The notes beneath the pieces were generated by a model. The model made no database searches, was not told the DNA's origin, and saw only the letters and a list, made by a program, of their open reading frames with translations. A program made the position numbers and the translations under genes. Shown here piece after piece: positions 1-64,000 of a stretch of DNA of 64,000 nucleotides (within the stretch, counting starts at the first letter, position 1; each line of letters begins with the position of its first letter). Origin of the DNA: Marinitoga aeolica (lineage in GTDB: Bacteria > Thermotogota > Thermotogae > Petrotogales > Petrotogaceae). The stretch lies in contig NZ_CP069362.1 in the NCBI RefSeq assembly GCF_029910535.1, positions 1,364,001 through 1,428,000 of the forward strand. The letters run 5' to 3'.

Positions 1-1856
1 ACGGTAAAGATTATAATGAAAGTAACTTTATTGAGGGTGAGAATAATTTAATTATACAAATAAGTAAAAATATTTTTTGGTATAAAAAAGTATTTTTAGA
101 TACAACGCCACCTAAAATAAATAAAATTTCCTTATACTATAATGGAATATTTTATATAAACATTCAATCCAATGAAAAATCAAAATATATTTTAATTACA
201 AATAATAGTACTTACACATATAATAGCGATAAATTTTCTTTGGCAGATCATAGTAAAGAGGCCACAATATTTGCTGTTGATGAGCTTGGCAATGAATCAA
301 AACCGATAAAATTAGAATTAAATCCATTTCCAAAATATAAAATTGAAGAATCCAAAAATGATGTAACCTTTGAATTTGAAAATAAATTTATAACAGATAA
401 ATGTGAATTAAGAATTATTGATGAAGAAAATAATGTGATTTCAACTATAAATGTAAAAAAATTAAATAGATTTACTTTTTCTAATTTTTTTCCGGGAAAA
501 GAATATAGATTTATATTATATATAGATGAAAAATTCAATAAAGAAATATATAAAAAAATAACAAAACCAGAATTACCTATTATAAAAAGTATTGATAATC
601 CAGAAACAGGAACATTTGAAATTGAGCTATTAAAGGATTATAAATATAATTATTATAGCGTTCAATTTGACGACTATAAGGAGAAAGGGAAATTTTCTGG
701 AAAAGATTTGAGATTAGAAATTCCTTTGAAAAAGCTAACAAGAGAAGGAACATTAATCTTATGGCGAGAATTTAAAGGGTTAAAAACGGAAACTATAAAA
801 TTCAATTTAAGAGATAGCGTTTTGTTTAATAAAAAGATATATAGTAATTTAGAAGGAACTTTAAAAGATGTTAATTCACCATACATTGTCTCTGAAGATA
901 TTAAATTGAATAATGTTGAAATTAATGGTAAAATATTAGTGTATATTTTTCCAGGGAAGAAAGTATTTATAGATAAACCCATAAAATATAAAACTAGTAA
1001 TTCAAAACTAATATTTAAGCCTATAAAAGACAAATTTGAAGGAATTGTATTAAGTAATAATAATTTAAAAAATATTGAAATCTATAATGCTAAAATAGGA
1101 ATTTTTGCAAAAAACAATTTTGATTTATATAATCTTGTAATAAAGAAATGTGATATTGGAATATATGGAAAGAATGTTCGAGGAGTGGCATATAATATTT
1201 TAGCATCTGATAATAAAAAGGCTTTTGAGATAGTAAATAGTAATGTTGAAATAAAAAATTCATTATTTTTTGATAATGAAATAGCATTTAACATTTCTAA
1301 TTCAGAAGCATATCTTTATAATTTGTCAATTGCTGATTCTAATTTGGATATAGATAGTTATAACTCTAATTTGAAAATAAAAACATCGGACTTTTTAAAT
1401 AGTAAGCAATCAATAAAAAGTTATAAAGGGAATTTATATGTTGGGTATTCTTCGTTTAATAATAATTTGACAACGATAAAATCAGTAGAAAATAATAGTT
1501 TGTATATATTAAACACAAAATTTATGAATAATGTAATGTCAGTTGATATATTTAATTCACCTTTTGAAATTAATCAATCAGAGTTTGTTAATAATAAAAA
1601 AGCAATAAAGTTATTTAATTCTAAAAATGATAAATATTTTAAGATTAAAAACTCTCAATTTGAAAATAATAATATAGATATTTATGTAGACGGTAGCAAT
1701 GATGTATATGTGGAAAATTGTGATATAACCAAATATTATGATGGAAATACAGAACCAACATGGATGGATGAAAATGGAAATATACTTAAAAGAGGTAAAA
1801 TTATTTTAAAGGAGGAGAAAGATGAAAGCAATAATATTAGCAGGGGGGTCAGGTGA
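1..1856 (+). CDS. Surface-type protein with Ig-like and right-handed beta-helix regions, 5'-truncated
   Basis: The reading frame is open from base 3 to the TGA at 1854-1856, so the gene begins outside the window; a TTG at 240 is only an internal codon. The visible N-terminal part contains a DTTPPKI segment typical of the start of bacterial Ig-like repeats. From about 930 onward the protein has many short Asn/Ser-rich beta rungs (patterns such as NNxxxI and NSxFxNN), as in right-handed parallel beta-helix (NosD/pectate-lyase-like) proteins. I see no catalytic motif and cannot name a substrate. The C-terminus does not look like a membrane anchor. The last 35 bases overlap manC, whose ribosome site lies inside this gene, so the two are probably co-transcribed. 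Surface location is inferred, because the signal peptide would lie outside the window. Confidence 0.7.
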   Translation, partial: GKDYNESNFIEGENNLIIQISKNIFWYKKVFLDTTPPKINKISLYYNGIFYINIQSNEKSKYILITNNSTYTYNSDKFSLADHSKEATIFAVDELGNESKPIKLELNPFPKYKIEESKNDVTFEFENKFITDKCELRIIDEENNVISTINVKKLNRFTFSNFFPGKEYRFILYIDEKFNKEIYKKITKPELPIIKSIDNPETGTFEIELLKDYKYNYYSVQFDDYKEKGKFSGKDLRLEIPLKKLTREGTLILWREFKGLKTETIKFNLRDSVLFNKKIYSNLEGTLKDVNSPYIVSEDIKLNNVEINGKILVYIFPGKKVFIDKPIKYKTSNSKLIFKPIKDKFEGIVLSNNNLKNIEIYNAKIGIFAKNNFDLYNLVIKKCDIGIYGKNVRGVAYNILASDNKKAFEIVNSNVEIKNSLFFDNEIAFNISNSEAYLYNLSIADSNLDIDSYNSNLKIKTSDFLNSKQSIKSYKGNLYVGYSSFNNNLTTIKSVENNSLYILNTKFMNNVMSVDIFNSPFEINQSEFVNNKKAIKLFNSKNDKYFKIKNSQFENNNIDIYVDGSNDVYVENCDITKYYDGNTEPTWMDENGNILKRGKIILKEEKDESNNISRGVR

Positions 1857-2832
1857 AAGATTCTGGCCTTTGAGTACATCGAAAAAGCCGAAACAGTTTT
1901 TAAAAATATTTTCTGATAAATCTCTGATAAGAGAAACCTTTGAAAGGTTATTATTCAAATTAAAATCAGAAGATATTTTTGTTGTAACAGCAGAAAGATA
2001 TAAAGAAGAAACATTAAGAGAATTACCAGAGTTAAATGAAAAAAATGTATTATTAGAGCCAGTGGCAAGAAATACTGCACCCGCATGCTTTTTGGGAACA
2101 TTAGTTGCAAATGATGAAGAAGTTGTGTTCGTTTTGCCTGCGGATCATTATATTCCAAATAAGGAAAAATTCTGGAAAACTGTTGAAAAAGGGATATATG
2201 CAGCAGAAAATTATAATGGATTAGTTACAATGGGAATTAATCCAACACGTCCTGAAACAGGATACGGTTATATAGAAGCAGGGGAAGAATTAGAAGAAAA
2301 CATAATGAAAGTAAAAAGTTTTAGAGAAAAGCCGAATATGGAAACAGCATTAGAATATATTGAAAGTGGTAATTATTATTGGAATAGCGGTATGTTTTTC
2401 TGGAAAAAAGATATATTTTTAGAAGAAATGAGAAAATACAATGAAGATATATATAATAGTATGATAGAGCTTGATCCAAATAATACAGAACACTTGCATA
2501 GGGTTTATCCAACTTTAAGAAAAATAAGTATTGATTATGCTTTAATGGAAAAGTCGGAGAGAGTCTATACAATTAAAGCAGAATATGAATGGTCGGATGT
2601 TGGAAATTGGGTTTCTGTCAGAGAAATGGAAGGATATTCTGATAATGAAAAAAATGTTCATCTTGTTGATAGTAAAAATGTTTTTGTTAAAACTGATAAA
2701 AATGTTGGTGTTGTAGGGTTAGAAAATATTATTATAATTGATACAAAAAATGGATTATTAGTTGCAAAAGAAGATAAAATAAATGATATTAGAGAAATAG
2801 TAAGTCAATTAAAGAAAAAAGGTGAGTTTTGA
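1822..2832 (+). CDS. manC: Mannose-1-phosphate guanylyltransferase
   Basis: 336 residues. It makes GDP-mannose from mannose-1-phosphate and GTP in the cytoplasm. Visible family motifs are the nucleotide-binding signature GGSGERFWPLS near the N-terminus with KPKQF, then EPVARNTAPA, PADHY, ETGYGYI, NSGMFFW and DYALMEK. The length matches the single-domain guanylyltransferase; the C-terminal cupin phosphomannose isomerase domain of longer ManC/AlgA proteins is absent, and a separate type I isomerase gene lies at 11.3 kb. The ATG at 1822 follows GGAGGAG at 1811-1817. The gene overlaps the upstream beta-helix gene by 35 bases. Its last codons and stop form half of a hairpin that appears to terminate the convergent MATE gene. 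Confidence 0.95.
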   Translation: MKAIILAGGSGERFWPLSTSKKPKQFLKIFSDKSLIRETFERLLFKLKSEDIFVVTAERYKEETLRELPELNEKNVLLEPVARNTAPACFLGTLVANDEEVVFVLPADHYIPNKEKFWKTVEKGIYAAENYNGLVTMGINPTRPETGYGYIEAGEELEENIMKVKSFREKPNMETALEYIESGNYYWNSGMFFWKKDIFLEEMRKYNEDIYNSMIELDPNNTEHLHRVYPTLRKISIDYALMEKSERVYTIKAEYEWSDVGNWVSVREMEGYSDNEKNVHLVDSKNVFVKTDKNVGVVGLENIIIIDTKNGLLVAKEDKINDIREIVSQLKKKGEF

Positions 2833-2842
2833 AAAACTCACC
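2814..2842 (-). terminator. Intrinsic terminator of the MATE gene, embedded in the 3' end of manC
   Basis: GGTGAGTTTT and AAAACTCACC form a perfect 10-bp inverted repeat at 2821-2842 around a 2-base centre. On the minus strand it is followed by a T-rich tract (the A-rich run at 2811-2820). The hairpin contains the manC stop codon. On the plus strand no U-tract follows, so it is probably directional. Confidence 0.7.
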
Positions 2843-4219
2843 TTAGATTATGGCTTTTTTCCAATTTCCAAATTTAATAAATATCCATGCGATAATCATT
2901 GCTAAAATATTACTAATAATCATAGCATAAAAAATTCCCATAAATCCCCAGCTTTTTGCCATAATAGCGATTAACGGTACTCTGATACCCCATAATCTTG
3001 TTATATTTATAATCATCGATTGACCAGTTCTCCCTGCACCAACTAGAGTATTTACAAAAACACTCATTGAAGAGAAAAATGGCAGCGAAAATGAAACATA
3101 TTTAAAGAATATTTCGCCTATTCTAATGACTTCTGGTTCATTAATAAAAAATTTAGTTAAATGAGCTCCAAAAAAGAAAGTCAAAGTGCTCAAAAAAGTG
3201 ACTATTAGAAAATTAGTTATGAAAGCTGTTTTAACAGTTTTTTCTGCGTTTTTGATTTGATTGGCACCCAAAAATTGGCCAACCATAGTTGTAACTGCTG
3301 CTCCTATTCCAAATGAAATCATTGTTATAAGATTGATTATTCTGTTTCCAATTCCATAAGCGCTAACAACTGAAGGACCAAAAGCAGAAACAAACCTCAT
3401 AATAACAACGAAACCTAAAGAGGTTATTGTATAACTCATAGAACCAGGAAATCCAATCATAAGAATTTTTTTGATAATAAGCCAATCAAAATTTAAATCT
3501 TTAATATGCACTTTAAATCCTCTTTCACCTTTAAAGACAAGGTAAGAAGAAACCAAACCAATAAATATTCTTGAAATTGTTGTGGCCCAGGCGGCACCTA
3601 TGACTCCCATTTTTGGGAATGGACCAATTCCAAAAATCATTAAAGGATCTAAAATAGTATTTAATACAGTAGAATAAAACATCATATGCATTGAAAATTT
3701 AGAATCTCCCCAACCTCTTAATATAGCTCCAGAGATATTAAATAAAAAAGCAAAGGGCATTCCAACCATTATTATATTAAAGTATTTAATTGCATATGGT
3801 GTAATTTCTTTACTCTTTTCACCTGCAATAGCAGTGATTACAGGGTTGGAAACCAGAACTCCTAATAAAGCGAGTGTTATACCAAGAAATATTGCAACAG
3901 TATAGGCCTGGCCGGCAGTTTTTTGTGACATTTTTTTATTTTTTGCACCAGTATATTGAGAGACTAGAGAAACAGTTGCATTTGAAAAACCTATAGTAAA
4001 TGAAATAAAAACAAAAATTACAGGCCATGTAATTGTTGTAGCAGAAAATTCTATTTTTCCGAGCTTTCCTAAAAAATATGCATCAACGATGTTATACATA
4101 GTTTGCATTAAATTTGAAACAATCATAGGCCATCCTAAGAGAAAAAGAGACATAATTATTGAGTTATTAAATATATCAACTTTAGAATTTGATTTCTTTG
4201 TAGAAGCTTTTTGCGACAT
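2843..4219 (-). CDS. MATE family efflux transporter
   Basis: 458 residues with about twelve hydrophobic segments in two similar halves, the usual size and topology of MATE (DinF/NorM-like) Na+ or H+ drug antiporters. Recognisable family stretches are PMIVSNLMQTMYNIVDAYFL near the N-terminus and the second-half counterpart around residues 245-275 (IGFPGSMSYTITSLGFVV). The ATG at 4219 is preceded by AGGAGGATAT. It has its own consensus promoter (4250-4278) lying over the end of pgeF and its own terminator, so it is a single-gene unit. The substrate cannot be told from sequence. Confidence 0.9.
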   Translation of the reverse strand: MSQKASTKKSNSKVDIFNNSIIMSLFLLGWPMIVSNLMQTMYNIVDAYFLGKLGKIEFSATTITWPVIFVFISFTIGFSNATVSLVSQYTGAKNKKMSQKTAGQAYTVAIFLGITLALLGVLVSNPVITAIAGEKSKEITPYAIKYFNIIMVGMPFAFLFNISGAILRGWGDSKFSMHMMFYSTVLNTILDPLMIFGIGPFPKMGVIGAAWATTISRIFIGLVSSYLVFKGERGFKVHIKDLNFDWLIIKKILMIGFPGSMSYTITSLGFVVIMRFVSAFGPSVVSAYGIGNRIINLITMISFGIGAAVTTMVGQFLGANQIKNAEKTVKTAFITNFLIVTFLSTLTFFFGAHLTKFFINEPEVIRIGEIFFKYVSFSLPFFSSMSVFVNTLVGAGRTGQSMIINITRLWGIRVPLIAIMAKSWGFMGIFYAMIISNILAMIIAWIFIKFGNWKKAII

Positions 4220-4249
4220 AATATCCTCCTATTGTTCGTTTTGCTAATT

Positions 4250-4278
4250 ATTATAACATATAATATTTCATTTGTCAA
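4250..4278 (-). promoter_or_regulatory. Perfect sigma-70 type promoter for the MATE gene
   Basis: On the minus strand TTGACA (4278-4273) is separated by exactly 17 bases from TATAAT (4255-4250). The -35 box lies within the last codons of pgeF (stop at 4268), so the MATE gene has an independent promoter. Confidence 0.85.
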
Positions 4279-5110
4279 TTAAAGCCATTATAGCAGCCAT
4301 CCTACCAGTTTTTCCTTCTTTTCTATAGGAGAAAAATAAATCTGTATTAGAATATGTGTCTATGTCTGATATTAATATATTTTCTTTTTTTATTCCACTG
4401 TTGATTAATGTGTATTCAATGGCTTTCCAAATATTAATTAAGTATTTTTCATTATTTTTTTTCTTTATAATATGAATATTTTTAGGAAAAGTTCTCTCAA
4501 ATAGTAATTTCACATCTTCTCTTACTTCGAAACTATTGGGACCTATAGATGGACCTAAAGCCACCAGAATATCTTCAGGATTAGAGTTATACACATCCTT
4601 CATTTTTTTAATAGTTTTTTCTGCTATTTTTTTAATTGTACCTTTCCATCCTGAATGCGCTAATCCAATTACATTATTTTTAGGATCGAAAAAATATATA
4701 GGAGTGCAATCTGCATATAAAGTTACTAAAATAATATTTTTTTTATTAGTAATTAATGCGTCGCTATTTTTAACTTTTCTATCAAAAAGGAAATTGTTAG
4801 ATTTATAAGATTCATCTATTATGAGTATATTGTCTTCATGTATTTGATCAGATAAAACAAAATCATTTAAATTTAAATTAAATATTTTGGCTAATTTTTC
4901 ATAATTGTTGTATATTTTTTTTAAAGGTGTTTCTGTATTTATTCCTAAATCAAAATCGTTTGGAATTCTTGTAGTAAATATATGAAATAAATTGTTGAAT
5001 TTTTCAAATGTCGGTATTGTTAAATACATTAAATCATTTTTTTTATTTAAATTGAAATTACCTATTTTTATTTTTCCTTTTATACTGTCTTTAATAAAAT
5101 AATTTGCCAT
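4268..5110 (-). CDS. pgeF: Laccase-domain (YfiH/PgeF) family protein, purine nucleoside phosphorylase or peptidoglycan editing factor
   Basis: 280 residues, the normal size for the family once called multicopper polyphenol oxidase. The conserved metal/active-site triad is visible: His91 in DQIHEDN, Cys135 in ADCTP and His152 in HSGWKGT, followed by LGPSIGPNSFEV. Family members have been assigned adenosine/inosine phosphorolysis or deamination and removal of wrongly incorporated amino acids from muropeptides; the sequence does not decide between these. The ATG at 5110 is preceded by AAAGGAGCG. Its 3' end carries the promoter of the downstream MATE gene. Confidence 0.88.
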   Translation of the reverse strand: MANYFIKDSIKGKIKIGNFNLNKKNDLMYLTIPTFEKFNNLFHIFTTRIPNDFDLGINTETPLKKIYNNYEKLAKIFNLNLNDFVLSDQIHEDNILIIDESYKSNNFLFDRKVKNSDALITNKKNIILVTLYADCTPIYFFDPKNNVIGLAHSGWKGTIKKIAEKTIKKMKDVYNSNPEDILVALGPSIGPNSFEVREDVKLLFERTFPKNIHIIKKKNNEKYLINIWKAIEYTLINSGIKKENILISDIDTYSNTDLFFSYRKEGKTGRMAAIMALIDK

Positions 5111-5225
5111 AATAACGCTCCTTTAAATATAAATTTTAATAACAACCTGTGATCTTACGTTTCTTTTGAACTTTTTGACACTCTTAATTATATCATTAAA
5201 AATAAAAATTTTTAAAGTTGTTAAC

Positions 5226-5270
5226 ATAACTAACTATTTTTTGTTGTATAATGTAGTTTGTATAACTAAC
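5226..5270 (+). promoter_or_regulatory. -10 box flanked by two 9-bp direct repeats, putative operator
   Basis: ATAACTAAC occurs at 5226-5234 and again at 5262-5270, 36 bp apart, on both sides of TATAAT (5247-5252), just ahead of the MFS gene. The -35 is poor (TTAACA at 5221-5226 gives a 20-base spacer). The arrangement suggests binding of a regulator at the promoter; this is inference. Confidence 0.4.
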
Positions 5271-5285
5271 AAATGGAGTGATTAT

Positions 5286-6482
5286 ATGAGAAATTTATTA
5301 TACTATACTTTTTTAAGTAGCGTTGCACAATCAATATACAGAATAGTTTTTAATTTGTTTTTAAGAGATATAGGTTTTAATAATACTTTTATAAGCCATA
5401 TTACTTCTTTAGAAATGATTGGTTCTGCATTTCTTGGACTTGTTATAGGTATAATGGGAGATAAATATGGTAAGAAATTAATGCTGATAGTTTCATCAAT
5501 AATTTTTGCATTAATAACTTTTTTAAGAGTTTCATTTCCGACAGAACATATGTTGTTATATACAGCATTAATAAATGGAGGAGTTTTAACTTCAAGGATG
5601 ATTTTATTAAATTCACTAATTGTAGATATTACTACGCATGATAATAGGGGAAAATATTTTGGATATAATTTTGGAATATTTATGGGGAGTGGTTTAATAG
5701 GAAATTTGATAGGAGGAACCATAGGGGAATTTTTAGGCTTTGGAACAGCATTGTTTATTACCGGAGTTACACATTTGTCTTCTAATTTATTTTTATTTTT
5801 GGTTCATGAAAATAAAGAACATCACTCAAACATCTCGATTAAAGAGATATTTAATTTAAATGATTTTAGCAAACTCCAGAGCCATATTGTAAAAATACAT
5901 TTAATAAGAACATTTTTAATAGGATTTGGTGCAGGATTATTTGTTAACTTTGGAAATGTTATATTTAAGGATTTATTTAATATGCAGCCTACTATGATTG
6001 GCATTGCATTGGCATTCGCTCAACTTGGAGCATCATTAGGCTCGATTTTTTCTTCGAAGTTATCCAGAAAATTTGGAGCATATCAGTTTACATTTTTTAT
6101 GAATATATTGGTTATACCTTTAATTATTTCTTTTGCAATGGTAAGAGATCCGTATGTATTCACTTTATTATATGCTCTTAGATTTTCTTTTATGAATATG
6201 ACAAATCCTGTGTCAACCACGATTATAATGAGTTATATACCACAAAATAAAATAACTACTATAAGTAGTTTTAGAAATTTTCTTAATTTTATAGCTAGAT
6301 CACTTGCAGCTTTAATGTTTGGATATATTACATCTTTTTCCAGTGGTTATTCGTATTTATTTTTAATTAGTGCAGTGTTTTATTTTGTTTCATTGATATT
6401 ATTGAAGAATTTATTTAAACCGATATTGAATGATGAAATTTTTTTGAAACTATATAAAACTACACAATCGATTGAAAAATAA
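5286..6482 (+). CDS. Major facilitator superfamily transporter
   Basis: 398 residues from the ATG at 5286, which is preceded by GGAGTG at 5275-5280. A longer in-frame reading from 5166 would have to cross the likely promoter and has no ribosome site, so I reject it. About twelve membrane helices are present, with an MFS loop 2-3 signature (GDKYGKK) after the second helix and a second half starting near residue 200. No substrate-specific motif is recognised. The gene stands alone between pgeF (divergent) and the convergent HD-GYP gene. Confidence 0.85.
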   Translation: MRNLLYYTFLSSVAQSIYRIVFNLFLRDIGFNNTFISHITSLEMIGSAFLGLVIGIMGDKYGKKLMLIVSSIIFALITFLRVSFPTEHMLLYTALINGGVLTSRMILLNSLIVDITTHDNRGKYFGYNFGIFMGSGLIGNLIGGTIGEFLGFGTALFITGVTHLSSNLFLFLVHENKEHHSNISIKEIFNLNDFSKLQSHIVKIHLIRTFLIGFGAGLFVNFGNVIFKDLFNMQPTMIGIALAFAQLGASLGSIFSSKLSRKFGAYQFTFFMNILVIPLIISFAMVRDPYVFTLLYALRFSFMNMTNPVSTTIIMSYIPQNKITTISSFRNFLNFIARSLAALMFGYITSFSSGYSYLFLISAVFYFVSLILLKNLFKPILNDEIFLKLYKTTQSIEK

Positions 6483-6496
6483 AACTACATTATTTG

Positions 6497-6534
6497 AGTT
6501 TGTTGACAAACTTAATGCTTAATGCTTAATGCTT
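6497..6534. repeat. Terminal-repeat-like palindrome followed by three 7-bp tandem repeats
   Basis: AGTTTGTTGACAAACT (6497-6512) is a near-palindrome and closely resembles the terminal repeats of the elements at 19392 and 26675 (CAGTTTGTAGACAAAAT type). It is followed by three head-to-tail copies of AATGCTT (6514-6534), which span the stop codon (6526-6528) of the minus-strand HD-GYP gene. It could be the footprint left by an excised or internally deleted element. Confidence 0.5.
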
Positions 6535-7893
6535 ATTGTTTTTATCATTTTGATTAACTATGATATCAGCAAAAATACTAACAACATTTCCATCAAATTG
6601 TTTCATAGACATCCTCTTTAACTCCATTATAGCTTCTTCTTTGGTAAGAGGTTGCTTGTAAGGTCTTTCGCTAATCATTGCATCAAAACTATCAACAACA
6701 GCTAATATTCTAGATTCAATTGGTATTTCTTCACCTTTTAATCCATCAGGGTATCCTTTTCCATCATACCTTTCATGATGGTGACGTATTATTTTGGATA
6801 TATATTTCATTTCATCTACTTTATTTATTAATTCCTCGCCTTTAACAGGGTGAAGTTTTATTTTTTCAAATTCTTCATTGGTTAATTTTCCTGTTTTATT
6901 TAATATAACCTGAGGAACAAATATTTTTCCAATATCATGTAAAATTCCTGCCCAATATATCTGCTCTATTTTTTGTTTATCAAAATTCATTTTTTCTGCA
7001 ATCAATGAAGCCCATGTTGCAACTCTTTCAGAATGCCCTCTGGTATAATTATCGTAATATTCTAAAGCCTTTACAAGAGTTAAAGCAATATCTTTATGGA
7101 ATTTTCCTTCTTGTTTTATAAATTTTAGCATTTTCAGAAAACCAGCAAAGGTTTTTCCGAAATAGTCCATTATTTTTGTGTGGTAGTCTTCAAATTTATT
7201 TATATGATCATTATTTAAAATATCCAATGTTATAATTCCAAATAATTCGTCATTAAATGTTATTGGAGCTATAAGGGTTTCTTTTAGATCACCACCAAGT
7301 AGTTCGAATTCTTTAAACTTATCTAATGGCATTTTTGTTCTATTGATTTCATGAATATTTTTTACTATTTTAGCTTTTTCAGGAATGATTAATTCACTCT
7401 TTTTTAGATTTAATTCATTGATTTTTTGGTAGTTATAACCTTTTGCGAAAACCATTTTTGCATTGTCTTTTTCATCAAATAAATAAATAGAACCATTTTC
7501 AGCTGGTTCTATTATTTCAAGTGCTAATTCTAAAACTTTTTTTTCAAAGTCTTTTTCCATTAATTTTGGTGCTGCAAAAAAAGAAGATAACTCTAAAGTT
7601 TTTAAAATTGAAGAATTTAATTTTTCTATTTTATTGTAAGATGATTCCAGCTCTTTATTGGCTTCTTCAAGTTCATCATTAAGGTGTTTTAATTCTTTTT
7701 CTTTCTCTAAATATCTTTTTTTTAAAGTTTTTCTATCTATTATAAGAGTGAGAAGTATTGAAATAACGGTAAAAACAGATAAAACCACAAATAAAGTAGC
7801 ACTATTGATACCTGTGCTATTATTATTTTTAACATCACCATATGTTATTATGACTAACAGAATTGTCATGACTAATAGTGCAACTCTTTTCAT
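6526..7893 (-). CDS. GAF/HD-GYP domain protein, putative c-di-GMP phosphodiesterase
   Basis: 455 residues: two N-terminal membrane helices (about 4-18 and 33-52), a coiled coil (about 55-100), a GAF-like domain (about 105-250) and a C-terminal HD-GYP domain. The metal-binding and GYP motifs are intact: HD at 319-320, then HHERYDGKGYPDG from about residue 372. HD-GYP enzymes linearise c-di-GMP. A diguanylate cyclase occurs at 16.8 kb, so both arms of c-di-GMP turnover are present. The ATG at 7893 follows GGTGG. The gene is downstream of a small secreted-peptide gene but separated from it by a strong terminator. The 3' end is decorated with 7-bp tandem repeats. Confidence 0.9.
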   Translation of the reverse strand: MKRVALLVMTILLVIITYGDVKNNNSTGINSATLFVVLSVFTVISILLTLIIDRKTLKKRYLEKEKELKHLNDELEEANKELESSYNKIEKLNSSILKTLELSSFFAAPKLMEKDFEKKVLELALEIIEPAENGSIYLFDEKDNAKMVFAKGYNYQKINELNLKKSELIIPEKAKIVKNIHEINRTKMPLDKFKEFELLGGDLKETLIAPITFNDELFGIITLDILNNDHINKFEDYHTKIMDYFGKTFAGFLKMLKFIKQEGKFHKDIALTLVKALEYYDNYTRGHSERVATWASLIAEKMNFDKQKIEQIYWAGILHDIGKIFVPQVILNKTGKLTNEEFEKIKLHPVKGEELINKVDEMKYISKIIRHHHERYDGKGYPDGLKGEEIPIESRILAVVDSFDAMISERPYKQPLTKEEAIMELKRMSMKQFDGNVVSIFADIIVNQNDKNNKH

Positions 7894-7910
7894 TAATCCA
7901 CCAACCTTTA

Positions 7911-7936
7911 AAAAAAAGGGGAAATGACTCCCCTTA
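7911..7936 (-). terminator. Intrinsic terminator of the small secreted-peptide gene
   Basis: On the minus strand AAGGGGA and TCCCCTT pair around a GTCATT loop and are followed at once by a run of seven or eight T. The hairpin begins inside the stop codon of the 53-residue gene. It leaves only about 20 bases before the HD-GYP start, so downstream expression would need read-through or a promoter within this short gap. Confidence 0.75.
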
Positions 7937-8095
7937 TTGATTTATATCAAAAGTGTTTAATGTGAACACAACAGCATTTTGAGTTATTTCGGTTGAATCA
8001 AGTCCTCCTACATTAGGATCAGCAAAAGTAATTGATGAAAACAATATTGTAAATAAGAAGGTTAAAATAACGATTGTTTTTGTAATTTTTTTCAT
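7934..8095 (-). CDS. Small secreted peptide, unknown function
   Basis: This 53-residue gene is short enough to be missed by usual cut-offs. It has a good promoter (8127-8154), AAAGGAG nine bases before the ATG at 8095, and a strong terminator. The product starts MKKITKTIVI, has a hydrophobic core up to about residue 22 and a plausible signal peptidase site after TFA (about residue 25). That would release a mature peptide of about 28 residues beginning DPNVGGLDST and ending FDINQ, with no cysteine. No family is recognised. The complete expression signals make it a real gene in my view; secretion is predicted, function unknown. Confidence 0.75.
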   Translation of the reverse strand: MKKITKTIVILTFLFTILFSSITFADPNVGGLDSTEITQNAVVFTLNTFDINQ

Positions 8096-8126
8096 AGTTT
8101 CACGCTCCTTTCATATTTTCAATTAT

Positions 8127-8154
8127 ATTATACACGATTCTATATGACTTTCAA
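8127..8154 (-). promoter_or_regulatory. Promoter of the small secreted-peptide gene
   Basis: Minus strand TTGAAA (8154-8149), 16-base spacer, TATAAT (8132-8127), about 30 bases upstream of the ATG at 8095. Confidence 0.7.
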
Positions 8155-8245
8155 GTTTACCGCTTTCGTTAAACCTTATTATAAGCATATTTGATATCTA
8201 TAAAAATATGCTATATTGTAACATTTGCGTTTTTCTATATATAAC

Positions 8246-8274
8246 TTCCCATTTGTATAAAAATATAGTATAAT
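8246..8274 (+). promoter_or_regulatory. Promoter of the TPR/HTH-aglA-manA operon
   Basis: TTCCCA (8246-8251), 17-base spacer, TATAAT (8269-8274), 22 bases before the ATG at 8297. The -35 matches four of six consensus bases. The rest of the 200-base divergent gap (8096-8296) is AT-rich and shows only a weak inverted repeat near 8153-8177. Confidence 0.6.
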
Positions 8275-8296
8275 AACAAAAAAGAGGTGTTGAAGT

Positions 8297-9871
8297 ATGC
8301 AGAACAAAAATCAAGCAATTTTTGAAATTTTATCAACATATGGCTCTTTTGCAAAGCCGTTTCTAAATTTAATGTTATTAGAAACAAAACATGATGGATG
8401 GTATCATCTATTTAAAAGTTTAGAATATAGCTGGAAAAATAAAAGAAATAAATCATTAATGGAAATTGAGAAAGGATTACAACATAAAAAACCTAAAACC
8501 CTAGAATATCTATTATTAGCAAAAAAATTATCTTATTTATTTTATATGAAAGAATATGAAATATCAAAAGAATTATATACATATTTAAAAGAAAATTTTA
8601 AATATATTCCTAAAAAATCAAGAAAAATAGTATCATCTATTTTGATAAATATTGAAAATATAATGAATTGGAATGAAAATACCAGAATATGGAGTAAAGA
8701 ATATGAATTAGATCCATCTACTGAAGTGTTTATTACTTTAGGTAAAGCAAGAAAAAAAATAAAAGAAAAAGATTATAAAAAAGCATGGGAATATTTTAAA
8801 AAATCATATGAATTATCAAAAACAATTCCACATAGAATAGGATTGATAAATTCTTTGAATGATTGGTCATGGTATTTAAAAGATTTTGATTTGGAAAAGT
8901 CAAGAAAACTGTCAAAGAAATTAATGTATTATATGGGATATTATTTTGAAAATAACGAAAATCATTTTGGTTTATTTGACACATTTTTTGAGATTAATAA
9001 AGAGAATATAGAAAGTTTATATTCATATGCACCTATTGTTAATCATTATTGGGAAAAATTACCAGAAAAGGGAAAAAGGAATTCTAAAGAAAATTACAAA
9101 TCAATGTTTAATATTTTAAGAAAGTTTATTATGAGTGAAAAATCCACATATGAAAATACAGAAGAATTGAGAGATTATTTAAAAAACTATATTACCAATC
9201 TATCTGAAACATCCAAAAAGGTTAATATTTCTCGTAAAAGTCTTTCGGCAATTTTAAACGGAAAAGTTAAAGAAATTAAAGGAGATACATTAAAGAAAAT
9301 AATTTTAGGATTAAATATAGTTCCCGATATTAATTCGCCAGAAGCTATTATTAATGAATATGGAAAAATATATATGGAAAAATCTTTTAGAGAAAGTATA
9401 GAAAAATTAGAAAAAATGAGTTTTGAAGAAAGAAAAAAAATATTTGTTAATTCATATATTGCCTGTGTTTATAAACCTAAAATGAATTTAATACAACTAA
9501 AAAATTTAGAATTCTACGATGATTTTTATATAAAATGGTTTATAATAGAAATGGTTAAAGGGAATGAATTTTTAAATTCAAGGAAAAATCTGGTAAATCA
9601 TTTTTTTGAAAAAATGAAAAGATCAAAATATGAGGAATTTTTAACTAAATATTTTGAATTGAATAAAAAAGAAAGGCAAATAATGGATGAGTTTATTAGA
9701 AATTATTCAAGGTATGATATAAAGTGGAATATTAGAATAGAATTACCTGAATTTTTAAGAAGTTTTACAGAAAAGTTTTCATTAAAAAAAATGCCAGTAT
9801 CTCTGGCATATTGGTATTATGAAAAAGGTTCAGATAGAAGAAAATTGCTTAATATATTGAATAAATTTTAA
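8297..9871 (+). CDS. TPR-like protein with a central helix-turn-helix, putative regulator
   Basis: 524 residues, predicted almost wholly alpha-helical and rich in Lys and Glu. Residues about 60-215 look like degenerate tetratricopeptide helices (for example KKAWEYFKKSYELSK). Residues about 291-342 read as a Cro/Xre-type helix-turn-helix: NLSETSKKVNISRKSLSAIL followed by NGKVKEIKGDTLKKIILGLN. An HTH in the middle of the chain, rather than at an end, is unusual. The ATG at 8297 has GAGGTG upstream. It lies 12 bases ahead of aglA on the same strand, so a role in controlling maltose or mannose use is plausible but inferred. I do not recognise a named family. Confidence 0.6.
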   Translation: MQNKNQAIFEILSTYGSFAKPFLNLMLLETKHDGWYHLFKSLEYSWKNKRNKSLMEIEKGLQHKKPKTLEYLLLAKKLSYLFYMKEYEISKELYTYLKENFKYIPKKSRKIVSSILINIENIMNWNENTRIWSKEYELDPSTEVFITLGKARKKIKEKDYKKAWEYFKKSYELSKTIPHRIGLINSLNDWSWYLKDFDLEKSRKLSKKLMYYMGYYFENNENHFGLFDTFFEINKENIESLYSYAPIVNHYWEKLPEKGKRNSKENYKSMFNILRKFIMSEKSTYENTEELRDYLKNYITNLSETSKKVNISRKSLSAILNGKVKEIKGDTLKKIILGLNIVPDINSPEAIINEYGKIYMEKSFRESIEKLEKMSFEERKKIFVNSYIACVYKPKMNLIQLKNLEFYDDFYIKWFIIEMVKGNEFLNSRKNLVNHFFEKMKRSKYEEFLTKYFELNKKERQIMDEFIRNYSRYDIKWNIRIELPEFLRSFTEKFSLKKMPVSLAYWYYEKGSDRRKLLNILNKF

Positions 9872-11326
<1,455 letters not shown>

Positions 11327-11336
11327 GGTGAAAAAA

Positions 11337-12140
11337 GTGATTGATGAAATATTAGAATCATCCCCTATTTTTGTTGAAAAAGTTTGGGGAGATGAGAAAC
11401 TGAATAAACTATTTGAAAAAGAAAATATGAATAAAATAGGAGAAGTATGGTTATTTTCAGGCGTTGAAAATTATGAGACAGAACTTATAGGTATAAATAG
11501 CGGAAAGAAATACGGGAATCCCTCAGATATGATAAAAGAATTAATGGGGAAAGACTTTCCAAGAATGCCATTATTATTAAAATTAATATCAACAACTCAA
11601 TGGCTTTCTATTCAGGTACATCCAGATGATAAATTTGCAAAAGAATTGGAAAATGAACCCTGGGGTAAAACAGAAGCATGGTATTTTCTAAATGAATCAA
11701 ACGAAATATTTATTTCTAATGATGTTGAAGAAAATATAAAATCAATTGAAAAACAAAATTGGGATAAAATATTTAAACCAATAACTTTAAAAAAAGATGA
11801 TTTATTATTTATACCAGCAGGAGTTGTGCATACATTAGGACCGAATTCAATGTTATTAGAAATACAACAAACATCGAATTTAACATATAGATTATATGAT
11901 TGGGGAAGGCCAAGAGAAATTCATATAGAAAAAGGTAAAAAAGTTTTAAAAGATTGCCCATTTGTTATAGTGAATTCACCTAAAGAATTCAAAACTCAAT
12001 ATTTTAATATAAAAAGGGTTTCTAATGAAAAAATAAAAGGGTTCGGTATATATGTATCGTTAAAAGATTTTAAAACATACGTTATACCAAAAGGTTTAGA
12101 ATTTGAAGTGAAAGAAGATGGATTGTTATTTTTTCTTTAA
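11337..12140 (+). CDS. manA: Mannose-6-phosphate isomerase, class I
   Basis: 267 residues from the GTG at 11337; GAGGTG at 11325-11330 sits six bases upstream, whereas an in-frame GTG at 11328 lies inside that ribosome site. The enzyme interconverts fructose-6-phosphate and mannose-6-phosphate and uses zinc. Ligand regions are visible: QVHPDD, KTEAWYFL and PAGVVHTLGP, followed by EIQQTSNLTYRLYDWGR. The short length (about 270) is the compact bacterial form. Only ten bases separate the aglA stop and this start. With manC at 1.8 kb it can feed GDP-mannose synthesis once a phosphomannomutase acts; no mutase is in the window. Confidence 0.93.
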   Translation: MIDEILESSPIFVEKVWGDEKLNKLFEKENMNKIGEVWLFSGVENYETELIGINSGKKYGNPSDMIKELMGKDFPRMPLLLKLISTTQWLSIQVHPDDKFAKELENEPWGKTEAWYFLNESNEIFISNDVEENIKSIEKQNWDKIFKPITLKKDDLLFIPAGVVHTLGPNSMLLEIQQTSNLTYRLYDWGRPREIHIEKGKKVLKDCPFVIVNSPKEFKTQYFNIKRVSNEKIKGFGIYVSLKDFKTYVIPKGLEFEVKEDGLLFFL

Positions 12141-12174
12141 ATTTAAAAATCATTGACTAAGAGCGATTAGATAT

Positions 12175-12204
12175 AAAGTAAGGCGTTAAGGCCTTACTTT
12201 TTTT
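12175..12204 (+). terminator. Intrinsic terminator after manA
   Basis: AAAGTAAGGC (12175-12184) and GCCTTACTTT (12191-12200) form a perfect 10-bp stem around GTTAAG and run into T-rich sequence. Confidence 0.9.
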
Positions 12205-12237
12205 ACTTTATTTTAATATAATTAGCCAATATGTTGC

Positions 12238-12266
12238 TTGAATTATTTTCAATAAAGTTTTATAAT
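12238..12266 (+). promoter_or_regulatory. Promoter of the oadB-korDA operon
   Basis: TTGAAT (12238-12243), 17-base spacer, TATAAT (12261-12266). AAGGAGG follows 15-20 bases downstream, before the ATG at 12299. Confidence 0.8.
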
Positions 12267-12298
12267 TACTTTGAAAAAACTTGCAAGGAGGATAAAAA

Positions 12299-13438
12299 AT
12301 GGATTTTTCAAATTTCTTAGCTTTTTTTGCTAATAGTGGTTTCGCATATTTTACATGGCAAAACCTTCTTATGATTGTTATAGGATCTCTTTTGATTTAT
12401 GTGGCAATAGTTAAGCACGCAGAACCCTTGCTTTTAATCCCTATTGGATTTGGAATTATTTTAGCTAATATTCCTCCAGAAGTAACGGGTTTATTGAATC
12501 CTCCAACAGCAAATCAGGTGGGTGGATTATTGTGGTACATTCAAAGAGGAATGTTTTTAGGTGTTTATCCACCATTGATCTTTTTAGGTATTGGTGCGAT
12601 AACAGATTTTTCATATTTAATAGCTGATCCAAGACTGATTTTTTTAGGTGCAGCAGCACAGGTTGGGATTTTTGGAACATTTATTGTGGCAAATTTAATG
12701 GGATTTGATATACATAGTGCAGCTTCTATTGCGATTATTGGTGGTGCGGATGGTCCTACATCCATTTATTTGGCTTCAAAATTTTCTCCGCAATTATTGG
12801 CGATTATTGCAATAGCAGCATATTCATATATAGCTCTTATACCGATTTTACAGCCACCAGTATCAAGGCTCTTGACTTCGAAAGAAGAAAGAAAAATAAG
12901 AATGAAAAGAATGAGACATGTAAGTAAAAAAGAGAAGATAATATTTCCTATTGCTACAACTATTGTAGTTGCTTTATTAGTTCCTAAAGCTATTTCACTG
13001 GTTGGATTATTGATGCTTGGTAATTTATTAAAAGAATCTGGAGTTACTAAAAGACTTGCAGAAGCAGCTTCAAGGTTTATTTTGGATTCGGTGACAATAT
13101 TATTAATGCTTTCAGTTGGTAGTACTGCTAGAGCAGATATATTCTTGAAACCACAAAGTTTAAAGATATTTGCCTTAGGTGCTGTAGCCTTTATAATCGC
13201 TATGACTTCTGGTATTTTATTTGCTAAATTAATGAATTTATTTTCTAAAGATAAAATAAATCCACTAATAGGTGCAGCAGGAGTATCTGCTGTTCCAGAT
13301 TCTGCAAGGGTTGCACAAACAGTAGCCCAATCAGAAGATCCAAGTAATTTTATTTTAATGCATGCAATGGGTCCAAATGTTGCAGGAGTTATAGGTTCTG
13401 CGGTAGCAGCAGGTGTATTTTTATCAATACTTTCATAA
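12299..13438 (+). CDS. oadB: Sodium ion-translocating decarboxylase, beta subunit
   Basis: 379 residues, polytopic membrane protein with ten or eleven hydrophobic segments. Family hallmarks are the re-entrant region GGADGPTSIYLASK with the conserved Asp, and the C-terminal GAAGVSAVPDSARVAQ and HAMGPNVAGVIGSAVAAG motifs. Beta subunits (OadB, GcdB, MmdB) couple decarboxylation of a carboxybiotin carrier to Na+ export. The alpha (carboxyltransferase), gamma and biotin-carrier subunits are not next to it here. It instead leads a unit with a ferredoxin and a 2-oxoacid oxidoreductase alpha subunit. Which acid (oxaloacetate, methylmalonyl-CoA, glutaconyl-CoA) is used cannot be judged. Confidence 0.93.
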   Translation: MDFSNFLAFFANSGFAYFTWQNLLMIVIGSLLIYVAIVKHAEPLLLIPIGFGIILANIPPEVTGLLNPPTANQVGGLLWYIQRGMFLGVYPPLIFLGIGAITDFSYLIADPRLIFLGAAAQVGIFGTFIVANLMGFDIHSAASIAIIGGADGPTSIYLASKFSPQLLAIIAIAAYSYIALIPILQPPVSRLLTSKEERKIRMKRMRHVSKKEKIIFPIATTIVVALLVPKAISLVGLLMLGNLLKESGVTKRLAEAASRFILDSVTILLMLSVGSTARADIFLKPQSLKIFALGAVAFIIAMTSGILFAKLMNLFSKDKINPLIGAAGVSAVPDSARVAQTVAQSEDPSNFILMHAMGPNVAGVIGSAVAAGVFLSILS

Positions 13439-13453
13439 CGAGGTGGAAGATAT

Positions 13454-13678
13454 ATGGCTAAAAAAAGTTATCGTATAGAAATTAATTATTCTTTTTGTAA
13501 GAATTGTGGTATATGTTACAACGTTTGTCCTACAAAAGCATTGGGTGAAGCAGAGTTAGGAAAACCAATAGTTACAGATTCTTCTAAGTGTATAGGTTGT
13601 TTAATGTGTGAAAGGTTATGTCCTGACATTGCGATAAACGTTGAAGAGGTAGAAAAGGTGGTTGAAAATAATGGGTAG
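13454..13678 (+). CDS. korD: Two-cluster 4Fe-4S ferredoxin, 2-oxoacid oxidoreductase delta subunit
   Basis: 74 residues with two CxxCxxCxxxC motifs: CKNCGICYNVCP near residue 15 and CIGCLMCERLCP near residue 46. This is the arrangement of the delta subunit that passes electrons out of four-subunit 2-oxoacid:ferredoxin oxidoreductases. The ATG at 13454 follows CGAGGTGGAAG and the last 8 bases overlap the start of korA, indicating translational coupling. Confidence 0.88.
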   Translation: MAKKSYRIEINYSFCKNCGICYNVCPTKALGEAELGKPIVTDSSKCIGCLMCERLCPDIAINVEEVEKVVENNG

Positions 13679-14831
13679 AATAGTATTTATGCAGGGAAAT
13701 GAAGCTGTTGCTTTAGCTGCAATAAAAGCAGGATGTAGATTTTTTGCAGGATATCCAATAACACCTTCAACAGAAGTTGCTGAAGTTATGGCAAGAGAAT
13801 TACCAAAAGTTGGTGGAAAGTTTATACAAATGGAGGATGAAATAGCAAGTGCTGCTGCTATAATTGGAGCTTCATTAGCTGGAGTTAAATCTATGACAGC
13901 AACAAGTGGTCCGGGTTTTAGTTTGATGCAAGAAGCTCTTGGATATGCTACTATGACTGAAACTCCGTGTGTTTTTGTAGATGTAATGAGGGGAGGTCCA
14001 AGTACAGGATTGCCAACTAAACCTTCTCAAGGTGATTTAATGCAAATAAGATGGGGAAGACACGGTGACCAACAGATTATTGCATTATATCCATCTACAG
14101 TTGAAGAAGCTTATAAATATACAATAAAAGCATTTAATTATGCTGAAACATATAGAACTCCAGTTGTTTTAATTATGGATGAAACATTAGGGCATATGAG
14201 AGAAAGTTTTTACTTAAGTGATGAAGATGAAAATCCAGAAATAATAGAAAGGTTGACAGAAGCAGCAATTGAAGAGGAGGATTTGTTCCATCCATTTGGC
14301 TTTCAGGATGAAAATTATCCAGTCAATCCGTTAATTGAAATGGGAAAAGCAAGATTTCATGTTTCAGGATTGGTTCATGATGAAACAGGGTTCCCTGTGG
14401 GGTCAACTCAAGTTGCAGATAAAGTAATAAAACATCTTGATTCTAAAATTAGATTATATGCTGAAGAAATTGCAATATATGATGAATATATGACTGATGA
14501 TGCGGAAATAATAGTTGTTGCATATGGAACTGTAGCTAGAAGTGCAATGAAAGCAGTAAAAATGGCAAGGGAAGATAGAATTCCTGTTGGATTATTTAAA
14601 CCAATTTCAATATGGCCATTTCCTGTTTCTAAAATGAAAAATATTTTAAAGAAATCTCAAGCAGTAATAATAGCAGAAATGAATTTAGGACAAATGGCAT
14701 TGGAAATTTCAAGAATTAATAAATTTGGAAAACATCTTGAATTAGTAAATAAAGTGGATGGAGATTTGATAAGTCCAAGAGAAATTTTAAATTCAATAAC
14801 TGCAGTTTGGAGAAGAATAATAGAATTTTAA
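13671..14831 (+). CDS. korA: 2-oxoacid:ferredoxin oxidoreductase, alpha subunit
   Basis: 386 residues from the ATG at 13671 (AAGGTGG ends nine bases upstream; an in-frame TTG at 13662 touches that site). Motifs of the KorA/VorB-type alpha subunit are MQGNEAVALAAIKAGCRFFA, GYPITPSTEV, MEDEIASAAAIIGASLAG, TATSGPGFSLMQEALG and VFVDVMRGGPSTGLPTKPSQ. Alpha subunits carry the pyrimidine and regulatory domains; the TPP-binding beta subunit and the gamma subunit are needed for activity but are not encoded nearby, since a terminator follows at once. The partners must be elsewhere in the genome or the protein works in a different complex. The CoA-ester product is unknown. Confidence 0.9.
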   Translation: MGRIVFMQGNEAVALAAIKAGCRFFAGYPITPSTEVAEVMARELPKVGGKFIQMEDEIASAAAIIGASLAGVKSMTATSGPGFSLMQEALGYATMTETPCVFVDVMRGGPSTGLPTKPSQGDLMQIRWGRHGDQQIIALYPSTVEEAYKYTIKAFNYAETYRTPVVLIMDETLGHMRESFYLSDEDENPEIIERLTEAAIEEEDLFHPFGFQDENYPVNPLIEMGKARFHVSGLVHDETGFPVGSTQVADKVIKHLDSKIRLYAEEIAIYDEYMTDDAEIIVVAYGTVARSAMKAVKMAREDRIPVGLFKPISIWPFPVSKMKNILKKSQAVIIAEMNLGQMALEISRINKFGKHLELVNKVDGDLISPREILNSITAVWRRIIEF

Positions 14832-14832
14832 T

Positions 14833-14858
14833 AAAAAGCCGCTAAAAGCGGCTTTTTA
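14833..14858 (+). terminator. Intrinsic terminator after korA
   Basis: AAAAAGCCGCT (14833-14843) and AGCGGCTTTTT (14847-14857) form an 11-bp stem with a 3-base loop, ending in the T-run. Confidence 0.92.
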
Positions 14859-14897
14859 TTAATTAATGATAGTGAAAAATAAAATTTTTGGAATTAT

Positions 14898-14926
14898 TTG
14901 AAAAAATAAGAGATTTATGGTAAAAT
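14898..14926 (+). promoter_or_regulatory. Promoter of spoVS
   Basis: TTGAAA (14898-14903), 17-base spacer, TAAAAT (14921-14926). The expected transcript start near 14933 supports the spoVS start at 14965 rather than the in-frame ATG at 14917. Confidence 0.7.
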
Positions 14927-14964
14927 TAAACTTAGAAAACGATATAAAGGGGGTTGAACTATCC

Positions 14965-15249
14965 ATGGAAGTTTTGAAAGTTGGACATTCTTCATCACCA
15001 AACAAAGTAGCTGGAGCTATAGCAGGTGTTTTAAGCAAAACAGATGAAGTGGAGATACAAGCAATAGGGGCGGGGGCAGTGAACCAGGCGGTAAAAGCTA
15101 TTGCTATTGCAAGAAGATTCGTTGAAACTCGTGGTAAAAAACTTTTTGTAGTTCCTGGATTTGTTGAAGTAACAGTAGGAGAAGAAAAGAGAACAGGAAT
15201 TAAATTTAGGGTATTTGCTGAAATAACTGAAGAAGAAGCAGAAGCCTAA
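14965..15249 (+). CDS. spoVS: Stage V sporulation protein S family, Alba-like
   Basis: 94 residues from the ATG at 14965, with AAGGGGG at 14947-14953. It begins MEVLKVGHSSSPNKVAGAIA and contains IQAIGAGAVNQAVKAIAIAR, the signature of SpoVS, a small Alba-fold nucleic-acid-binding protein. SpoVS is needed for late sporulation in Bacillus but is found in many non-sporulating thermophiles, where its role is not settled. Three other genes and a hairpin follow: an 84-residue unknown, a DUF1385 protein and, after a new promoter, rpsO. Confidence 0.93.
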   Translation: MEVLKVGHSSSPNKVAGAIAGVLSKTDEVEIQAIGAGAVNQAVKAIAIARRFVETRGKKLFVVPGFVEVTVGEEKRTGIKFRVFAEITEEEAEA

Positions 15250-15267
15250 ACAAGGAGAATTTTCTAA

Positions 15268-15522
15268 GTGATAGATGATAAAATCATCAATGAAATAGTT
15301 ACCGCGTGTATAAAGGACGCGCGGCTTTTTTCTATAGTTGAAGAAATATCTAAGTTAAATAAAGAAAATAGATTGAAGATAAGAAGAAAAGCTTCAATGG
15401 TTTTGAAAAAAGAAAAAACCGTTGACAAAGAAGCTTTAACTTTTTATTTTGTTATAACTGAAAGTAATGTTGCAGAGGAAATTTTGAGGAGGATAAATAA
15501 TGAAAAAACACGAAATGCCTAA
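15268..15522 (+). CDS. Conserved-looking small protein, unknown function
   Basis: 84 residues from a GTG at 15268 that has AAGGAG ten bases upstream. It is highly charged and helical, with no signal peptide and no membrane segment, and I recognise no family. It overlaps the DUF1385 gene by 23 bases, which favours coupled translation. Codons about 12-21 (VTACIKDARLF region) coincide with a GC-rich terminator-like hairpin, the only such GC patch nearby. Either the hairpin attenuates this gene or, less likely, the reading frame is not translated. Confidence 0.55.
   Translation: MIDDKIINEIVTACIKDARLFSIVEEISKLNKENRLKIRRKASMVLKKEKTVDKEALTFYFVITESNVAEEILRRINNEKTRNA
15302..15332 (+). terminator. Terminator-like hairpin inside the 84-residue gene
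   Basis: CCGCGTGT (15302-15309) and ACGCGCGG (15317-15324) pair over eight positions with one G-U wobble around ATAAAGG, then CTTTTTTCT follows. In such AT-rich DNA this is striking. It lies 53 bases after the spoVS stop and 34 bases after the next start, so it can act as the spoVS terminator or as an attenuator when translation of the small gene fails. Confidence 0.6.
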
Positions 15523-16384
15523 ATATGTAGGTGGTCAGGCTGTAATAGAAGGCGTCATGATGAAAGGAATTAACACAGTTGTAGCTGTGAGAAGAAATGA
15601 TGGAAAAATACAGGTTAAAAGATTAAAAGAAGGATCATATGGATGGTTGGAAAAAATTCCTTTTATAAGAGGTTTTTTTGTTTTATTAAAAGCAATGGTT
15701 ATAGGAATGGAAGCACTTTCGTATTCTGCCAATGTTTCTGGTGAAGAAGAAATTACGAAAAAGGATATGATAGTTTCAATTTTATTAGCGGTATTATTTG
15801 CAATTGGTGGTTTTGGCTTGGGACCAATGTTTTTAACGAAGTTATTTAATATACAAAATGAATTTTGGTTTTCATTAATTGAAGGTGTGGTAAGAGCATT
15901 TTTTGTAATATTATATATATGGGTTATTTCATTGTTTAAAGATATAAAACGCGTTTTTGAATATCATGGTGCAGAGCACAAAACTGTTTATAATTATGAA
16001 GATGGAAAAGAATTAGCTGTTCATAATGCTAAAAAATATACAACTTTGCATCCAAGATGTGGGACCAGTTTTTTGATTATAACAGTATTTGCTTCTATTA
16101 TAGTATTTTCTATAACAGGAGCTTTAGGGTATACGACATTATGGGAAAAAGTTGTTACAAGAATTATTCTTCTACCATTAGTAGCAGGGTTTGCATATGA
16201 ATTTCAGAGATTTACTGCAAAAATAATAGATACATGGTTTGGGAAAATTTTAGCCTGGCCTGGTTTAGCATTACAAAAGATAACAACGTCAGAGCCAGAT
16301 GAAAAACAGTTAGAAGTGGCAATTATATCTTTAAAATATGCATTAAAAGAGGATTTTGATGGAGAAGAAGTTGTCGAGAATTAA
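15500..16384 (+). CDS. DUF1385 family membrane protein
   Basis: 294 residues. It starts with the family signature YVGGQAVIEGVMMKG and holds EYHGAEHKTVYNYEDG and LHPRCGTSFLIITV in the middle, with four or five membrane helices. These conserved His, Glu, Lys and Cys residues suggest an enzymatic or metal-binding site, but no function is established that I know of. GGAGGATAA precedes the ATG at 15500, inside the upstream gene. In many Gram-positive and thermophile genomes this family lies close to translation genes, as with rpsO here. Confidence 0.88.
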   Translation: MKKHEMPKYVGGQAVIEGVMMKGINTVVAVRRNDGKIQVKRLKEGSYGWLEKIPFIRGFFVLLKAMVIGMEALSYSANVSGEEEITKKDMIVSILLAVLFAIGGFGLGPMFLTKLFNIQNEFWFSLIEGVVRAFFVILYIWVISLFKDIKRVFEYHGAEHKTVYNYEDGKELAVHNAKKYTTLHPRCGTSFLIITVFASIIVFSITGALGYTTLWEKVVTRIILLPLVAGFAYEFQRFTAKIIDTWFGKILAWPGLALQKITTSEPDEKQLEVAIISLKYALKEDFDGEEVVEN

Positions 16385-16386
16385 TG

Positions 16387-16395
16387 TGTTATAAT
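16387..16395 (+). promoter_or_regulatory. Extended -10 promoter for rpsO
   Basis: TGTTATAAT (16387-16395) is an extended -10 element. No good -35 box is spaced correctly. It would give an approximately 115-base 5' leader for rpsO. A second TATAAT at 16439-16444 is less convincing. Confidence 0.5.
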
Positions 16396-16451
16396 ATATA
16401 GTTTAAATAATCTCAGTAGAACGTTAACAATTATGTATTATAATATCAATA

Positions 16452-16493
16452 CCTTAGCTCAGATAATGGCGAAGACCTTATCTTGGCTAAAGG
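16452..16493 (+). promoter_or_regulatory. Structured rpsO mRNA leader, candidate S15 autoregulatory site
   Basis: AGATAA (16461-16466) pairs with TTATCT (16478-16483) around an 11-base loop TGGCGAAGACC. A lower stem CCTTAGC (16452-16458) pairs with GCTAAAGG (16486-16493) with one bulged A. The hairpin lies 25 bases before the rpsO start. S15 autoregulates its own mRNA in several bacteria by binding leader structures that mimic its 16S rRNA site; the loop CGAAGAC resembles a 16S segment in the S15-binding region. This is inferred. Confidence 0.6.
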
Positions 16494-16518
16494 AATATGA
16501 ATATGGAGGTAGAGAAGA

Positions 16519-16794
16519 ATGTCAAGAGGATTGGATCCAGAAATTAAAAACAAAGTTATTGAAGAATTTAAGATCAACGAAAAAGACACAGGTTCAGTTG
16601 AAGTTCAAATTGCATTATTAACAGCAAGAATTAGACACTTAACTGAACACTTAAAAGTTCATTCAAAAGATTTTCACTCAAGAAGAGGATTAATGAAAAT
16701 GGTTGGTAAGAGAAGGAAAATGTTAAAATACTTGAAAAAAGAAAGACCAGAAGTTTATAAAGAATTAATTTCAAAATTAGGAATTAGAGGTTAA
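16519..16794 (+). CDS. rpsO: 30S ribosomal protein S15
   Basis: 91 residues, the usual size is about 89. Full-length match to S15: [40 protein letters not shown] and [11 protein letters not shown]. It binds the central domain of 16S rRNA early in 30S assembly. The ATG at 16519 follows ATGGAGGTAG. It is probably transcribed alone between its own promoter and a strong terminator. Confidence 0.98.
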
Positions 16795-16795
16795 T

Positions 16796-16827
16796 AAAAA
16801 AGCTCCCAAATATTGGGGGCTTTTTTT
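16796..16827. terminator. Terminator between rpsO and the diguanylate cyclase gene
   Basis: AAAAAAGCTCCC and GGGGGCTTTTTTT pair (one G-U) around AAATATT. A and T runs on both sides allow use on both strands between convergent genes. Confidence 0.88.
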
Positions 16828-18364
16828 AATAGGAAATAATAATTTTGTTTCTTCCAAGATTTTTAGCCTGATATAAATTGTTGTCAGCTATTTCTAAAAA
16901 ATTTTTATAATCATTAGTTTCAGGAATTTTTGAAATAGCTCCAATACTTATTGTAAATTTTATAAATTTATCTTCAAATTTAAATTCGTTTTTTTCAATG
17001 TCTTTACGTATAGATTCGAGCATAGTTTTGAAAGGTGTTGACGATTTTGATAGGTAATATATCACAAATTCTTCTCCACCATATCTAAAAATTTTATCAT
17101 TGTCCCTATGAAAATGTTTTTTTAAAATTTTACCAAACTCTTTTAAGCAATAATCTCCAGCGAGATGTCCGTAATTATCATTAATTTTTTTAAAATGGTC
17201 TATATCTATAATTGCAAAATTAATGTATAATTTTTCTCTATATGCGAATTTATAATCGCTAATAAAGCTCTCATTAAAAAATCTTCTATTATATAAAGAA
17301 GTTAAAGCATCAGTTATTGAAATATTTTTAAGACGTTTATTTAATTGTTCTAATTCTTTTTTTTGCTCTTCTATTTTTTTTGTTCTTTCAGCAACAAGTT
17401 TTTCCATATTATTAATGTATTTTGTTAATTCGCTTCCCATAAAATTAAATTTTGTTGCAAGTAATTTAATTTCATCATCAAAATCTTTTTTTATTTTTAC
17501 TGGTTGAAATTTTTTAAAATTAAAATTACCGATAATTTTAGTAATATATATTAATGGATTTGATATTTTTGATGATATATATCGGGCAATTGGCCATGTA
17601 AACAATGGAATGAAAAGTAATATTAAAATAAAGAAAATTAAAGACTTATATATATTTTTGAAAACAATGTGTTTATCTTCTAAAATGCTTAAATTTATAT
17701 TATTGTTAATGCTAAAAGTTATAGATTTGAAACAACATTTATTTTGATAATTGCTGGAAATTATTTTTGTGGAATGGTTTTGAAGTAAATAAAAATTCTT
17801 ATCCTGGGATATTAATAATTTATATGCATTTTCAAATTTTAAGTTAGATAAAAAATCATAAAAAATATCATTAAGATTTAAAATAAAAATTAGATTTTTT
17901 TCAGCTTTGAAATCAATTCTACTTTTTAATATAAGATAACAGTTGTTTTTAAAATAATACAAAAATTTTTTGTTTATAGAAGGTATATATAAATTATTTC
18001 CGGATTTTAGAATTATTTGTTGGTTTTCATTTATAATTAAAATTTCTTTGATATATTTATTTTTAGTTAATATATTTTCGAATTCCATTTTTAAGGCTTT
18101 TTCTGCAAAATCTTTTATAAGAGAATTTTTATCGAAAATAAATACAATATCATTACTTGAATTTAAATCGTCCATCGTTTTTTGTATATTTGAAAAAAGA
18201 TTTTCCAAATGACTTTTGAAAATTGTATTCAATAAAAATAGCTTTTCTGATTCATATTTGATTAATTGATTAATTCGGAGAGAGAAAGAAATAGTGATAG
18301 CAATTATTAAAATAATAAAATTTATAAGAAACATGTATTTGAAGATTCTGTTTTTAATCTTCAT
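16826..18364 (-). CDS. Membrane-bound diguanylate cyclase with extracytoplasmic sensor region
   Basis: 512 residues. One membrane helix (about 9-29), an extracytoplasmic region (about 30-235) resembling a Cache-type sensor, a second helix (about 240-260), a HAMP-like linker, a coiled coil (about 310-345) and a C-terminal GGDEF domain. The active site reads GGEEF at 429-433, which is a competent variant, and an inhibitory-site RDND lies at 420-423 with the expected five-residue spacing. DIDHFKKINDNYGHLAGD is intact. It should make c-di-GMP from two GTP. The start is one base after the stop of the solute-binding protein gene, so the two are coupled and the binding protein may feed the sensor. 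Confidence 0.92.
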   Translation of the reverse strand: MKIKNRIFKYMFLINFIILIIAITISFSLRINQLIKYESEKLFLLNTIFKSHLENLFSNIQKTMDDLNSSNDIVFIFDKNSLIKDFAEKALKMEFENILTKNKYIKEILIINENQQIILKSGNNLYIPSINKKFLYYFKNNCYLILKSRIDFKAEKNLIFILNLNDIFYDFLSNLKFENAYKLLISQDKNFYLLQNHSTKIISSNYQNKCCFKSITFSINNNINLSILEDKHIVFKNIYKSLIFFILILLFIPLFTWPIARYISSKISNPLIYITKIIGNFNFKKFQPVKIKKDFDDEIKLLATKFNFMGSELTKYINNMEKLVAERTKKIEEQKKELEQLNKRLKNISITDALTSLYNRRFFNESFISDYKFAYREKLYINFAIIDIDHFKKINDNYGHLAGDYCLKEFGKILKKHFHRDNDKIFRYGGEEFVIYYLSKSSTPFKTMLESIRKDIEKNEFKFEDKFIKFTISIGAISKIPETNDYKNFLEIADNNLYQAKNLGRNKIIISY

Positions 18365-18365
18365 A

Positions 18366-19313
18366 TTATCGTGTCCTTTTTAAAATATCAAGATAATCAT
18401 AATAATTTATTCCTATATATTTTTTAAAAAGGAGATTAAATTTTTCTGTTTCTTTGAATAAAGACATAAAATTTCCAAGTACAGCATTTAATTCCAAAGT
18501 TTTTGGTGATGTACAAAAAGCTAAATAACCAATATTATTAGCAATAAAAAGAGGTTTTAGATTCTCTTTAAAAGTATAGGTGTTAAATATTTTAGAAAAA
18601 AATGAAAATGAATCTAATATGCTTATATCAGCATTTTTTAATATTACTTGATAGTAAAAAGCATATCTATTAAATTTAATTCCCTCTGGAATTAATAAAA
18701 TTTCTACATCGTTTTTTGAGGGTTTTTTATAAGGTTCTAAAAATATAATTTTATCATTATCAATGCTGATTTTGTTTATTATATAATGAAGTTTCCTTTT
18801 ATTCAATTCGTTTATAAGTGTTGTGTAAAAATTATAAGTTTCGGCAGTTATTATTTTTTTTCCTTTGAAATCATTATATGAACTTATATTTTCGCTTTTT
18901 CTTGTAAAAAATAATTCGGCATTTTCTATAAAAGGAATCATTTTAACGAGTTTTTTTCTTTGGTCGGTTACAGTAATAATATCAGCGACAATATCAATGC
19001 TATTATAAATGTCTGGAATACCAGATAAATTATTTTTTAGCATATTTTTGCCATTTTTTGTCCAATAATCACTAAAATAATTTACAATTTTTATTTTCAT
19101 ATCGACATTTAAATAATCAGCAAAGCTTTTAGCTAATTCATAACAAAATCCTGGTTTATTTGGGATATCTGGTTGATAAACAACATCACTTGGAATATTT
19201 CTTATTCCAATAATTAAATATCCTGAATCTAAGATTTCTTTTAAGGTACGAGCGTTAATAACACTAAATATAAAAGTGAAAAAAACAATTAAAAAGATAA
19301 TTTTTTTATACAT
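18366..19313 (-). CDS. Periplasmic solute-binding-like protein (SBP family 3 fold)
   Basis: 315 residues from the ATG at 19313 (AAGGAT nine bases upstream); an in-frame GTG at 19322 lies in the ribosome site. A signal peptide spans about residues 1-22 (MYKKIIFLIVFFTFIFSVIN). The mature part has TLKEILDSGYLIIGIR, PGFCYELAKSFADYLN and VDIVADIITVTDQRKK, typical of amino-acid-type binding proteins (PF00497). No ABC permease or ATPase is nearby. The neighbour one base downstream is a diguanylate cyclase with an outer sensor region, so this protein may act as a ligand receptor for signalling rather than for transport. That role is inference. Confidence 0.8.
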   Translation of the reverse strand: MYKKIIFLIVFFTFIFSVINARTLKEILDSGYLIIGIRNIPSDVVYQPDIPNKPGFCYELAKSFADYLNVDMKIKIVNYFSDYWTKNGKNMLKNNLSGIPDIYNSIDIVADIITVTDQRKKLVKMIPFIENAELFFTRKSENISSYNDFKGKKIITAETYNFYTTLINELNKRKLHYIINKISIDNDKIIFLEPYKKPSKNDVEILLIPEGIKFNRYAFYYQVILKNADISILDSFSFFSKIFNTYTFKENLKPLFIANNIGYLAFCTSPKTLELNAVLGNFMSLFKETEKFNLLFKKYIGINYYDYLDILKRTR

Positions 19314-19391
19314 AAAAATCACATCCTTGAAAATATTTCTTTACAAAATTATATCACAATTATGACAAAAAAACAAAATTATTTATTGTTG

Positions 19392-19623
19392 CAGACTGTT
19401 GACAAAATAAAATAATCAAAATAATATTTGCTCATCCAGTGAAAATTCTTATTCCTCAAAAATGCTCATTCCCGCCTGTCGTTCAAACTCACATCCGTGC
19501 TCGGTTTCACTCAATTTTGCATCCATGCAAAATTGTCAGGCTTCATTCACATTTTTTCGGGAATTTTCAAGGATTCGCTCATATTATTTTTTCATATTTT
19601 ATTTTGTACTTTGTCTACAAACT
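19392..19623. mobile_element. Palindromic MITE-like element, copy 1
   Basis: About 232 bp in the otherwise gene-free stretch 19314-19652. Terminal inverted repeats are CAGACTGTTGACAAAAT (19392-19408) and, on the other strand, AGTTTGTAGACAAAGT (19623-19608). Inside, AAAATAATAT and GAAAATTC have matching complements near the right end. The core has three nested stems: ATTCCCG/CGGGAAT (19468-19474 with 19558-19564), GCCTG/CAGGC (19474-19478 with 19537-19541) and an 11-bp stem CAATTTTGCAT/ATGCAAAATTG with a CC loop (19512-19535). It encodes no convincing protein. A second copy lies at 26675-26913. It abuts the hsp20 terminator. Confidence 0.75.
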
Positions 19624-19657
19624 AAAAGCTCCAGGAAAAACGCCTGGAGCTTTTAGT
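19621..19657 (-). terminator. Intrinsic terminator of hsp20
   Basis: ACTAAAAGCTCCAGG (19621-19635) and its complement at 19643-19657 form a perfect 15-bp stem around AAAAACG. The hairpin contains the hsp20 stop codon. Its first three bases are shared with the right end of the palindromic element. Confidence 0.8.
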
Positions 19658-20105
19658 CAATATTGATTTGTTTTGATTTTTTAGCTTTTTCAGGTAATTT
19701 TGGTATTTCTATTTTTAAAACACCATCTTTGAATTTTGCTTTGATTTTTTCAATATCAATGTAATCGGGTAATCTAATAGATCTCTCGAATTTTCCAAAA
19801 TATCTTTCCCTTTTGATATAATTTCTTCCTTTTTCTTCTTTATCGTCTTTCTTTTCAGCAGATATTGTTAAAATGTCATCATCTAATCTAATATTAATAT
19901 CTTTTTTATCATATCCTGGCACATCGGCTTCAATAACTATATCTTTATCTGTTTCGTATATATCCAAGTTGGGCATGGTATATCCTCTGGAATTTTCGAA
20001 GATATCAAGAGTTCCGAAATCATCGAATAGTCTTTCAATTTCTCTTTTTAAAGTTTCAAATGGTTCAAAAAAGTTTCCTTTTTCATATCTTTTGATTTCA
20101 CTCAT
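19653..20105 (-). CDS. Small heat shock protein, Hsp20/alpha-crystallin family
   Basis: 150 residues. N-terminal arm EPFETLKREIERLFDDF, an alpha-crystallin domain (about 45-135: PNLDIYETDKDIVIEADVPG, RYFGKFERSIRLP, AKFKDGVLKIEIPK) and a short tail. These ATP-independent chaperones hold unfolding proteins as oligomers. The C-terminal IxI/V anchoring motif is weak (INID at the end), which may affect oligomer contacts. AGGAGGGG precedes the ATG at 20105. Expression may be controlled by the palindrome at 20179-20196. Confidence 0.95.
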   Translation of the reverse strand: MSEIKRYEKGNFFEPFETLKREIERLFDDFGTLDIFENSRGYTMPNLDIYETDKDIVIEADVPGYDKKDINIRLDDDILTISAEKKDDKEEKGRNYIKRERYFGKFERSIRLPDYIDIEKIKAKFKDGVLKIEIPKLPEKAKKSKQINID

Positions 20106-20178
20106 GATATCCCCTCCTTTTTATAATTTTTTCTTTTTCATTGACTTCCGTTATTTATGACGAAAAAATATTTATTAG

Positions 20179-20196
20179 GTTCAAATGTATTTGAAC
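20179..20196. promoter_or_regulatory. Perfect 18-bp palindrome between hsp20 and the nqr operon, putative operator
   Basis: GTTCAAATGTATTTGAAC has 8-bp arms around GT. It lies 74 bases upstream of the hsp20 start and about 200 bases before the nqr promoter. It differs from the CIRCE element bound by HrcA. The remainder of the gap 20106-20456 is very AT-rich and holds only the nqr promoter. Confidence 0.5.
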
Positions 20197-20395
20197 AACT
20201 AAAAAAATTATAAAAATATTATATATAAAAATATTTAATTATACTAAATATATTTTTTACTAAATTTTATAGCATTCTTTACTATTAATTGATAATTAGA
20301 ATTATTAATATTACTTTTCATATATAACAATTTTTGGTAAATTAAGTGGTATAATTTAATTGTTAAAAGGTAATTTAATGATATAAATTTTAAAT

Positions 20396-20424
20396 TTGTA
20401 ATTAATATAAAAATTTGATATAAT
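20396..20424 (+). promoter_or_regulatory. Promoter of the nqr operon
   Basis: TTGTAA (20396-20401), 17-base spacer, TATAAT (20419-20424), 33 bases before the GTG start at 20457 with AGGGGGTGG. Confidence 0.8.
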
Positions 20425-20456
20425 TTATCTGAAAAATAAAATTAGGGGGTGGTTTA

Positions 20457-21350
20457 GTGAAAAAAAGTTTTTTTCTTAAACAGCCTATGATGAGGCGGGT
20501 GTTGTATGCACTAACTCCTATATACTTGTTTGCTTTATACTTTTATGGAGTTAGACTTTTATTATTAAGTGTTGTTGTTTTTGGAGGAGGCATAATAACT
20601 GAATATATAATGGAAAAAAGAGTTAAAAAAAATGTATCAGAAGCCGTCCTTGTAACTTCTATGCTTTTTGTTCTATCTTTGCCTCCTTTAACGCCATGGT
20701 GGATAGCTTTGATAGGTATCATTTTTGGAGTATTGTTTGGAAAAGAAGTTTTTGGTGGTTTTGGGAGAAATCCTTTTAACCCTGCTATAGTTGGAAGATT
20801 ATTTATTTATATAACCTTTCCAAATATTATGACATATGGCTGGATGGAACCGGGTAATTTTGGGATAAATGCCATTACTACGGCAACACCTTTAAAAATT
20901 ATGAGAAGTGGAGAAGCGTCTTTTAATCTATTAAAAATGTTTTTTGGATTTAGAGCTGGCTCAATGGGTGAAAGTTTTATATTTCTAATAATCATAGCTG
21001 CAATTTATTTAATTTATACCAAAACTGCGAGCTGGAAAATAATTTTATCAACATTTTTAAGTGCAACTACAATGATTTATATTTTTTATTTTGCAGGTTT
21101 TATTAATTATCCACTTCAATTTTTAATGTCTGGTAGTTTGCTATTTGTTACAGTGTTTATGGCAACTGACCCAATTAGTGGTCCTAAAAATCAAAAAGCT
21201 CATTGGTACTATGGAATTTTGATTGGAGTTATAACTATATTGATTAGAACATTTTCATTATTTCCTGAAGGAACAAGTTTTGCGGTTTTATTGGGCAATA
21301 CTTTTGCACCTTTAATGGATGAGCTTCTTAAAAAGAAGGTGAAAAAATGA
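20457..21350 (+). CDS. nqrB: Na+-translocating NADH oxidoreductase, NqrB/RnfD-type subunit
   Basis: 297 residues, polytopic membrane protein with about eight to ten helices. Family motifs are FGRNPFNPAIVGRLF and TATDPISGPKNQKAHW, the second typed here as ATDPISGPKNQ. The covalent FMN site of NqrB/RnfD is expected within an SGATxL sequence; here the matching place reads ITTATPLKIM, with Thr kept and Gly-Ala changed. It is shorter than classical NqrB (over 400 residues) and close to RnfD. The GTG start at 20457 has a strong ribosome site. It opens a five-gene NQR-type operon and overlaps the next gene by four bases. Confidence 0.88.
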   Translation: MKKSFFLKQPMMRRVLYALTPIYLFALYFYGVRLLLLSVVVFGGGIITEYIMEKRVKKNVSEAVLVTSMLFVLSLPPLTPWWIALIGIIFGVLFGKEVFGGFGRNPFNPAIVGRLFIYITFPNIMTYGWMEPGNFGINAITTATPLKIMRSGEASFNLLKMFFGFRAGSMGESFIFLIIIAAIYLIYTKTASWKIILSTFLSATTMIYIFYFAGFINYPLQFLMSGSLLFVTVFMATDPISGPKNQKAHWYYGILIGVITILIRTFSLFPEGTSFAVLLGNTFAPLMDELLKKKVKK

Positions 21351-21964
21351 AAAAGGAAAGTAAATTATATGTAGTTATATTTACTTTTGTTATTTCATTT
21401 GTTTTTGTTTTTATATTGGCATTAGCAAATGAGTTGACTAAAGAAAAGGTTAAAATAAATGAAGAATTATTCCAAAGAAAGGCTATACTCTCTGCTATGG
21501 GAATAGAATTTAAAACTGATAAAGAAGCTTATAAATTATTTGATGAAAAAGTTAAAGTTGAAAAAATTAAAGATATAGATGTTTATAAATCAAATGTGAA
21601 TGGAGAGGATGTATACGCCGTTGTTTTTGTTGGTAATGGATTATGGAGTACTATTAGAGGAGTACTTGCAGTTAATAAGGACTTAACTAGAATTATAGGG
21701 ATAGATTTCATTTCCCAAAGCGAAACTCCGGGTTTGGGAGGAAGAATTGAAGAAGCATGGTTTAAAGGACAATTTAGATTTGAAAGGATTAAAGATGGAA
21801 AAATAAAAATGATTATAGGAGGAACTGGTAAAGGAGATTTTAACCATGAAAATGGCGAATTTGAAGCAATTACAGGTGCTACAAGAACATCTGAAGCAGT
21901 AGCAGCCATGTTAAATAAGTATTTGTCTATTTTAAAAAACCTCTTAGGGGGTGAATTGAGATGA
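21347..21964 (+). CDS. nqrC: NqrC/RnfG-type FMN-binding subunit
   Basis: 205 residues: one N-terminal membrane helix (about 8-26) and an extracytoplasmic FMN-binding domain. The motif for covalent FMN attachment through phosphothreonyl ester, (S/T)GAT-x-(S/T)S, is present as ITGATRTSEAVAAM near residue 178, and SETPGLGGRIEEAWFKGQF matches the family. Overlaps of four bases on both sides show tight coupling with nqrB and nqrD. Confidence 0.92.
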   Translation: MKKESKLYVVIFTFVISFVFVFILALANELTKEKVKINEELFQRKAILSAMGIEFKTDKEAYKLFDEKVKVEKIKDIDVYKSNVNGEDVYAVVFVGNGLWSTIRGVLAVNKDLTRIIGIDFISQSETPGLGGRIEEAWFKGQFRFERIKDGKIKMIIGGTGKGDFNHENGEFEAITGATRTSEAVAAMLNKYLSILKNLLGGELR

Positions 21965-22563
21965 GTGAATACAATAAAGTGTTAAAAGAAAATGTATGGT
22001 ACAATAATCCAGTTTTTGTTCAAATTTTGGGAATATGTTCAGCATTAGCAGTTACTAATAATTTAACAAACACATTTATTATGACTATTGCAGTAAGTTT
22101 GGTTACAGCATTTTCAAGTTTGACCGTTTCAATAATAAAAGGACTAATTCCAAGAAAAGTAAGAATGATAGTACAAACATTAATTATAGCTTTCTATGTT
22201 ATTATTGTGGATATTATTTTAAGGGCATATTTGCCAGGAATAAGTAAAGCGTTGGGACCATATGTTGGATTAATAATAACCAATTGTATTATTATGGGAA
22301 GAGCAGAAGGTTTTGCGCAATCAAATGGACCAATTATATCTTTTTGGGATGGCTTTACATCTGGTCTTGGATATTTAGTAGTTCTAATGGTTGTAGCATT
22401 TTTTAGAGAATTACTTGGCTTTGGAACATTGTTTGGTTATAGAGTTTTACCTGAAGGATTTATGTCCTGGACAATCATGTTAATGGCACCAAGTGCATTT
22501 TTTATGCTTGCAATTTTTATATGGGTTGCAAAAGGTATAATGTTAAGAAAGGAGGCTAAATAA
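21961..22563 (+). CDS. nqrD: NqrD/RnfE-type membrane subunit
   Basis: 200 residues with six membrane helices. NPVFVQILGICSALAVTNNL near the N-terminus, ALGPYVGLIITNCIIMGRAE and DGFTSGLGY are conserved in this subunit family. A Cys sits in each symmetrical half (ILGICS and TNCIIMGR), the pair that holds an intramembrane iron-sulfur cluster together with the partner subunit. It overlaps nqrE by one base. Confidence 0.93.
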   Translation: MSEYNKVLKENVWYNNPVFVQILGICSALAVTNNLTNTFIMTIAVSLVTAFSSLTVSIIKGLIPRKVRMIVQTLIIAFYVIIVDIILRAYLPGISKALGPYVGLIITNCIIMGRAEGFAQSNGPIISFWDGFTSGLGYLVVLMVVAFFRELLGFGTLFGYRVLPEGFMSWTIMLMAPSAFFMLAIFIWVAKGIMLRKEAK

Positions 22564-23159
22564 TGGCTCCAAATATAAATCCTTTTATATTATTTTTTGC
22601 ATCAATTTTTACAAGTAATATATTACTTGCTAATTTTCTTGGAATGTGTTCATTTATTTCAATATCTAAAGACATAACTTCATCAAATGGTTTAGGAATG
22701 GCAGTTACAATGGTAATGACAATAACTACAGCTTTAAATTGGATTGTATATAATAAAATTATAGTTCCATTAGGATTAGAATATTTAAGATATATTATTT
22801 TTATAATTGTTATTGCTGCAGTTGTACAAATATTGGAAATGCTTATTGATAGGTTATCACCAAATTTATATATGAGCTTAGGTATTTTTTTACCATTAAT
22901 TACTGTTAATTGTGCAATTTTAGGTGTTTCATTATTTATGCAATTGAGATATTATACATTTATCCAGTCTATATTCTATGGATTAGGTTCTGGTCTTGGC
23001 TGGTGGTTAGCAATTATGGCGTTAGCAGCTATTAGAAAAAGAGTTGATAAAAGTCCTAATGTTCCTGCTGCTTTAAAAGGCCCAGGGTTGACGTTGATTA
23101 TTATAGGTATAATGGCCATGGCATTCATAGGATTCTCAGGAATGCTTAATGTACAGTGA
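22563..23159 (+). CDS. nqrE: NqrE/RnfA-type membrane subunit
   Basis: 198 residues, six helices and opposite topology to NqrD. NILLANFLGMCSFISISKD and FLPLITVNCAILGVSLFM carry the matching Cys residues, and GLGSGLGWWLAIMALAAIR is typical of the C-terminal half. Together with NqrD it forms the intramembrane 2Fe-2S site and Na+ path. Confidence 0.93.
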   Translation: MAPNINPFILFFASIFTSNILLANFLGMCSFISISKDITSSNGLGMAVTMVMTITTALNWIVYNKIIVPLGLEYLRYIIFIIVIAAVVQILEMLIDRLSPNLYMSLGIFLPLITVNCAILGVSLFMQLRYYTFIQSIFYGLGSGLGWWLAIMALAAIRKRVDKSPNVPAALKGPGLTLIIIGIMAMAFIGFSGMLNVQ

Positions 23160-23165
23160 GGTGAT

Positions 23166-24284
23166 ATGATGAGTCCTATTATATTAGCACCTTTAGTAGT
23201 TTCAATTATTAGTGGAGTTTTAGCAGCTATAATTGCTATAGTTGATGGAATAGTAAACAATTATGGAGAAGTTAAAGTTAATATTAATGGGGAAAAAGAA
23301 ATAACGGTGAAGGGTGGAGCATCTCTTCTAACCACTTTATCAGAAACTGGTATTTTTGTACCATCTGCTTGTGGAGGTAGAGGAAGTTGTGGTGCATGCA
23401 AAGTAAAGGTTTTATCAGATGTTGGCCCACATTTGCCTACCGAAACCCCAATGCTCACACCAGAAGAGATAAAAGAAAATATTAGATTATCCTGTCAGGT
23501 TAAAGTAAAAAAAGATATTGAAATATGGCTTCCAGAAGAATTGTTTAATGTAAAGAAATATAAGACAAGAATAGAAAAGATTACAGATGTAACTCATGAT
23601 ATTAAAGAAGTTCGTTTTAAATTATTAGAACCATCAGAAGTAAACTTTAAAGCAGGGCAATATATGCAAATAGTGGTTCCACCTTATGAAAAGATAAAAG
23701 AACCCACACAAAGAGCGTATTCTATATCATCATTACCGTCAGAAAAAAATTCATTTGAATTGTTAATAAGGCTTGTCCCCGGTGGGATTGCAACAACATA
23801 TGTTCATAATTATTTAAAAGAAGGAGATACAATGGAAGTTATAGGACCATTTGGAGAGTTTTATTTAAGGGATACAGATGCAGATGTAATAGGTGTTGCA
23901 GGCGGATCGGGAATGGCTCCTTTAAAATCAATAATTTTAGATATGTATGAAAAAGGAATAACAAATAGAAATGTTTGGTATTTCTTTGGAGCAAGATCTT
24001 TGAGAGATTTATATTATGTAGAAATGTTTAGAGAATTAGAAAAAAAATGGCCTAATTTCCATTTTGTTCCTGCACTTTCTGAACCTTTACCTGAAGATAA
24101 TTGGGAAGGGGAAACAGGTTTTATCACCGATGTATTAGATAAATATATTAAGGAAAAAATGGATCAGAATACACCTAAAGAAGGATATTTGTGTGGAAGT
24201 CCTGGGATGATAAATGCATGTGTTAATGTTATGACAAAAAATGGTATTTCAGAGGATAAGATTTATTATGATAAGTTCGCTTAA
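23166..24284 (+). CDS. nqrF: NqrF, NADH-oxidising subunit with 2Fe-2S and FAD
   Basis: 372 residues. A membrane helix (about 5-30), a plant-type ferredoxin domain with Cys69, Cys75, Cys78 and Cys110 (CGGRGSCGAC plus a distal Cys), an FAD domain with RAYSIS at 183-188, and an NADH domain with GVAGGSGMAPL at about 243-253. It takes electrons from NADH and passes them into the complex; this subunit marks the operon as NQR rather than Rnf. The adjacent ATG at 23169 is slightly better spaced from GAGGTG. Classical NqrF is about 400 residues, so this is a compact version. Confidence 0.94.
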   Translation: MMSPIILAPLVVSIISGVLAAIIAIVDGIVNNYGEVKVNINGEKEITVKGGASLLTTLSETGIFVPSACGGRGSCGACKVKVLSDVGPHLPTETPMLTPEEIKENIRLSCQVKVKKDIEIWLPEELFNVKKYKTRIEKITDVTHDIKEVRFKLLEPSEVNFKAGQYMQIVVPPYEKIKEPTQRAYSISSLPSEKNSFELLIRLVPGGIATTYVHNYLKEGDTMEVIGPFGEFYLRDTDADVIGVAGGSGMAPLKSIILDMYEKGITNRNVWYFFGARSLRDLYYVEMFRELEKKWPNFHFVPALSEPLPEDNWEGETGFITDVLDKYIKEKMDQNTPKEGYLCGSPGMINACVNVMTKNGISEDKIYYDKFA

Positions 24285-24296
24285 GGGGGGAGAAAT

Positions 24297-24755
24297 ATGA
24301 AAATGACTCCTGAATTTCAAAAAGCTCAGGCAAATATGCAGCCGGGTATTATAACAGCTGATGGTTTTTTGGGAGACGATGATAGAAATTTAATAGATAT
24401 TATTATAGAAGATGAAGAGTTGTTATCAAGTCTAAATTGTGATGTTGAGACAATAATTGAAAAGTTAAAATATTTAAAAGAAAAAGGAGAAAAAGGATTG
24501 GGAGAACCAATAACCGTTGATGGAAAATGGGAAGTTCAGGTTGGAGAAGCAAGAGGACATTTACCATGCCCATTTGAAGATGGAATATTCAGAAAAGTTG
24601 TGACAAAAGTAGTAAATCTTAAAAATAATGAAAGTATTATATTTAGTGATTTATCTCTACATTTAATTGAGAAACATCATTTTTTTCAGGGAAAGGGATC
24701 TCCTTTTAGGCTTGATCCTGCAAAACTTGTAAGGGTTTTGGAGATTTGTAAATAA
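24297..24755 (+). CDS. Small conserved-type protein at the end of the nqr operon, unknown function
   Basis: 152 residues, soluble, no signal peptide. It is encoded 12 bases after nqrF with AAGGGGGGAG upstream of the ATG at 24297. Notable sequence: MQPGIITADGFLGDDDRNLI, GKWEVQVGEARGHLPCPFED, IIFSDLSLHLIEKHHFFQGK and GSPFRLDPAKLVRVLEIC. Three Cys (near residues 46, 91 and the C-terminus) and a His-His pair could bind metal or a cofactor. I have an impression of similar hypothetical proteins in other anaerobes but cannot assign a family. Its place in the operon suggests an accessory or adaptor for the NQR-type complex, which lacks NqrA here. Confidence 0.7.
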   Translation: MKMTPEFQKAQANMQPGIITADGFLGDDDRNLIDIIIEDEELLSSLNCDVETIIEKLKYLKEKGEKGLGEPITVDGKWEVQVGEARGHLPCPFEDGIFRKVVTKVVNLKNNESIIFSDLSLHLIEKHHFFQGKGSPFRLDPAKLVRVLEICK

Positions 24756-24819
24756 TTAAAGTTGAATCAAAATAAAACTCATTCAAACGCTTGATTGCTA
24801 AACTGAAAAAAACATATTT

Positions 24820-25075
24820 TTAATGCACCGCATTAAAAAAAGATAAAGATTTATATTAAAAAATATAATTTAAAAGATGTTTTAATTTATAAAAACTGAT
24901 ATTTTCGCGAAGCGAAAGATTAATGCATAGCATTAAAAATAGATAAAGGTTTATATATTAAAAAAATATAATAATTAATATAGGTTATAAATAAAGCAAT
25001 TATTTTAGTTTATAATATTTAAAATTTCGCGAAGCGAAAGTTCGGGAATTTTCAATGGTTCATCCCATTATTTTT
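24820..25075. repeat. Two tandem 100-120 bp non-coding repeat units plus an element fragment
   Basis: The 440-base gap 24756-25196 has no gene. Unit 1 starts at 24820 and unit 2 at 24920, each with a TTAATGC-N3-GCATTAA hairpin, a shared AGATAAAG and TTTATAT-rich stretch, and a closing TTTCGC-GAA-GCGAAA hairpin (24903-24917 and 25025-25039). At 25041 onward TTCGGGAATTTTCAA and an ATTATTTTT tail match the right part of the palindromic elements at 19392 and 26675, so a decayed copy of that element may be present. Confidence 0.6.
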
Positions 25076-25196
25076 ATAAATTTTCTTTATGGAAATCATG
25101 TAAATTTCTAGTTTTCATTCGTTTTATTTTTGAATTCCAATAATGCTGTATTTCTTTCTAGGGTTCATTTTTTAAAATTTATTAGGGGGAAGAATT

Positions 25197-26651
25197 ATGT
25201 ATGATGTTACTATAATTGGTGCAGGAGTTGTAGGATGTGCTATAGCACGTGAGTTATCAAAATACAATTTAAAAATTTTGCAATTGGAAAAAAGTGATGA
25301 TGTAAGTAATGGCGCGTCGAAAGCAAATAGCGGTATTGTTCATGGTGGGTATGCTGCAAAACATGGAACATTAAAAGGTAAACTATGTTTTGAAGGAAAT
25401 AGGTTATATAAAAAATTAAATGAAGAATTAAATTTTGGATATAAAAAAACTGGTGCTTTGGTCATAGGATTTGACGAAAAAGATGAGGAGAATATAAAAA
25501 AATTATATGAAAATGGTATAAAAAACGGTGTTTTTAAAAATGAAATGAGAATAATATATAAAGATGAAATATTAGAGTTAGAACCTAATATAAATAAGGA
25601 TGTAAAAGTTGCATTATTAGCAGAAGATGTAGGTATAACCTCTCCTTATGAAATGACAATTGCTTTGGCAGAAAATGCTGTAAAAAATGGTGTTGAATTA
25701 AAACTTGAAAATGAAGTTTTAGATATTATTGAGAATATTGATTATTATACAGTTATTACAAATAAGGGTGAGTATAAAACAAAATATATAATTAATGCTG
25801 CAGGAGTTTTTAGTGATAAAATTTCCAAGATGGTTGGTATTGATAATTTTTATATAAAACCCAGAAAAGGACAATATATTATTTTTCATAAAGGATATGG
25901 GAAAATAATAAATAGAGTAATTTTTCAAACGCCAACAAAAAAAGGTAAAGGAATCCTGGTTACACCAACTTATCATGGTAATTTAATGATAGGTCCGAAT
26001 GCTGATGAAGTATCAAAAAAAGAAGATTTAAGTACAGATGTTGAAACATTAAAATATATAATATCAACAGCAAGGAAATCTGTTCCGAATATAGATTTAA
26101 GAAAGGTTTTAACCTCTTTTTCAGGCATAAGACCTACTCCATCAACAGGAGACTTTATAATTGAAGAATCAAAAGAAAGATTTATAAATGTTGCAGGAAT
26201 TGAATCGCCGGGATTAACTTCATCTCCAGCTATAGCAAGAATGGTTCTTGGTATATTGAAAAGCTCTGGATTAAAAATGATAAAGAAAACAGATTTTGAT
26301 CCATATAGACCACCAATAATTATAAAAAAGGATTTATCATATAAAGAAGTAAATAAAATGCTGAATATAGATTCCCCAAATCAAATAATTTGTAGATGTG
26401 AAATGGTAAGTAAAAAAGAGATTATAGATGCTTTAAACAGAGGAATACATATAAAATCTATAGATGCTATTAAGAGAAGAACGAGAGCAGGTATGGGTTT
26501 TTGTCAGGGAGAATTTTGTGGGCCTCGTGTAAGAAAGGTTATTGCTGAAACGTTAAATATTCCAGAAGATGAAGTTCCTCAAAGGGGAAAAGGTTCCGGT
26601 ATAATACCCAAAAAAGTTAATTTAAATTATTTCAAAAATTTAGGAATATAA
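25197..26651 (+). CDS. glpA: FAD-dependent glycerol-3-phosphate dehydrogenase-like protein with BFD-type Fe-S domain
   Basis: 484 residues. N-terminal DAO-type FAD domain (YDVTIIGAGVVGCAIARELS, GASKANSGIVHGGY), substrate region to about residue 370, then a C-terminal BFD-like domain with CRCE and CQGEFC supplying four Cys for a 2Fe-2S cluster. The layout matches the GlpA-like anaerobic dehydrogenases of Thermotogota and Firmicutes, which oxidise glycerol-3-phosphate to dihydroxyacetone phosphate. Other members of the family oxidise 2-hydroxyacids, so the substrate is not certain. In many relatives it is followed by a second oxidoreductase and a DUF1667 protein; here a terminator follows and the partners are absent. 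Confidence 0.85.
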   Translation: MYDVTIIGAGVVGCAIARELSKYNLKILQLEKSDDVSNGASKANSGIVHGGYAAKHGTLKGKLCFEGNRLYKKLNEELNFGYKKTGALVIGFDEKDEENIKKLYENGIKNGVFKNEMRIIYKDEILELEPNINKDVKVALLAEDVGITSPYEMTIALAENAVKNGVELKLENEVLDIIENIDYYTVITNKGEYKTKYIINAAGVFSDKISKMVGIDNFYIKPRKGQYIIFHKGYGKIINRVIFQTPTKKGKGILVTPTYHGNLMIGPNADEVSKKEDLSTDVETLKYIISTARKSVPNIDLRKVLTSFSGIRPTPSTGDFIIEESKERFINVAGIESPGLTSSPAIARMVLGILKSSGLKMIKKTDFDPYRPPIIIKKDLSYKEVNKMLNIDSPNQIICRCEMVSKKEIIDALNRGIHIKSIDAIKRRTRAGMGFCQGEFCGPRVRKVIAETLNIPEDEVPQRGKGSGIIPKKVNLNYFKNLGI

Positions 26652-26652
26652 A

Positions 26653-26674
26653 ACCAGCTGTAAATACAGCTGGT
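26653..26674 (+). terminator. Left copy of the duplicated glpA terminator hairpin
   Basis: ACCAGCTGTA and TACAGCTGGT pair over 10 bp around AA, two bases after the glpA stop. Unlike the right copy it is not followed by T residues, because the palindromic element starts directly at 26675. Confidence 0.8.
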
Positions 26675-26913
26675 CAGTTTGTAGACAAAATCAAAATTAA
26701 ATACAAAGTATTTTCAAAAATAATATTCACTCATACGGAAAATTCTAAATCCTCAAAAATATTCATTCCCGGCGGTCGCTCAGACGCACATCCTGATTGG
26801 CTTCGCTTAAAATCACATCCATGTGATTTTATCCGCCTTCATTCATATTTTTTCGGGAATTTTCAAGTATTCGCTCATATTATTTTTTTAGAAAATACTT
26901 TGTCAACAGTCTG
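26675..26913. mobile_element. Palindromic MITE-like element, copy 2, inserted in a terminator
   Basis: 239 bp. Ends are CAGTTTGTAGACAAAAT (26675-26691) and, on the other strand, CAGACTGTTGACAAAGT (26913-26897), 13 of 17 matching. The core stems are ATTCCCG/CGGGAAT (26765-26771 with 26854-26860), GGCGG/CCGCC (26771-26775 with 26833-26837) and an 11-bp stem TAAAATCACAT/ATGTGATTTTA with CC loop (26808-26831). Compared with copy 1 the stems are kept while the bases changed on both sides. The element is flanked on both sides by the same 22-bp terminator hairpin, as if the hairpin was duplicated on insertion. Confidence 0.8.
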
Positions 26914-26940
26914 ACCAGCTGTAAATACAGCTGGTTTTAT
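26914..26940 (+). terminator. Right copy of the duplicated glpA terminator, with T-tract
   Basis: The 22-bp hairpin is identical to the one at 26653-26674 and is followed by TTTATTG. Joined to the glpA stop without the element it would make a normal terminator. Confidence 0.75.
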
Positions 26941-27022
26941 TGTAGTTTGAAAATAGAAACCATCAATGTTTTTTCATTGGATAAATGAATATTATTCTGA
27001 ATGTTTTTTCTTTATCTAAAAG

Positions 27023-27060
27023 CTAAAGCTCTGACTAAATTAGTCAGAGCTTTAGTTTTT
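27023..27060. terminator. Terminator downstream of the GH57 gene, probably bidirectional
   Basis: CTAAAGCTCTGACTAA (27023-27038) and its complement (27040-27055) form a 16-bp near-perfect palindrome followed by TTTTT on the plus strand and CTTTTAG on the minus strand. The stretch 26941-27022 has nothing else except two copies of AATGTTTTTTC. Confidence 0.8.
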
Positions 27061-27061
27061 A

Positions 27062-30000
27062 TTAAAAGTCTATTTCTACTGGAACTAATGTTGCGTATTT
27101 TTCTTGTGATGCATCATAACTTGATAATACTTTATGCTGATCATATCCTTCTGGAACTATAATATCAAGAACATATGGCCCGTAATCTCCTGCATCTGCC
27201 GGATATCCGCCTAATGTCCATTGTGTGTTTTCTGGTGTAACTGCTCTATAATGATCTGCTCCATATCCATCTTGAGATCCAACCATGAAATATGCATAAA
27301 TTTTGTTGCTTTTAATATCTAAGAATTTTTTCATTACAATAACAGTTATAATCTTTTCTCCTGGATCAGCTTCTACTTGAACACCTTCGGGTAGTTCTTG
27401 TTCATCAGAAGTGGCTAATAACTGACCGTAACTTGGCCATCCAGCAACCTTAATAAAGTAGTCCCAAGGATGTTTTGGATCAAATTGAACTCTAGCGCCA
27501 TCTTTATAAGTTTTAGTTAACCCGCCATCTTTTGTATCTAAATAAATATTAATTAATTGATGTGAGAATCCTTTAGGAGCACCCCATGGATTTGTCATTT
27601 CTCCAAACTTAAATTTAAATACTATGGAGTCATCATTATCATATACTTTAGCCCATTCTATATCCCATAAACCTTTATAAGGCTTAAATGCTCCATCTTT
27701 AGGATAAGTATATCCTCCAGGTCCATCTTCATCACCAATTGGATCTTCGAATGTTTTTATTAATCTTCCACCAATTTCTTTTGGTATCATAACATGTACT
27801 GGTCCAGTATTTGGAGCGAAGTCAACATCTCCGGAATTTCCTTTTTCAGTATATGCCATAACAACAGCTAAATTGAGTTCATCACCACTTTTAATGCTGA
27901 TTAAATCAAAAGGAATTTTGAATTCAACAATATTTCCTTTTGCTGCAATATATCCTGGAGTTTTCCCTGCAATCATCCACCTTTCTGTTCCACTGGCATT
28001 GTAGTAATATAAATCTTTAGAATTAGGATATTTTTGAAGATTGAAACTAAATCTTTTTGCTAGAGCAAAACCAAGATCTGTAATATTTTCTCCTGTTTTT
28101 GAGTATGCAGTTCTTGTATTTAGTTTTTTGGCATTTGGCATATCTGTATAGATTTCTAATTTATAAGGCTTTCCTGATAATTCATCAATAGATTTTTTAA
28201 GTTCTACAGCAACATAAATATTAGAGTTATCTCTTCCCACATAGAAACCAGAAATCAAGTCTCCTTCTTTATACATAACACCTGAATCATCATCGGCAAA
28301 ATAGGCACTTTTTGCCATTTCTTTGTCATCAACAACACCATCTAATGTTATTTCAACTTTTCCAATATTTCCTTTTGAAGCTGAAGAAGGTTTTTTATTT
28401 GCTATAAATAAATACCCAGGAATTTTATTTTCAGGAACTTTAGCTATTCTATATAATTGAATTAAAAGCTTTTTAAATTGCATATCGAATAATACTTCAT
28501 TTGGTCCCGCATCTTGATCTGATCCATACCACCAGAACCAATCACTACCTTCGGCGGCATATAAAACATCTAAAGCTTTTTTAAATTCTTCATCTGTTAA
28601 TTTATTTTTGTTTTCCATTAAAATCTTTCTTGCTTCAGATAGTCTTTCCCAGGCTTCATTTTCTTCTTTTTCTCCATACCATGTGTCTAAACTTCCGCCA
28701 ACCCATGAACCTTTAGGTAATTGATTCAATTCTCCCTTAACTTCATAACTTTCTATATATTCTTTTGGAGTAACTAATTCAACATATGGATCATTTGAAA
28801 GAGCTTGATAGAATAGTTTTCTAAAATCATTACCATTATTTGGATAATGTTCCCATGCATTTTCTCCATCTAAAGCTACTGTAACGACCATATCTCCTTC
28901 ATCATTTAACTTTTGTATATTATGTAATGCAGTAAGAAAATCTTTTACAGCATTTTCTTTTGTCATAATAGAATATTTAAATCCAATTCTATCAGAAAGA
29001 TCAGTATCTCTGAAAAATACAATAACACTTTTTCCATTTACTGTGACTTTATATGGTTTATATAATTTATGTGGATCTCCTGTGTTAACTCCCGCTTTTT
29101 GTAAAATTTGTTTATCTGTAATTATCCATTTTATACCATTATCTGCAAACATAGGAACTAAAGGAGTACTTACAGCTTGTTCAGATGGCCACATTCCTAC
29201 AGGTTTTTTACCAAATATTGATGTAAAATATTCTAATCCTCTTGTGATTTGTGCTTTTGCATCTTCTGGCCAACCCATATCTACTAATAATGGCAATATT
29301 GGATGATAATAAGGAGTTGTTGTTAATTCAACTTTTCCTTCATCCCATAATTTTTTATATTTATCTACAATTTCTGACATTAGTTTATATTGCACAGAAA
29401 TAACATATTTTAAATCTTCTTTTGTAAAATCTTTACCTTTTTCAGCTAAAGCTTTTAATTTTTTATCACTATTTATATAGTCAGCATTAATCCAATAAAG
29501 ATTCCATGAAACTTTTAAATCTAACCAATCTTGATCAGTAAATTTTTCATTTTTATCTCTTTTTTCCCTTAATTCTGCATATCTTGGGTGAGAATCAACA
29601 AATTGTGGATTTATATCAAAAAAATGCCATTTAACAAATTCTTTTTCTTCATCGGTTAATTTATCTTTTAAGGATAATTCTAAATATTTATCTTTTGCTC
29701 CGTTGTTTACATAGTCCATTAGTTGAATTAATAATACTGGAGTTATATTGAATGTAACACTTCCAGAGGTTAAGTATTTATCAACTAAATCAGCCATATA
29801 TGGATAATCATTTATAGCATGAGCTCTAACCCAAGGCATTTCTGCATTTAGATTACCAGGTATTTTATAAGAAGGTTGATGATGATGCCAAACAATAGCC
29901 ACTTTCAAAGGTTCTTTGTTGTCATCGCCTTTAGGAATTTTTGATAAAAAATTTTCTACAGCATTTTCTGTAATATTTTTAACTTCTGGAGCAGGTGCTG

Positions 30001-30835
30001 AATTTTCTGCTGAGGATTGAGGTGGAATATCTCTCCATGAAGCTACGGTATCTTCTTGGGTTTGTTCAGTATCTTCAACTATTACTACTCTGTTAGAGAT
30101 TTCTTCACCATTTTCGTCTTTTTCTACAGTATCCCAATTTCCTCTTGTATATTTATATTCTAATCTTTTTCCAACTTCAGTTTCTAATTTATAAGTAGCT
30201 TTATTTCCGTTTCTTTCCATGACGAGTTGTCCGGGGTCCCAATTGTTGAAATTACCAACTATAAAGATATTATCGGATTGTGGTGTATTTGAAGGTAACG
30301 TTACTACAAAAGTGACTATAGCTTTTTCACCAGGTTGAGCTTTTGTTTTTATTTCTGCTGGAATATCAGCCCAACTTGCTACAACATCTTCAATAGTTTT
30401 GTTTTCATCAGCTAAGGCCTTCCTATTAGCAATTTCCCCACCATTTTCGTCTTTTTCTACAGTACCCCAATCGCCTCTTGTATATTTATATTCTATTTCG
30501 GTTCCTTTTTCTACAGTTAATGTAACAGTTCCAGTATTTCCATCTCTTGATAAAATATAATTTTCATCACCAGGGTTCCAATCATTGAAAGAGCCTACTA
30601 TATAAACATTTTCATCAGTAGGTGTATTTGCTGGTAAAGTTACTTTAAATGTTAATGTGACTAAATTAGAACTACTGTCTGTAGGGACAGGTGTTTCTGA
30701 TGTTTCTGGAGTGACTTCGCTAACAGATGGAGTTTTTTCCATTACTTGCGCTTGTTGAGCACCACAACTAATTAAAAAAATAGATAATAATGTTACAATT
30801 GCTACAACAAAAAACTTAGAAAAACTTTTTCTCAT
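27062..30835 (-). CDS. Secreted lipoprotein GH57 amylase/amylopullulanase with two N-terminal starch-binding modules
   Basis: 1257 residues. Lipoprotein signal with LISC lipobox (Cys24); a Thr/Pro/Ser linker; two CBM20/CBM48-like modules (about 59-158 and 173-270), each with IVGSFNDWNPG or IVGNFNNWDPG and YKYTRG-W-TVEKDENG; a GH57 catalytic domain from WHHHQPSYK (residue 316) to about 800; and a C-terminal glucodextranase-C-like module (PF09985 type, about 1000-1250). The expected GH57 nucleophile is Glu552 in GMWPSEQAV and the acid/base Asp656 in VALDGENAWEHY. It should hydrolyse alpha-1,4 and possibly alpha-1,6 links of starch or pullulan outside the cell. Single-gene unit with its own promoter. 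Its starch modules resemble those in the lipoproteins at 50.5 kb. Confidence 0.92.
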   Translation of the reverse strand: MRKSFSKFFVVAIVTLLSIFLISCGAQQAQVMEKTPSVSEVTPETSETPVPTDSSSNLVTLTFKVTLPANTPTDENVYIVGSFNDWNPGDENYILSRDGNTGTVTLTVEKGTEIEYKYTRGDWGTVEKDENGGEIANRKALADENKTIEDVVASWADIPAEIKTKAQPGEKAIVTFVVTLPSNTPQSDNIFIVGNFNNWDPGQLVMERNGNKATYKLETEVGKRLEYKYTRGNWDTVEKDENGEEISNRVVIVEDTEQTQEDTVASWRDIPPQSSAENSAPAPEVKNITENAVENFLSKIPKGDDNKEPLKVAIVWHHHQPSYKIPGNLNAEMPWVRAHAINDYPYMADLVDKYLTSGSVTFNITPVLLIQLMDYVNNGAKDKYLELSLKDKLTDEEKEFVKWHFFDINPQFVDSHPRYAELREKRDKNEKFTDQDWLDLKVSWNLYWINADYINSDKKLKALAEKGKDFTKEDLKYVISVQYKLMSEIVDKYKKLWDEGKVELTTTPYYHPILPLLVDMGWPEDAKAQITRGLEYFTSIFGKKPVGMWPSEQAVSTPLVPMFADNGIKWIITDKQILQKAGVNTGDPHKLYKPYKVTVNGKSVIVFFRDTDLSDRIGFKYSIMTKENAVKDFLTALHNIQKLNDEGDMVVTVALDGENAWEHYPNNGNDFRKLFYQALSNDPYVELVTPKEYIESYEVKGELNQLPKGSWVGGSLDTWYGEKEENEAWERLSEARKILMENKNKLTDEEFKKALDVLYAAEGSDWFWWYGSDQDAGPNEVLFDMQFKKLLIQLYRIAKVPENKIPGYLFIANKKPSSASKGNIGKVEITLDGVVDDKEMAKSAYFADDDSGVMYKEGDLISGFYVGRDNSNIYVAVELKKSIDELSGKPYKLEIYTDMPNAKKLNTRTAYSKTGENITDLGFALAKRFSFNLQKYPNSKDLYYYNASGTERWMIAGKTPGYIAAKGNIVEFKIPFDLISIKSGDELNLAVVMAYTEKGNSGDVDFAPNTGPVHVMIPKEIGGRLIKTFEDPIGDEDGPGGYTYPKDGAFKPYKGLWDIEWAKVYDNDDSIVFKFKFGEMTNPWGAPKGFSHQLINIYLDTKDGGLTKTYKDGARVQFDPKHPWDYFIKVAGWPSYGQLLATSDEQELPEGVQVEADPGEKIITVIVMKKFLDIKSNKIYAYFMVGSQDGYGADHYRAVTPENTQWTLGGYPADAGDYGPYVLDIIVPEGYDQHKVLSSYDASQEKYATLVPVEIDF

Positions 30836-30905
30836 ACTTTTTGTTACCCCCTTTTAATAGAAATTGATTTTTGTATTTGTAATTATATAATCACATTCAT
30901 TTAAA

Positions 30906-30935
30906 ATTATACACTAATACATACTGAAATTTCAA
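30906..30935 (-). promoter_or_regulatory. Promoter of the GH57 gene
   Basis: Minus strand TTGAAA (30935-30930), 18-base spacer, TATAAT (30911-30906), about 70 bases before the ATG at 30835. Confidence 0.7.
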
Positions 30936-30972
30936 GTTTTTAATAAAAACTATTTTTTAGTATAGTTTATCT

Positions 30973-31000
30973 TTGAAAAATCATTAATGTGTGGTAAAAT
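30973..31000 (+). promoter_or_regulatory. Promoter of panC
   Basis: TTGAAA (30973-30978), 16-base spacer, TAAAAT (30995-31000), about 46 bases ahead of the panC ATG. Confidence 0.6.
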
Positions 31001-31046
31001 TCAGTTAGAATAAGGAATATAATAATGATAGGCAGGAGGGATTTAA

Positions 31047-31889
31047 ATGGAATTAATAACTTCTATATCAAAAATGAAAGATATTAGAAATAAAATTATT
31101 AAAGAGGGAAAAAGCATAGGTTTTGTTCCAACTATGGGATATTTACATAAAGGTCATTTATCTTTAGTTGAACAAGCAAGAAAAGATAATGATATAGTTG
31201 TTGTAAGTATTTTTGTGAATCCAACTCAATTTGGTCCAAATGAAGATTTTGATAGATATCCAAGAGATTTGAATAGAGATATGGAATTATTAAAACCATA
31301 TAATGTCGATTATATTTTTCATCCAGATGTAAATGATATGTATTCAAAAACTCATTCAACATATGTAGAAGAGATCAAATTAACAAAAGTTCTTTGTGGG
31401 AAATCAAGACCAGGACATTTTAAAGGGGTAACAACTATAGTTACAAAATTGTTTAATATAGTAAGACCTACAAGAGCTTATTTTGGTCAAAAAGATGCTC
31501 AGCAATTCAGAGTTCTTAGAAAAATGGTTGATGATTTAAATATGGATGTTGAAATGGTTGAAATGCCGATAGTAAGAGAAGAAGACGGCCTTGCGATGAG
31601 TTCCAGGAATATTTATTTGAAATCTGAGGAACGAAAACAGGCTTTAGCATTAAGTAAATCGTTGAAAAAGGCTAAGGAATTATATGAAAGTGGTGAAAGG
31701 AATGCCAATATTATAAAAGCAGAAATGCGAAAAATATTTGATGAAAATCCTCTGGTTAAAGTGGATTATATAGAAATAGTAGATGAATATAATCTAGAAA
31801 ATGTTAATATAATTAAAAATAAAGTATTAGTAGCAGTTGCTGCTTTTGTAGGTAAGGCACGATTAATAGATAATGTAATTTTAGGATAG
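31047..31889 (+). CDS. panC: Pantoate-beta-alanine ligase (pantothenate synthetase)
   Basis: 280 residues, standard length. Motifs for ATP and substrate binding: [20 protein letters not shown] (HxGH type), [40 protein letters not shown] and MSSRNIYL. It joins pantoate and beta-alanine with ATP to make pantothenate, the CoA precursor. AGGCAGGAGGG precedes the ATG. No other pan genes are adjacent; instead a chemoreceptor gene starts 11 bases later, an unusual pairing. Confidence 0.97.
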
Positions 31890-31900
31890 GGGAGATATAA

Positions 31901-33784
31901 ATGTCTAAAATATCTATGAAGGGAATGTTGAATTTAGTATCAATTATACTTTTGAGTATATCAATAATTACTACAGTATATTTTTTTCAAAATGAATTTG
32001 GGAAAAATATCTTTGAGCCTATTTCGGAAAGCATAATGAATAATTTAAATGAAAAAGGGAATTATATATCTCTTTATTTTGAAAATGAAATAAGAAAATT
32101 AGAGATAATGCCAAAGAATTTTTCGTATAATTCAACAGAAACTGGGGAAATTTTGCAATATTTAAAAAATCAATTAAAGGAATATCCGGAATTTGAAGAA
32201 TTTTTTATAGCAAATTCTGATGGTGAAAGTATTTCAAGTTCGAATATTTTTACGAATATATCCCGATATAGATATTTTCAAGAAATATTTACAAATAATA
32301 AGAAATGGTCTATTAGTGATATTTTTACTTCTAAAATCTCAGGTGACGCTGCTATAATCATTGCAATTGAACATTATATTAAAGGTAAAAAATATATTTT
32401 TGGAGGAGCTTTGAATTTAAAGAAATTCTTTTTAGATTCCAATGCCTTTAAATTTAAAAAAGAAGGAAACATATTTTTTATAGATAATCTTGGTACTTAT
32501 TTTAGTGTTAATAATGATGGGAGTATTAATTCGGGGACATTTGCAAAGAATTTTAGAGATAATATAATTCGTGATTTAAAAAACTCACATGGATATTTAG
32601 AAACAAATAAAAATAAAAAAGATTATTTATTATTTGTTAGTCCAATTTATTCTATAAATTGGAAAATAGGGTTTTATATTGAAAAAAAATTAATTATGCC
32701 TAATTTTACCAGATATTACCTTATTGGATTTGGATTTTTGGCGTTGCTTGTATTATTTGAGATTCTTTTTAATCATATGATTATAAGAAAAAGGTTTTAT
32801 AGCTCTATTAATATAATGAAAAATGAAATGAAAAAGCTTAATGAGATGAATTTTGATAATATAGAAATAAATATTAAAGAGCCTATGTTTATTGATTTTT
32901 CAGATAATTTACAACTGATGGCAATGAACTTAAAGGAAAATTTTAATTCTTTTTCTAATCAAATCTATAAATTAGAAGGAAATATCAATCAAACTGATTC
33001 TTTAATTAAAGAAGAAATTTCACGTATAAATGAAGAAAATGAAACTATTGAAAAATTGTCCAAGACATTTGAAGCAATTTCTCAATCTGTAAACGATTCT
33101 CAAAATATTTCTGAGAATTTTAAAAACAAACTTTCTTCTTATGATAAAGAGCTTGAAGAATTGCGTCATAATTTATTGAAATCAAAAGCAAAAATTTCAT
33201 ATTTTTCTGAATTAATTTCAAAAATAACGGAAATCTCTGAAAAGGTTAGTGATTTGTCATTTAGGGCGGAAATATTATCATTAAATGCAGCATTAGAAGC
33301 CTCAAAAGAAAAAAGTTCCCTGACTTTTGCAGTAATTGCTGCAGATATGAGGGATATGTCTTATGTTTTGAAAGATTATAATTCCAAAACACATTCACAT
33401 ATATCTCACATAATAGAAAATTTAAATGAATACAAAAATACACTGGATGGATTATTTAAAGCAATAGACACCAATATATATGAAATAAGAAGAGTTTCCT
33501 CTACTTATAAAGATATAGAGAATTTTATTAAAGAATACTCAATATCTTCTGCTCAGCTAAAAAATGCTCTTAATTTGTTAAAGTTAATTACCAATAAAAA
33601 TAAAACAATTATGGAAAATATTGTGGATAATTTTAAAGAAATTGAGAAGAATTATGAAGAGTTAAAGAAGATATTTGTGTCAAAAAAGGTGCCTAAAAAT
33701 TTAGATGAAATATTTAAGAAATTAGAAGAAATAGAGAAAAAAGAGGAATCAGGAAGTGAATTAGATGAAGAAGAATCCGTTTAA
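31901..33784 (+). CDS. Divergent methyl-accepting chemotaxis-type receptor
   Basis: 627 residues. Membrane helix about 12-30, a Cache-like extracytoplasmic sensor (about 35-260), a second helix about 266-290, then a long coiled-coil region. The receptor hairpin tip is recognisable but altered: LSLNAALEASKEKSSLTFAV, against the usual [22 protein letters not shown]. The tip Arg-Ala-Gly-Glu and Gly-Lys-Gly residues used for CheA/CheW contact are lost. The C-terminus is acidic (KKEESGSELDEEESV). It is cotranslated with its own CheW-like protein (20-base overlap), suggesting a dedicated signalling pair outside the main chemotaxis array. Confidence 0.82.
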   Translation: MSKISMKGMLNLVSIILLSISIITTVYFFQNEFGKNIFEPISESIMNNLNEKGNYISLYFENEIRKLEIMPKNFSYNSTETGEILQYLKNQLKEYPEFEEFFIANSDGESISSSNIFTNISRYRYFQEIFTNNKKWSISDIFTSKISGDAAIIIAIEHYIKGKKYIFGGALNLKKFFLDSNAFKFKKEGNIFFIDNLGTYFSVNNDGSINSGTFAKNFRDNIIRDLKNSHGYLETNKNKKDYLLFVSPIYSINWKIGFYIEKKLIMPNFTRYYLIGFGFLALLVLFEILFNHMIIRKRFYSSINIMKNEMKKLNEMNFDNIEINIKEPMFIDFSDNLQLMAMNLKENFNSFSNQIYKLEGNINQTDSLIKEEISRINEENETIEKLSKTFEAISQSVNDSQNISENFKNKLSSYDKELEELRHNLLKSKAKISYFSELISKITEISEKVSDLSFRAEILSLNAALEASKEKSSLTFAVIAADMRDMSYVLKDYNSKTHSHISHIIENLNEYKNTLDGLFKAIDTNIYEIRRVSSTYKDIENFIKEYSISSAQLKNALNLLKLITNKNKTIMENIVDNFKEIEKNYEELKKIFVSKKVPKNLDEIFKKLEEIEKKEESGSELDEEESV

Positions 33785-34238
33785 AGAATTAAAAAAAATA
33801 ATTTTACTTAAGGATAAAATTGATTATTATGTTGTGTTTAAAGTAGAAAATGTATTATATGGGTTAAAGGCAGAGATCATAAAAGAAATTATACCAACTT
33901 TAGAAAAAAAAGAATTACCAAATACTCCAGACTATATTGGAGGAGTAATTAATAAGGATAATCAGCCAATTACTTTAATTGATTTAAAAAAATTATTAAG
34001 TGATGAATATCAGGAATATGACAAAAATATGTATATTATAAATTTTATTTATGATAAAAAGAATTATGGATTTTTTACAAAAGAAATAATAGATATTATT
34101 CCTGTGGATAAGGGGTCTTTAAATAATGTAGGAGAAGAAATGCAGGATTTTTATTTTGTTGATAATATATTTTCTTTTAATGGAGATATAGTTCTTATTA
34201 TTAATGTGGAAAAAATATTAAAAAACAATGAAGAATAA
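33765..34238 (+). CDS. cheW: CheW-like coupling protein
   Basis: 157 residues. YVVFKVENVLYGLKAEIIKE, LPNTPDYIGGVINKDNQPIT and LIDLKKLL match the CheW fold, in which the segment LPNTPxYIxGVxNxRGxxxPVxDL is conserved; the usual Arg-Gly is Lys-Asp here. CheW links receptors to CheA. Its gene overlaps the divergent receptor by 20 bases. The CheA-like protein at 45-46.7 kb or a CheA elsewhere could be the partner. Confidence 0.85.
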   Translation: MKKNPFKELKKIILLKDKIDYYVVFKVENVLYGLKAEIIKEIIPTLEKKELPNTPDYIGGVINKDNQPITLIDLKKLLSDEYQEYDKNMYIINFIYDKKNYGFFTKEIIDIIPVDKGSLNNVGEEMQDFYFVDNIFSFNGDIVLIINVEKILKNNEE

Positions 34239-34266
34239 AAAAGCCGGGTTATAAACCGGCTTTTTT
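34237..34266. terminator. Terminator between cheW and flagellin genes
   Basis: AAAAAAGCCGGGTT pairs with AACCGGCTTTTTT (one bulged G) around ATA; A and T runs on both sides. It also overlaps the flagellin stop codon by two bases. Confidence 0.85.
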
Positions 34267-35458
34267 ATCTTAAAAGTTGTGTAACCTGTTGAGGTAACTG
34301 ATTTGCCTGAGATAGCATAGCGGTACCACTTTGAAGCAAAATTTGTTGTTTGGTATATTCTGCCATTTCTTTTGCCATGTCAGCATCTCTGATACGGCTT
34401 TCAGCAGCTGTTAAATTTTCTTCAGCAACACCTAAGTTTTTGATTGTATGTTCTAACCTGTTTTGTGAAGCACCTAATTTTGCCCTAAAAGCTGAAACTT
34501 TATAAATAGCTGCATCTAAAGCACTCAAAGCAAATTCTGCATTACTTTGAGAATTTATTTTTACTTCAGAAGTAATACCTAAATCATCAGCTTTCATACT
34601 TTCAAAACCAAGAGAAATGACCTGCCCTTCATTTGCTCCAATATGGAATTTTATAGGATCGACATTAGAAGTAACTATTCCATATACAGCAACAGAACCA
34701 CCATCTACTTTTGTTCCTGATGCTAAAGTTCCTCCGTAATCACTAATTTTTGCTATTTGATCAGAACTCCATGTAATACCGACTGTAGCAGTTCCACCAC
34801 TTAATGTAGCAGTAACTCGAGATCCTGATAAAGTTACACTTGTAATTGTAACTTGAGAAACTCCGTTAGAATCAATTCTTGAAATTTTAATATCTAATTG
34901 TGAGGTTGCTCCGCCATTGAATTGTCCAACTTCTATTATAAAATTTCCGCTTGCCGTAATATTAGAAGAATAGCTACCAACAGCAAAATGAGCAGATCCA
35001 GGTGCTACAATTTTTGCTTCAGCAGTTCTTGTTCCTTTTATTGAACCATCTAATAAATTTTTTGTGTTAAATTGTGTTGTTTTAGCAATTCTGTTAATTT
35101 CATCTCTTAATTCGGAAAATTCATTTTGTAATTGGTCTCTGTCTGCATCAGTATTTGTTTCAGTAGATGATTGAACTGCTAATTCTCTCATACGTTTTAA
35201 AATAGAATGAACTTCATCAAGTGCGCCTTCGGCGGTTTGGATCATAGACACAGCATCTTGAGCGTTTTTGATGGCTTTATCAAGTCCCTTTATCTGGTTC
35301 CTCATTTTTTCAGATATTGCCAATCCAGCAGCATCGTCAGCAGCTCTGTTAATTCTTAAACCAGAAGAAAGTTTTTCTAATGTTTTTCCCATACTACCCT
35401 TTACATTTGAGAGGGTTCTCCATGCATTTAATGCTTCCATGTTGTGATAAATTCTCAT
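34265..35458 (-). CDS. fliC: Flagellin
   Basis: 397 residues. Both conserved terminal coiled-coil regions are present: N-terminal ALNAWRTLSNVKGSMGKTLE, LEKLSSGLRINRAADDAAGL and QDAVSMIQTAEGALDEVHSI; C-terminal RLEHTIKNLGVAEENLTAAE and MLSQANQLPQQVTQLLR. The Ser/Thr/Gly-rich centre (about 145-300) is the surface-exposed variable domain and a likely glycan site. It polymerises into the flagellar filament. AGGTG precedes the ATG at 35458. The gene lies 22 bases downstream of a large lipoprotein gene, so it may be partly expressed from that promoter. Confidence 0.97.
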   Translation of the reverse strand: MRIYHNMEALNAWRTLSNVKGSMGKTLEKLSSGLRINRAADDAAGLAISEKMRNQIKGLDKAIKNAQDAVSMIQTAEGALDEVHSILKRMRELAVQSSTETNTDADRDQLQNEFSELRDEINRIAKTTQFNTKNLLDGSIKGTRTAEAKIVAPGSAHFAVGSYSSNITASGNFIIEVGQFNGGATSQLDIKISRIDSNGVSQVTITSVTLSGSRVTATLSGGTATVGITWSSDQIAKISDYGGTLASGTKVDGGSVAVYGIVTSNVDPIKFHIGANEGQVISLGFESMKADDLGITSEVKINSQSNAEFALSALDAAIYKVSAFRAKLGASQNRLEHTIKNLGVAEENLTAAESRIRDADMAKEMAEYTKQQILLQSGTAMLSQANQLPQQVTQLLR

Positions 35459-35480
35459 AAACTACACCTCCATGTTTATG

Positions 35481-37598
35481 TTATTTGGTTTTGAAATTAA
35501 TTGTATAATAAATATTTTCGAATTCATCTGCATATGTGTTTCCAAATTCATCAACTATTTGAGAAGGATCAATCTGTATTTCCCATGTTTGCGTAGAATC
35601 TAACGTAATATCTTTAAGTATTCCGTCATATTTAATAAATTTATTTTTTTGTTTTGCGGATAATGGAATATTAAAAGTTTTATTTGTCCCATTTTCTAAT
35701 ATTTTTATATTGATACTTAAATAATCTTTTTTTTCTATTTCCGATTCATCTGAAAATTCAATTAAAATCCGAGGATTTTCTATTGATTTGCTAACATTTA
35801 AATCGTAAAAATCGTATGTGCTTTCCTTTGAATAAACGTCAGTTCCTTCTATTGATATCCTGTACAGTTCAGGAGGATTATTTTCTTTTACTAAAACCTC
35901 AAAATTTTTTGTTACTGAGTAATTGTTATCAATATCTTTTGTCGAGAGCTGTATGTAATTATGGCCTAATGGAAACCCATCAGAAAGATTATAAGTAAAA
36001 GTTCTAACTTGAACAGGATTTGATTTGAATAACTCATTGTCATTTATATTAATGGAATATACATATGTTGCTGGATAAGAGTAATTTGAATTTATGTTGA
36101 ATATTATATCGAAATCATTTAATCTAGTAGATTCCGGATCAACTTCAATTTTTTCTGGTAGTATATAAAGGGTAGTGCTATTGTCAGAGTTCTTCTGATT
36201 TAATGAATATTTTAAATCAAAATTATTTATAGCTTTTGAAACTTTGAATGTTTTATAATAGGTTTTTGTATATTCTGGATTTTCTTTTGTTATAGTAACA
36301 GTTAATTCATAATTTCCTGGGTCTAAGTACATTTTTTCTGTTTCTAAAATAGTGCTATTTGTAGTAATATCTAATTTTTTATAATCGGTGTTGTCTTTTT
36401 TTAATGTAAAACTATATTTTAATTCATCTGAAAAATTACGTTTTTTCTTTACTGAAACATTAAAAAATACTGGATCTCTATTTGTTATAATTGAAGAATT
36501 ATCAATTTTAATATTTTTATCTAAATAATCTTTTTTATAAATATCAACATTGGCAGAAAATTCTTCAAACTTTTCCACGTGAAGTAAAATTTTATTTTGT
36601 GTAGAATCATTTGTTACCATATTCCTGGCATTTAATAATAAACTGACTTCACCATCGTTTAAATAAATAGGACCATATTTTAATTCTTTTTTTTCAGTTG
36701 TTGATTCAACGATTTTTTTATCATTATTTGAAATACTAAATAAATAAGATGCAGGTAAACTATATTTTTCATCTACATTCAATATGACATATATGGGATC
36801 TATTGTAGATAAAGTTGCATTATCAGTTATAATAGGACCGTCATAAGATTCTTTATGCAATTCTGTTATTAGATTGAATGAAGTATCTATATTTTTAGGA
36901 TTTAATTCTACAGTTGTTCTGCCAAAACCATTATTAGCAGTATCGTATATTTCTACAGAGATAATATGTTTTTTCTTCTGAAAAAAAAGTGGAGTTGATT
37001 CAAATGTTTTATTTTTTATATTTCCATTTTCAACCAATTTATTATCAAAATAGATTTTATAAGAGAAATCGCTATTATATACAATATCCGAATCAACATC
37101 AACTAAAATAGAATAGTTTTTATAAGGATCATAGATGTTGTTTTCTAATATTTTACCTGTTTCTGTATTTTTGAATTTCAGAATTGGTTCCAGTTCTTTT
37201 TTATAATCATAGACGTTAATATATAATTTGTTTTTACTGGTATAATTTTCTCCACCAATGGAAAAAACACCCTCAATTTCATATTTTCCTGGTTCTGTTA
37301 ATTCGAAATTTCCGGAAAATGTATTTTCGTTTATAGATTTTAATTCTATTGTTCTAATATTTTTGTTATTGGTAGTGCTTACTATATTTAAGTGAGCTTG
37401 ACCAATATTAGCAAGTGGTGAATCTAATCTTAATATCACTTCACCCTTTGCTTCATTAATATCCTTATTCATTATTGTCTTAGTTTGAGAAGAAAAAGAA
37501 ATTTCAACGTTTATTTTAAATTTTGATTCAACAGGTTTCAAGCATGATGAGAAAAGGAATAATAATAAAATTATCATTAAATAGGATATGTTTTTCAT
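35481..37598 (-). CDS. Large lipoprotein of unknown function, beta-sandwich repeats
   Basis: 705 residues. Lipoprotein signal with FSSC lipobox (Cys about 19). The mature protein reads as a series of beta-rich, Ig- or fibronectin-like segments of about 95-110 residues, several starting from related patterns (for example TDNATLSTIDPIYVILNVDE, ITNRDPVFFNVSVKKK and TRLNDFDIIFNINSNYSYPA) and alternating with linkers. No catalytic motif. It is directly upstream of flagellin on the same strand, which raises the possibility of a role in the flagellar or toga surface; that is inference. GGAGGGATTTT precedes the ATG at 37598. The gap 37599-37874 holds the mcp promoter and otherwise nothing I can identify. 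Confidence 0.65.
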   Translation of the reverse strand: MKNISYLMIILLLFLFSSCLKPVESKFKINVEISFSSQTKTIMNKDINEAKGEVILRLDSPLANIGQAHLNIVSTTNNKNIRTIELKSINENTFSGNFELTEPGKYEIEGVFSIGGENYTSKNKLYINVYDYKKELEPILKFKNTETGKILENNIYDPYKNYSILVDVDSDIVYNSDFSYKIYFDNKLVENGNIKNKTFESTPLFFQKKKHIISVEIYDTANNGFGRTTVELNPKNIDTSFNLITELHKESYDGPIITDNATLSTIDPIYVILNVDEKYSLPASYLFSISNNDKKIVESTTEKKELKYGPIYLNDGEVSLLLNARNMVTNDSTQNKILLHVEKFEEFSANVDIYKKDYLDKNIKIDNSSIITNRDPVFFNVSVKKKRNFSDELKYSFTLKKDNTDYKKLDITTNSTILETEKMYLDPGNYELTVTITKENPEYTKTYYKTFKVSKAINNFDLKYSLNQKNSDNSTTLYILPEKIEVDPESTRLNDFDIIFNINSNYSYPATYVYSININDNELFKSNPVQVRTFTYNLSDGFPLGHNYIQLSTKDIDNNYSVTKNFEVLVKENNPPELYRISIEGTDVYSKESTYDFYDLNVSKSIENPRILIEFSDESEIEKKDYLSINIKILENGTNKTFNIPLSAKQKNKFIKYDGILKDITLDSTQTWEIQIDPSQIVDEFGNTYADEFENIYYTINFKTK

Positions 37599-37765
37599 AA
37601 AATCCCTCCATGGAATAATCTTTCAATTTATCATTCTTTAAAAGAAATAAAATTCCTAAAAGTGTAAAAATAATTATTAAAGTATACGATTTGAGAATTT
37701 ATTTGGATATACAGAATAAGAGATGATTTTTAAATGCAGATGTTAGTATTTCTTTATAATCTTTT

Positions 37766-37794
37766 TTGGAATTTTAATCATAAAAGTATATAAT
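37766..37794 (+). promoter_or_regulatory. Promoter of the mcp gene at 37.9 kb
   Basis: TTGGAA (37766-37771), 17-base spacer, TATAAT (37789-37794). It looks like a housekeeping promoter, not the sigma-28 type common for motility genes. Confidence 0.65.
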
Positions 37795-37874
37795 CAAACT
37801 GTAGAATTATATGGATTTATTTGTTGATAGATTGATATTTGAATAATTCTTTCAAATAAAGCGGAGGTGTTAAA

Positions 37875-39962
37875 ATGAGCATTAAAGCGAAAATTATTTT
37901 TGGATTTTCTGTAATAGTATTAATAGCTGTTATTATAGGATCTTTGGGTTTGTTGTCAACAAATAATATAAAAAGTTATGTTTTAAATATTGCAAATGAG
38001 AACTTACCTAAAGTTCAGAAAGTGTTATCGCTATATCAATTACAAACATCTATTGAAAAATCTGAAATGGCATTGCTTGGATTAACCGATCAACAATTAA
38101 GAAATAATGAATATCAAAAAATGGATGAAACATGGAATTCCATTAATAAACTGATTAAGGAATATGAAAACTTTAATTTGAATGCCGAAGAAACAAAATA
38201 TTGGAAAGAATATAAAAATAAATTAAGTGCCTGGGAAAGTGCCCATGCAAGTTTCATGGAATTATCTAAAAAATTGGATGAGACGAAGATACTTGATCCT
38301 AAAACATTAAAATTGGATGTAAAAACATATGAAAGCGAATTATATAGATTAGCATGGATTATTGAAAAAGCAATTTTAGAAAAAGAACCATTTAATGAAG
38401 AATTAAATCCTAGAAAAAGTGCTTTTGGTAAATGGCTTGAAAATTATCAAACAGAAAACGATTATCTGGCAGATATGTTTGTTGATATGAAAAAATATAA
38501 TGAAGGTTTTTTAAAAACAGCTAAAACAATTAATTTGGTAATAAAAAAGAAAAATGAAAAACAAATCTCTTTAATGCAGAGAGTATATAACAATTCTCTT
38601 ATTCCATATTTAGAGAATATTTTTGATACATTTGAAACAATAAATCAAATTGCTGATGAATCGTTGAAATTAAAGAATCAAATGGCTGATCAAAGTTTAA
38701 ATGTAGATTTGCCACTTTTTGAGGATATGGCAGGTGTATTAAAGAAAATAGTTGATTATAATAAGACTGAAGCAATTCAAAAAGGTAATGAAGCAGTTTC
38801 TAAAGCTCAAAAAGCATTAATTGTTGTTTTATCTTCAATAGGATTCGGTATTATTATTTCTATAATTTTTGGATGGGCTATTATTGCAAATATTGTAAAA
38901 CCAATTAAAGAATTAATGAAAAAGATAAAAGCATTTGGTAAAGGAGATTTAACCATTGATTTTACCATGAAAGGTAAAGATGAAATATCACAAATGGCTA
39001 AGGTTTTAGATAATATGGCAAGTGATTTAAGGGATTCAATGAAATTAATATATGAAGCTTCAAATAAATTATCATTATCTTCGGATACATTAGCTTCAAT
39101 ATCAGAAGAGCAAAATGCTATTTCAGATGATTTATCATCACAATCAAGAATTATTGAATCAAATACAGAAGATGCGTCTGCTTCCGTAGAAGAAGTATCT
39201 TCAGGAGTAGAAGAGGTAGCAAGTTCTGCTCAAATGATATCAACAAATGCAGAAGAGTTATCTTATAAAGCGAATGAAGCTTCAGAAGCAGCATTGAATG
39301 GAGAAAAATCTGTAAACAGAATTGTTGAAATAGTGGAAAATGCAGTAAAAGAATCAAGTAATACTCAAGAAAAAGTAAATAGCTTATCAGAAAAGGTTCA
39401 AAATATAGGTAATATTGTTGAAACAATAAATCAAATAACAGAACAAACAAATCTATTGGCATTAAATGCCGCAATAGAAGCCGCAAGAGCCGGTGAAGCC
39501 GGCAAGGGATTTGCAGTAGTTGCTGATGAAATAAGAAAGTTAGCTGAGCAAAGTAAAGCGTCAACTGAAGAAATAGCAAAAATTTTGATATCTGTTAAAG
39601 ATGGTGCTGTAAGTGCAAATGAAGCCACAAATAAAGTAGTTAATATAATAAAAGATATTGATGTTGAATCTGAAAATGTTGTTTCGCAATTTAAGTTGAT
39701 TTTAGATAAGGTAGAAGAAATGAATATGAAAGTTCACGAACTTTCATCTGCAGCTGAAGAACAAAGTGCTTCTACAGAAGAAATGGCAGCAGCCATGGAT
39801 AGAATTTCAAAGGTTATTAATGAAATATCAGATCAAGTAAAATATATGGTTTCAGCAATCGATCAACAAACAAAAAGTTCTCATCAAGTAAATGAGACAG
39901 CAGAAGAAGGAAATAAATTGTCACAATCGTTAATGGAATTAATAAATAAGTTTAGCATATAA
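37875..39962 (+). CDS. mcp: Methyl-accepting chemotaxis protein
   Basis: 695 residues. Membrane helix about 7-28, a four-helix-bundle-like outer sensor (about 30-305), second helix about 312-335, HAMP ([20 protein letters not shown] and [17 protein letters not shown]) and the canonical signalling domain with [20 protein letters not shown] and [14 protein letters not shown]. Gln/Glu-rich methylation segments are visible ([38 protein letters not shown]). The C-terminus lacks a CheR-binding pentapeptide. The ligand is unknown. GCGGAGGTG precedes the ATG at 37875. Single-gene unit. Confidence 0.96.
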
Positions 39963-39992
39963 TAAAACGGGCTGAAAAGCCCGTTTTATTAT
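39959..39992. terminator. Bidirectional terminator between mcp and the asnA-like gene
   Basis: ATAATAAAACGGGCT (39959-39973) and its full complement (39978-39992) form a 15-bp stem with a GAAA tetraloop. Both genes' stop codons lie within it. Confidence 0.9.
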
Positions 39993-40948
39993 ATAGAATG
40001 TTTACCTGGAGTTTTGGCAAAGAGTCTGGTTTTTTCAACATGATCTAAAGCTAAAATCCATCTAGTAAATCTTTCAATTCCGATTCCACAACCTGCTGAA
40101 TGTCTTAATATTCCAGCTTTGGCTACTTCTAAATAATCTTTGAATTGTTCTGGTGGGGTCTTTTTTAATTCCATTCTTTTTAATATTTGCTCATATTCAT
40201 GTTCTCTTTCACCACCAGAAATAGCTTCTTCATATCCTTCTGGATATATAAGATCAAAATCAAGTAAAACATCAGGTCTTTCAGGATCTTGTTTATCATA
40301 AAACTCTCTTTCCATTAAAGGAATATCTATCATCCAGAATGGTTCTTCGGCCTCTAAAGAAGCTTTTTTCTCATAATCTTCACCGTATTTTTCTTTTAGT
40401 TCTTTAACTGTGTATCGTTTAAATGGTTTTTTAGGTATTTTTAGTGATGGATGATATTTTTCGATAATTTCAGGATGTTTTTCTTTTATAGTTTTTATTG
40501 TGTAAATAATTGCATCTTCCATAACATCAAAGACATCTTCACGAGAAGATTCTAACATTTCCATATCAATTTGAACAAAATCAAATAAATGCCTTCCTGA
40601 ATTCATTTTATCTTCTGTTTCAAGTCTAACATTTGGTGATACAATATATATTTTTTTATGAACCAATACAGCGACTTGTTTGTGTAAAATCATAGATTTT
40701 GTTACAGAGTATTTTTGCCCATAATATTCAAATTCAGCTTCGAAATGTGGATGGTTTAATGGATCAGTTATTGGAGAAACTGTAACAGGCAATAATTCAA
40801 CAAATCCTTTTTTGTCTAATACATGTCGGATACCTTTTAAAATATCACTTTGAATCAATGTTGCATCTTTAAAAACGGGATTTTCTAAATACTCTTTTAC
40901 CAATTCTACAGTATCAATCTTTCTTCCTTCTGCCAATTTTTTAGTCAT
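39989..40948 (-). CDS. asnA: AsnA-type asparagine synthetase related to class II Asp/Asn-tRNA synthetases
   Basis: 319 residues from the ATG at 40948 (GGAGAGGG upstream; an in-frame TTG at 40966 precedes the ribosome site). It is a class II aminoacyl-tRNA synthetase catalytic core without the N-terminal anticodon-binding domain: motif 2 region LFDFVQIDMEM and motif 3 GCGIGIERFTRWIL near residue 290. Similar stand-alone AsnRS paralogues in archaea act as asparagine synthetase, using ATP, aspartate and ammonia. The leader peptide upstream is full of Asn codons, independent evidence that the gene serves asparagine supply. Expression is predicted to rise when Asn-tRNA is short. Confidence 0.82.
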   Translation of the reverse strand: MTKKLAEGRKIDTVELVKEYLENPVFKDATLIQSDILKGIRHVLDKKGFVELLPVTVSPITDPLNHPHFEAEFEYYGQKYSVTKSMILHKQVAVLVHKKIYIVSPNVRLETEDKMNSGRHLFDFVQIDMEMLESSREDVFDVMEDAIIYTIKTIKEKHPEIIEKYHPSLKIPKKPFKRYTVKELKEKYGEDYEKKASLEAEEPFWMIDIPLMEREFYDKQDPERPDVLLDFDLIYPEGYEEAISGGEREHEYEQILKRMELKKTPPEQFKDYLEVAKAGILRHSAGCGIGIERFTRWILALDHVEKTRLFAKTPGKHSI

Positions 40949-41072
40949 AATACCCTCTCCCTTCAAAATAATATAATATATAAAATTATGTATAATCTCT
41001 CCCTCTCCCAGGCATTTTCACAAAGTACTTGAAAAATCAATAATAAAAAAATTATGATTAATGACTAAAATA

Positions 41073-41111
41073 TAAAAAACCGGCGCTGGTACGAAAATAT
41101 CCAGCGCCGGT
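41073..41111 (-). terminator. Attenuator terminator in the asnA leader
   Basis: On the minus strand ACCGGCGCTGG-type arms (41111-41101 with 41089-41079) form an 11-bp, GC-rich stem around an 11-base loop and are followed by T6. It stands between the leader peptide and asnA, about 125 bases before the asnA start. Confidence 0.88.
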
Positions 41112-41153
41112 GAATTATAAACAACGAACTACCTCGCGTTACACCAACGCTGG
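41101..41153 (-). promoter_or_regulatory. Alternative antiterminator pairing in the asnA leader
   Basis: CCAGCGTTGGTG (41153-41142, inside leader codons 18-22) can pair over 12 positions, two of them G-U, with CACCGGCGCTGG (41112-41101), the 5' arm of the terminator. It copies the terminator's 3' arm CCAGCGCCGGT. A shorter rival hairpin GCGTT/AACGC lies within the leader coding end. Confidence 0.75.
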
Positions 41154-41206
41154 TTGATATTATTATTATTGAAATTATTAAATTTTATTGAAATTATTTT
41201 TTTCAT
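41129..41206 (-). CDS. Asparagine-rich leader peptide of asnA
   Basis: 25 codons from the ATG at 41206 to a TAG at 41129-41131, with AGGCGGTG six bases upstream. It begins MKKIISIKF, has Asn at positions 10, 11, 13, 14, 15, 16, 18 and 23 (eight of 25), and ends CNAR. The Asn run lies just ahead of the antiterminator arm. This matches the logic of trp, his and ilv leaders: a ribosome stalled at Asn codons leaves the antiterminator arm free, a ribosome reaching the stop covers it and termination follows. It is too short for routine gene calling. Confidence 0.85.
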   Translation of the reverse strand: MKKIISIKFNNFNNNNINQRWCNAR

Positions 41207-41236
41207 AAGTTACACCGCCTATAATATTTTTTTTCA

Positions 41237-41265
41237 ATTATACTATAATTTTTTTGAGATGTCAA
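41237..41265 (-). promoter_or_regulatory. Perfect consensus promoter of the asnA leader
   Basis: Minus strand TTGACA (41265-41260), 17-base spacer, TATAAT (41242-41237). The -35 box covers the mutL stop codon, so mutL read-through would also pass through the attenuator. Confidence 0.9.
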
Positions 41266-43133
41266 GTTCTCTCAAAAAAATCATCTATTTTTTTTAATGA
41301 TAATTCCATGGAAATAGGTCGTCCATGAGGGCATGTTAAAATTTCATATTCTATAATTTTAGAAATAAGAGTTTCCAATCCAACAGGGTCATCTCCAGTT
41401 TTAACTGCAGCTCTGCACGACATAGTTGCAATTGCATGATCAAATACTTTTTCGGGTGATTCTATACCTTCCAATCTTAATTCATCAAGTATTTCTATAA
41501 TAGCATTTTGAGGGTCGTTTATTTTAATATTAGATGGTAATCCAGAAATAAAATATCCATCATTATTTTTGATAATTTCGAATCCCAGTTTTCTAATTTT
41601 TTCAATATTATTTTCTAAAATTTCTTTTCTTATAGTATCAAGATTTAATTTTATAGGTAGCATTATCATCTGTGTTGTAATATTTCCATTTTCAAAAAAT
41701 TCTCTTTTTAAGTCTTCATAGATAACTCTTTCATGAGCGGCATGGAAATCTATAAATTGTATAGAATCTTTTAATTCAAGAATAATATATCTATCTGCTA
41801 CTAATCCGAGAATTTTATAATAACTTAGGTCTAAAATTTTTTCTTTTTTCTTTATTTCTGGTTTTATATAATTTGTATTATGAATAATATTTTTTACAAT
41901 ATTTTTTTCATTATTTTTTTGTTGAAAGTTTTTTTGTATGGACTGAAAATAACTGTTTTTATTATCTTTTTCTTCCTTTTTTCTTTTTATTAAAAATGTA
42001 TTGTATTTTTCTTCATTATCTGAAACTATAGGAACTTCATTTAATTTTAAAGGTTCAGATTTAACAGGATATTTTTCTTTTTCAATTTTTGATTTTTCTT
42101 TAAAATTATAATTTGAGTCGTTTTCAATATTAATAGCCATTTTAAATTTAGTTTGATTAATTAAAGTTTCTCTTATAATCCTTTTGAATTTATTATAAAT
42201 AATTCTTGATTCAGATATTTTTACCTCTAATTTTTGTGGATGAACATTAACATCAACTTCTTTAGGATCTATATCAAAAAAGATAATCCCATATGGATGT
42301 CTTCTCGACTCTAGCATTTCACCATATCCTGCTTCAAATACAGCGAATAAGTCACCAGAACGTATATATCTATTATTTATAAAAAATATTTGAGCTGTTC
42401 GATTGTTTCGAGTTACTCGTGGATGAGATATAAATCCTTTTATTTTAAACCATGGTTCTTCATAATCAATTCTAAAAAAATCTTCTTTTGAAGTTTCAGG
42501 AAAAATAACGTTTATTTTTTCAAGTAATTTCATATTTTTAGATATTGAGTAAATAGATTTATTATCTTTTATATAGCTTATTGAAACATTAGTAGCTAAA
42601 ATAAATTTTTCTATAATTTCAGTAATCATTCTTCCTTCAATTGCGGCAGATTTTAAAAATTTTCTTCTTGCTGGAACGTTGAAAAACAAATCTCTTACTT
42701 CAATTGTTGTTCCACTTGAAGCAGCAACTTTTTTAATATTTATGGGTTCACCACCTACGAATTCTATAGAAGTAGCAATATTTTCATTTTTTCTTCTTGA
42801 AACGATTTTCATTCTTGAAACTCTTGATATAGCAGCTAAAGCTTCACCTCTAAATCCATAAGTATGTATAGAATATAAATCTTCAACTTCTTTAATTTTA
42901 CTTGTAGTATGTGGTTGAACAGCTAATAAAATATCTTCTTCAGACATTCCAACACCATTGTCTGTAATTCTTATATATGTTTTTCCACCATCTTTTATTT
43001 CTATAATAATATTATCTGCGTGAGCATCAATTGCATTTTCAAATAACTCTTTTACAACTGCAAAAGTACCAGTGACAACTTCACCAGCAGCGATTTTCAT
43101 AATAACAGATTCAGGTAACTTAACAATAGCCAT
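41262..43133 (-). CDS. mutL: DNA mismatch repair protein MutL
   Basis: 623 residues from the ATG at 43133 with AGGTG five bases upstream; an in-frame start 51 bases earlier lies in rlmB and has no ribosome site. GHKL ATPase motifs in the N-terminal part: ELFENAIDAHAD, DNGVGM and YGFRGEALAAISRVS. A Lys-rich, poorly conserved linker spans about 345-430. The C-terminal dimerisation domain holds DFHAAHERVIYE, the metal-endonuclease motif (DQHA-x2-E-x4-E) with Gln replaced by Phe, and CPHGRP near the end, another endonuclease-site motif. It links MutS mismatch recognition to strand incision. It is third in the mrnC-rlmB-mutL unit. Confidence 0.97.
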   Translation of the reverse strand: MAIVKLPESVIMKIAAGEVVTGTFAVVKELFENAIDAHADNIIIEIKDGGKTYIRITDNGVGMSEEDILLAVQPHTTSKIKEVEDLYSIHTYGFRGEALAAISRVSRMKIVSRRKNENIATSIEFVGGEPINIKKVAASSGTTIEVRDLFFNVPARRKFLKSAAIEGRMITEIIEKFILATNVSISYIKDNKSIYSISKNMKLLEKINVIFPETSKEDFFRIDYEEPWFKIKGFISHPRVTRNNRTAQIFFINNRYIRSGDLFAVFEAGYGEMLESRRHPYGIIFFDIDPKEVDVNVHPQKLEVKISESRIIYNKFKRIIRETLINQTKFKMAINIENDSNYNFKEKSKIEKEKYPVKSEPLKLNEVPIVSDNEEKYNTFLIKRKKEEKDNKNSYFQSIQKNFQQKNNEKNIVKNIIHNTNYIKPEIKKKEKILDLSYYKILGLVADRYIILELKDSIQFIDFHAAHERVIYEDLKREFFENGNITTQMIMLPIKLNLDTIRKEILENNIEKIRKLGFEIIKNNDGYFISGLPSNIKINDPQNAIIEILDELRLEGIESPEKVFDHAIATMSCRAAVKTGDDPVGLETLISKIIEYEILTCPHGRPISMELSLKKIDDFFERT

Positions 43134-43137
43134 TTTT

Positions 43138-43857
43138 TCACCTGCTTTTTTGTTTAAATATTTCAAAAAGCAATATTCCTGCACTTACAGAAACATTTAA
43201 AGAATCAACATTATTTGCCATTGGGATTGATATTAAAGCATCACATCTGGATTTTACTTTTTCTCTGATTCCGTTTCCTTCATTTCCCATAACTAATGCG
43301 ACATTTCCAGTTAAATCCATTTCATAATAAATATTATAGCTCATATCTGCACCATATACCCAGAATCCTCGTTTTTTAATAACGTCAATAAATCTTGATA
43401 AATTAGTGACTTTTAAAATGGGTATTTTAAAAGCTAATCCTACAGAGACTTTAATTACAGTAGGAGTAATTTCCACAGAGTTATCTTTTGGGATTACAAT
43501 TAGATCGCTGTTTGATGCGACAGCTGATCTTATTATTGCTCCAAAATTGTGAGGGTCCTGGAGTTGATCCAGTATAATGATTGTGGCGTTTTCTTTTAAA
43601 TTATCAAGAATATCTTCTTCGGCATATTTAAATTCTTTGCCTATATCAATTACCACACCTTGATGTTTGGATATATTTACCATTCTTTGTAATACTTTAT
43701 CTGGTGCAAAAGAGAAAGAATAATTATGTTTTTTGGCTAATTCAATTAAATCATTTAAAGTTTTATCCGTTTTTTTACTATCTGTAAAGTATATATTTTT
43801 TACAGGATATTTTGCATTTATAATCTCTTTTAGAACATTTCTACCATAAACATACAT
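43138..43857 (-). CDS. rlmB: 23S rRNA 2'-O-ribose methyltransferase, TrmH/SpoU family
   Basis: 239 residues. N-terminal substrate-binding domain (YVYGRNVLKEII) and C-terminal SPOUT domain with the knot motifs LDQLQDPHNFGAIIRSAVAS, ALVMGNEGNGIREKV and SIPMANNVDSLNVSVSAGIL. RlmB methylates G2251 (E. coli numbering) in the peptidyltransferase centre using S-adenosylmethionine. Close relatives with the same motifs act on tRNA, so position is inferred from family resemblance. It starts one base after the mrnC stop and lies four bases from mutL. Confidence 0.92.
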   Translation of the reverse strand: MYVYGRNVLKEIINAKYPVKNIYFTDSKKTDKTLNDLIELAKKHNYSFSFAPDKVLQRMVNISKHQGVVIDIGKEFKYAEEDILDNLKENATIIILDQLQDPHNFGAIIRSAVASNSDLIVIPKDNSVEITPTVIKVSVGLAFKIPILKVTNLSRFIDVIKKRGFWVYGADMSYNIYYEMDLTGNVALVMGNEGNGIREKVKSRCDALISIPMANNVDSLNVSVSAGILLFEIFKQKSR

Positions 43858-44280
43858 CTATTCTCTCTCCTTTAATGTGTTTTTTGATAGTTCTAATATT
43901 TCATTCAATCTTGTATAATCTTTTTTTAAAAACAAATATCCAATTACAGTTTCAAAAGCAGTAGCTTTTCGATAGTTTATATCATTACCTCTTTTTTTTG
44001 CTCCTTTTGAATTTAATCCCCGTTTATAAATAGAGTTTTCTTCTTCAGTAAAGTTATTTATAATGTTGTCTACTATTTTTGATTGTGCAGAAGCGCTAAC
44101 ATAATTTTTGCTCTCATTATGCAATTTTCCAGCCTTTTTCCTGCCTTTATCAATTATATAGTTAATAAAATACAAATTTAATACAGCATCTCCAATATAG
44201 GCAAATGTATCTACAGGGACTTCTTTTAAATCTATAATTTTACTTTCAAATAATTTTCCTAACGCATCAAATTCACTCAT
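43858..44280 (-). CDS. mrnC: Mini-ribonuclease III
   Basis: 140 residues, an RNase III catalytic domain without the double-stranded RNA-binding domain. The active site motif reads AYIGDAVLNLYF (Asp), with later KGAKKRGNDINYRKATAFETVIGYLFL holding the acidic partner. Mini-III matures the 3' and 5' ends of 23S rRNA in Bacillus. It begins an operon with rlmB, in keeping with 23S rRNA maturation. AAAGGAG precedes the ATG at 44280. Confidence 0.93.
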   Translation of the reverse strand: MSEFDALGKLFESKIIDLKEVPVDTFAYIGDAVLNLYFINYIIDKGRKKAGKLHNESKNYVSASAQSKIVDNIINNFTEEENSIYKRGLNSKGAKKRGNDINYRKATAFETVIGYLFLKKDYTRLNEILELSKNTLKERE

Positions 44281-44316
44281 AAGAAACTCCTTTCAGAAAA
44301 GATTGTATTATTAATA

Positions 44317-44325
44317 ATTATATCA
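44317..44325 (-). promoter_or_regulatory. Extended -10 promoter for mrnC-rlmB-mutL
   Basis: Minus strand TGATATAAT (44325-44317), an extended -10 element, 36 bases before the mrnC ATG and immediately after the sia operon terminator. No clear -35. Confidence 0.5.
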
Positions 44326-44326
44326 T

Positions 44327-44356
44327 AAAACTTAGCACCTTACGGTGCTAAGTTTT
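44327..44356 (-). terminator. Terminator after the sia operon
   Basis: AAAACTTAGCACC (44327-44339) and GGTGCTAAGTTTT (44344-44356) form a perfect 13-bp stem with a 4-base loop, located between the response regulator gene and mrnC on the minus strand. Confidence 0.8.
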
Positions 44357-44435
44357 AGTTTATAAAAAAATTACAAAATATTCAAAATAATATTTTACTC
44401 TTTACATTATTTTTTAATATTTTATTTTCAATCTA

Positions 44436-44460
44436 TAATTTAACGACAGGCGTTAAATTA
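44436..44460 (-). promoter_or_regulatory. 10-bp hairpin at the response regulator stop codon
   Basis: TAATTTAACG (44436-44445) and CGTTAAATTA (44451-44460) are perfect complements around ACAGG. The stop codon is inside. No T-tract follows, so it may protect the mRNA 3' end or be a weak terminator upstream of the main one. Confidence 0.45.
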
Positions 44461-45108
44461 TATTTCTATATCAACATCTCCGCCGTGATTTTTTATTTTC
44501 AGCATTATGTCATTCAGTGATTTTTTTAAAACGTATATATTTTCATTTTCATCGAAATATGTAAAAACAATATTTAAAGGCTTTATTATTAAAAAACCGT
44601 CGACAACTTTATTTATTTTTTCAATAACTCTTCCATTTAAAGGTTTGTTAATATGAATTCTTAAAACGCCGTTCACATTTTTAACTTCTACAACGTTTTC
44701 TTCTTCTTGTTTTTTATAAAGATTTCTTATTTTTGAAACTTTGTTTTGTGAAATAAAAACCTTATTTAAAGCCTTTTTAAGCTTTTCTATAGTTACAGGT
44801 TTTATAATAAAATAATCAGCACCGAAATTCAAAGCATCAAAAATATCTTTTTTATTGTTTATTACGCTAATAATAATAATTTTTGAATCCGGGAATCTTC
44901 TTTTTAACTTTTTTAAAGCATGAATTCCATCAGTTTTTTTTAACATTAAATCTAATGTTATTATATCAGGTTGTAATTTTTGATATATATCAATCAAATT
45001 ATAACTATCTTCTAATTCATCAACAACAATATGACCAAGTTCATTGAAAAATTTTTTTAACGTATTTCTCATAATTATATTATCTTCAACAATTAATATT
45101 CTGGCCAT
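44458..45108 (-). CDS. Response regulator with unrecognised output domain
   Basis: 216 residues from the ATG at 45108 (AGGAGG upstream); it overlaps the kinase gene by 23 bases. The CheY-like receiver has the acidic pair in LIVEDN, phospho-acceptor Asp53 in TLDLML, and the Lys in FIIKPV. The remaining roughly 90 residues (VNGVLRIHINKPLNGRVIEK to GGDVDIEI) form no HTH, GGDEF or HD domain that I recognise and look like an alpha/beta fold. It is the likely target of the CheA-like kinase next to it. Output is unknown. Confidence 0.8.
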   Translation of the reverse strand: MARILIVEDNIIMRNTLKKFFNELGHIVVDELEDSYNLIDIYQKLQPDIITLDLMLKKTDGIHALKKLKRRFPDSKIIIISVINNKKDIFDALNFGADYFIIKPVTIEKLKKALNKVFISQNKVSKIRNLYKKQEEENVVEVKNVNGVLRIHINKPLNGRVIEKINKVVDGFLIIKPLNIVFTYFDENENIYVLKKSLNDIMLKIKNHGGDVDIEI

Positions 45109-46699
45109 GGAATAAACCTCCTGAAGATTTTGGTAAAATAATTTCAAAAGATGTACCTTTTAAAGGTTTTGACGAAATTTTTATTTTTCCATTTAATTTT
45201 TCTACTTCATTTTTAATGATAGTTAATCCCAAACCTTTTCCGGCAAACTCGCTTGGAGAATCATATGTGGTAAATCCTTCTTTGAAAATTTCATATAATA
45301 ATAAATCTTTATTTTGCTTGTTAATTTTTTTTAATTTGCTAATATCAATTCCTTTTCCATCATCAGATATTGTAATATAAATGTTTTCTTTATCATCAAA
45401 AATTTTACAATATATATTTCCACCAGCTGTTTTATTTAGAGATAATCTTTCTTCTGGTAATTCTATACCATGAACAACAATATTTCGGAATATATGTATA
45501 AGAGATTTATTAAAATTGAAGTATATTTCTGGATCAAAGAAAATATTACTATTACTTTCTATATTAAAACTATTAATTTCTTTACCAAATTTAAGAGCTA
45601 ACTCGTAAGAATATTTTTTATACATATTAAAAATATCAATAAAAGAGGAGTAGTATATTTTTTTTATTTTATTTAATAATTTTTTGGAATAAAATTCTGG
45701 CAGTTCTTTTTCTATTAAATTTTCCAGATCTAATAATTTAGTTTTATCAATCCATAATTTATCTTCTTTCAGAAAATCTTTACCTAAAGCATTTTCTATA
45801 ATATTTATTTCATAGTCAATAAAATTTTCGGGCTTTTTTTGCTGAATAAAATTTAAAATATCATTTTTTGATAAAATATCATTCTTTATAATATTTAAAG
45901 TGTTTTCAAAATTATCAATATTTTTTCCAGCTTTTATCATATTCCATTGTAAAAATAAACCTTTATATGTATGCATTTTTTTTAGTAGATCAGATAAAAA
46001 AGCTTTTAAAGAAAGAATATTGATATTATAATATAATCCTTTTGTACAATAATTAATATAATCATCAATAGTTTTTTTTACAATATCTCTATATATTATA
46101 GTATTTAATAACATTTTATTATTATTTTTTTCAATTTCTAATTTTTCTTCCAGGATTTTTTTATCGGTAATATCGGAAATTATACACATTATTTTCTTCT
46201 CGGATTCTAAATGGAGTATTTTATATCTAATTTTTAAAATTTTATTATTTGTTGTTATTTCAGTTGGTAAAAGTTCTAAATAAACATCCTCTTTTTCATC
46301 GTTTTCAAAGATATGATTTAAAATTCTCTTTTCGATTTCATGATCTTCTCCGAATAATAGGTATAATACATTTTCTTTAAAAATATTTTCTTTATCGAAA
46401 ATATTTAAACATTCATTACTATAATCTCGGTTAATAAGAAAATTTTCTCCAAAGGTAAAAAATCCCTCTCCGGAATTATCAAGAAGTAACTTTAAATTCT
46501 TTTTAGTATCATTAAGCAACTTATGATTAATATCACTTATTTTAGCTATCTTTTTTGATTGATTTAAAAGTTGTTCATAACTTTTTATTAAAGAATAATA
46601 ATTCTCTTTTATTTCAGTATCAGAAAGAGAATTATTTTCTAAAAGTTTTTTGTGTTTTTCTAAAATTTCTATTTCATTAAAAAATATATTTTCACTCAT
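45086..46699 (-). CDS. PAS-containing, CheA-like hybrid histidine kinase
   Basis: 537 residues, soluble. N-terminal coiled coil, a PAS-like domain (about 68-180), an Hpt-like helical domain with HTYKG at 243-247 (the HxxKG phospho-site pattern of CheA P1 domains) and a CheA-type ATPase domain: IFRNIVVHGIELPEERL (N box), SDDGKGID, then GKGLGLTIIKNEVEKLNGKI. The classical HisKA domain and the CheW-like P5 domain are missing, so coupling to receptors is not expected. It sits between siaC and the response regulator with a 23-base overlap to the latter. It probably takes the place of the SiaD cyclase of Pseudomonas as the output controlled by SiaC; that is inference. Confidence 0.8.
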   Translation of the reverse strand: MSENIFFNEIEILEKHKKLLENNSLSDTEIKENYYSLIKSYEQLLNQSKKIAKISDINHKLLNDTKKNLKLLLDNSGEGFFTFGENFLINRDYSNECLNIFDKENIFKENVLYLLFGEDHEIEKRILNHIFENDEKEDVYLELLPTEITTNNKILKIRYKILHLESEKKIMCIISDITDKKILEEKLEIEKNNNKMLLNTIIYRDIVKKTIDDYINYCTKGLYYNINILSLKAFLSDLLKKMHTYKGLFLQWNMIKAGKNIDNFENTLNIIKNDILSKNDILNFIQQKKPENFIDYEINIIENALGKDFLKEDKLWIDKTKLLDLENLIEKELPEFYSKKLLNKIKKIYYSSFIDIFNMYKKYSYELALKFGKEINSFNIESNSNIFFDPEIYFNFNKSLIHIFRNIVVHGIELPEERLSLNKTAGGNIYCKIFDDKENIYITISDDGKGIDISKLKKINKQNKDLLLYEIFKEGFTTYDSPSEFAGKGLGLTIIKNEVEKLNGKIKISSKPLKGTSFEIILPKSSGGLFHGQNINC

Positions 46700-46718
46700 A
46701 GCTATTACCTCGAGTATT

Positions 46719-47099
46719 CTATTTTTTAATCATATTAAATGGAATATTCAAATCTTCCATAAAGTTTTCAGCGATTTCATATGAAAATTCATTATCCTCA
46801 TCATAATACCAGTTGATTATTATATTTTTATTATTTTCATATGCTTCTTCAAGAATATCTAATATAAACATTATAGATTTTGTGCTGCTTGTATTTAAAT
46901 AACTGATATCGAATTTAAAAATAACCTTTTCATTATTTGCCAAATTATCAAAATAATTTTCTAACCATTCAAAAATAGGATTATAGAAATCAAAAGAATT
47001 TTCAGGATAAGATTCTCCTTTTATAGATAAAATATTTTTTTCCGGATCAAAATCAATTTCTGGTGTTGCCTTTGTAGGTTCAATATATAATTTCTTCAT
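46719..47099 (-). CDS. siaC: SiaC family regulatory phosphoprotein (DUF1987)
   Basis: 126 residues, standard for the family (PF09345). Begins MKKLYIEPTKATPEIDFDPE with GESYPENSFDFYNPIFEWL, and carries the phospho-site region YLNTSSTKSIMFILDIL; Thr70 matches the Thr that SiaB phosphorylates and SiaA dephosphorylates in Pseudomonas aeruginosa. In that system unphosphorylated SiaC activates the diguanylate cyclase SiaD. Here no cyclase is in the operon; the next genes encode a CheA-like kinase and a response regulator. Confidence 0.9.
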   Translation of the reverse strand: MKKLYIEPTKATPEIDFDPEKNILSIKGESYPENSFDFYNPIFEWLENYFDNLANNEKVIFKFDISYLNTSSTKSIMFILDILEEAYENNKNIIINWYYDEDNEFSYEIAENFMEDLNIPFNMIKK

Positions 47100-47111
47100 T
47101 ATCTTACCCTC

Positions 47112-47657
47112 CTAAACTTTTATTATTAATATAAAATAATAATATTTTTCATCTAATTTTATGAAATCATATTCGAATTTTTCAGAAGCTCTTTTGGCCA
47201 TTTCAAGAAAACCAAGACCAGCACCACCAGTTTTACTCTTAAAAGTTTCTTTTAATCTTTTTTTATATAGTAATTTTATTTCATCTTTACTTAAAGAATT
47301 TATTTTATTAATATATTCTTTTAAACTTTGCATATCTTCTTTTTTTATAATATTTCCAGAACTAATAAAGTATTTATGATCGCTTTTTCCTATCAATAAT
47401 ATAGATTCTAAAAAAACGTGATTTTTTTCTTCTGCAGTTAAAATTCTTTCATAATTTTTTATATTTTGACTTTGTTCTATAAATACAGAAAAAACATTGT
47501 TTGAGGGGGTATTAAGATTTTTATCATTCTTCATATATTCTCTTAATGCTCTCCCGATTTCTTCGATTATCCCCTGAGAAAAAGGTCCAATAAAAGACAT
47601 TATAACATTACTTTCTGTAATTTTCTTTTTCAGTTCAAGAATTATTTTCGGATACAA
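47112..47657 (-). CDS. siaB: SiaB family protein kinase
   Basis: 181 residues. IMSFIGPFSQGIIEEIGRAL near the N-terminus and TGGAGLGFLEMAKRASEKFE near the C-terminus (a GHKL-type ATP lid) match the SiaB/DUF6272 family, which phosphorylates SiaC on Thr or Ser. The start at 47657 has a GGGGGG-rich ribosome site. It lies 12 bases ahead of siaC, directly following siaA. Confidence 0.88.
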   Translation of the reverse strand: MYPKIILELKKKITESNVIMSFIGPFSQGIIEEIGRALREYMKNDKNLNTPSNNVFSVFIEQSQNIKNYERILTAEEKNHVFLESILLIGKSDHKYFISSGNIIKKEDMQSLKEYINKINSLSKDEIKLLYKKRLKETFKSKTGGAGLGFLEMAKRASEKFEYDFIKLDEKYYYFILIIKV

Positions 47658-47677
47658 AATAATTCCCCCCTTTGAAA

Positions 47678-49387
47678 TTATTTTAATTTAAAACCAATAA
47701 TAGTAATATCATCTCTTTGGTCTTCTCCAGCCATATATTTATTAATACATTCTTCAAAATTCTTTTTTTGTATAGTCATCGGTTCTCCAGAAACTTTTTT
47801 TATTAAATTAATAAAATTCTTTCTACCGAATCTCTTTCCTTCGGGATTATTTTGATCTTCATATCCATCAGAAGACATATAAAAAGTCATATTTTCTTTT
47901 ATTTCAATAATATGTTCTTTAAAGATATAATCATCTTTAGAGCGTTTATATCCAATTCCTTTATTATCTGCTTTAATTCTAATGACTTCATCATTGTGTG
48001 CATAATATAAAGAAATTCCAGCACCGCTATAAACAAGCTCACTTTTATCTGACGAAATATAACATAATCCAATTTCTAAACCATCATCAATTCTATAATC
48101 AGTACTATTTGAATTTATGGTTTTTTTAAATAATCCATTTAATTCACTTAATATTTTTGAAGGTTCTTTAATATTAGTATCGTCTATAATTCTATTTAAT
48201 AAAGAATTTGCTGTCATTGTCATTAAAGCTCCCGGTACACCATGCCCAGTGCAATCAACTACAGCAATGTAAAAAGAACCATCTTCTTTTTCTTTAAACC
48301 AGTAAAAATCGCCTCCAACTATGTTAGTCGGTTTCCAAAAAACAAAGAAGTCTTTAAAATTCTTTTTTAATGTATTTTCTGAAGGTAAAATAGAATTTTG
48401 AATGTTTTTAGCATAAAAAATACTATCCATAATTTTTTTATTTTTTTCCTCTAATTCTTTAGTTCTTTTTTTAACTAAAGCTTTTAACCTAATATTAGAG
48501 ATTAGTATACTTTGTAATATGACAAAAGCAATTAATAATGCGAGAGAAATTAATGAGTAAGAAATAACCCCTTTAATAACCGGAGCTATAACTTCGCTTG
48601 TTTCAACCGTTGTAATTATATACCATCCTGTAGAACTCAGTTTTGTATAAGCAACGTAATAATTTTTAGAATTGATGGAGGTTTTTATAAGATCTTTTTG
48701 TTTGTCGAAAGCTTTTAAATCAAACATAAATTTTTTGTTTATATTCTCAAGGTTTTTATGAAGAATAATGGTGCCTTCTTTATTTACAACGAATGTTTGA
48801 CCGGTGTTATAGCTTATTTCTGCGTTTATTAAATTTACAAATTGACTTATGGAACAATCAATAGATAAAACACCTACAACTTCATTATTTTCGTTAATTA
48901 AAGCTTTTCCTGTAGATATTAACCATGCCTTTGTTTTATATTCTTTATAAGGTGTTCCAATGTATACAGTTTTTGGATTTTTAATTCCTTCTAAGTACCA
49001 TGGTCTGATTGTTGGATCATAACCCTCTGGTACTTCCCAATCATTAATAACTATTTTTTTATTTTTATATCCAGTATAAATATATGCAATATTTTTGTTT
49101 GAATTTTGATAGTTTTTCAAAACTTCTAAAACTTTTTTTTCACTTTCTCTGGAAAATCCTGCATTAATGAAATCTTTGTCCTTTGCAAATGTTTCGGCAA
49201 AATGTATCAATTCTTTAAAATAATCATCGATAAAAGTAGCAACAACAGAATTTTCACTTTTTATATAGTCTTGCGCTTTGCTTAAATTTATATTATAATA
49301 GTTAATAGAGAAGAATAAACCGATTCCAATAATGAATATAATAGATATGAATGATAAAGGCAAAATAATTTTATGTTTGTTTTCCAT
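47678..49387 (-). CDS. siaA: SiaA-like membrane PP2C/SpoIIE phosphatase with Cache sensor
   Basis: 569 residues from the ATG at 49387 (GAGGTG six bases upstream; an in-frame GTG at 49396 overlaps that site). Helix about 8-28, a dCache_1 sensor (about 35-270; YDPTIRPWYLEG and IGTPYKEYKTKAWLISTGK), a second helix about 275-300, a coiled coil and a C-terminal SpoIIE-type PP2C domain with VGGDFYWF, AVVDCTGHGVPGALMTMTAN, MSSDGYEDQ and RDDITIIGF providing the metal-binding Asp residues. Expected to dephosphorylate SiaC upon sensing an external ligand. First gene of a five-gene operon. Confidence 0.9.
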   Translation of the reverse strand: MENKHKIILPLSFISIIFIIGIGLFFSINYYNINLSKAQDYIKSENSVVATFIDDYFKELIHFAETFAKDKDFINAGFSRESEKKVLEVLKNYQNSNKNIAYIYTGYKNKKIVINDWEVPEGYDPTIRPWYLEGIKNPKTVYIGTPYKEYKTKAWLISTGKALINENNEVVGVLSIDCSISQFVNLINAEISYNTGQTFVVNKEGTIILHKNLENINKKFMFDLKAFDKQKDLIKTSINSKNYYVAYTKLSSTGWYIITTVETSEVIAPVIKGVISYSLISLALLIAFVILQSILISNIRLKALVKKRTKELEEKNKKIMDSIFYAKNIQNSILPSENTLKKNFKDFFVFWKPTNIVGGDFYWFKEKEDGSFYIAVVDCTGHGVPGALMTMTANSLLNRIIDDTNIKEPSKILSELNGLFKKTINSNSTDYRIDDGLEIGLCYISSDKSELVYSGAGISLYYAHNDEVIRIKADNKGIGYKRSKDDYIFKEHIIEIKENMTFYMSSDGYEDQNNPEGKRFGRKNFINLIKKVSGEPMTIQKKNFEECINKYMAGEDQRDDITIIGFKLK

Positions 49388-49465
49388 TACTAGCACCTCG
49401 TTTTTTTAAAATAATATTCATATATTATATTATATCAGAAAAATTATAAAAATAGGAGGAAAATT

Positions 49466-50398
49466 ATGAATAGAAAAAGAGATGTATACTATTGGCAGGA
49501 AAGAAGTATATTAAAATATTTAAAAGAGGAATGGATAGAACATGCTGTATTCAAAATTGATTCAAATGGAGTAGAAGGTATTGGTGCAGGGACACCTAAT
49601 CCTGATTATGGAGAAACATATAAAACTACAATGGCTATAATTGAAAAGTTAAGAAAGTTGACAGAAGAATGGAAGAATTTAAATGATTATGCTGAATTTG
49701 AAAGAGAGATGGACAATATAGTAAAATTTGATATGTCATCAAAGACAGCTGTAGAAATTGCAATTGCTGATTATATATTAAACGCAAAAGAACTAGATTT
49801 ATCGAAAATATTATTTTCTGAATCAGGTGAAAATCAAGAAATGAAAAAAATATATGTTCATAAGGATATGGGATATGCCATTTATGAAGAAATTTATGAT
49901 GCTTCCACCATAAAAATAGAATTTTTAGAAAAAATAAATTTAGAAGAGTTAGAAATATTGCGAGCAAATATAGAAAAATATAATGTTTGGATAGATTTTA
50001 AAGGATTATTTAATCATTATGAAGTAAGGAAAATATTGAATATTTTTGAAGGAATAAATATAATTGCTATTGAACAGCCTTTGCCTGTTGGAAGTGAGTT
50101 TGCAGCAAAAGATTTGTTAATGAAATATCCAATTTTTTGGGATGAATCATTTAAAAACGTTCATGATATTTTAAAACTAAAGAATATATCAACAGGATTA
50201 GTTTTTGAATTAACAAAATTTGGTGGATTGTTAAAAACATCAGAGTATTTAAAATTGGCAAGAAGAATAGGATTAGAAACAATGATTTCTTCAAGAATAG
50301 AACATCCAATTACTTTAAAATGGGCAAAAAAGATAAAAAACTCTTTTAATTATATAGATCTTGATTATGAACATTATATAGAAAAAACTTCTAAATAA
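49466..50398 (+). CDS. Enolase-superfamily protein, dipeptide epimerase-like, active site altered
   Basis: 310 residues against about 345 for typical L-Ala-D/L-Glu epimerases. It aligns by eye with that group: metal-ligand strands WIDFKG, AIEQPL and FWDESF are kept. The KxK catalytic strand reads TIK (first Lys replaced), the usual VDAN Asn is Lys, and the second catalytic Lys (NIKLMKSGG type) is Glu (VFELTKFGG). The C-terminal segment is short. It may have a changed reaction or be an inactive paralogue. AGGAGG precedes the ATG at 49466. The 78-base gap to the divergent siaA must hold both promoters. Confidence 0.65.
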   Translation: MNRKRDVYYWQERSILKYLKEEWIEHAVFKIDSNGVEGIGAGTPNPDYGETYKTTMAIIEKLRKLTEEWKNLNDYAEFEREMDNIVKFDMSSKTAVEIAIADYILNAKELDLSKILFSESGENQEMKKIYVHKDMGYAIYEEIYDASTIKIEFLEKINLEELEILRANIEKYNVWIDFKGLFNHYEVRKILNIFEGINIIAIEQPLPVGSEFAAKDLLMKYPIFWDESFKNVHDILKLKNISTGLVFELTKFGGLLKTSEYLKLARRIGLETMISSRIEHPITLKWAKKIKNSFNYIDLDYEHYIEKTSK

Positions 50399-50428
50399 GG
50401 AATCTGGAGGATTCCTTATTTTTTTTAC
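50393..50428 (+). terminator. Terminator of the enolase-superfamily gene
   Basis: AAATAAGGAATC (50393-50404) pairs with GATTCCTTATTT (50410-50421) around TGGAG, followed by a T-run. The stop codon is inside the stem. The next 150 bases to 50577 are AT-rich with a TATAAT near 50522 but no convincing -35. Confidence 0.9.
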
Positions 50429-50577
50429 AATTTTTATTGTTAATAATGTATAAACAATAATAATCGATATTAATAATTTGTAATAATCAAAAATCATTTT
50501 TCTTTCAAAAGAGTGAAGGAGTATAATATTATTGCAACAAAAATATAACATCTATTACATCTATAGGAGGGGTGTGT

Positions 50578-51312
50578 ATGAGAAAATATTGGATATTTTT
50601 TATGTTGATTGCAGTTTTATCTTTTGCATTAGTAGGATGTGTAAAACCTAAAGTTGAAGAACAACCTGAACCTATTATGTTAAAAGTAGAATTACCAGAT
50701 AGTTTACCTTCAACTATAACAAGTGTTTATATGGTAGGGAATTTTAATAATTGGACATTTTCTGATGATTATGTATATGATGTGGTTACAGAAAATGGGA
50801 AAAAGATGGTTAATGTTGAGTTAAATTGGGATAATTTAGAATATCCAATTCAGTTTAAATTCTCTGATCAAATGGACTGGGCAGGTGTAGAAAAAGGTCC
50901 TAATGGAGAAGAATTAACTAATAGAGTTATTTTTGAAAAACCAGTTGAATCAAAGAATTTAAGAATTTGGAATTTTGCAGATACTTCTATAGATTATTCT
51001 TCTATGTCTACACCTGTTACAGTTAAATTTGTAGTTGAAGTTCCAGAAAATACACCTGAAGCATCAGGAGTATATATTAGAGGAGATTTAATAAATTCTT
51101 CCTGGGATGGAACACCTTTGACACTAAATAATGGAAAATATGAAGTTACTTTAACTCTTAATTCTTATGAATTATATCAATATAAGTATGTTTTAGATAA
51201 TGATTGGGCACATGTAGAATTGATGCCTGATGGTACAAATGATATACCAAATAGATGGATTGTTGTAACTGATAATGAAACTATAGTTAATAAAGTTCAT
51301 GCTTGGAAATAA
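50578..51312 (+). CDS. Starch-binding lipoprotein with two CBM20/48-like modules
   Basis: 244 residues from the ATG at 50578 with AGGAGGGG upstream. Lipobox VGC (Cys about 21) after a typical signal. Two carbohydrate-binding modules: about 30-130 (VYMVGNFNNWTFSDDY, FKFSDQMDWAGVEKGPNGEE, LTNRVIF) and about 145-240 (VYIRGDLINSSWDGTPL, QYKYVLDNDWAHVEL, IPNRWIVV). They share layout with the twin modules of the GH57 amylase (VGSFNDWNP, TVEKDENG, NR). No catalytic domain. It should capture starch or maltodextrin at the membrane or toga. First gene of a four-gene envelope operon. Confidence 0.82.
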   Translation: MRKYWIFFMLIAVLSFALVGCVKPKVEEQPEPIMLKVELPDSLPSTITSVYMVGNFNNWTFSDDYVYDVVTENGKKMVNVELNWDNLEYPIQFKFSDQMDWAGVEKGPNGEELTNRVIFEKPVESKNLRIWNFADTSIDYSSMSTPVTVKFVVEVPENTPEASGVYIRGDLINSSWDGTPLTLNNGKYEVTLTLNSYELYQYKYVLDNDWAHVELMPDGTNDIPNRWIVVTDNETIVNKVHAWK

Positions 51313-51318
51313 TTAAGT

Positions 51319-51339
51319 AGCCCCTTTTGGGGCTTTTTT
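51319..51339 (+). terminator. Terminator or attenuator inside the starch-binding operon
   Basis: AGCCCC-TTTT-GGGGCT followed by TTTTTT, between the first and second genes. Probably lets the abundant first lipoprotein be made in excess over the barrel proteins. Confidence 0.85.
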
Positions 51340-51356
51340 AATAGGAGGTGGTGTTT

Positions 51357-52088
51357 TTGAAAAAGATTGTATTATTAATCTTAATAATTTCTTCAGTGTT
51401 CATTTTTTCTGGATGTTTAATGAAATTGTTAAATCTTTCTGTTCCAGAAGGTATATATGTAGGATATGATGGAAATAATTGGCTGCAAACAGATGATAAA
51501 GGTATTATCGAAAATAGTAAATTTGTATATGATGATAATTTAAAATTATATAAAGTTACAATAGATGCTTCTAAAATCAATTTTAATGAAATAGATAATG
51601 ATGGTAGTAAATTTTATATAGGTTATTATAAAGTATTTAATGTAAAAAGCGATGGGAACATAGTTTCTGACTCTATTCCTATTTTGAAATCTGCTTTGTC
51701 AAACAATCAAATAACAGTTTATTTAGATATAGATAAACTTGTTAATGGTAAAGCAATTGGTATTGGCGATGATACAAAATTAAATATGAATTGGTATGCT
51801 GCTGGAACTTTCAATAATTGGTCTCCTGAATTGATGAATAAAGTTAATAATCATTTTGAAATAGAAATAGATAATGCGTATAATAAAGGAGATAATATAG
51901 AATATAAGATCCCAGCTTCAAATAATTGGAAACCATGGCAGATGATATTTAACAGTGAAGTGTATTCAGATTCATCTCAAAATCAAATATATACCTTTAA
52001 AAATAATGTGACAGGTTTTAAAATTAAATTTTATCCTTTAATCAGTTATGTTGAAATTGAAGAATTAAAGGCTGGTGATTCACAATGA
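51357..52088 (+). CDS. Lipoprotein with C-terminal starch-binding-like module
   Basis: 243 residues from a TTG at 51357, the only start well spaced from AGGAGG (51343-51348). Signal with SGC lipobox (Cys about 20). The region from about 140 (NWYAAGTFNNWSPELMNKVN, YKIPASNNWKPWQMIFNSE) resembles the CBM modules in the neighbouring genes; the first part (GIYVGYDGNNWLQTDDKGII) may be a second degenerate module. The last codons overlap the downstream barrel gene by four bases (ATGA). Confidence 0.75.
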   Translation: MKKIVLLILIISSVFIFSGCLMKLLNLSVPEGIYVGYDGNNWLQTDDKGIIENSKFVYDDNLKLYKVTIDASKINFNEIDNDGSKFYIGYYKVFNVKSDGNIVSDSIPILKSALSNNQITVYLDIDKLVNGKAIGIGDDTKLNMNWYAAGTFNNWSPELMNKVNNHFEIEIDNAYNKGDNIEYKIPASNNWKPWQMIFNSEVYSDSSQNQIYTFKNNVTGFKIKFYPLISYVEIEELKAGDSQ

Positions 52089-53461
52089 AAAAAATCTTTT
52101 TGTTTTTAATTTTACTAATTTCAATATTTGTTTTTTCCGATATTCAGATCAATGGTAATTTAGAAACATCGTGGACTTATACATTAGAATCATCACCTGC
52201 TCAATTTTATTACAATGGATTAAAATTAGATTTGTATGTTAAACCAAATGATTCAAATTTTTCTGGAGAGTTAAACCTTAACAAAGGCAATGATGATAAA
52301 TATTATATAACAGATGGTGAGTTTAATTTTAAATTCGATACAAGTCAAGTAAAAACTTTATGGAAAAAGAAAAGCGTAAATACTACAGATTGGATAAATG
52401 CTTTTAATAATGAAAAAATTGGAACTGTTGATGGAATCATATATAGTTTTGATTTACCAATACTACATGCTGAAAATTATTTGGTCAAAAAAGATGGAGG
52501 TTCTTCTTCGATTTTTATATCTCATATAAGAGGTATTCCTTTAGGAAATTTCTATTATAGTTATATATATTCAAGAGAATTTTTTACAAAGTATATTTAT
52601 TCAGATTGGAGATTATTTGATTTTAACTTGAATTTAGGAAATAATCAATTATTTGGAGAATTTGGATATTCATATGATAAAGGTGAGAATTATCTGGATA
52701 ATAATTATCTTATCTTTGCAGGAAATAAAATGAACTTAGGTAAAATTCAAAATTCTTTATACATAAAATATCTATCTTCAGGTTATAAAAAAGATTATTT
52801 GCCAGATAGTTTTTCACAAAATATTAGAGATGAATTTAACATTGATAAATTAGGAATTACATTAGAAGGAGATTATCATTTTAAAGATGATAACTTTTCT
52901 AATTTTTCATTAGATTATTTAAAAAGCTACTTTTCATTAAATAATTATAATTATGTATATATAGGAATGCCTTTTGAGAATAATAAGTATAATATAGATA
53001 ATATTGAATTTTCTGTGAATGTTCCATTGAATTTACCTGTTATAGGTAATGCGAATTTTTCGGTGTATAAATATGGATTAGAAGATAATTGGAAGAATAT
53101 AAAAAAGTATAAATCATTTTCTATTTCATCTAATGTAAATGGAAATATGTTTGGATATTATTATAATTTATCTTATATTTTTGGAAACAATGCAGTGAAT
53201 ATAGAAAATTCTACTGTTTATAGTGGAGGTTTTTCTGAAGTTTTATATGGGACATTATCAAAATCATTTGGTAATTTAAACATATTTGGAAAAGGTATGT
53301 ATATATATGGTGTAATAGAAAGGTATAAAACAATGTATTTAGAAGCGAAGTATACAGGTTTTTCTAATATGGAGTTATTACTAAGTCTGGGTGATGGTAA
53401 TTTTGGTGCTTCAAAAGAGTTTAAGAAACAATTATCTTTAACTGTTAAAACAGGATTTTAG
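52085..53461 (+). CDS. Outer-membrane (toga) beta-barrel protein, porin-like
   Basis: 458 residues. A signal peptide (MKKIFLFLILLISIFVFS) and then many amphipathic beta strands rich in Tyr, Phe and Asn with alternating polarity. The last residue is Phe in SLTVKTGF, the usual C-terminal signature of barrel proteins. No helices and no catalytic motif. It is cotranslated with the starch-binding lipoprotein (four-base overlap), so a maltodextrin channel is the natural guess. No sequence family is recognised. Confidence 0.7.
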   Translation: MKKIFLFLILLISIFVFSDIQINGNLETSWTYTLESSPAQFYYNGLKLDLYVKPNDSNFSGELNLNKGNDDKYYITDGEFNFKFDTSQVKTLWKKKSVNTTDWINAFNNEKIGTVDGIIYSFDLPILHAENYLVKKDGGSSSIFISHIRGIPLGNFYYSYIYSREFFTKYIYSDWRLFDFNLNLGNNQLFGEFGYSYDKGENYLDNNYLIFAGNKMNLGKIQNSLYIKYLSSGYKKDYLPDSFSQNIRDEFNIDKLGITLEGDYHFKDDNFSNFSLDYLKSYFSLNNYNYVYIGMPFENNKYNIDNIEFSVNVPLNLPVIGNANFSVYKYGLEDNWKNIKKYKSFSISSNVNGNMFGYYYNLSYIFGNNAVNIENSTVYSGGFSEVLYGTLSKSFGNLNIFGKGMYIYGVIERYKTMYLEAKYTGFSNMELLLSLGDGNFGASKEFKKQLSLTVKTGF

Positions 53462-53472
53462 GAGGTGTGTGT

Positions 53473-54708
53473 ATGAAAAAAATATTATTGATATATCTTA
53501 TAGTAGTTTTATCTATTATGTCTTTTTCAAAGGTTTATGTGTATAAAAATAATGTAGTTTTTGAATTTAAAGATCTTACAGCATCAAAAGTTTTTTTAGC
53601 AGGTTCTTTTAATAATTGGGATCCAACAGCACAACCTATGAAAAAAGTTAAAGGTGGATTGTGGAGGGTTGTATTAAGATTGACTCCTGGAGATTATCAA
53701 TATAAGTTTGTAATTAATGGTACAGATTGGAAAGAAGATCCAGAAGCTCCTGATTATGTTCCTGATGGATATGGTGGAAAGAATGGAGCATTTTCATTGG
53801 TTTTAGAAAATGGAAAATTAAAGATAAAAAAACCAGAAAAACAAGAAAGTGGTATATTAAGTGGTAAATATTCATTTGATTTAAAATCCAAAGTGAATAT
53901 GGATACATATTCTTTTAAATCTCCAGAAATATCCCATAATTTTTATTTAACTATTAACCCTAAAAAATCTGGTATGAATTTTGAAGCTGTTTTAAATGCA
54001 GACAACTCTAATTGGCAGTTAGGAATATCATCTATAAAGGCTACGTGGGAAAATTCGAACTTTATTTTTGGAGTTTTTAAGGATATTCAAGCTAACAAGT
54101 TGCTTAATTTTAGTGAAAGAGTAGAAGAAAATAAAATAGGTTTTTTTGGTATTTTAAAAGTTGGAGATTTAAAAACAGGAGTGGATATTTATTCTCAGGA
54201 TAATGAATTAAAATATTTTGTTTCATCAAATATTTATTTAAGTAATATTTTACTCAGTGCATTATATATGCCAAAAACTCAAGATGCTTCTATGAATATA
54301 TATTCTAGAATAGAGGGGTTTGGTATTGGTGTAGAAGCAAAGTATTCAGATAAAATTGAATATGTTAAAGGTGATTATAATAGCGAAATTTTGGCTTTAG
54401 AAGGAACTTATGATTTTGTTAATAAAAATATAATTTTTGGTGGAAACTATGATGATATAATAACTTTCTCTGGAGAGTATTCTTTAGAAAATAATGTATA
54501 TAATATTGAGTCTGATTTACTTTTTAGTATAAAATCAGGATTTAATGTTTTGATTGATGCTTATTATGATAATACTAATAACTTTGGATATAAATTAGGT
54601 ATGGAATTGAATAAAGATAATATAGATTTAAAATTAAAAATAGGAAATGATTTTTCTGGAGATTTTGATGACTATTATCTGTTTATTGCGTCATCAGCGA
54701 TATTTTAA
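53473..54708 (+). CDS. Fusion of a CBM48-like glycogen/starch-binding module with a beta-barrel
   Basis: 411 residues from the ATG at 53473 (GGAGG upstream; an in-frame GTG at 53467 overlaps the site). Signal peptide about 1-18, then a CBM48/AMPK-type module at about 20-115 (FEFKDLTASKVFLAGSFNNW, GLWRVVLRLTPGDYQYKFVI, NGTDWKEDPEAPDY), a short Lys-rich linker (KIKKPEKQESG) and a C-terminal part of about 280 residues of alternating amphipathic strands ending in Phe (IASSAIF). This combination suggests a barrel that displays a polysaccharide-binding head on one face of the toga. Last gene of the operon. Confidence 0.72.
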   Translation: MKKILLIYLIVVLSIMSFSKVYVYKNNVVFEFKDLTASKVFLAGSFNNWDPTAQPMKKVKGGLWRVVLRLTPGDYQYKFVINGTDWKEDPEAPDYVPDGYGGKNGAFSLVLENGKLKIKKPEKQESGILSGKYSFDLKSKVNMDTYSFKSPEISHNFYLTINPKKSGMNFEAVLNADNSNWQLGISSIKATWENSNFIFGVFKDIQANKLLNFSERVEENKIGFFGILKVGDLKTGVDIYSQDNELKYFVSSNIYLSNILLSALYMPKTQDASMNIYSRIEGFGIGVEAKYSDKIEYVKGDYNSEILALEGTYDFVNKNIIFGGNYDDIITFSGEYSLENNVYNIESDLLFSIKSGFNVLIDAYYDNTNNFGYKLGMELNKDNIDLKLKIGNDFSGDFDDYYLFIASSAIF

Positions 54709-54711
54709 TAT

Positions 54712-54738
54712 AAAAATCCTCCTTCGGGAGGATTTTTT
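54712..54738 (+). terminator. Terminator of the starch-binding operon
   Basis: AAAAATCCTCC-TTCG-GGAGGATTTTTT: 11-bp stem with a UUCG tetraloop and T-run. Confidence 0.93.
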
Positions 54739-54778
54739 GTTAACGGTTTGTTATTTGTTTGTATAAGCTGAAGATTAT

Positions 54779-54807
54779 TTCATTATTCTTATTTTATATG
54801 TTATAAT
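54779..54807 (+). promoter_or_regulatory. Promoter of the L7Ae-infB operon
   Basis: TGTTATAAT ending at 54807 is an extended -10; the matching -35 position (TTCATT, 54779-54784) is weak. Confidence 0.55.
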
Positions 54808-54838
54808 TAATTTAGAAAAGAAAATTGGAGGTAAAAGA

Positions 54839-55174
54839 ATGAATGAACAGAAGGTTATAAACCTGCTGGGTTTTGCTTCACGTATGCGCAAAATAATATT
54901 TGGAAAAGATAATATAAGAGAATATATTAGAAATCCAAGAAGAAGATCGAAATTTATAATTATAGCTTCTGATGTTGGCGATTCAATAAAGGAAGATACT
55001 ATAAAAAGATGTCAATCTCATCATGTTCCATATGTGCTTTTGAAAGAATATACGAAAGATAAATTGGGGCGTTCTCTCGGAAAAGATGAGATTAGCGTGG
55101 TAGGGGTTTTGGATGAAAATATAGTTAAAGGAATATTAGAAGTAGTGAATGCTGGAGGTGATTCAAATGTCTAA
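54839..55174 (+). CDS. rplGA: L7Ae/L30e family ribosomal-type protein
   Basis: 111 residues. [38 protein letters not shown] and [20 protein letters not shown] match the YlxQ/YbxF branch of L7Ae-like kink-turn RNA-binding proteins. The gene precedes infB in many bacteria and overlaps it by eight bases here. Exact RNA target unknown. Confidence 0.85.
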
Positions 55175-57332
55175 GACACGGGTATACCAATTAGCTAAAG
55201 AATTTGGAATGCATGCTAAAGAATTTTTAGAAGAATTAAAAGATTTAGGATATAATTTAAAAAGTCATATGTCTTCCTTAGAAGAAGAGGAAGTAAAGAC
55301 TATAAAAGAATATTTTGAAGAAAAATTAAATGAAAATAAAAAAGAAAAAGTTGTTGAAGAAAAAAAAGAATTACCGAAAAAAGAGGAAACAAAGAAAGAG
55401 AAAAAAGTTGAACATAAAAAAAGCAAAAAAAATGAAAAAAAGAAACATTTCGAACATAAAAAAGAAAATAAGATAAATAAAGAAATAAAAGAAGAAGAGG
55501 AGATAAAAGAAATAAAAATAACAAAATCTGAATTAAAATTAGATATTCTTGCAAATAAGTTGGGAAAAGGGCAAAATGATATTATAAAAGCCTTTTTTAT
55601 GAAAGGAAAAGTATTAAGACCCGGTCAAACATTAACAGAAGAACAAGCTGAAGAAATTGCAATGATGTTTAATGCGTTGCTTGAGATAACTGAAGAAGTA
55701 AAAGAGGAAAAAATAGAAAAAGGCTCTGAAAAAAACGACCCGGAAGAAATTTTAAAAGAACGATGGAATAAAATATATAAAGAAAATGAGGATAAATTAA
55801 TTGAAAGGGCTCCTGTTGTTACTATAATGGGCCACGTTGATCATGGGAAGACAACATTACTTGATAATATAAGAAATACAAGAGTAGCAGAAAAAGAAGC
55901 TGGTGGAATTACCCAGTCTATAGGTGCATATCAGGTTAATTATGAAGGGAAAAAGATTACCTTTATTGATACACCGGGACACGAAGCTTTTACAGAAATG
56001 AGAGCAAGAGGTGCTCAGGCAACGGACATTGTTGTTTTAATAATTGCAGCAGATGATGGGGTTATGCCTCAAACTATAGAAGCATATAACCATGCAAAAA
56101 ATGCAAATGTTCCTATAATTGTAGCTATAAACAAAATAGATAAGCCTAATGCAAATGTTGATTTAACTAAACAACAAATGGTTGCAAAATTAAATCTTAT
56201 TCCTGAAGACTGGGGTGGAGATACAATTACAGTTCCTATTTCTGCAAAAGCTGGTCAGGGAATAGATGAATTGTTGGAAATGATTTTATTAGTAGCTGAA
56301 ATGCAGGAAATAAAGTGTTATCCAGAAGGATTAGCAAGAGGGGTTATTATAGAAAGTAAATTGGATAAATTCTTAGGTCCAGTTGCAACTACTATAGTTA
56401 AAGATGGAAAATTAAAAGTAGGAGATTATTTTGTAGCTGGTAGTACTTTTGGAAAAGTTAGAAGAATGATAGATCCAAGTGGTAAAAATGTTAAAATGGC
56501 AGGTCCTTCAGATCCAGTACAAATTTTGGGTTTTGAAGAAGTACCGGATATGCATTCTATATTATATGGGGTTAAAACATTGCATGAAGCAAAGGAGTAT
56601 GTAGAAAAGAAAAAAGCTCTTGAAGAAAAGGTTGTACAAAAAAGGCATATTAGACTTGAAGATGCTTTAAGAATGATGAAAGAAGATGGAGAACAAAAAA
56701 CATTGAACATAATTTTAAAAGCAGACACTTTTGGTTCATTAGAAGCATTGAAAAATGCTATAGCAAAATTAGAAAACCCTGAAATTGAGTTACAGGTTAT
56801 TCATGGCGGTATAGGTGCAATAACGAAAAGTGATGTAATGTTAGCAACTGCATCTGATGCAGTTATTTTAGGTTTTAGGGTAAAAGCAGACAGTAGTGCT
56901 GTGAAATATGCCGAACATGAGAATATTCAAATTAAAAGATATGATATAATATTTAATTTAATAGATGATTTGAAAAAAGCCCTACAGGGTATGTTAGAAC
57001 CTGAGGAAAAGGAAGAAATTACAGGTTCTGGTGAAGTAAAACAGGTATTTAAAATTAAGAAGGTTGGAAATATTGCAGGTATTCAATTAAAAGAAGGATA
57101 TGTTGAAAGAGATGGTGGAGTAAGATTATACAGACAGGGTAAATTGGTATATGATGGAAAAATAGAGTCCTTAAGGCATTATAAAGATGAAGTAAAAAGA
57201 ATTGATGCTCCAAAAGAATGTGGTATTAAGATATTAAACTTTGATGACATAAATGAAGGCGATGAAATGGAATTTTATAAATATATTCAAGTTGAAAGAA
57301 CATTGGAATTTGGAAAGAAAGAAGAGAATTAA
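55167..57332 (+). CDS. infB: Translation initiation factor IF-2
   Basis: 721 residues from the ATG at 55167, with GGAGGTG at 55154-55160; an in-frame ATG at 55149 precedes that site. N-terminal IF2_N module ([20 protein letters not shown]), a very Lys/Glu-rich linker (about 55-115), a second IF2_N module, then the GTPase domain: [31 protein letters not shown] and NKIDKPNA, followed by domains II-IV. It places fMet-tRNA on the 30S subunit. The linker is short and low in complexity. Confidence 0.98.
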
Positions 57333-57340
57333 TAAAATAG

Positions 57341-57366
57341 GCTCGCTTTTAGCGAGCTTACTTTTA
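57341..57366 (+). terminator. Weak terminator after infB
   Basis: GCTCGCT-TTT-AGCGAGC (57341-57357) followed by TTACTTTT. The T-tract is interrupted, so read-through into the next operon is likely. Confidence 0.65.
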
Positions 57367-57388
57367 ATGTAAAAGGGGGATATTAATT

Positions 57389-58654
57389 TTGAAAGTACCA
57401 CTTTCTTCAGCCAGCTTGACGAATAAAGAAAAAAAAATAATAAATAAAATTTTTGATAGCAAAAGGTTAGCTCTGGGATCATATTTAAATAAGTTTGAAG
57501 AAATAACAAAAAGTTATTTTAGTGTAAAAGATGCAATTGTTGTTAATAGTGGCACATCGGCATTGCATTTGATTTTAAGATCCTTGGATATTAAAGAAAA
57601 CGAAGGAATGATTGTAACCCCATTTACTTTTATAGCCTCTTCAAATGTAGCTTTATTTGAAAGAGCGCACCCAGTATTTATAGACATAGATCCATTTAAT
57701 TACAATATAGACCTAAAAAAAATAGAAGAGAGTTTAAAAGATAAAAAGCATCCGTTGTGGAATCGTATAAAAAATTTAAAAAATATAAAATTTTTTATGG
57801 GTGTTGATGTTTTTGGGCAACCTATTGATTGGGATAATGCTATAGAGATATGTAAAAAAAACGATTGGAAAATTGTGGAAGATTCATGTGAAGCAATAGG
57901 TGCAAAATATAAAGATAGATTTGCTGGTACATTTGGAGAAGCAGGTACATTTGCCTTTTATCCTAATAAGCAGATAACAACAGGTGAAGGTGGTATGATA
58001 ATTACCAATAATATAGAAATTGGGAAATTATGCAGATCTATGGCTAATCAAGGACGCGGAGATTCTTCAGAATGGCTTGAGCATGTAAGATTAGGATATA
58101 ATTATAGAATGGATGAGTTATCAGCGGGTTTAGGATATATACAGATGAAAAGATTAGATGAGATTCTTGATAAAAGAGAAAAAGTAGCAAATAATTATTA
58201 TGAACTGTTTAAAGATGAAGAAAGAATAATTTTACCAAAGATTGAACAATACACAACAAGAATGAGTTGGTTTGTTTTTGTGATTAGACTTTCATTAGAT
58301 TGGATAGCAAAATTTACAGATATTCCAGAATATGTAAGAAAAATAGATCTTCCGTTATATATGAAAAATAGAGAACAATGGAAAGAATTATTAAAAAATA
58401 TTAAAGGAATAACGTATAAAGTAATTGAAAAATTAAATAAAAAAGGCGTTCAATCAAAAAATTATTTCTCACCTATCCATTTGCAGAAATTTTATAGAGA
58501 TTTATATGGCTATGAAGAAGGAGATTATCCTATTACGGAGCTGATTTCTTCTTTAACCATTGCAATACCATTTTACACAGATTTGACTATAGAAGAACAA
58601 AAATATGTTGTAGATACAGTTAAAGCTATTTTAGATGAATTTGAAAAAAAGTAA
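57389..58654 (+). CDS. DegT/DnrJ/EryC1/StrS family sugar aminotransferase
   Basis: 421 residues from a TTG with AAAGGGGG upstream. PLP fold type I: VVNSGTSALHLILRS, TPFTFIASSNVALFERAHPV, VEDSCEAIGAKY, and the PLP-Lys in FYPNKQITTGEGGMIITNN. It transfers an amino group to a nucleotide-linked keto-sugar. The partner dehydratase follows nine bases later and makes UDP-4-keto-6-deoxy sugar, so the product may be a 4-amino sugar such as the UDP-bacillosamine precursor. The C-terminal region is longer than in common relatives (about 370-390 residues), with an insertion around residues 300-360. Confidence 0.9.
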   Translation: MKVPLSSASLTNKEKKIINKIFDSKRLALGSYLNKFEEITKSYFSVKDAIVVNSGTSALHLILRSLDIKENEGMIVTPFTFIASSNVALFERAHPVFIDIDPFNYNIDLKKIEESLKDKKHPLWNRIKNLKNIKFFMGVDVFGQPIDWDNAIEICKKNDWKIVEDSCEAIGAKYKDRFAGTFGEAGTFAFYPNKQITTGEGGMIITNNIEIGKLCRSMANQGRGDSSEWLEHVRLGYNYRMDELSAGLGYIQMKRLDEILDKREKVANNYYELFKDEERIILPKIEQYTTRMSWFVFVIRLSLDWIAKFTDIPEYVRKIDLPLYMKNREQWKELLKNIKGITYKVIEKLNKKGVQSKNYFSPIHLQKFYRDLYGYEEGDYPITELISSLTIAIPFYTDLTIEEQKYVVDTVKAILDEFEKK

Positions 58655-58663
58655 GGTGACACT

Positions 58664-60505
58664 ATGAAAAGAAAAATTGAATTAATTATTGTAGATTATT
58701 TATTATTTTTTATGAGCTATTATATAGCTCTATTTTTTAGGTTTCAAACTGATTTTGCTGAAATGCAAAAATATATTTTACCGGTTATTATTTTTCCAGT
58801 TGTAATGGTTATAGTGATGTATTATAATAAAATATATGATCACATATGGCGTTTTGCAACATTAAAAGAAATAAAACCGATAATATATTCTTCATTCATA
58901 GGATATATGTTTAATTTTTTGATTATTGAGGGTATAAGAAGAGTATGGATTCATAACCTTGCTATTCCAATATCAGTTGGTTTTATGACAGCTCTCTTGG
59001 GTGCAATACTGATTATTTTTAGCAGAGTATGGTGGTTTTCCAGAAATAAAAATGTAATTGATAAAGTTTCTGATAATAAAAAAATATTAATAATTGGTGC
59101 AGGAGATGCAGGGGTTGAATTATTGGATGAATTTTTAAAACATCCGTCTTTTGGTAAAGTGATAGGTTTTTTAGATGATGATGAGTCTAAGATAGGAAGA
59201 AAAATAAGAAATATAAAAATTTTGGGTAAAACTTCTGAAGTGATGACATATGTAGAGAAGTATAGTGTAAATGAAGTTATTATAGCAATACCTTCTGCTA
59301 CTTCAGAACAGCTTAGAAGGATAATTGATAATATTGATACAAAAAAGGTGAGATTGAAGACATTACCAGGAATATTTGAAATATTAAATAATAAAGTTTC
59401 TTTAGGTTTTTTAAGGGATGTAAATATAGAAGATTTACTTGGAAGGAAAGAAGTAAAAGTTAATTTTGATGAAATAGGTTATTATGTTACAAATAAAAAG
59501 GTATTAGTAACCGGGGCAGGTGGAAGCATAGGTTCTGAAATTTGTAGACAGGTTGCAGCATTAAAACCAGAAAAATTATTTATTTTGGGTCGTGGAGAAA
59601 ATAGCATTTTTAATATAAATAAAGAACTGAAAGAAAAGTTTCCTGATTTAAAAGTGGTAGAAATTATAGGAGATGTAACTAATATTAATAGAATAAAATA
59701 TATCTTCAAAAGATTTACTCCTGATGTGGTTTTTCATGCTGCGGCACATAAACATGTACCTTTAATGGAAAAAAATCCATCAGAAGCATTTAGGGTAAAT
59801 GCATATGGAACGTATATACTCGCAAAAAAATCGATTGAACATGGTGTAAAACATTTTATTTATATATCAACAGATAAAGCAATAAATCCTACTTCTATAA
59901 TGGGAACTTCAAAAAGGTTTGGAGAAATAATAATTAGATCATTAGCTCAGAATTCAAAAACAAAATTTGCTATCGTTAGATTTGGAAATGTTCTTGGAAG
60001 TAGAGGAAGCGTTATTCCAATATTTAGAGAACAAATAAAGAATGGAGGCCCTGTTACGGTTACAGATCCAAAAATGAAAAGATATTTTATGACTATACCT
60101 GAGGCAGTTGCTTTGGTATTACAAGCGGGTTCTTTTGCTAATAAAGGTGAAGTTTTTGTTTTAAATATGGGAGAGCCTGTATCAATTGATAAATTAGCTC
60201 GAGAGATGATCAGACTATCAGGATATATACCAGATCAGGATATAAAAGTGGTATATACTGGCGTTAGGCCAGGAGAAAAACTTTATGAAGAGTTATTTTT
60301 AGATTCGGAGGAATTTGTTAAAACGGAAAATGACAGAATATTTATTCTTAAAGAGAACAATGTTTTAAGTAAAAATGAATTAGAAAAACTAATAAATAGT
60401 ATTGTTTTATCTTTTGAAGAAAATGATTATGATATTATGAATCAATTGATAAGAAAGTATATACCAGAATCAACATCAGGAATAAAAAGAGATATAGCTT
60501 ATTAA
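58664..60505 (+). CDS. Membrane-anchored UDP-HexNAc 4,6-dehydratase (PglF/CapD type)
   Basis: 613 residues. Four N-terminal membrane helices (about 5-120), a CoA-binding-like Rossmann domain (about 140-250, ILIIGAGDAGVELLDEF) and a C-terminal short-chain dehydrogenase domain with VLVTGAGGSIGSEICRQVA, AAHKHVPLMEKNP and STDKAINPTSIMGTSKRFGE. The usual YxxxK catalytic Tyr is replaced by Met in MGTSK, as in PglF and CapD. It converts UDP-GlcNAc to the 4-keto-6-deoxy sugar at the inner membrane face. Confidence 0.93.
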   Translation: MKRKIELIIVDYLLFFMSYYIALFFRFQTDFAEMQKYILPVIIFPVVMVIVMYYNKIYDHIWRFATLKEIKPIIYSSFIGYMFNFLIIEGIRRVWIHNLAIPISVGFMTALLGAILIIFSRVWWFSRNKNVIDKVSDNKKILIIGAGDAGVELLDEFLKHPSFGKVIGFLDDDESKIGRKIRNIKILGKTSEVMTYVEKYSVNEVIIAIPSATSEQLRRIIDNIDTKKVRLKTLPGIFEILNNKVSLGFLRDVNIEDLLGRKEVKVNFDEIGYYVTNKKVLVTGAGGSIGSEICRQVAALKPEKLFILGRGENSIFNINKELKEKFPDLKVVEIIGDVTNINRIKYIFKRFTPDVVFHAAAHKHVPLMEKNPSEAFRVNAYGTYILAKKSIEHGVKHFIYISTDKAINPTSIMGTSKRFGEIIIRSLAQNSKTKFAIVRFGNVLGSRGSVIPIFREQIKNGGPVTVTDPKMKRYFMTIPEAVALVLQAGSFANKGEVFVLNMGEPVSIDKLAREMIRLSGYIPDQDIKVVYTGVRPGEKLYEELFLDSEEFVKTENDRIFILKENNVLSKNELEKLINSIVLSFEENDYDIMNQLIRKYIPESTSGIKRDIAY

Positions 60506-60515
60506 GAGGTGAATT

Positions 60516-61430
60516 ATGAAATATATTCCATATATAGTAGTGCTTGTTTTATCAACTATAGTGACATATATTATGATTCCAATAGCAAAAAAAATTGGAG
60601 TAGTAGATAAACCTGATGAAGAACTAAAAATACATGAAAAGGCCACACCGTATCTTGGAGGAGTAGCAATATATTTGTCAAGTATTTTTTTTATTAATGA
60701 TTTAAAATTTGTTTTTTTTAGTTCTCTTATGATGTTTTTAGGATTATTGGACGATATAAAAGATATATCGCCAAAATTAAGATTGATATTTGAATTTTTT
60801 GTAATATTAATAACTCTTATTCCATTTTATTCGTCACTGGGAATAGTTTATTTTTTAATTTTAATAATTCTTGGTGTTGCTCTAATAAATGCTGTTAATA
60901 TGATAGATGGTATGGATGGAATTTGTGGAGGAAATGCTCTTTTTATAATTTTGTTTTTAAGTATAATTTCAAAACATTATACCTTTATATATATTGTTAT
61001 GGCAATCATAGGATTCTTATTTTTTAATTTTTATCCAGCAAAGATTTTTTTAGGCGATGCAGGTTCGTATTTTTTAGGGTATACAATATTTTATCTGACA
61101 ACAATAATGACATCTAATCATGGATTCGGAGGATTTGCTATATCTGTTATAGTTTCAGCCTTATTTTATACAGATTTATTTTTCAGTTTCTTAAGAAGAA
61201 TTTTAAACAATCGTTCACCTTTTTCAGGAGATAGAGACCATATTTATGATAAAATAAAAAAAAGATATAATATATCTGTTAAGAAAACAGCATTGATTAC
61301 ATATATATTTTCATTTTTATTTGGTATAATAGGTGTTATCAGTTGGGACTTCCCTTATGTAGGATTAAGTTTAGCGTTGATAGAGTTTTTATTTTTAGGA
61401 ATATATTTAAAGTTATATTCCTATAATTAA
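60516..61430 (+). CDS. Undecaprenyl-phosphate sugar-1-phosphate transferase, WecA/MraY family
   Basis: 304 residues, about ten helices. Family motifs: TPYLGGVAIYLSS, GLLDDIKDISPKLRL, NMIDGMDGICGG and KIFLGDAGSYFLGY (Mg2+- and lipid-phosphate-binding Asp residues), and the cytoplasmic HIYDKI segment. It loads the first sugar phosphate on the lipid carrier. Coming directly after the aminotransferase and dehydratase, it suggests initiation of a surface glycan or a flagellin/toga glycosylation route, not cell-wall MraY itself. Confidence 0.9.
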   Translation: MKYIPYIVVLVLSTIVTYIMIPIAKKIGVVDKPDEELKIHEKATPYLGGVAIYLSSIFFINDLKFVFFSSLMMFLGLLDDIKDISPKLRLIFEFFVILITLIPFYSSLGIVYFLILIILGVALINAVNMIDGMDGICGGNALFIILFLSIISKHYTFIYIVMAIIGFLFFNFYPAKIFLGDAGSYFLGYTIFYLTTIMTSNHGFGGFAISVIVSALFYTDLFFSFLRRILNNRSPFSGDRDHIYDKIKKRYNISVKKTALITYIFSFLFGIIGVISWDFPYVGLSLALIEFLFLGIYLKLYSYN

Positions 61431-61442
61431 TGGAGGTAAAAT

Positions 61443-62642
61443 ATGGCCTTATTAAAAGGTATTGATGGCTCGTACTTTGAGTTAAGTCCACGGGTAATAA
61501 AAAAATTCTGGTTTGCTGATTCAATAGATGAAGATGTTGAAGAAAAATATATATTTGAAATAAAAGCGAAAACAGGAGACTTTATATGGAAACCGAATGA
61601 ATTCAGTGTTGAATTAGCTGATTCTATTGATGTAGAGCTGGAATATATCCCAACACTTTTGACTATATTCAGATTAAATAAATATTTCAATAATAGAATG
61701 AAAAGTATTTTTTCTTTTCTTTCTACAGATTCTTTGATGTTAACAGAAAACATTATCAGTCAGGAATTAATGGTTTATACTATTAATGAAAGTGTGGATT
61801 TTTCAGCAGTATATATAAATAAAGCAGGAAGATATTATGAACATCATTTTATTTTTTCAAGATATGATTATCAAAGCATATTTGATGTAAATATAAAAAC
61901 TACAATGACAGAAATAAAAAGGTTTTATAAAAACCTTATAAATGAATTTAATAAGTTTAGATTAAATGTTTTACCAGAAATAATAAACCAGGAGGCATTT
62001 TTAAAACACGTATCCGAAAGAATTAAAGTTGTGAACTATAATGAATTAAAAAATATTGAAGATAATATATTTCAATTATATAATGTTAATAATTTAAATA
62101 ATAGTATGTCTTTAAGTAATTCAGATGAAGCTCTTAAAGCATTTACTAATTTTATAGCTGAAATGAGAAAACAAAAAGATGTTGAAAATGATGATGTGGA
62201 TATAGAAATATTTATGGAAGAAGATGAAGAAAATGATGAAAATGAAACATTATGGGAAATAATAGACGAAATAGAAGAAGAAATAAAAAATATGTTAGAG
62301 GGTGAAGAAACAGAAGAAGATTTTATTTTAACAAAAGAAGAAAAATTGGAAAGTATATATAATGAAATACAAAAGAGTTATGAAGTATTTAATAAAAAAG
62401 TTTTAGATGAGGATGAAAAGAGTAAGGAAGAAAAATTAATAAAAAGCTTAATTCTAATATATGGAATAGAAACAATTTATGAATTAAAAGAGAGGCTAAA
62501 AAAAGATTTTAAAAACATTAATTTAGAAAAAATAATAGAAGAATATTTAAAAAATTCAGATGAAGGAATTATTATGGAATATAAAAAATGGTATAAAAAA
62601 ATAATGAAAAAATTAGGAAAGAATTTAAATCAAATAACATAA
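61443..62642 (+). CDS. Acidic coiled-coil protein, unknown function
   Basis: 399 residues, cytoplasmic, no signal peptide. The N-terminal 200 residues look alpha/beta; a very acidic stretch (about 240-300, VDIEIFMEEDEENDENETLW and EEEIKNMLEGEETEED) leads to a helical, Lys/Glu-rich C-terminus. No family recognised. TGGAGG precedes the ATG at 61443. It is last in the dehydratase-transferase unit (13 bases after the transferase stop), so it may be involved in envelope glycan assembly, but nothing in the sequence proves that. Confidence 0.6.
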   Translation: MALLKGIDGSYFELSPRVIKKFWFADSIDEDVEEKYIFEIKAKTGDFIWKPNEFSVELADSIDVELEYIPTLLTIFRLNKYFNNRMKSIFSFLSTDSLMLTENIISQELMVYTINESVDFSAVYINKAGRYYEHHFIFSRYDYQSIFDVNIKTTMTEIKRFYKNLINEFNKFRLNVLPEIINQEAFLKHVSERIKVVNYNELKNIEDNIFQLYNVNNLNNSMSLSNSDEALKAFTNFIAEMRKQKDVENDDVDIEIFMEEDEENDENETLWEIIDEIEEEIKNMLEGEETEEDFILTKEEKLESIYNEIQKSYEVFNKKVLDEDEKSKEEKLIKSLILIYGIETIYELKERLKKDFKNINLEKIIEEYLKNSDEGIIMEYKKWYKKIMKKLGKNLNQIT

Positions 62643-62670
62643 ACCCGGATTTTATTCTGGGTTTATTTTA
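62641..62670 (+). terminator. Terminator before pckA
   Basis: TAAACCC (62641-62647) pairs with GGGTTTA (62660-62666), extended by two further pairs, then TTTTATTTTG. Confidence 0.75.
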
Positions 62671-62702
62671 TTTTGATAAATTTTTCACAGGGGGTATGAA
62701 AA

Positions 62703-64000
62703 TTGGCAACCAAGAGTTTCTTCACAAAAGATGAGATAACCTATACAAATCCTATTTTTTCAAGAATCAGAACAACTATTGAAACTGCTTTCTACCGAAA
62801 TAATGTAATAAAGGTAGATTCGCCTAAGGAGGCTTATAAACTTGCTAAAAATTCACCGGGAACAATAGTTACGGATATAAATGTTTATAAGCCTGAACTA
62901 TTAGCCTTAGACGAAGGGACAAAGATATTGATATTTAATGATGGAGCAGTTACTGGAAGATATGCAGCTGGAAGGAGAATCGTTGGAGAACCTGGTGTTG
63001 ATGAGAATAAGTATGCTGAAATCATTAGAGAAGCAGTATATAATACCAGATACAAAAAAATGTATCATGCTATATCATTTACAGGGCTGCATGAAGATTT
63101 TATAGTAAAAAATCATTTGTTGATTCCAGAAGGACATGAAAATATTTTATATAATTGGTTATTAAACTTCCAACCATTTACTGTTGATTTTGTAAGAATA
63201 TATGAAAAATCAAGAATATTAAATGAAGGAGATATTTATATATTTTCGGATCCTGATTGGAAACATCCAGATTTCCCATTAGGATTATCATTTTTTGATC
63301 CGCAACACAATTGTGCTGCAATACTCGGGATGAGGTATTTTGGAGAATTTAAAAAGGGTACATTAACATTAGGATGGGGAACTGCAAATAGGAATGGATA
63401 TGCTTCCTGTCATGGCGGGTTAAAAAAATATACTTTAAAAGATAATGAAAGTTATGTAGCTGCATTTTTTGGTTTATCAGGTTCAGGCAAATCCACATTA
63501 ACTCATGCAAAACATAATGGTAAATATGATATAACAGTATTGCATGACGATGCATTTATTATCTCTATGGCAGATGGGTCTACAATATCATTAGAGCCAT
63601 CATATTTTGATAAAACAGCAGATTATCCAGTAAATTCAGAAGATAATAAATACTTATTGACAATACAGAATTGTGGAGCTACGCTTGATGAAGAAGGTAG
63701 GGTTATTTCGGTAACGGAAGATATTAGAAATGGCAACGGGAGAGCTTTAAAGTCAAAATTATGGTCACCAAATAGGGTTTATAAAATTGAAGAGCCAATA
63801 AATGCTATATTCTGGTTGATGAAGGATCCTGTATTACCGCCAATATTAAAAATAAATGATCCAATTTTAGCATCTACACTTGGTGCAACATTAGCTACAA
63901 AAAGGACATCGGCGGAAAAATTAGCAGAAGGTGTGGATCCAAATGCATTGGTATTTGAACCATATGCAAATCCATTTAGGACATATCCGTTATCAGATGA
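62703..64000 (+). CDS. pckA: Phosphoenolpyruvate carboxykinase (ATP)-like, cut by the window end
   Basis: Frame open from a TTG at 62703 (AGGGGG eight bases upstream) to the end of the window, 432 codons, 3' end missing. An ATG at 62697 is in another frame and stops after 12 codons. The start reads MATKSFFTKDEITYTNPIFS. The PEPCK phosphate-binding loop is present as FGLSGSGKSTLTHAK near residue 263, followed by LHDDAFIISMADGS for metal and nucleotide binding. It interconverts oxaloacetate and phosphoenolpyruvate with ATP/ADP. The motifs differ from the classical GTGKTTLS and GDDEHGW forms, so it belongs to a divergent branch. Confidence 0.82.
   Translation, partial: MATKSFFTKDEITYTNPIFSRIRTTIETAFYRNNVIKVDSPKEAYKLAKNSPGTIVTDINVYKPELLALDEGTKILIFNDGAVTGRYAAGRRIVGEPGVDENKYAEIIREAVYNTRYKKMYHAISFTGLHEDFIVKNHLLIPEGHENILYNWLLNFQPFTVDFVRIYEKSRILNEGDIYIFSDPDWKHPDFPLGLSFFDPQHNCAAILGMRYFGEFKKGTLTLGWGTANRNGYASCHGGLKKYTLKDNESYVAAFFGLSGSGKSTLTHAKHNGKYDITVLHDDAFIISMADGSTISLEPSYFDKTADYPVNSEDNKYLLTIQNCGATLDEEGRVISVTEDIRNGNGRALKSKLWSPNRVYKIEEPINAIFWLMKDPVLPPILKINDPILASTLGATLATKRTSAEKLAEGVDPNALVFEPYANPFRTYPLSD

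Follow-up and report, generated by a model that had tools for sequence, protein, structure and literature searches.

The trp, his, leu, ilv, thr and phe leaders are ribosome-mediated attenuators, and the his leader carries seven tandem His codons. In the E. coli trpL system a short leader open reading frame (ORF) with tandem control codons is combined with three mutually exclusive helices (1:2, 2:3 and 3:4) and an intrinsic terminator, and the leader stop codon is positioned such that a ribosome located there masks region 2. In theory, a sensitive attenuator needs a high proportion of control codons (PMC1183508). According to a 2010 survey, Proteobacteria and Actinobacteria were the only groups with known leader peptides until the Firmicutes case that it described (PMC2965389); comparative genomics has yielded attenuators in the His leader peptide of hisS*/hisZ in bacilli (PMC2965389) and in uORFC-8-2, a Cys leader preceding cysS (PMC8632094). 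In Firmicutes, Asn-specific T-boxes couple uncharged Asn-tRNA to antitermination of Asn-related genes, and an Asn-specified transporter is listed among the T-box genes (PMC2494555).

The leader of an asparagine synthetase gene (asnA-like) of Marinitoga aeolica, located in a 64-kb window (the whole stretch of DNA analysed), has the trpL arrangement in each of these respects, including the placement of the stop codon, and differs from it in having Asn codons, a Thermotogota host and a single-gene target; no sequence homology between the two is seen or expected. It shares with the his, leu, ilv, thr and phe leaders a long control run of one amino acid (4 to 9 Asn in the asnA leaders), although those leaders involve other amino acids and genes and are mostly found in Proteobacteria. 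The hisS*/hisZ and cysS leaders likewise differ in amino acid, in phylum and in having targets unrelated to asparagine. The Firmicutes T-box responds to the signal proposed for the asnA leader, but T-boxes bind tRNA directly and without a leader ORF, whereas the asnA leader has an ORF.

All of the elements lie on the window's minus strand. A sigma-70-type promoter (41237-41265), described as perfect in a first-pass annotation, does match the consensus at 12/12 positions, with TTGACA at 41265-41260 and TATAAT at 41242-41237 separated by 17 nucleotides. It is followed by a Shine-Dalgarno sequence, AGGCGGTG (41213-41220; its counterpart in other Marinitoga-type genomes is AGGTGGTG), and by a 25-codon ORF (41129-41206) encoding the peptide MKKIISIKFNNFNNNNINQRWCNAR, which has counterparts at 47 genes. 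Eight of its codons specify Asn, and seven of these fall within the nine control codons 10-18 (41153-41179). A putative protector hairpin 1:2 (GCGTTG/TAACGC with an outer ACC/GGT, at about 41131-41154) spans the end of the leader and its stop codon. Region 2, CCAGCGTTGGTG (41142-41153, leader codons 18-22), forms the 5' strand of the antiterminator, and region 3, CACCGGCGCTGG (41101-41112), provides both its 3' strand and the 5' arm of the terminator; the two regions can form 12 base pairs, two of them G-U. The intrinsic terminator 3:4 (41074-41111) has arms ACCGGCGCTGG (41111-41101) and CCAGCGCCGGT (41089-41079) that make an 11-bp stem with an 11-nt loop, followed by six T residues at 41079-41074, the first of which doubles as the last base of the stem. 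It was missed by a terminator scan because that scan was limited to loops of 8 nt. The ribosome site, the Asn content of the ORF, the 11-bp terminator with T6 and the 12-bp pairing between leader codons 18-22 and the terminator arm had all been read from the DNA in the first-pass annotation, and each stands as described. The leader segment folds with z = -3.84, beating all 200 shuffles, and the 64-kb window contains no second convincing leader-like ORF and terminator with an Asn run. Between the terminator and asnA (40948-41080; loci L002, L003 and L021) there is also a purine-rich stretch, GAGAGGGAGAGAT, which is kept in several Marinitoga-type genomes and is additional to the asnA ribosome site.

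These elements are best explained by a trp-type, asparagine-specific ribosome-mediated transcription attenuator controlling an archaeal-type asparagine synthetase, a reading to which we assign a probability of about 0.92. RNA polymerase would initiate at about 41230, and a ribosome would translate the leader. With charged Asn-tRNA scarce, the ribosome would stall at the Asn codons and cover region 1, so that region 2 pairs with region 3 (41153-41142 with 41112-41101), the terminator is blocked and asnA is transcribed. With Asn-tRNA ample, the ribosome would reach the stop codon and mask region 2, the terminator would form, and transcription would end at 41079-41074. If the leader were not translated, hairpin 1:2 would tie up region 2 and termination would again follow. 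Leader translation, stalling, coupling, termination and the response to asparagine are thus what we infer from this architecture.

We simulated these states by folding the RNA left free by a ribosome assumed, from general footprint knowledge, to mask 10 nt past its A-site codon. Before arm 4 is made, a ribosome on the first or the middle Asn codon leaves region 3 paired upstream, in 2:3, with a probability of about 0.80; on the last Asn codon this upstream pairing falls to 0.52. A ribosome at the stop codon gives a terminator probability of 0.98, and ribosome-free RNA one of 0.91. In full-length RNA at equilibrium the terminator usually wins despite a stalled ribosome, the antiterminator probability being 0.00 in M. 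aeolica, and the switch must therefore be kinetic, as in trp; helix 2:3 would form first and persist while the polymerase passes the T-run. A conserved leader alone is no proof of such a mechanism, since mutation of the candidate control codons of the Streptomyces ilvB leader had no effect (PMC1262725).

The enzyme is encoded in 49 of 103 Thermotogota genomes, and 49 upstream regions were read, of which 48 are readable, as that of genome G061 ends at a contig end. Leader ORF and terminator, in that order, are present in 47/48, distributed over five families (f1, f2, f5, f6 and f8), which supports the proposal of the first-pass annotation that an Asn-codon leader peptide works a terminator/antiterminator switch. 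Comparison of the 47 leaders shows a common arrangement conserved ahead of asnA across the phylum – a mini-ORF, usually with an Asn run, then protector hairpin, antiterminator and terminator – with pairing maintained by compensatory changes. The start codon is ATG in 44, GTG in one and TTG in two, and a promoter matching at least 10/12 positions lies upstream of 27/47 of these orthologous leaders, compared with 4.6% of shuffles. The exception, G012 (L012), has neither leader nor terminator; a promoter-like TTGACA is found near its asnA instead. Genome G028 (family f2, genus g11) has two asnA copies (L048 and L049) on separate contigs, with a leader and a terminator at each. In Marinitoga lauensis (G003; L021/L031), a close relative (best-segment protein identity 93%), asnA is frameshifted and has an in-frame TAA, possibly through an assembly error, and the leader and terminator are intact.

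The sequence of region 2 varies by family (CCAGCGTTGGTG, CAGCGTCGGTGATT, GATCGGTCGGTT, ACATCGGTCGATCGGGTT) with its pairing preserved. Native 2:3 energies range from -20 to -27 kcal/mol by family and average -22, whereas cross-family strand swaps give -12 to -15 kcal/mol; the median z of the antiterminator is -3.8. In the f1 alignment 88.5% of 2:3 positions are paired, against 29-51% when the strands are slid, and there are 14 double-change cells against 5.2 in shuffles (0/500), while 3:4 is 97.9% paired, with 18 double-change cells against 5.0 (0/500). In the f5 alignment 1:2 is 96.3% paired, with 6 double-change cells against 1.5 (2/500); sequence relatedness inflates this shuffle control throughout, a weakness from which the slide and cross-family controls are free. 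Protector hairpin 1:2 is clear in f2 and f5 and moderate in f1. The alignments thus indicate that the antiterminator, the terminator and, in family f5, the protector hairpin carry compensatory changes. A comparison of relatives for Asn enrichment, start codon conservation and covarying pairings had been proposed along with the first-pass annotation, and its outcome is favorable: a start codon is kept in 47/47, Asn runs are found in most, and both 2:3 and 3:4 covary. A long-range minimum-energy stem, joining the Shine-Dalgarno region to sequence beyond the stop codon, was considered and dropped, as its pairing is no better than in cross-family swaps except in f8.

The Asn runs themselves reach nine codons, with a median longest run of 5, and Asn accounts for 95% of the codons from the first to the last Asn pair. 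AAT and AAC are mixed in the runs (181/55), so it is the residue that is kept and not a DNA repeat. At least five Asn within eight codons are found in 33/47 leaders (at least four in 38/47) and in 0/209 other mini-ORFs of the same regions, a contrast somewhat inflated by the choice of leaders partly on Asn content among terminator-proximal ORFs, although the candidates were few. Weak runs are seen in one f2 genus (g11), with 2-4 codons, and in G064, which has Asp-Asn-Asp-Asn (DNDN). Runs of this length, together with peptide endings kept within families (QRR, WPGSVS, SIDIGR), could also be accounted for if the ribosome were arrested in a TnaC-like manner by the poly-Asn nascent peptide, or by free asparagine acting on it, instead of by a shortage of Asn-tRNA. 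We consider this very unlikely: the runs differ freely in length and in the residues beside them, the endings coincide with nucleotides of helices 1:2 and 2:3 and are therefore explained by RNA pairing, and arrest under abundant asparagine would act in the wrong direction for a biosynthetic gene.

Stalling for want of Asn-tRNA being the preferred reading, there is the further question of which gene the terminator serves. It lies downstream of mutL (41262-43184), the upstream neighbour, which is outside the switch, and it might simply end the mutL transcript, the Asn-rich ORF being a chance product of AT-rich sequence; GC content in the window is about 27%, and (AAT)n tracts are numerous in the genome, with 143 four-AAY-codon matches, no more than in a reversed control. 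However, MutL precedes asnA only in Marinitoga-type genomes, and on this gene order the leader is assigned to asnA rather than to the preceding gene, given that leader and terminator precede asnA in five families, even in regions of 39-44% GC. Five-Asn-codon runs are, moreover, nearly absent from families that lack the enzyme (1 in 14 and 1 in 11 genomes), and the 2:3 pairing covaries, all of which makes an accidental origin extremely improbable. Among the five-Asn runs listed elsewhere in the M. aeolica genome none has a mini-ORF with a terminator, nor do those of families f3 and f11, and an Asn-rich leader precedes 0/18 AsnB loci of the phylum. Short related stretches, each an (AAC)n run with similar sequence after it (reading NNNNNNN-KRTCKI-like in the Asn frame), occur repeatedly in the M. 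aeolica genome, at positions 537426, 2377401, 2383690 and 2395308 of contig C1; they were set aside as copies of a dispersed repeat rather than leaders. The -35 box (41260-41265) of the leader promoter includes the mutL stop codon (TGA), and mutL has no terminator of its own before that box, so read-through mutL RNA would cross the attenuator too. Although alternative hairpins alone would also fit an attenuator controlled by a protein or a T-box/riboswitch-type ligand binding the leader RNA, with the ORF incidental, this is scarcely credible, as an Rfam search of the 64-kb window gave no match at the gathering threshold, T-box included, and no RNA sequence is conserved across families, only the pairing and an ORF with an Asn run and a ribosome site.

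The gene controlled by the proposed asparagine-specific attenuator (39989-40948, 319 aa) had been annotated as AsnA-like. Its assignment to the asparagine synthetases is supported; judged by family membership, however, it is of the archaeal type and not the canonical AsnA of E. coli. It scores 426.6 bits against the NCBIfam equivalog NF005054 (asparagine synthetase A, PRK06462 type; cut-off 309), and its nearest solved structures are the 'AsnRS-related' proteins 1nnh and 3p8t (E about 5e-56), which we take to be from Pyrococcus; PDB 3p8t carries the name archaeal asparagine synthetase A. The protein is an AspRS/AsnRS paralogue consisting of the class II catalytic domain alone, with the anticodon-binding domain absent. 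Family and regulation together support the prediction that it synthesizes asparagine. As M. aeolica also encodes a normal AsnRS, GatB and one full-length AsnB, free asparagine would be usable for tRNA charging and the synthetase need not be its sole source. The enzyme of an archaeal metagenome-assembled genome (L032) is 51% identical to the synthetase, above some Thermotogota copies (40-48%), which suggests gene transfer between domains. No Asn-rich leader was found upstream of the nearest archaeal homologues (L032-L034).

The mechanism itself is classic, and what appears to be new is its specificity for asparagine and its occurrence in a little-studied phylum. Some attenuator candidates in Thermotogales were reportedly mentioned by Vitreschak et al. 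in 2004. A literature search, with subscription surveys outside its reach, returned neither an Asn-specific attenuator nor one that had been worked out for Thermotogota, and a survey of Actinobacteria has no asparagine leader attenuator (PMC1262725). We think the odds slightly better than even that no leader-peptide attenuator specific for asparagine has been described before in any bacterium, that this is also the best-supported leader-peptide attenuator in Thermotogota, and that an ancestor of several families brought an archaeal-type enzyme under the ribosome-coupled control of bacteria, which has since persisted through large changes in RNA sequence.

With this locus, asparagine would join the amino acids that control their own synthesis via a leader peptide, and there is strong comparative evidence for leader-peptide attenuation in Thermotogota. 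Such control implies tight coupling of transcription and translation in these mostly heat-loving bacteria, and it supports annotating the archaeal-type AsnRS/AspRS paralogue as the regulated asparagine synthetase of the group. The 47 loci, with 2 to 11 Asn codons, constitute a natural series on the relation between control-codon number and sensitivity.

Follow-up and report, generated by a model that had tools for sequence, protein, structure and literature searches.

A conserved operon of glucan-binding-type lipoproteins and predicted outer-membrane barrels as a candidate starch uptake module of the Thermotogota toga

Results

Gene Layout and Transcription Signals

The window (the whole 64,000-nucleotide stretch of DNA that was analysed) lies within a complete 2.44-Mb genome close to Marinitoga. 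Positions 50,578-54,708 are filled by four open reading frames on the forward (+) strand, here termed LP1, LP2, BAR and CBB. LP1 (50578..51312, with an alternative GTG start at 50572) encodes a lipoprotein with two CBM48-type modules, the core matches of which lie at ~50716-50844 and ~51052-51213. LP2 (51348..52088), the first of three core genes, encodes a lipoprotein with a CBM48-like module in its second half (~51789-52028) and overlaps by 4 bases with BAR (52085..53461), which codes for a predicted porin-like outer-membrane beta-barrel with a C-terminal Phe. CBB (53467/53473..54708) encodes a signal peptide, a CBM48/AMPK-type head (53554-53835) and a tail with barrel-like sequence and a C-terminal Phe (53848-54705); of its two possible starts, the ATG at 53473 is likelier than 53467. 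An earlier note on this DNA had described a four-gene run of lipoprotein, lipoprotein, barrel and CBM48-headed fusion, and the genes are indeed present in that order on one strand. The nearest named relative is Marinitoga lauensis, with 70% identity in CBB. A GH57 amylase-like lipoprotein (lipobox LISC) is encoded on the reverse (-) strand of the window at 27062..30835 and has at its N-terminus a pair of CBM48/CBM20-type modules that are related to the LP1 modules.

A terminator-like hairpin (50393..50421, +) divides the operon from an upstream racemase-like gene, and an intrinsic-terminator-like hairpin (54712..54738, +) marks its end. Within the operon, the gap between LP1 and LP2 holds a GC-rich hairpin followed by a T-run (51319..51334, +). 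The corresponding gap contained hairpins in most of the relatives that were folded, several of them with T-runs. Judging from this recurrence, the upstream lipoprotein may be produced at a higher level than the barrels, and the hairpin could possibly act as an expression step-down or an attenuator. A stable hairpin recurred between the upstream lipoprotein and LP2 at loci L098-L102, L103, L105, L106, L091 and L093, with differing sequences.

CBM48-Type Modules in LP1, LP2 and CBB

Both lipoproteins have signal peptides with lipoboxes (ALVGC in LP1, IFSGC in LP2), and the lipobox Cys of LP2 is invariant across 14 homologues. LP1 scored above the curated Pfam cut-off for AMPK1_CBM (27.3 bits against 26.8), and with an HMM made from 27 CBB modules it showed two modules (E 8.8e-10), as did the window's GH57 amylase (E 7e-12). 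Direct alignment of LP1 with this amylase (E 4.5e-16, 32% identity) confirmed the earlier proposal that the binding modules are akin to the ones in the secreted GH57 enzyme encoded at 27-31 kb. LP2 itself had no Pfam family over the cut-off; its family profile, compared with the CBM48 modules, matched them over the second half of the protein (93.5%, E 2e-7). The first LP2 module was seen in homologues only, several of which have two modules with the CBB-module HMM. The two modules expected in LP1 were recovered with the HMM, and of the one or two expected in LP2 one is clear.

The CBB head exceeded the Pfam cut-offs for both AMPK1_CBM (43.6 bits; cut-off 26.8) and CBM48 (36.6 bits; cut-off 22.4). 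The CBM48 fold anticipated for the head, a beta-sandwich, was borne out by modelling, with the model superposing on the glycogen-binding domain of AMPK beta1 (TM 0.85, 2.0 A). VIA, which covered the head only, matched the CBB model to CBM48 proteins at Z 10-13. In AMPK, cyclodextrin is held by Trp100, Lys126, Trp133 and Asn150 (PMC9788615). The counterparts in CBB are W51, K80, W88 and N106, the first three equivalences being read from the alignment and the fourth from the GGKN motif just after it. Each of these residues is invariant in 27/27 CBB module copies. From these sequence features we infer that the modules of LP1, LP2 and CBB bind glucans.

Barrel Predictions for BAR and the CBB Tail

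BAR and CBB both carry signal peptides. A C-terminal Phe or Trp was present in 18/18 BAR homologues and a C-terminal Phe in 16/16 homologues of the CBB tail, compared to a Phe or Trp end in 11.5% of background proteins. Alternating amphipathic sequence was in excess in both BAR and the CBB tail when set against 218 further proteins encoded at these loci (p ~2e-11 each); the background contains a few unlisted CBB homologues, which makes the test conservative, and the p-values count related sequences as independent, which overstates the evidence. AlphaFold runs on 5-6 sequences, drawn from loci other than the whole-genome ones, gave models of low confidence, with a mean pLDDT of 44 for BAR and 49 for CBB. 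The PDB matches listed by Foldseek for the low-confidence BAR model were outer-membrane barrels, with 16-stranded porins first, and the VIA matches listed for the same model were outer-membrane barrel proteins (Z 9.6-11.3). Porin Pfam families, maltoporin LamB included, gave no match up to E 1 among 18 BAR and 16 tail sequences, and no Pfam outer-membrane family, indeed no Pfam family at all, covers BAR or the CBB tail. No solved structure was sequence-related to BAR (best E 0.25). Homology between the CBB tail and BAR was not supported (hhalign 22%).

BAR is very likely a porin-like barrel, and the CBB tail is probably a barrel as well. The barrel folds proposed earlier gain from the C-terminal aromatics, the amphipathic alternation and the outer-membrane barrel matches of BAR, but stay predictions, which the low-confidence models support without settling the matter.

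Conservation in Thermotogota

BAR was found in 33 of the 103 Thermotogota genomes searched, and the order LP2-BAR-CBB was kept in 33/33. These 33 genomes fall into three families (f1, f9 and f10). The three-gene core LP2-BAR-CBB is conserved, and its constant order rules out a chance grouping of genes. The four-gene layout, in contrast, varies. Four other Marinitoga loci have a ~640-aa lipoprotein in the position of LP1, and a 443-aa lipoprotein stands at its place in a T. maritima-like genome, so that the expected conservation of operon order in relatives applies to the core and not to LP1. The CBB proteins of f9 and f10 have three CBM48 modules ahead of the tail, whereas the CBB of the window has one. 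In Marinitoga lauensis (L113:4115-6989) LP1 and BAR are each in two frames, possibly through sequencing indels or as pseudogenes. A contig filed under Planctomycetota (L118:6881-7741) carries a gene nearest to the CBB of Fervidobacterium and is probably mis-binned.

Starch Genes Around the Operon

The T. maritima-like genome, which we take to be strain MSB8, has the gene order GH13 amylase lipoprotein, 443-aa lipoprotein, LP2, BAR, CBB and pullulanase. The core here is TM1842-TM1844, located between AmyA (TM1840) and the pullulanase (TM1845), with numbers given from the order of the open reading frames against PMC2246101. The divergent genes at this locus are taken to encode a maltose ABC transporter, an assignment made from the published mal2 gene list. 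TM1841-TM1844 have already been published among the genes of mal2, with no functions given (PMC2246101), and no description of the function of their products was found in the literature searched. Neither CBM48-barrel fusions nor BAR-type porins were described in the same literature, and no maltodextrin regulator is given in the Thermotoga regulon paper. The earlier remark that no toga capture system of such a layout was known to have been described holds for a published function in the literature searched and needs correcting for the genes, since TM1841-TM1844 were already listed in mal2.

Of 18 Thermotogota loci of 15-20 kb, 8 have a GH13 amylase gene immediately upstream (split between two frames at one locus), and CBB adjoins a GH57 amylase gene in two short contigs. 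In relatives the operon thus has amylase and pullulanase genes as neighbours, which links it to starch, and a starch role of the operon is well supported. The Marinitoga operon is without an enzyme gene, and in this genome, as in three relatives, the GH57 lipoprotein lies ~20 kb off. The Marinitoga genome G043 encodes the GH57 amylase and lacks the operon, and the operon is therefore not needed for having the enzyme. The GH57 lipoprotein would be a putative functional partner of the operon.

Several further proteins were noted. The source genome encodes a second exported alpha-glucanase, a GH13 enzyme with an N-terminal CBM48 (G000:C1:1919058-1921051; L199:8057-10051), and a GH13/CBM48 alpha-glucanase also occurs in the operon-less Marinitoga genome (L203). 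A 405-aa lipoprotein encoded far from the operon in the source genome (L200:7050-8267) has an N-terminal module like those of LP1 and the GH57 amylase. In two Thermotoga-type genomes (L089:15249-16991 and L090:14454-16196) the pullulanase gene is followed by one for an exported 580-aa WD40-repeat protein, which is unusual for a bacterium.

CBM48-Headed Proteins in Other Phyla

Relatives of CBB in named genomes were found at 28 non-Thermotogota loci, with a CBM48 head and a ~200-650-aa tail ending in Phe. A GH57 or GH13 gene was present on the same DNA piece in 20 of these 28, a pairing that is biased, since the CBM48 of the amylase itself led the search to some of the loci. Exported CBM48-headed proteins with long Phe-ending tails were observed at L122, L124, L126, L135, L140, L141, L146, L149, L173, L179 and others; such loci come from several phyla, Eisenbacteria, Cloacimonadota and Zixibacteria among them, and GH57/GH13 genes and genes for small CBM48-only proteins are frequent neighbours.

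The tails of two large groups, Eisenbacteria-like and Cloacimonadota-like, form one family (hhalign 100%, E 5e-42) that is absent from Pfam. Homology of the Thermotogota CBB tail to the tails of other phyla was not supported (hhalign 30% and 0.7%). If both tail families, which have no detectable relation to each other, are barrels, as their sequence pattern hints, the fusion would have arisen twice. A broader and tentative proposal, which we hold to be doubtful at present, is that CBM48-headed barrels represent a general TonB-independent mode of alpha-glucan import in diderms with two or more separate origins, one in Thermotogota and another, with an unrelated tail family, in Eisenbacteria, Cloacimonadota, Zixibacteria and similar phyla. 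In this proposal the head would be a periplasmic acceptor pulling in maltodextrins via the pore.

Discussion

Proposed Role of the Operon and Alternatives

The passage of sugars across the toga of Thermotogota is poorly known, and few toga proteins are established (PMC3387000). The operon provides named, conserved candidates for a starch route in a model hyperthermophile. We consider it likely that it encodes a TonB-independent module for the uptake of starch and maltodextrins across the Thermotogota outer membrane (toga), with the CBB head most likely periplasmic. Alpha-glucan would be cut by a lipid-anchored amylase, an AmyA-type GH13 enzyme in relatives and probably the GH57 lipoprotein here, while LP1 and LP2 would retain the polymer at the envelope via their CBM48-type modules. 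The resulting maltodextrins could diffuse through BAR, and probably also through the barrel of the CBB tail, at the exit of which the CBB head would take up glucans and keep them near the maltose-binding protein and the ABC transporter. Glucan binding, the barrel folds, the membrane side of each part and transport itself are the points at which this scheme goes beyond the domain content, lipoboxes, gene order, neighbouring starch genes and ligand residues observed. Weighing against it are the low confidence of the barrel models, the enzyme-free operon of Marinitoga and the G043 genome with its amylase but no operon.

The side of the membrane on which the CBB head lies separates this scheme from its closest competitor. 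In outer-membrane barrels, N-terminal domains normally lie in the periplasm, as in BamA and BcsC, and the CBB head is probably periplasmic for this reason. It may accept sugars on the inner side of the toga instead of trapping starch on the outside. Of the earlier reading, lipoproteins of glucan-binding type and porin-like proteins in one conserved operon are supported; the point overlooked was topology, as the CBB head may be turned inward. A version in which the CBB head and both lipoproteins all lie outside as starch adhesins around the pore, close to SusD/E/F around SusC, would suit the three head modules of the f9 and f10 homologues, which would be expected for grabbing a polymer. It would also suit AmyA, an established toga protein associated with the outer envelope (PMC3387000). 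We judge this arrangement unlikely given the usual periplasmic placement of such N-terminal domains, the coiled coils of ScrY and DcaP included.

The second alternative concerns fold rather than topology. BAR and the CBB tail could be soluble, beta-rich glucan-binding surface proteins of a beta-sandwich or solenoid type, a reading left room by the low-confidence models and by the lack of a Pfam outer-membrane family for either protein. Set against it are the Phe or Trp end of every aligned homologue, far above background, the amphipathic alternation and the outer-membrane barrels among the Foldseek and VIA matches listed for BAR, which together make it quite improbable. Least probable of all is a structural or anchoring role, in which the operon would act on glucan of the cell itself or in the architecture of the toga and not in feeding on external starch: the Thermotogota envelope is unusual, with mostly unassigned proteins, and the Marinitoga operon is without an enzyme gene, but secreted amylase and pullulanase genes are closely linked in relatives and the operon is absent from 70 of the 103 Thermotogota genomes, unlike a structural toga component.

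Comparison With Known Systems

The proposed uptake module resembles the Bacteroides Sus system (SusC/D/E/F/G) by analogy, with a common layout of glucan-binding lipoproteins, an outer-membrane pore and a lipid-anchored amylase. LP1 and LP2 bring lipoboxes and CBM48-type modules into the operon and are unrelated to SusD. The TonB-dependent receptor barrel PF00593 had 0 matches in the complete genome (E. coli, Caulobacter and Bacteroides controls were positive), as did SusD PF07980 (Bacteroides control positive), which rules out membership in the TonB-type Sus family. A parallel in concept with no TonB-type receptor, as the earlier note had put it, is an accurate description. In contrast to Bacteroides Sus, the system of the window combines CBM48-type modules with porin-like barrels and has neither a TonB receptor nor SusD, which suggests that Sus-like glucan capture and uptake evolved with porins in place of TonB receptors.

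The closest counterpart is T. maritima mal2 (TM1840-TM1845), which has the homologous LP2-BAR-CBB in the same order and a glucan-related lipoprotein upstream. It differs in being flanked by AmyA and the pullulanase and in the three modules of its CBB, whereas the window has a single CBB module, another LP1 and no enzyme gene in the operon. The CBB head has its fold and ligand residues in common with the glycogen-binding domain of AMPK beta and CBM48, but CBB is exported and carries the head on an outer-membrane-type tail rather than in a kinase subunit or glycoside hydrolase. The ScrY and DcaP porins have a periplasmic N-terminal domain on an outer-membrane pore, a soluble-domain-plus-pore arrangement that CBB would share, and a sugar-slide role has been proposed for ScrY, the nearest precedent for a periplasmic CBB head. 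That domain is a coiled coil in ScrY and DcaP and a CBM48 in CBB, with no detectable sequence relation. The BAR and CBB homologues TM1843 and TM1844 are not among the six porin candidates published for T. maritima (PMC3387000). The OmpB porin of the toga (TM0476) is a Thermotogota outer-membrane barrel with a C-terminal Phe, a feature it has in common with BAR and CBB.
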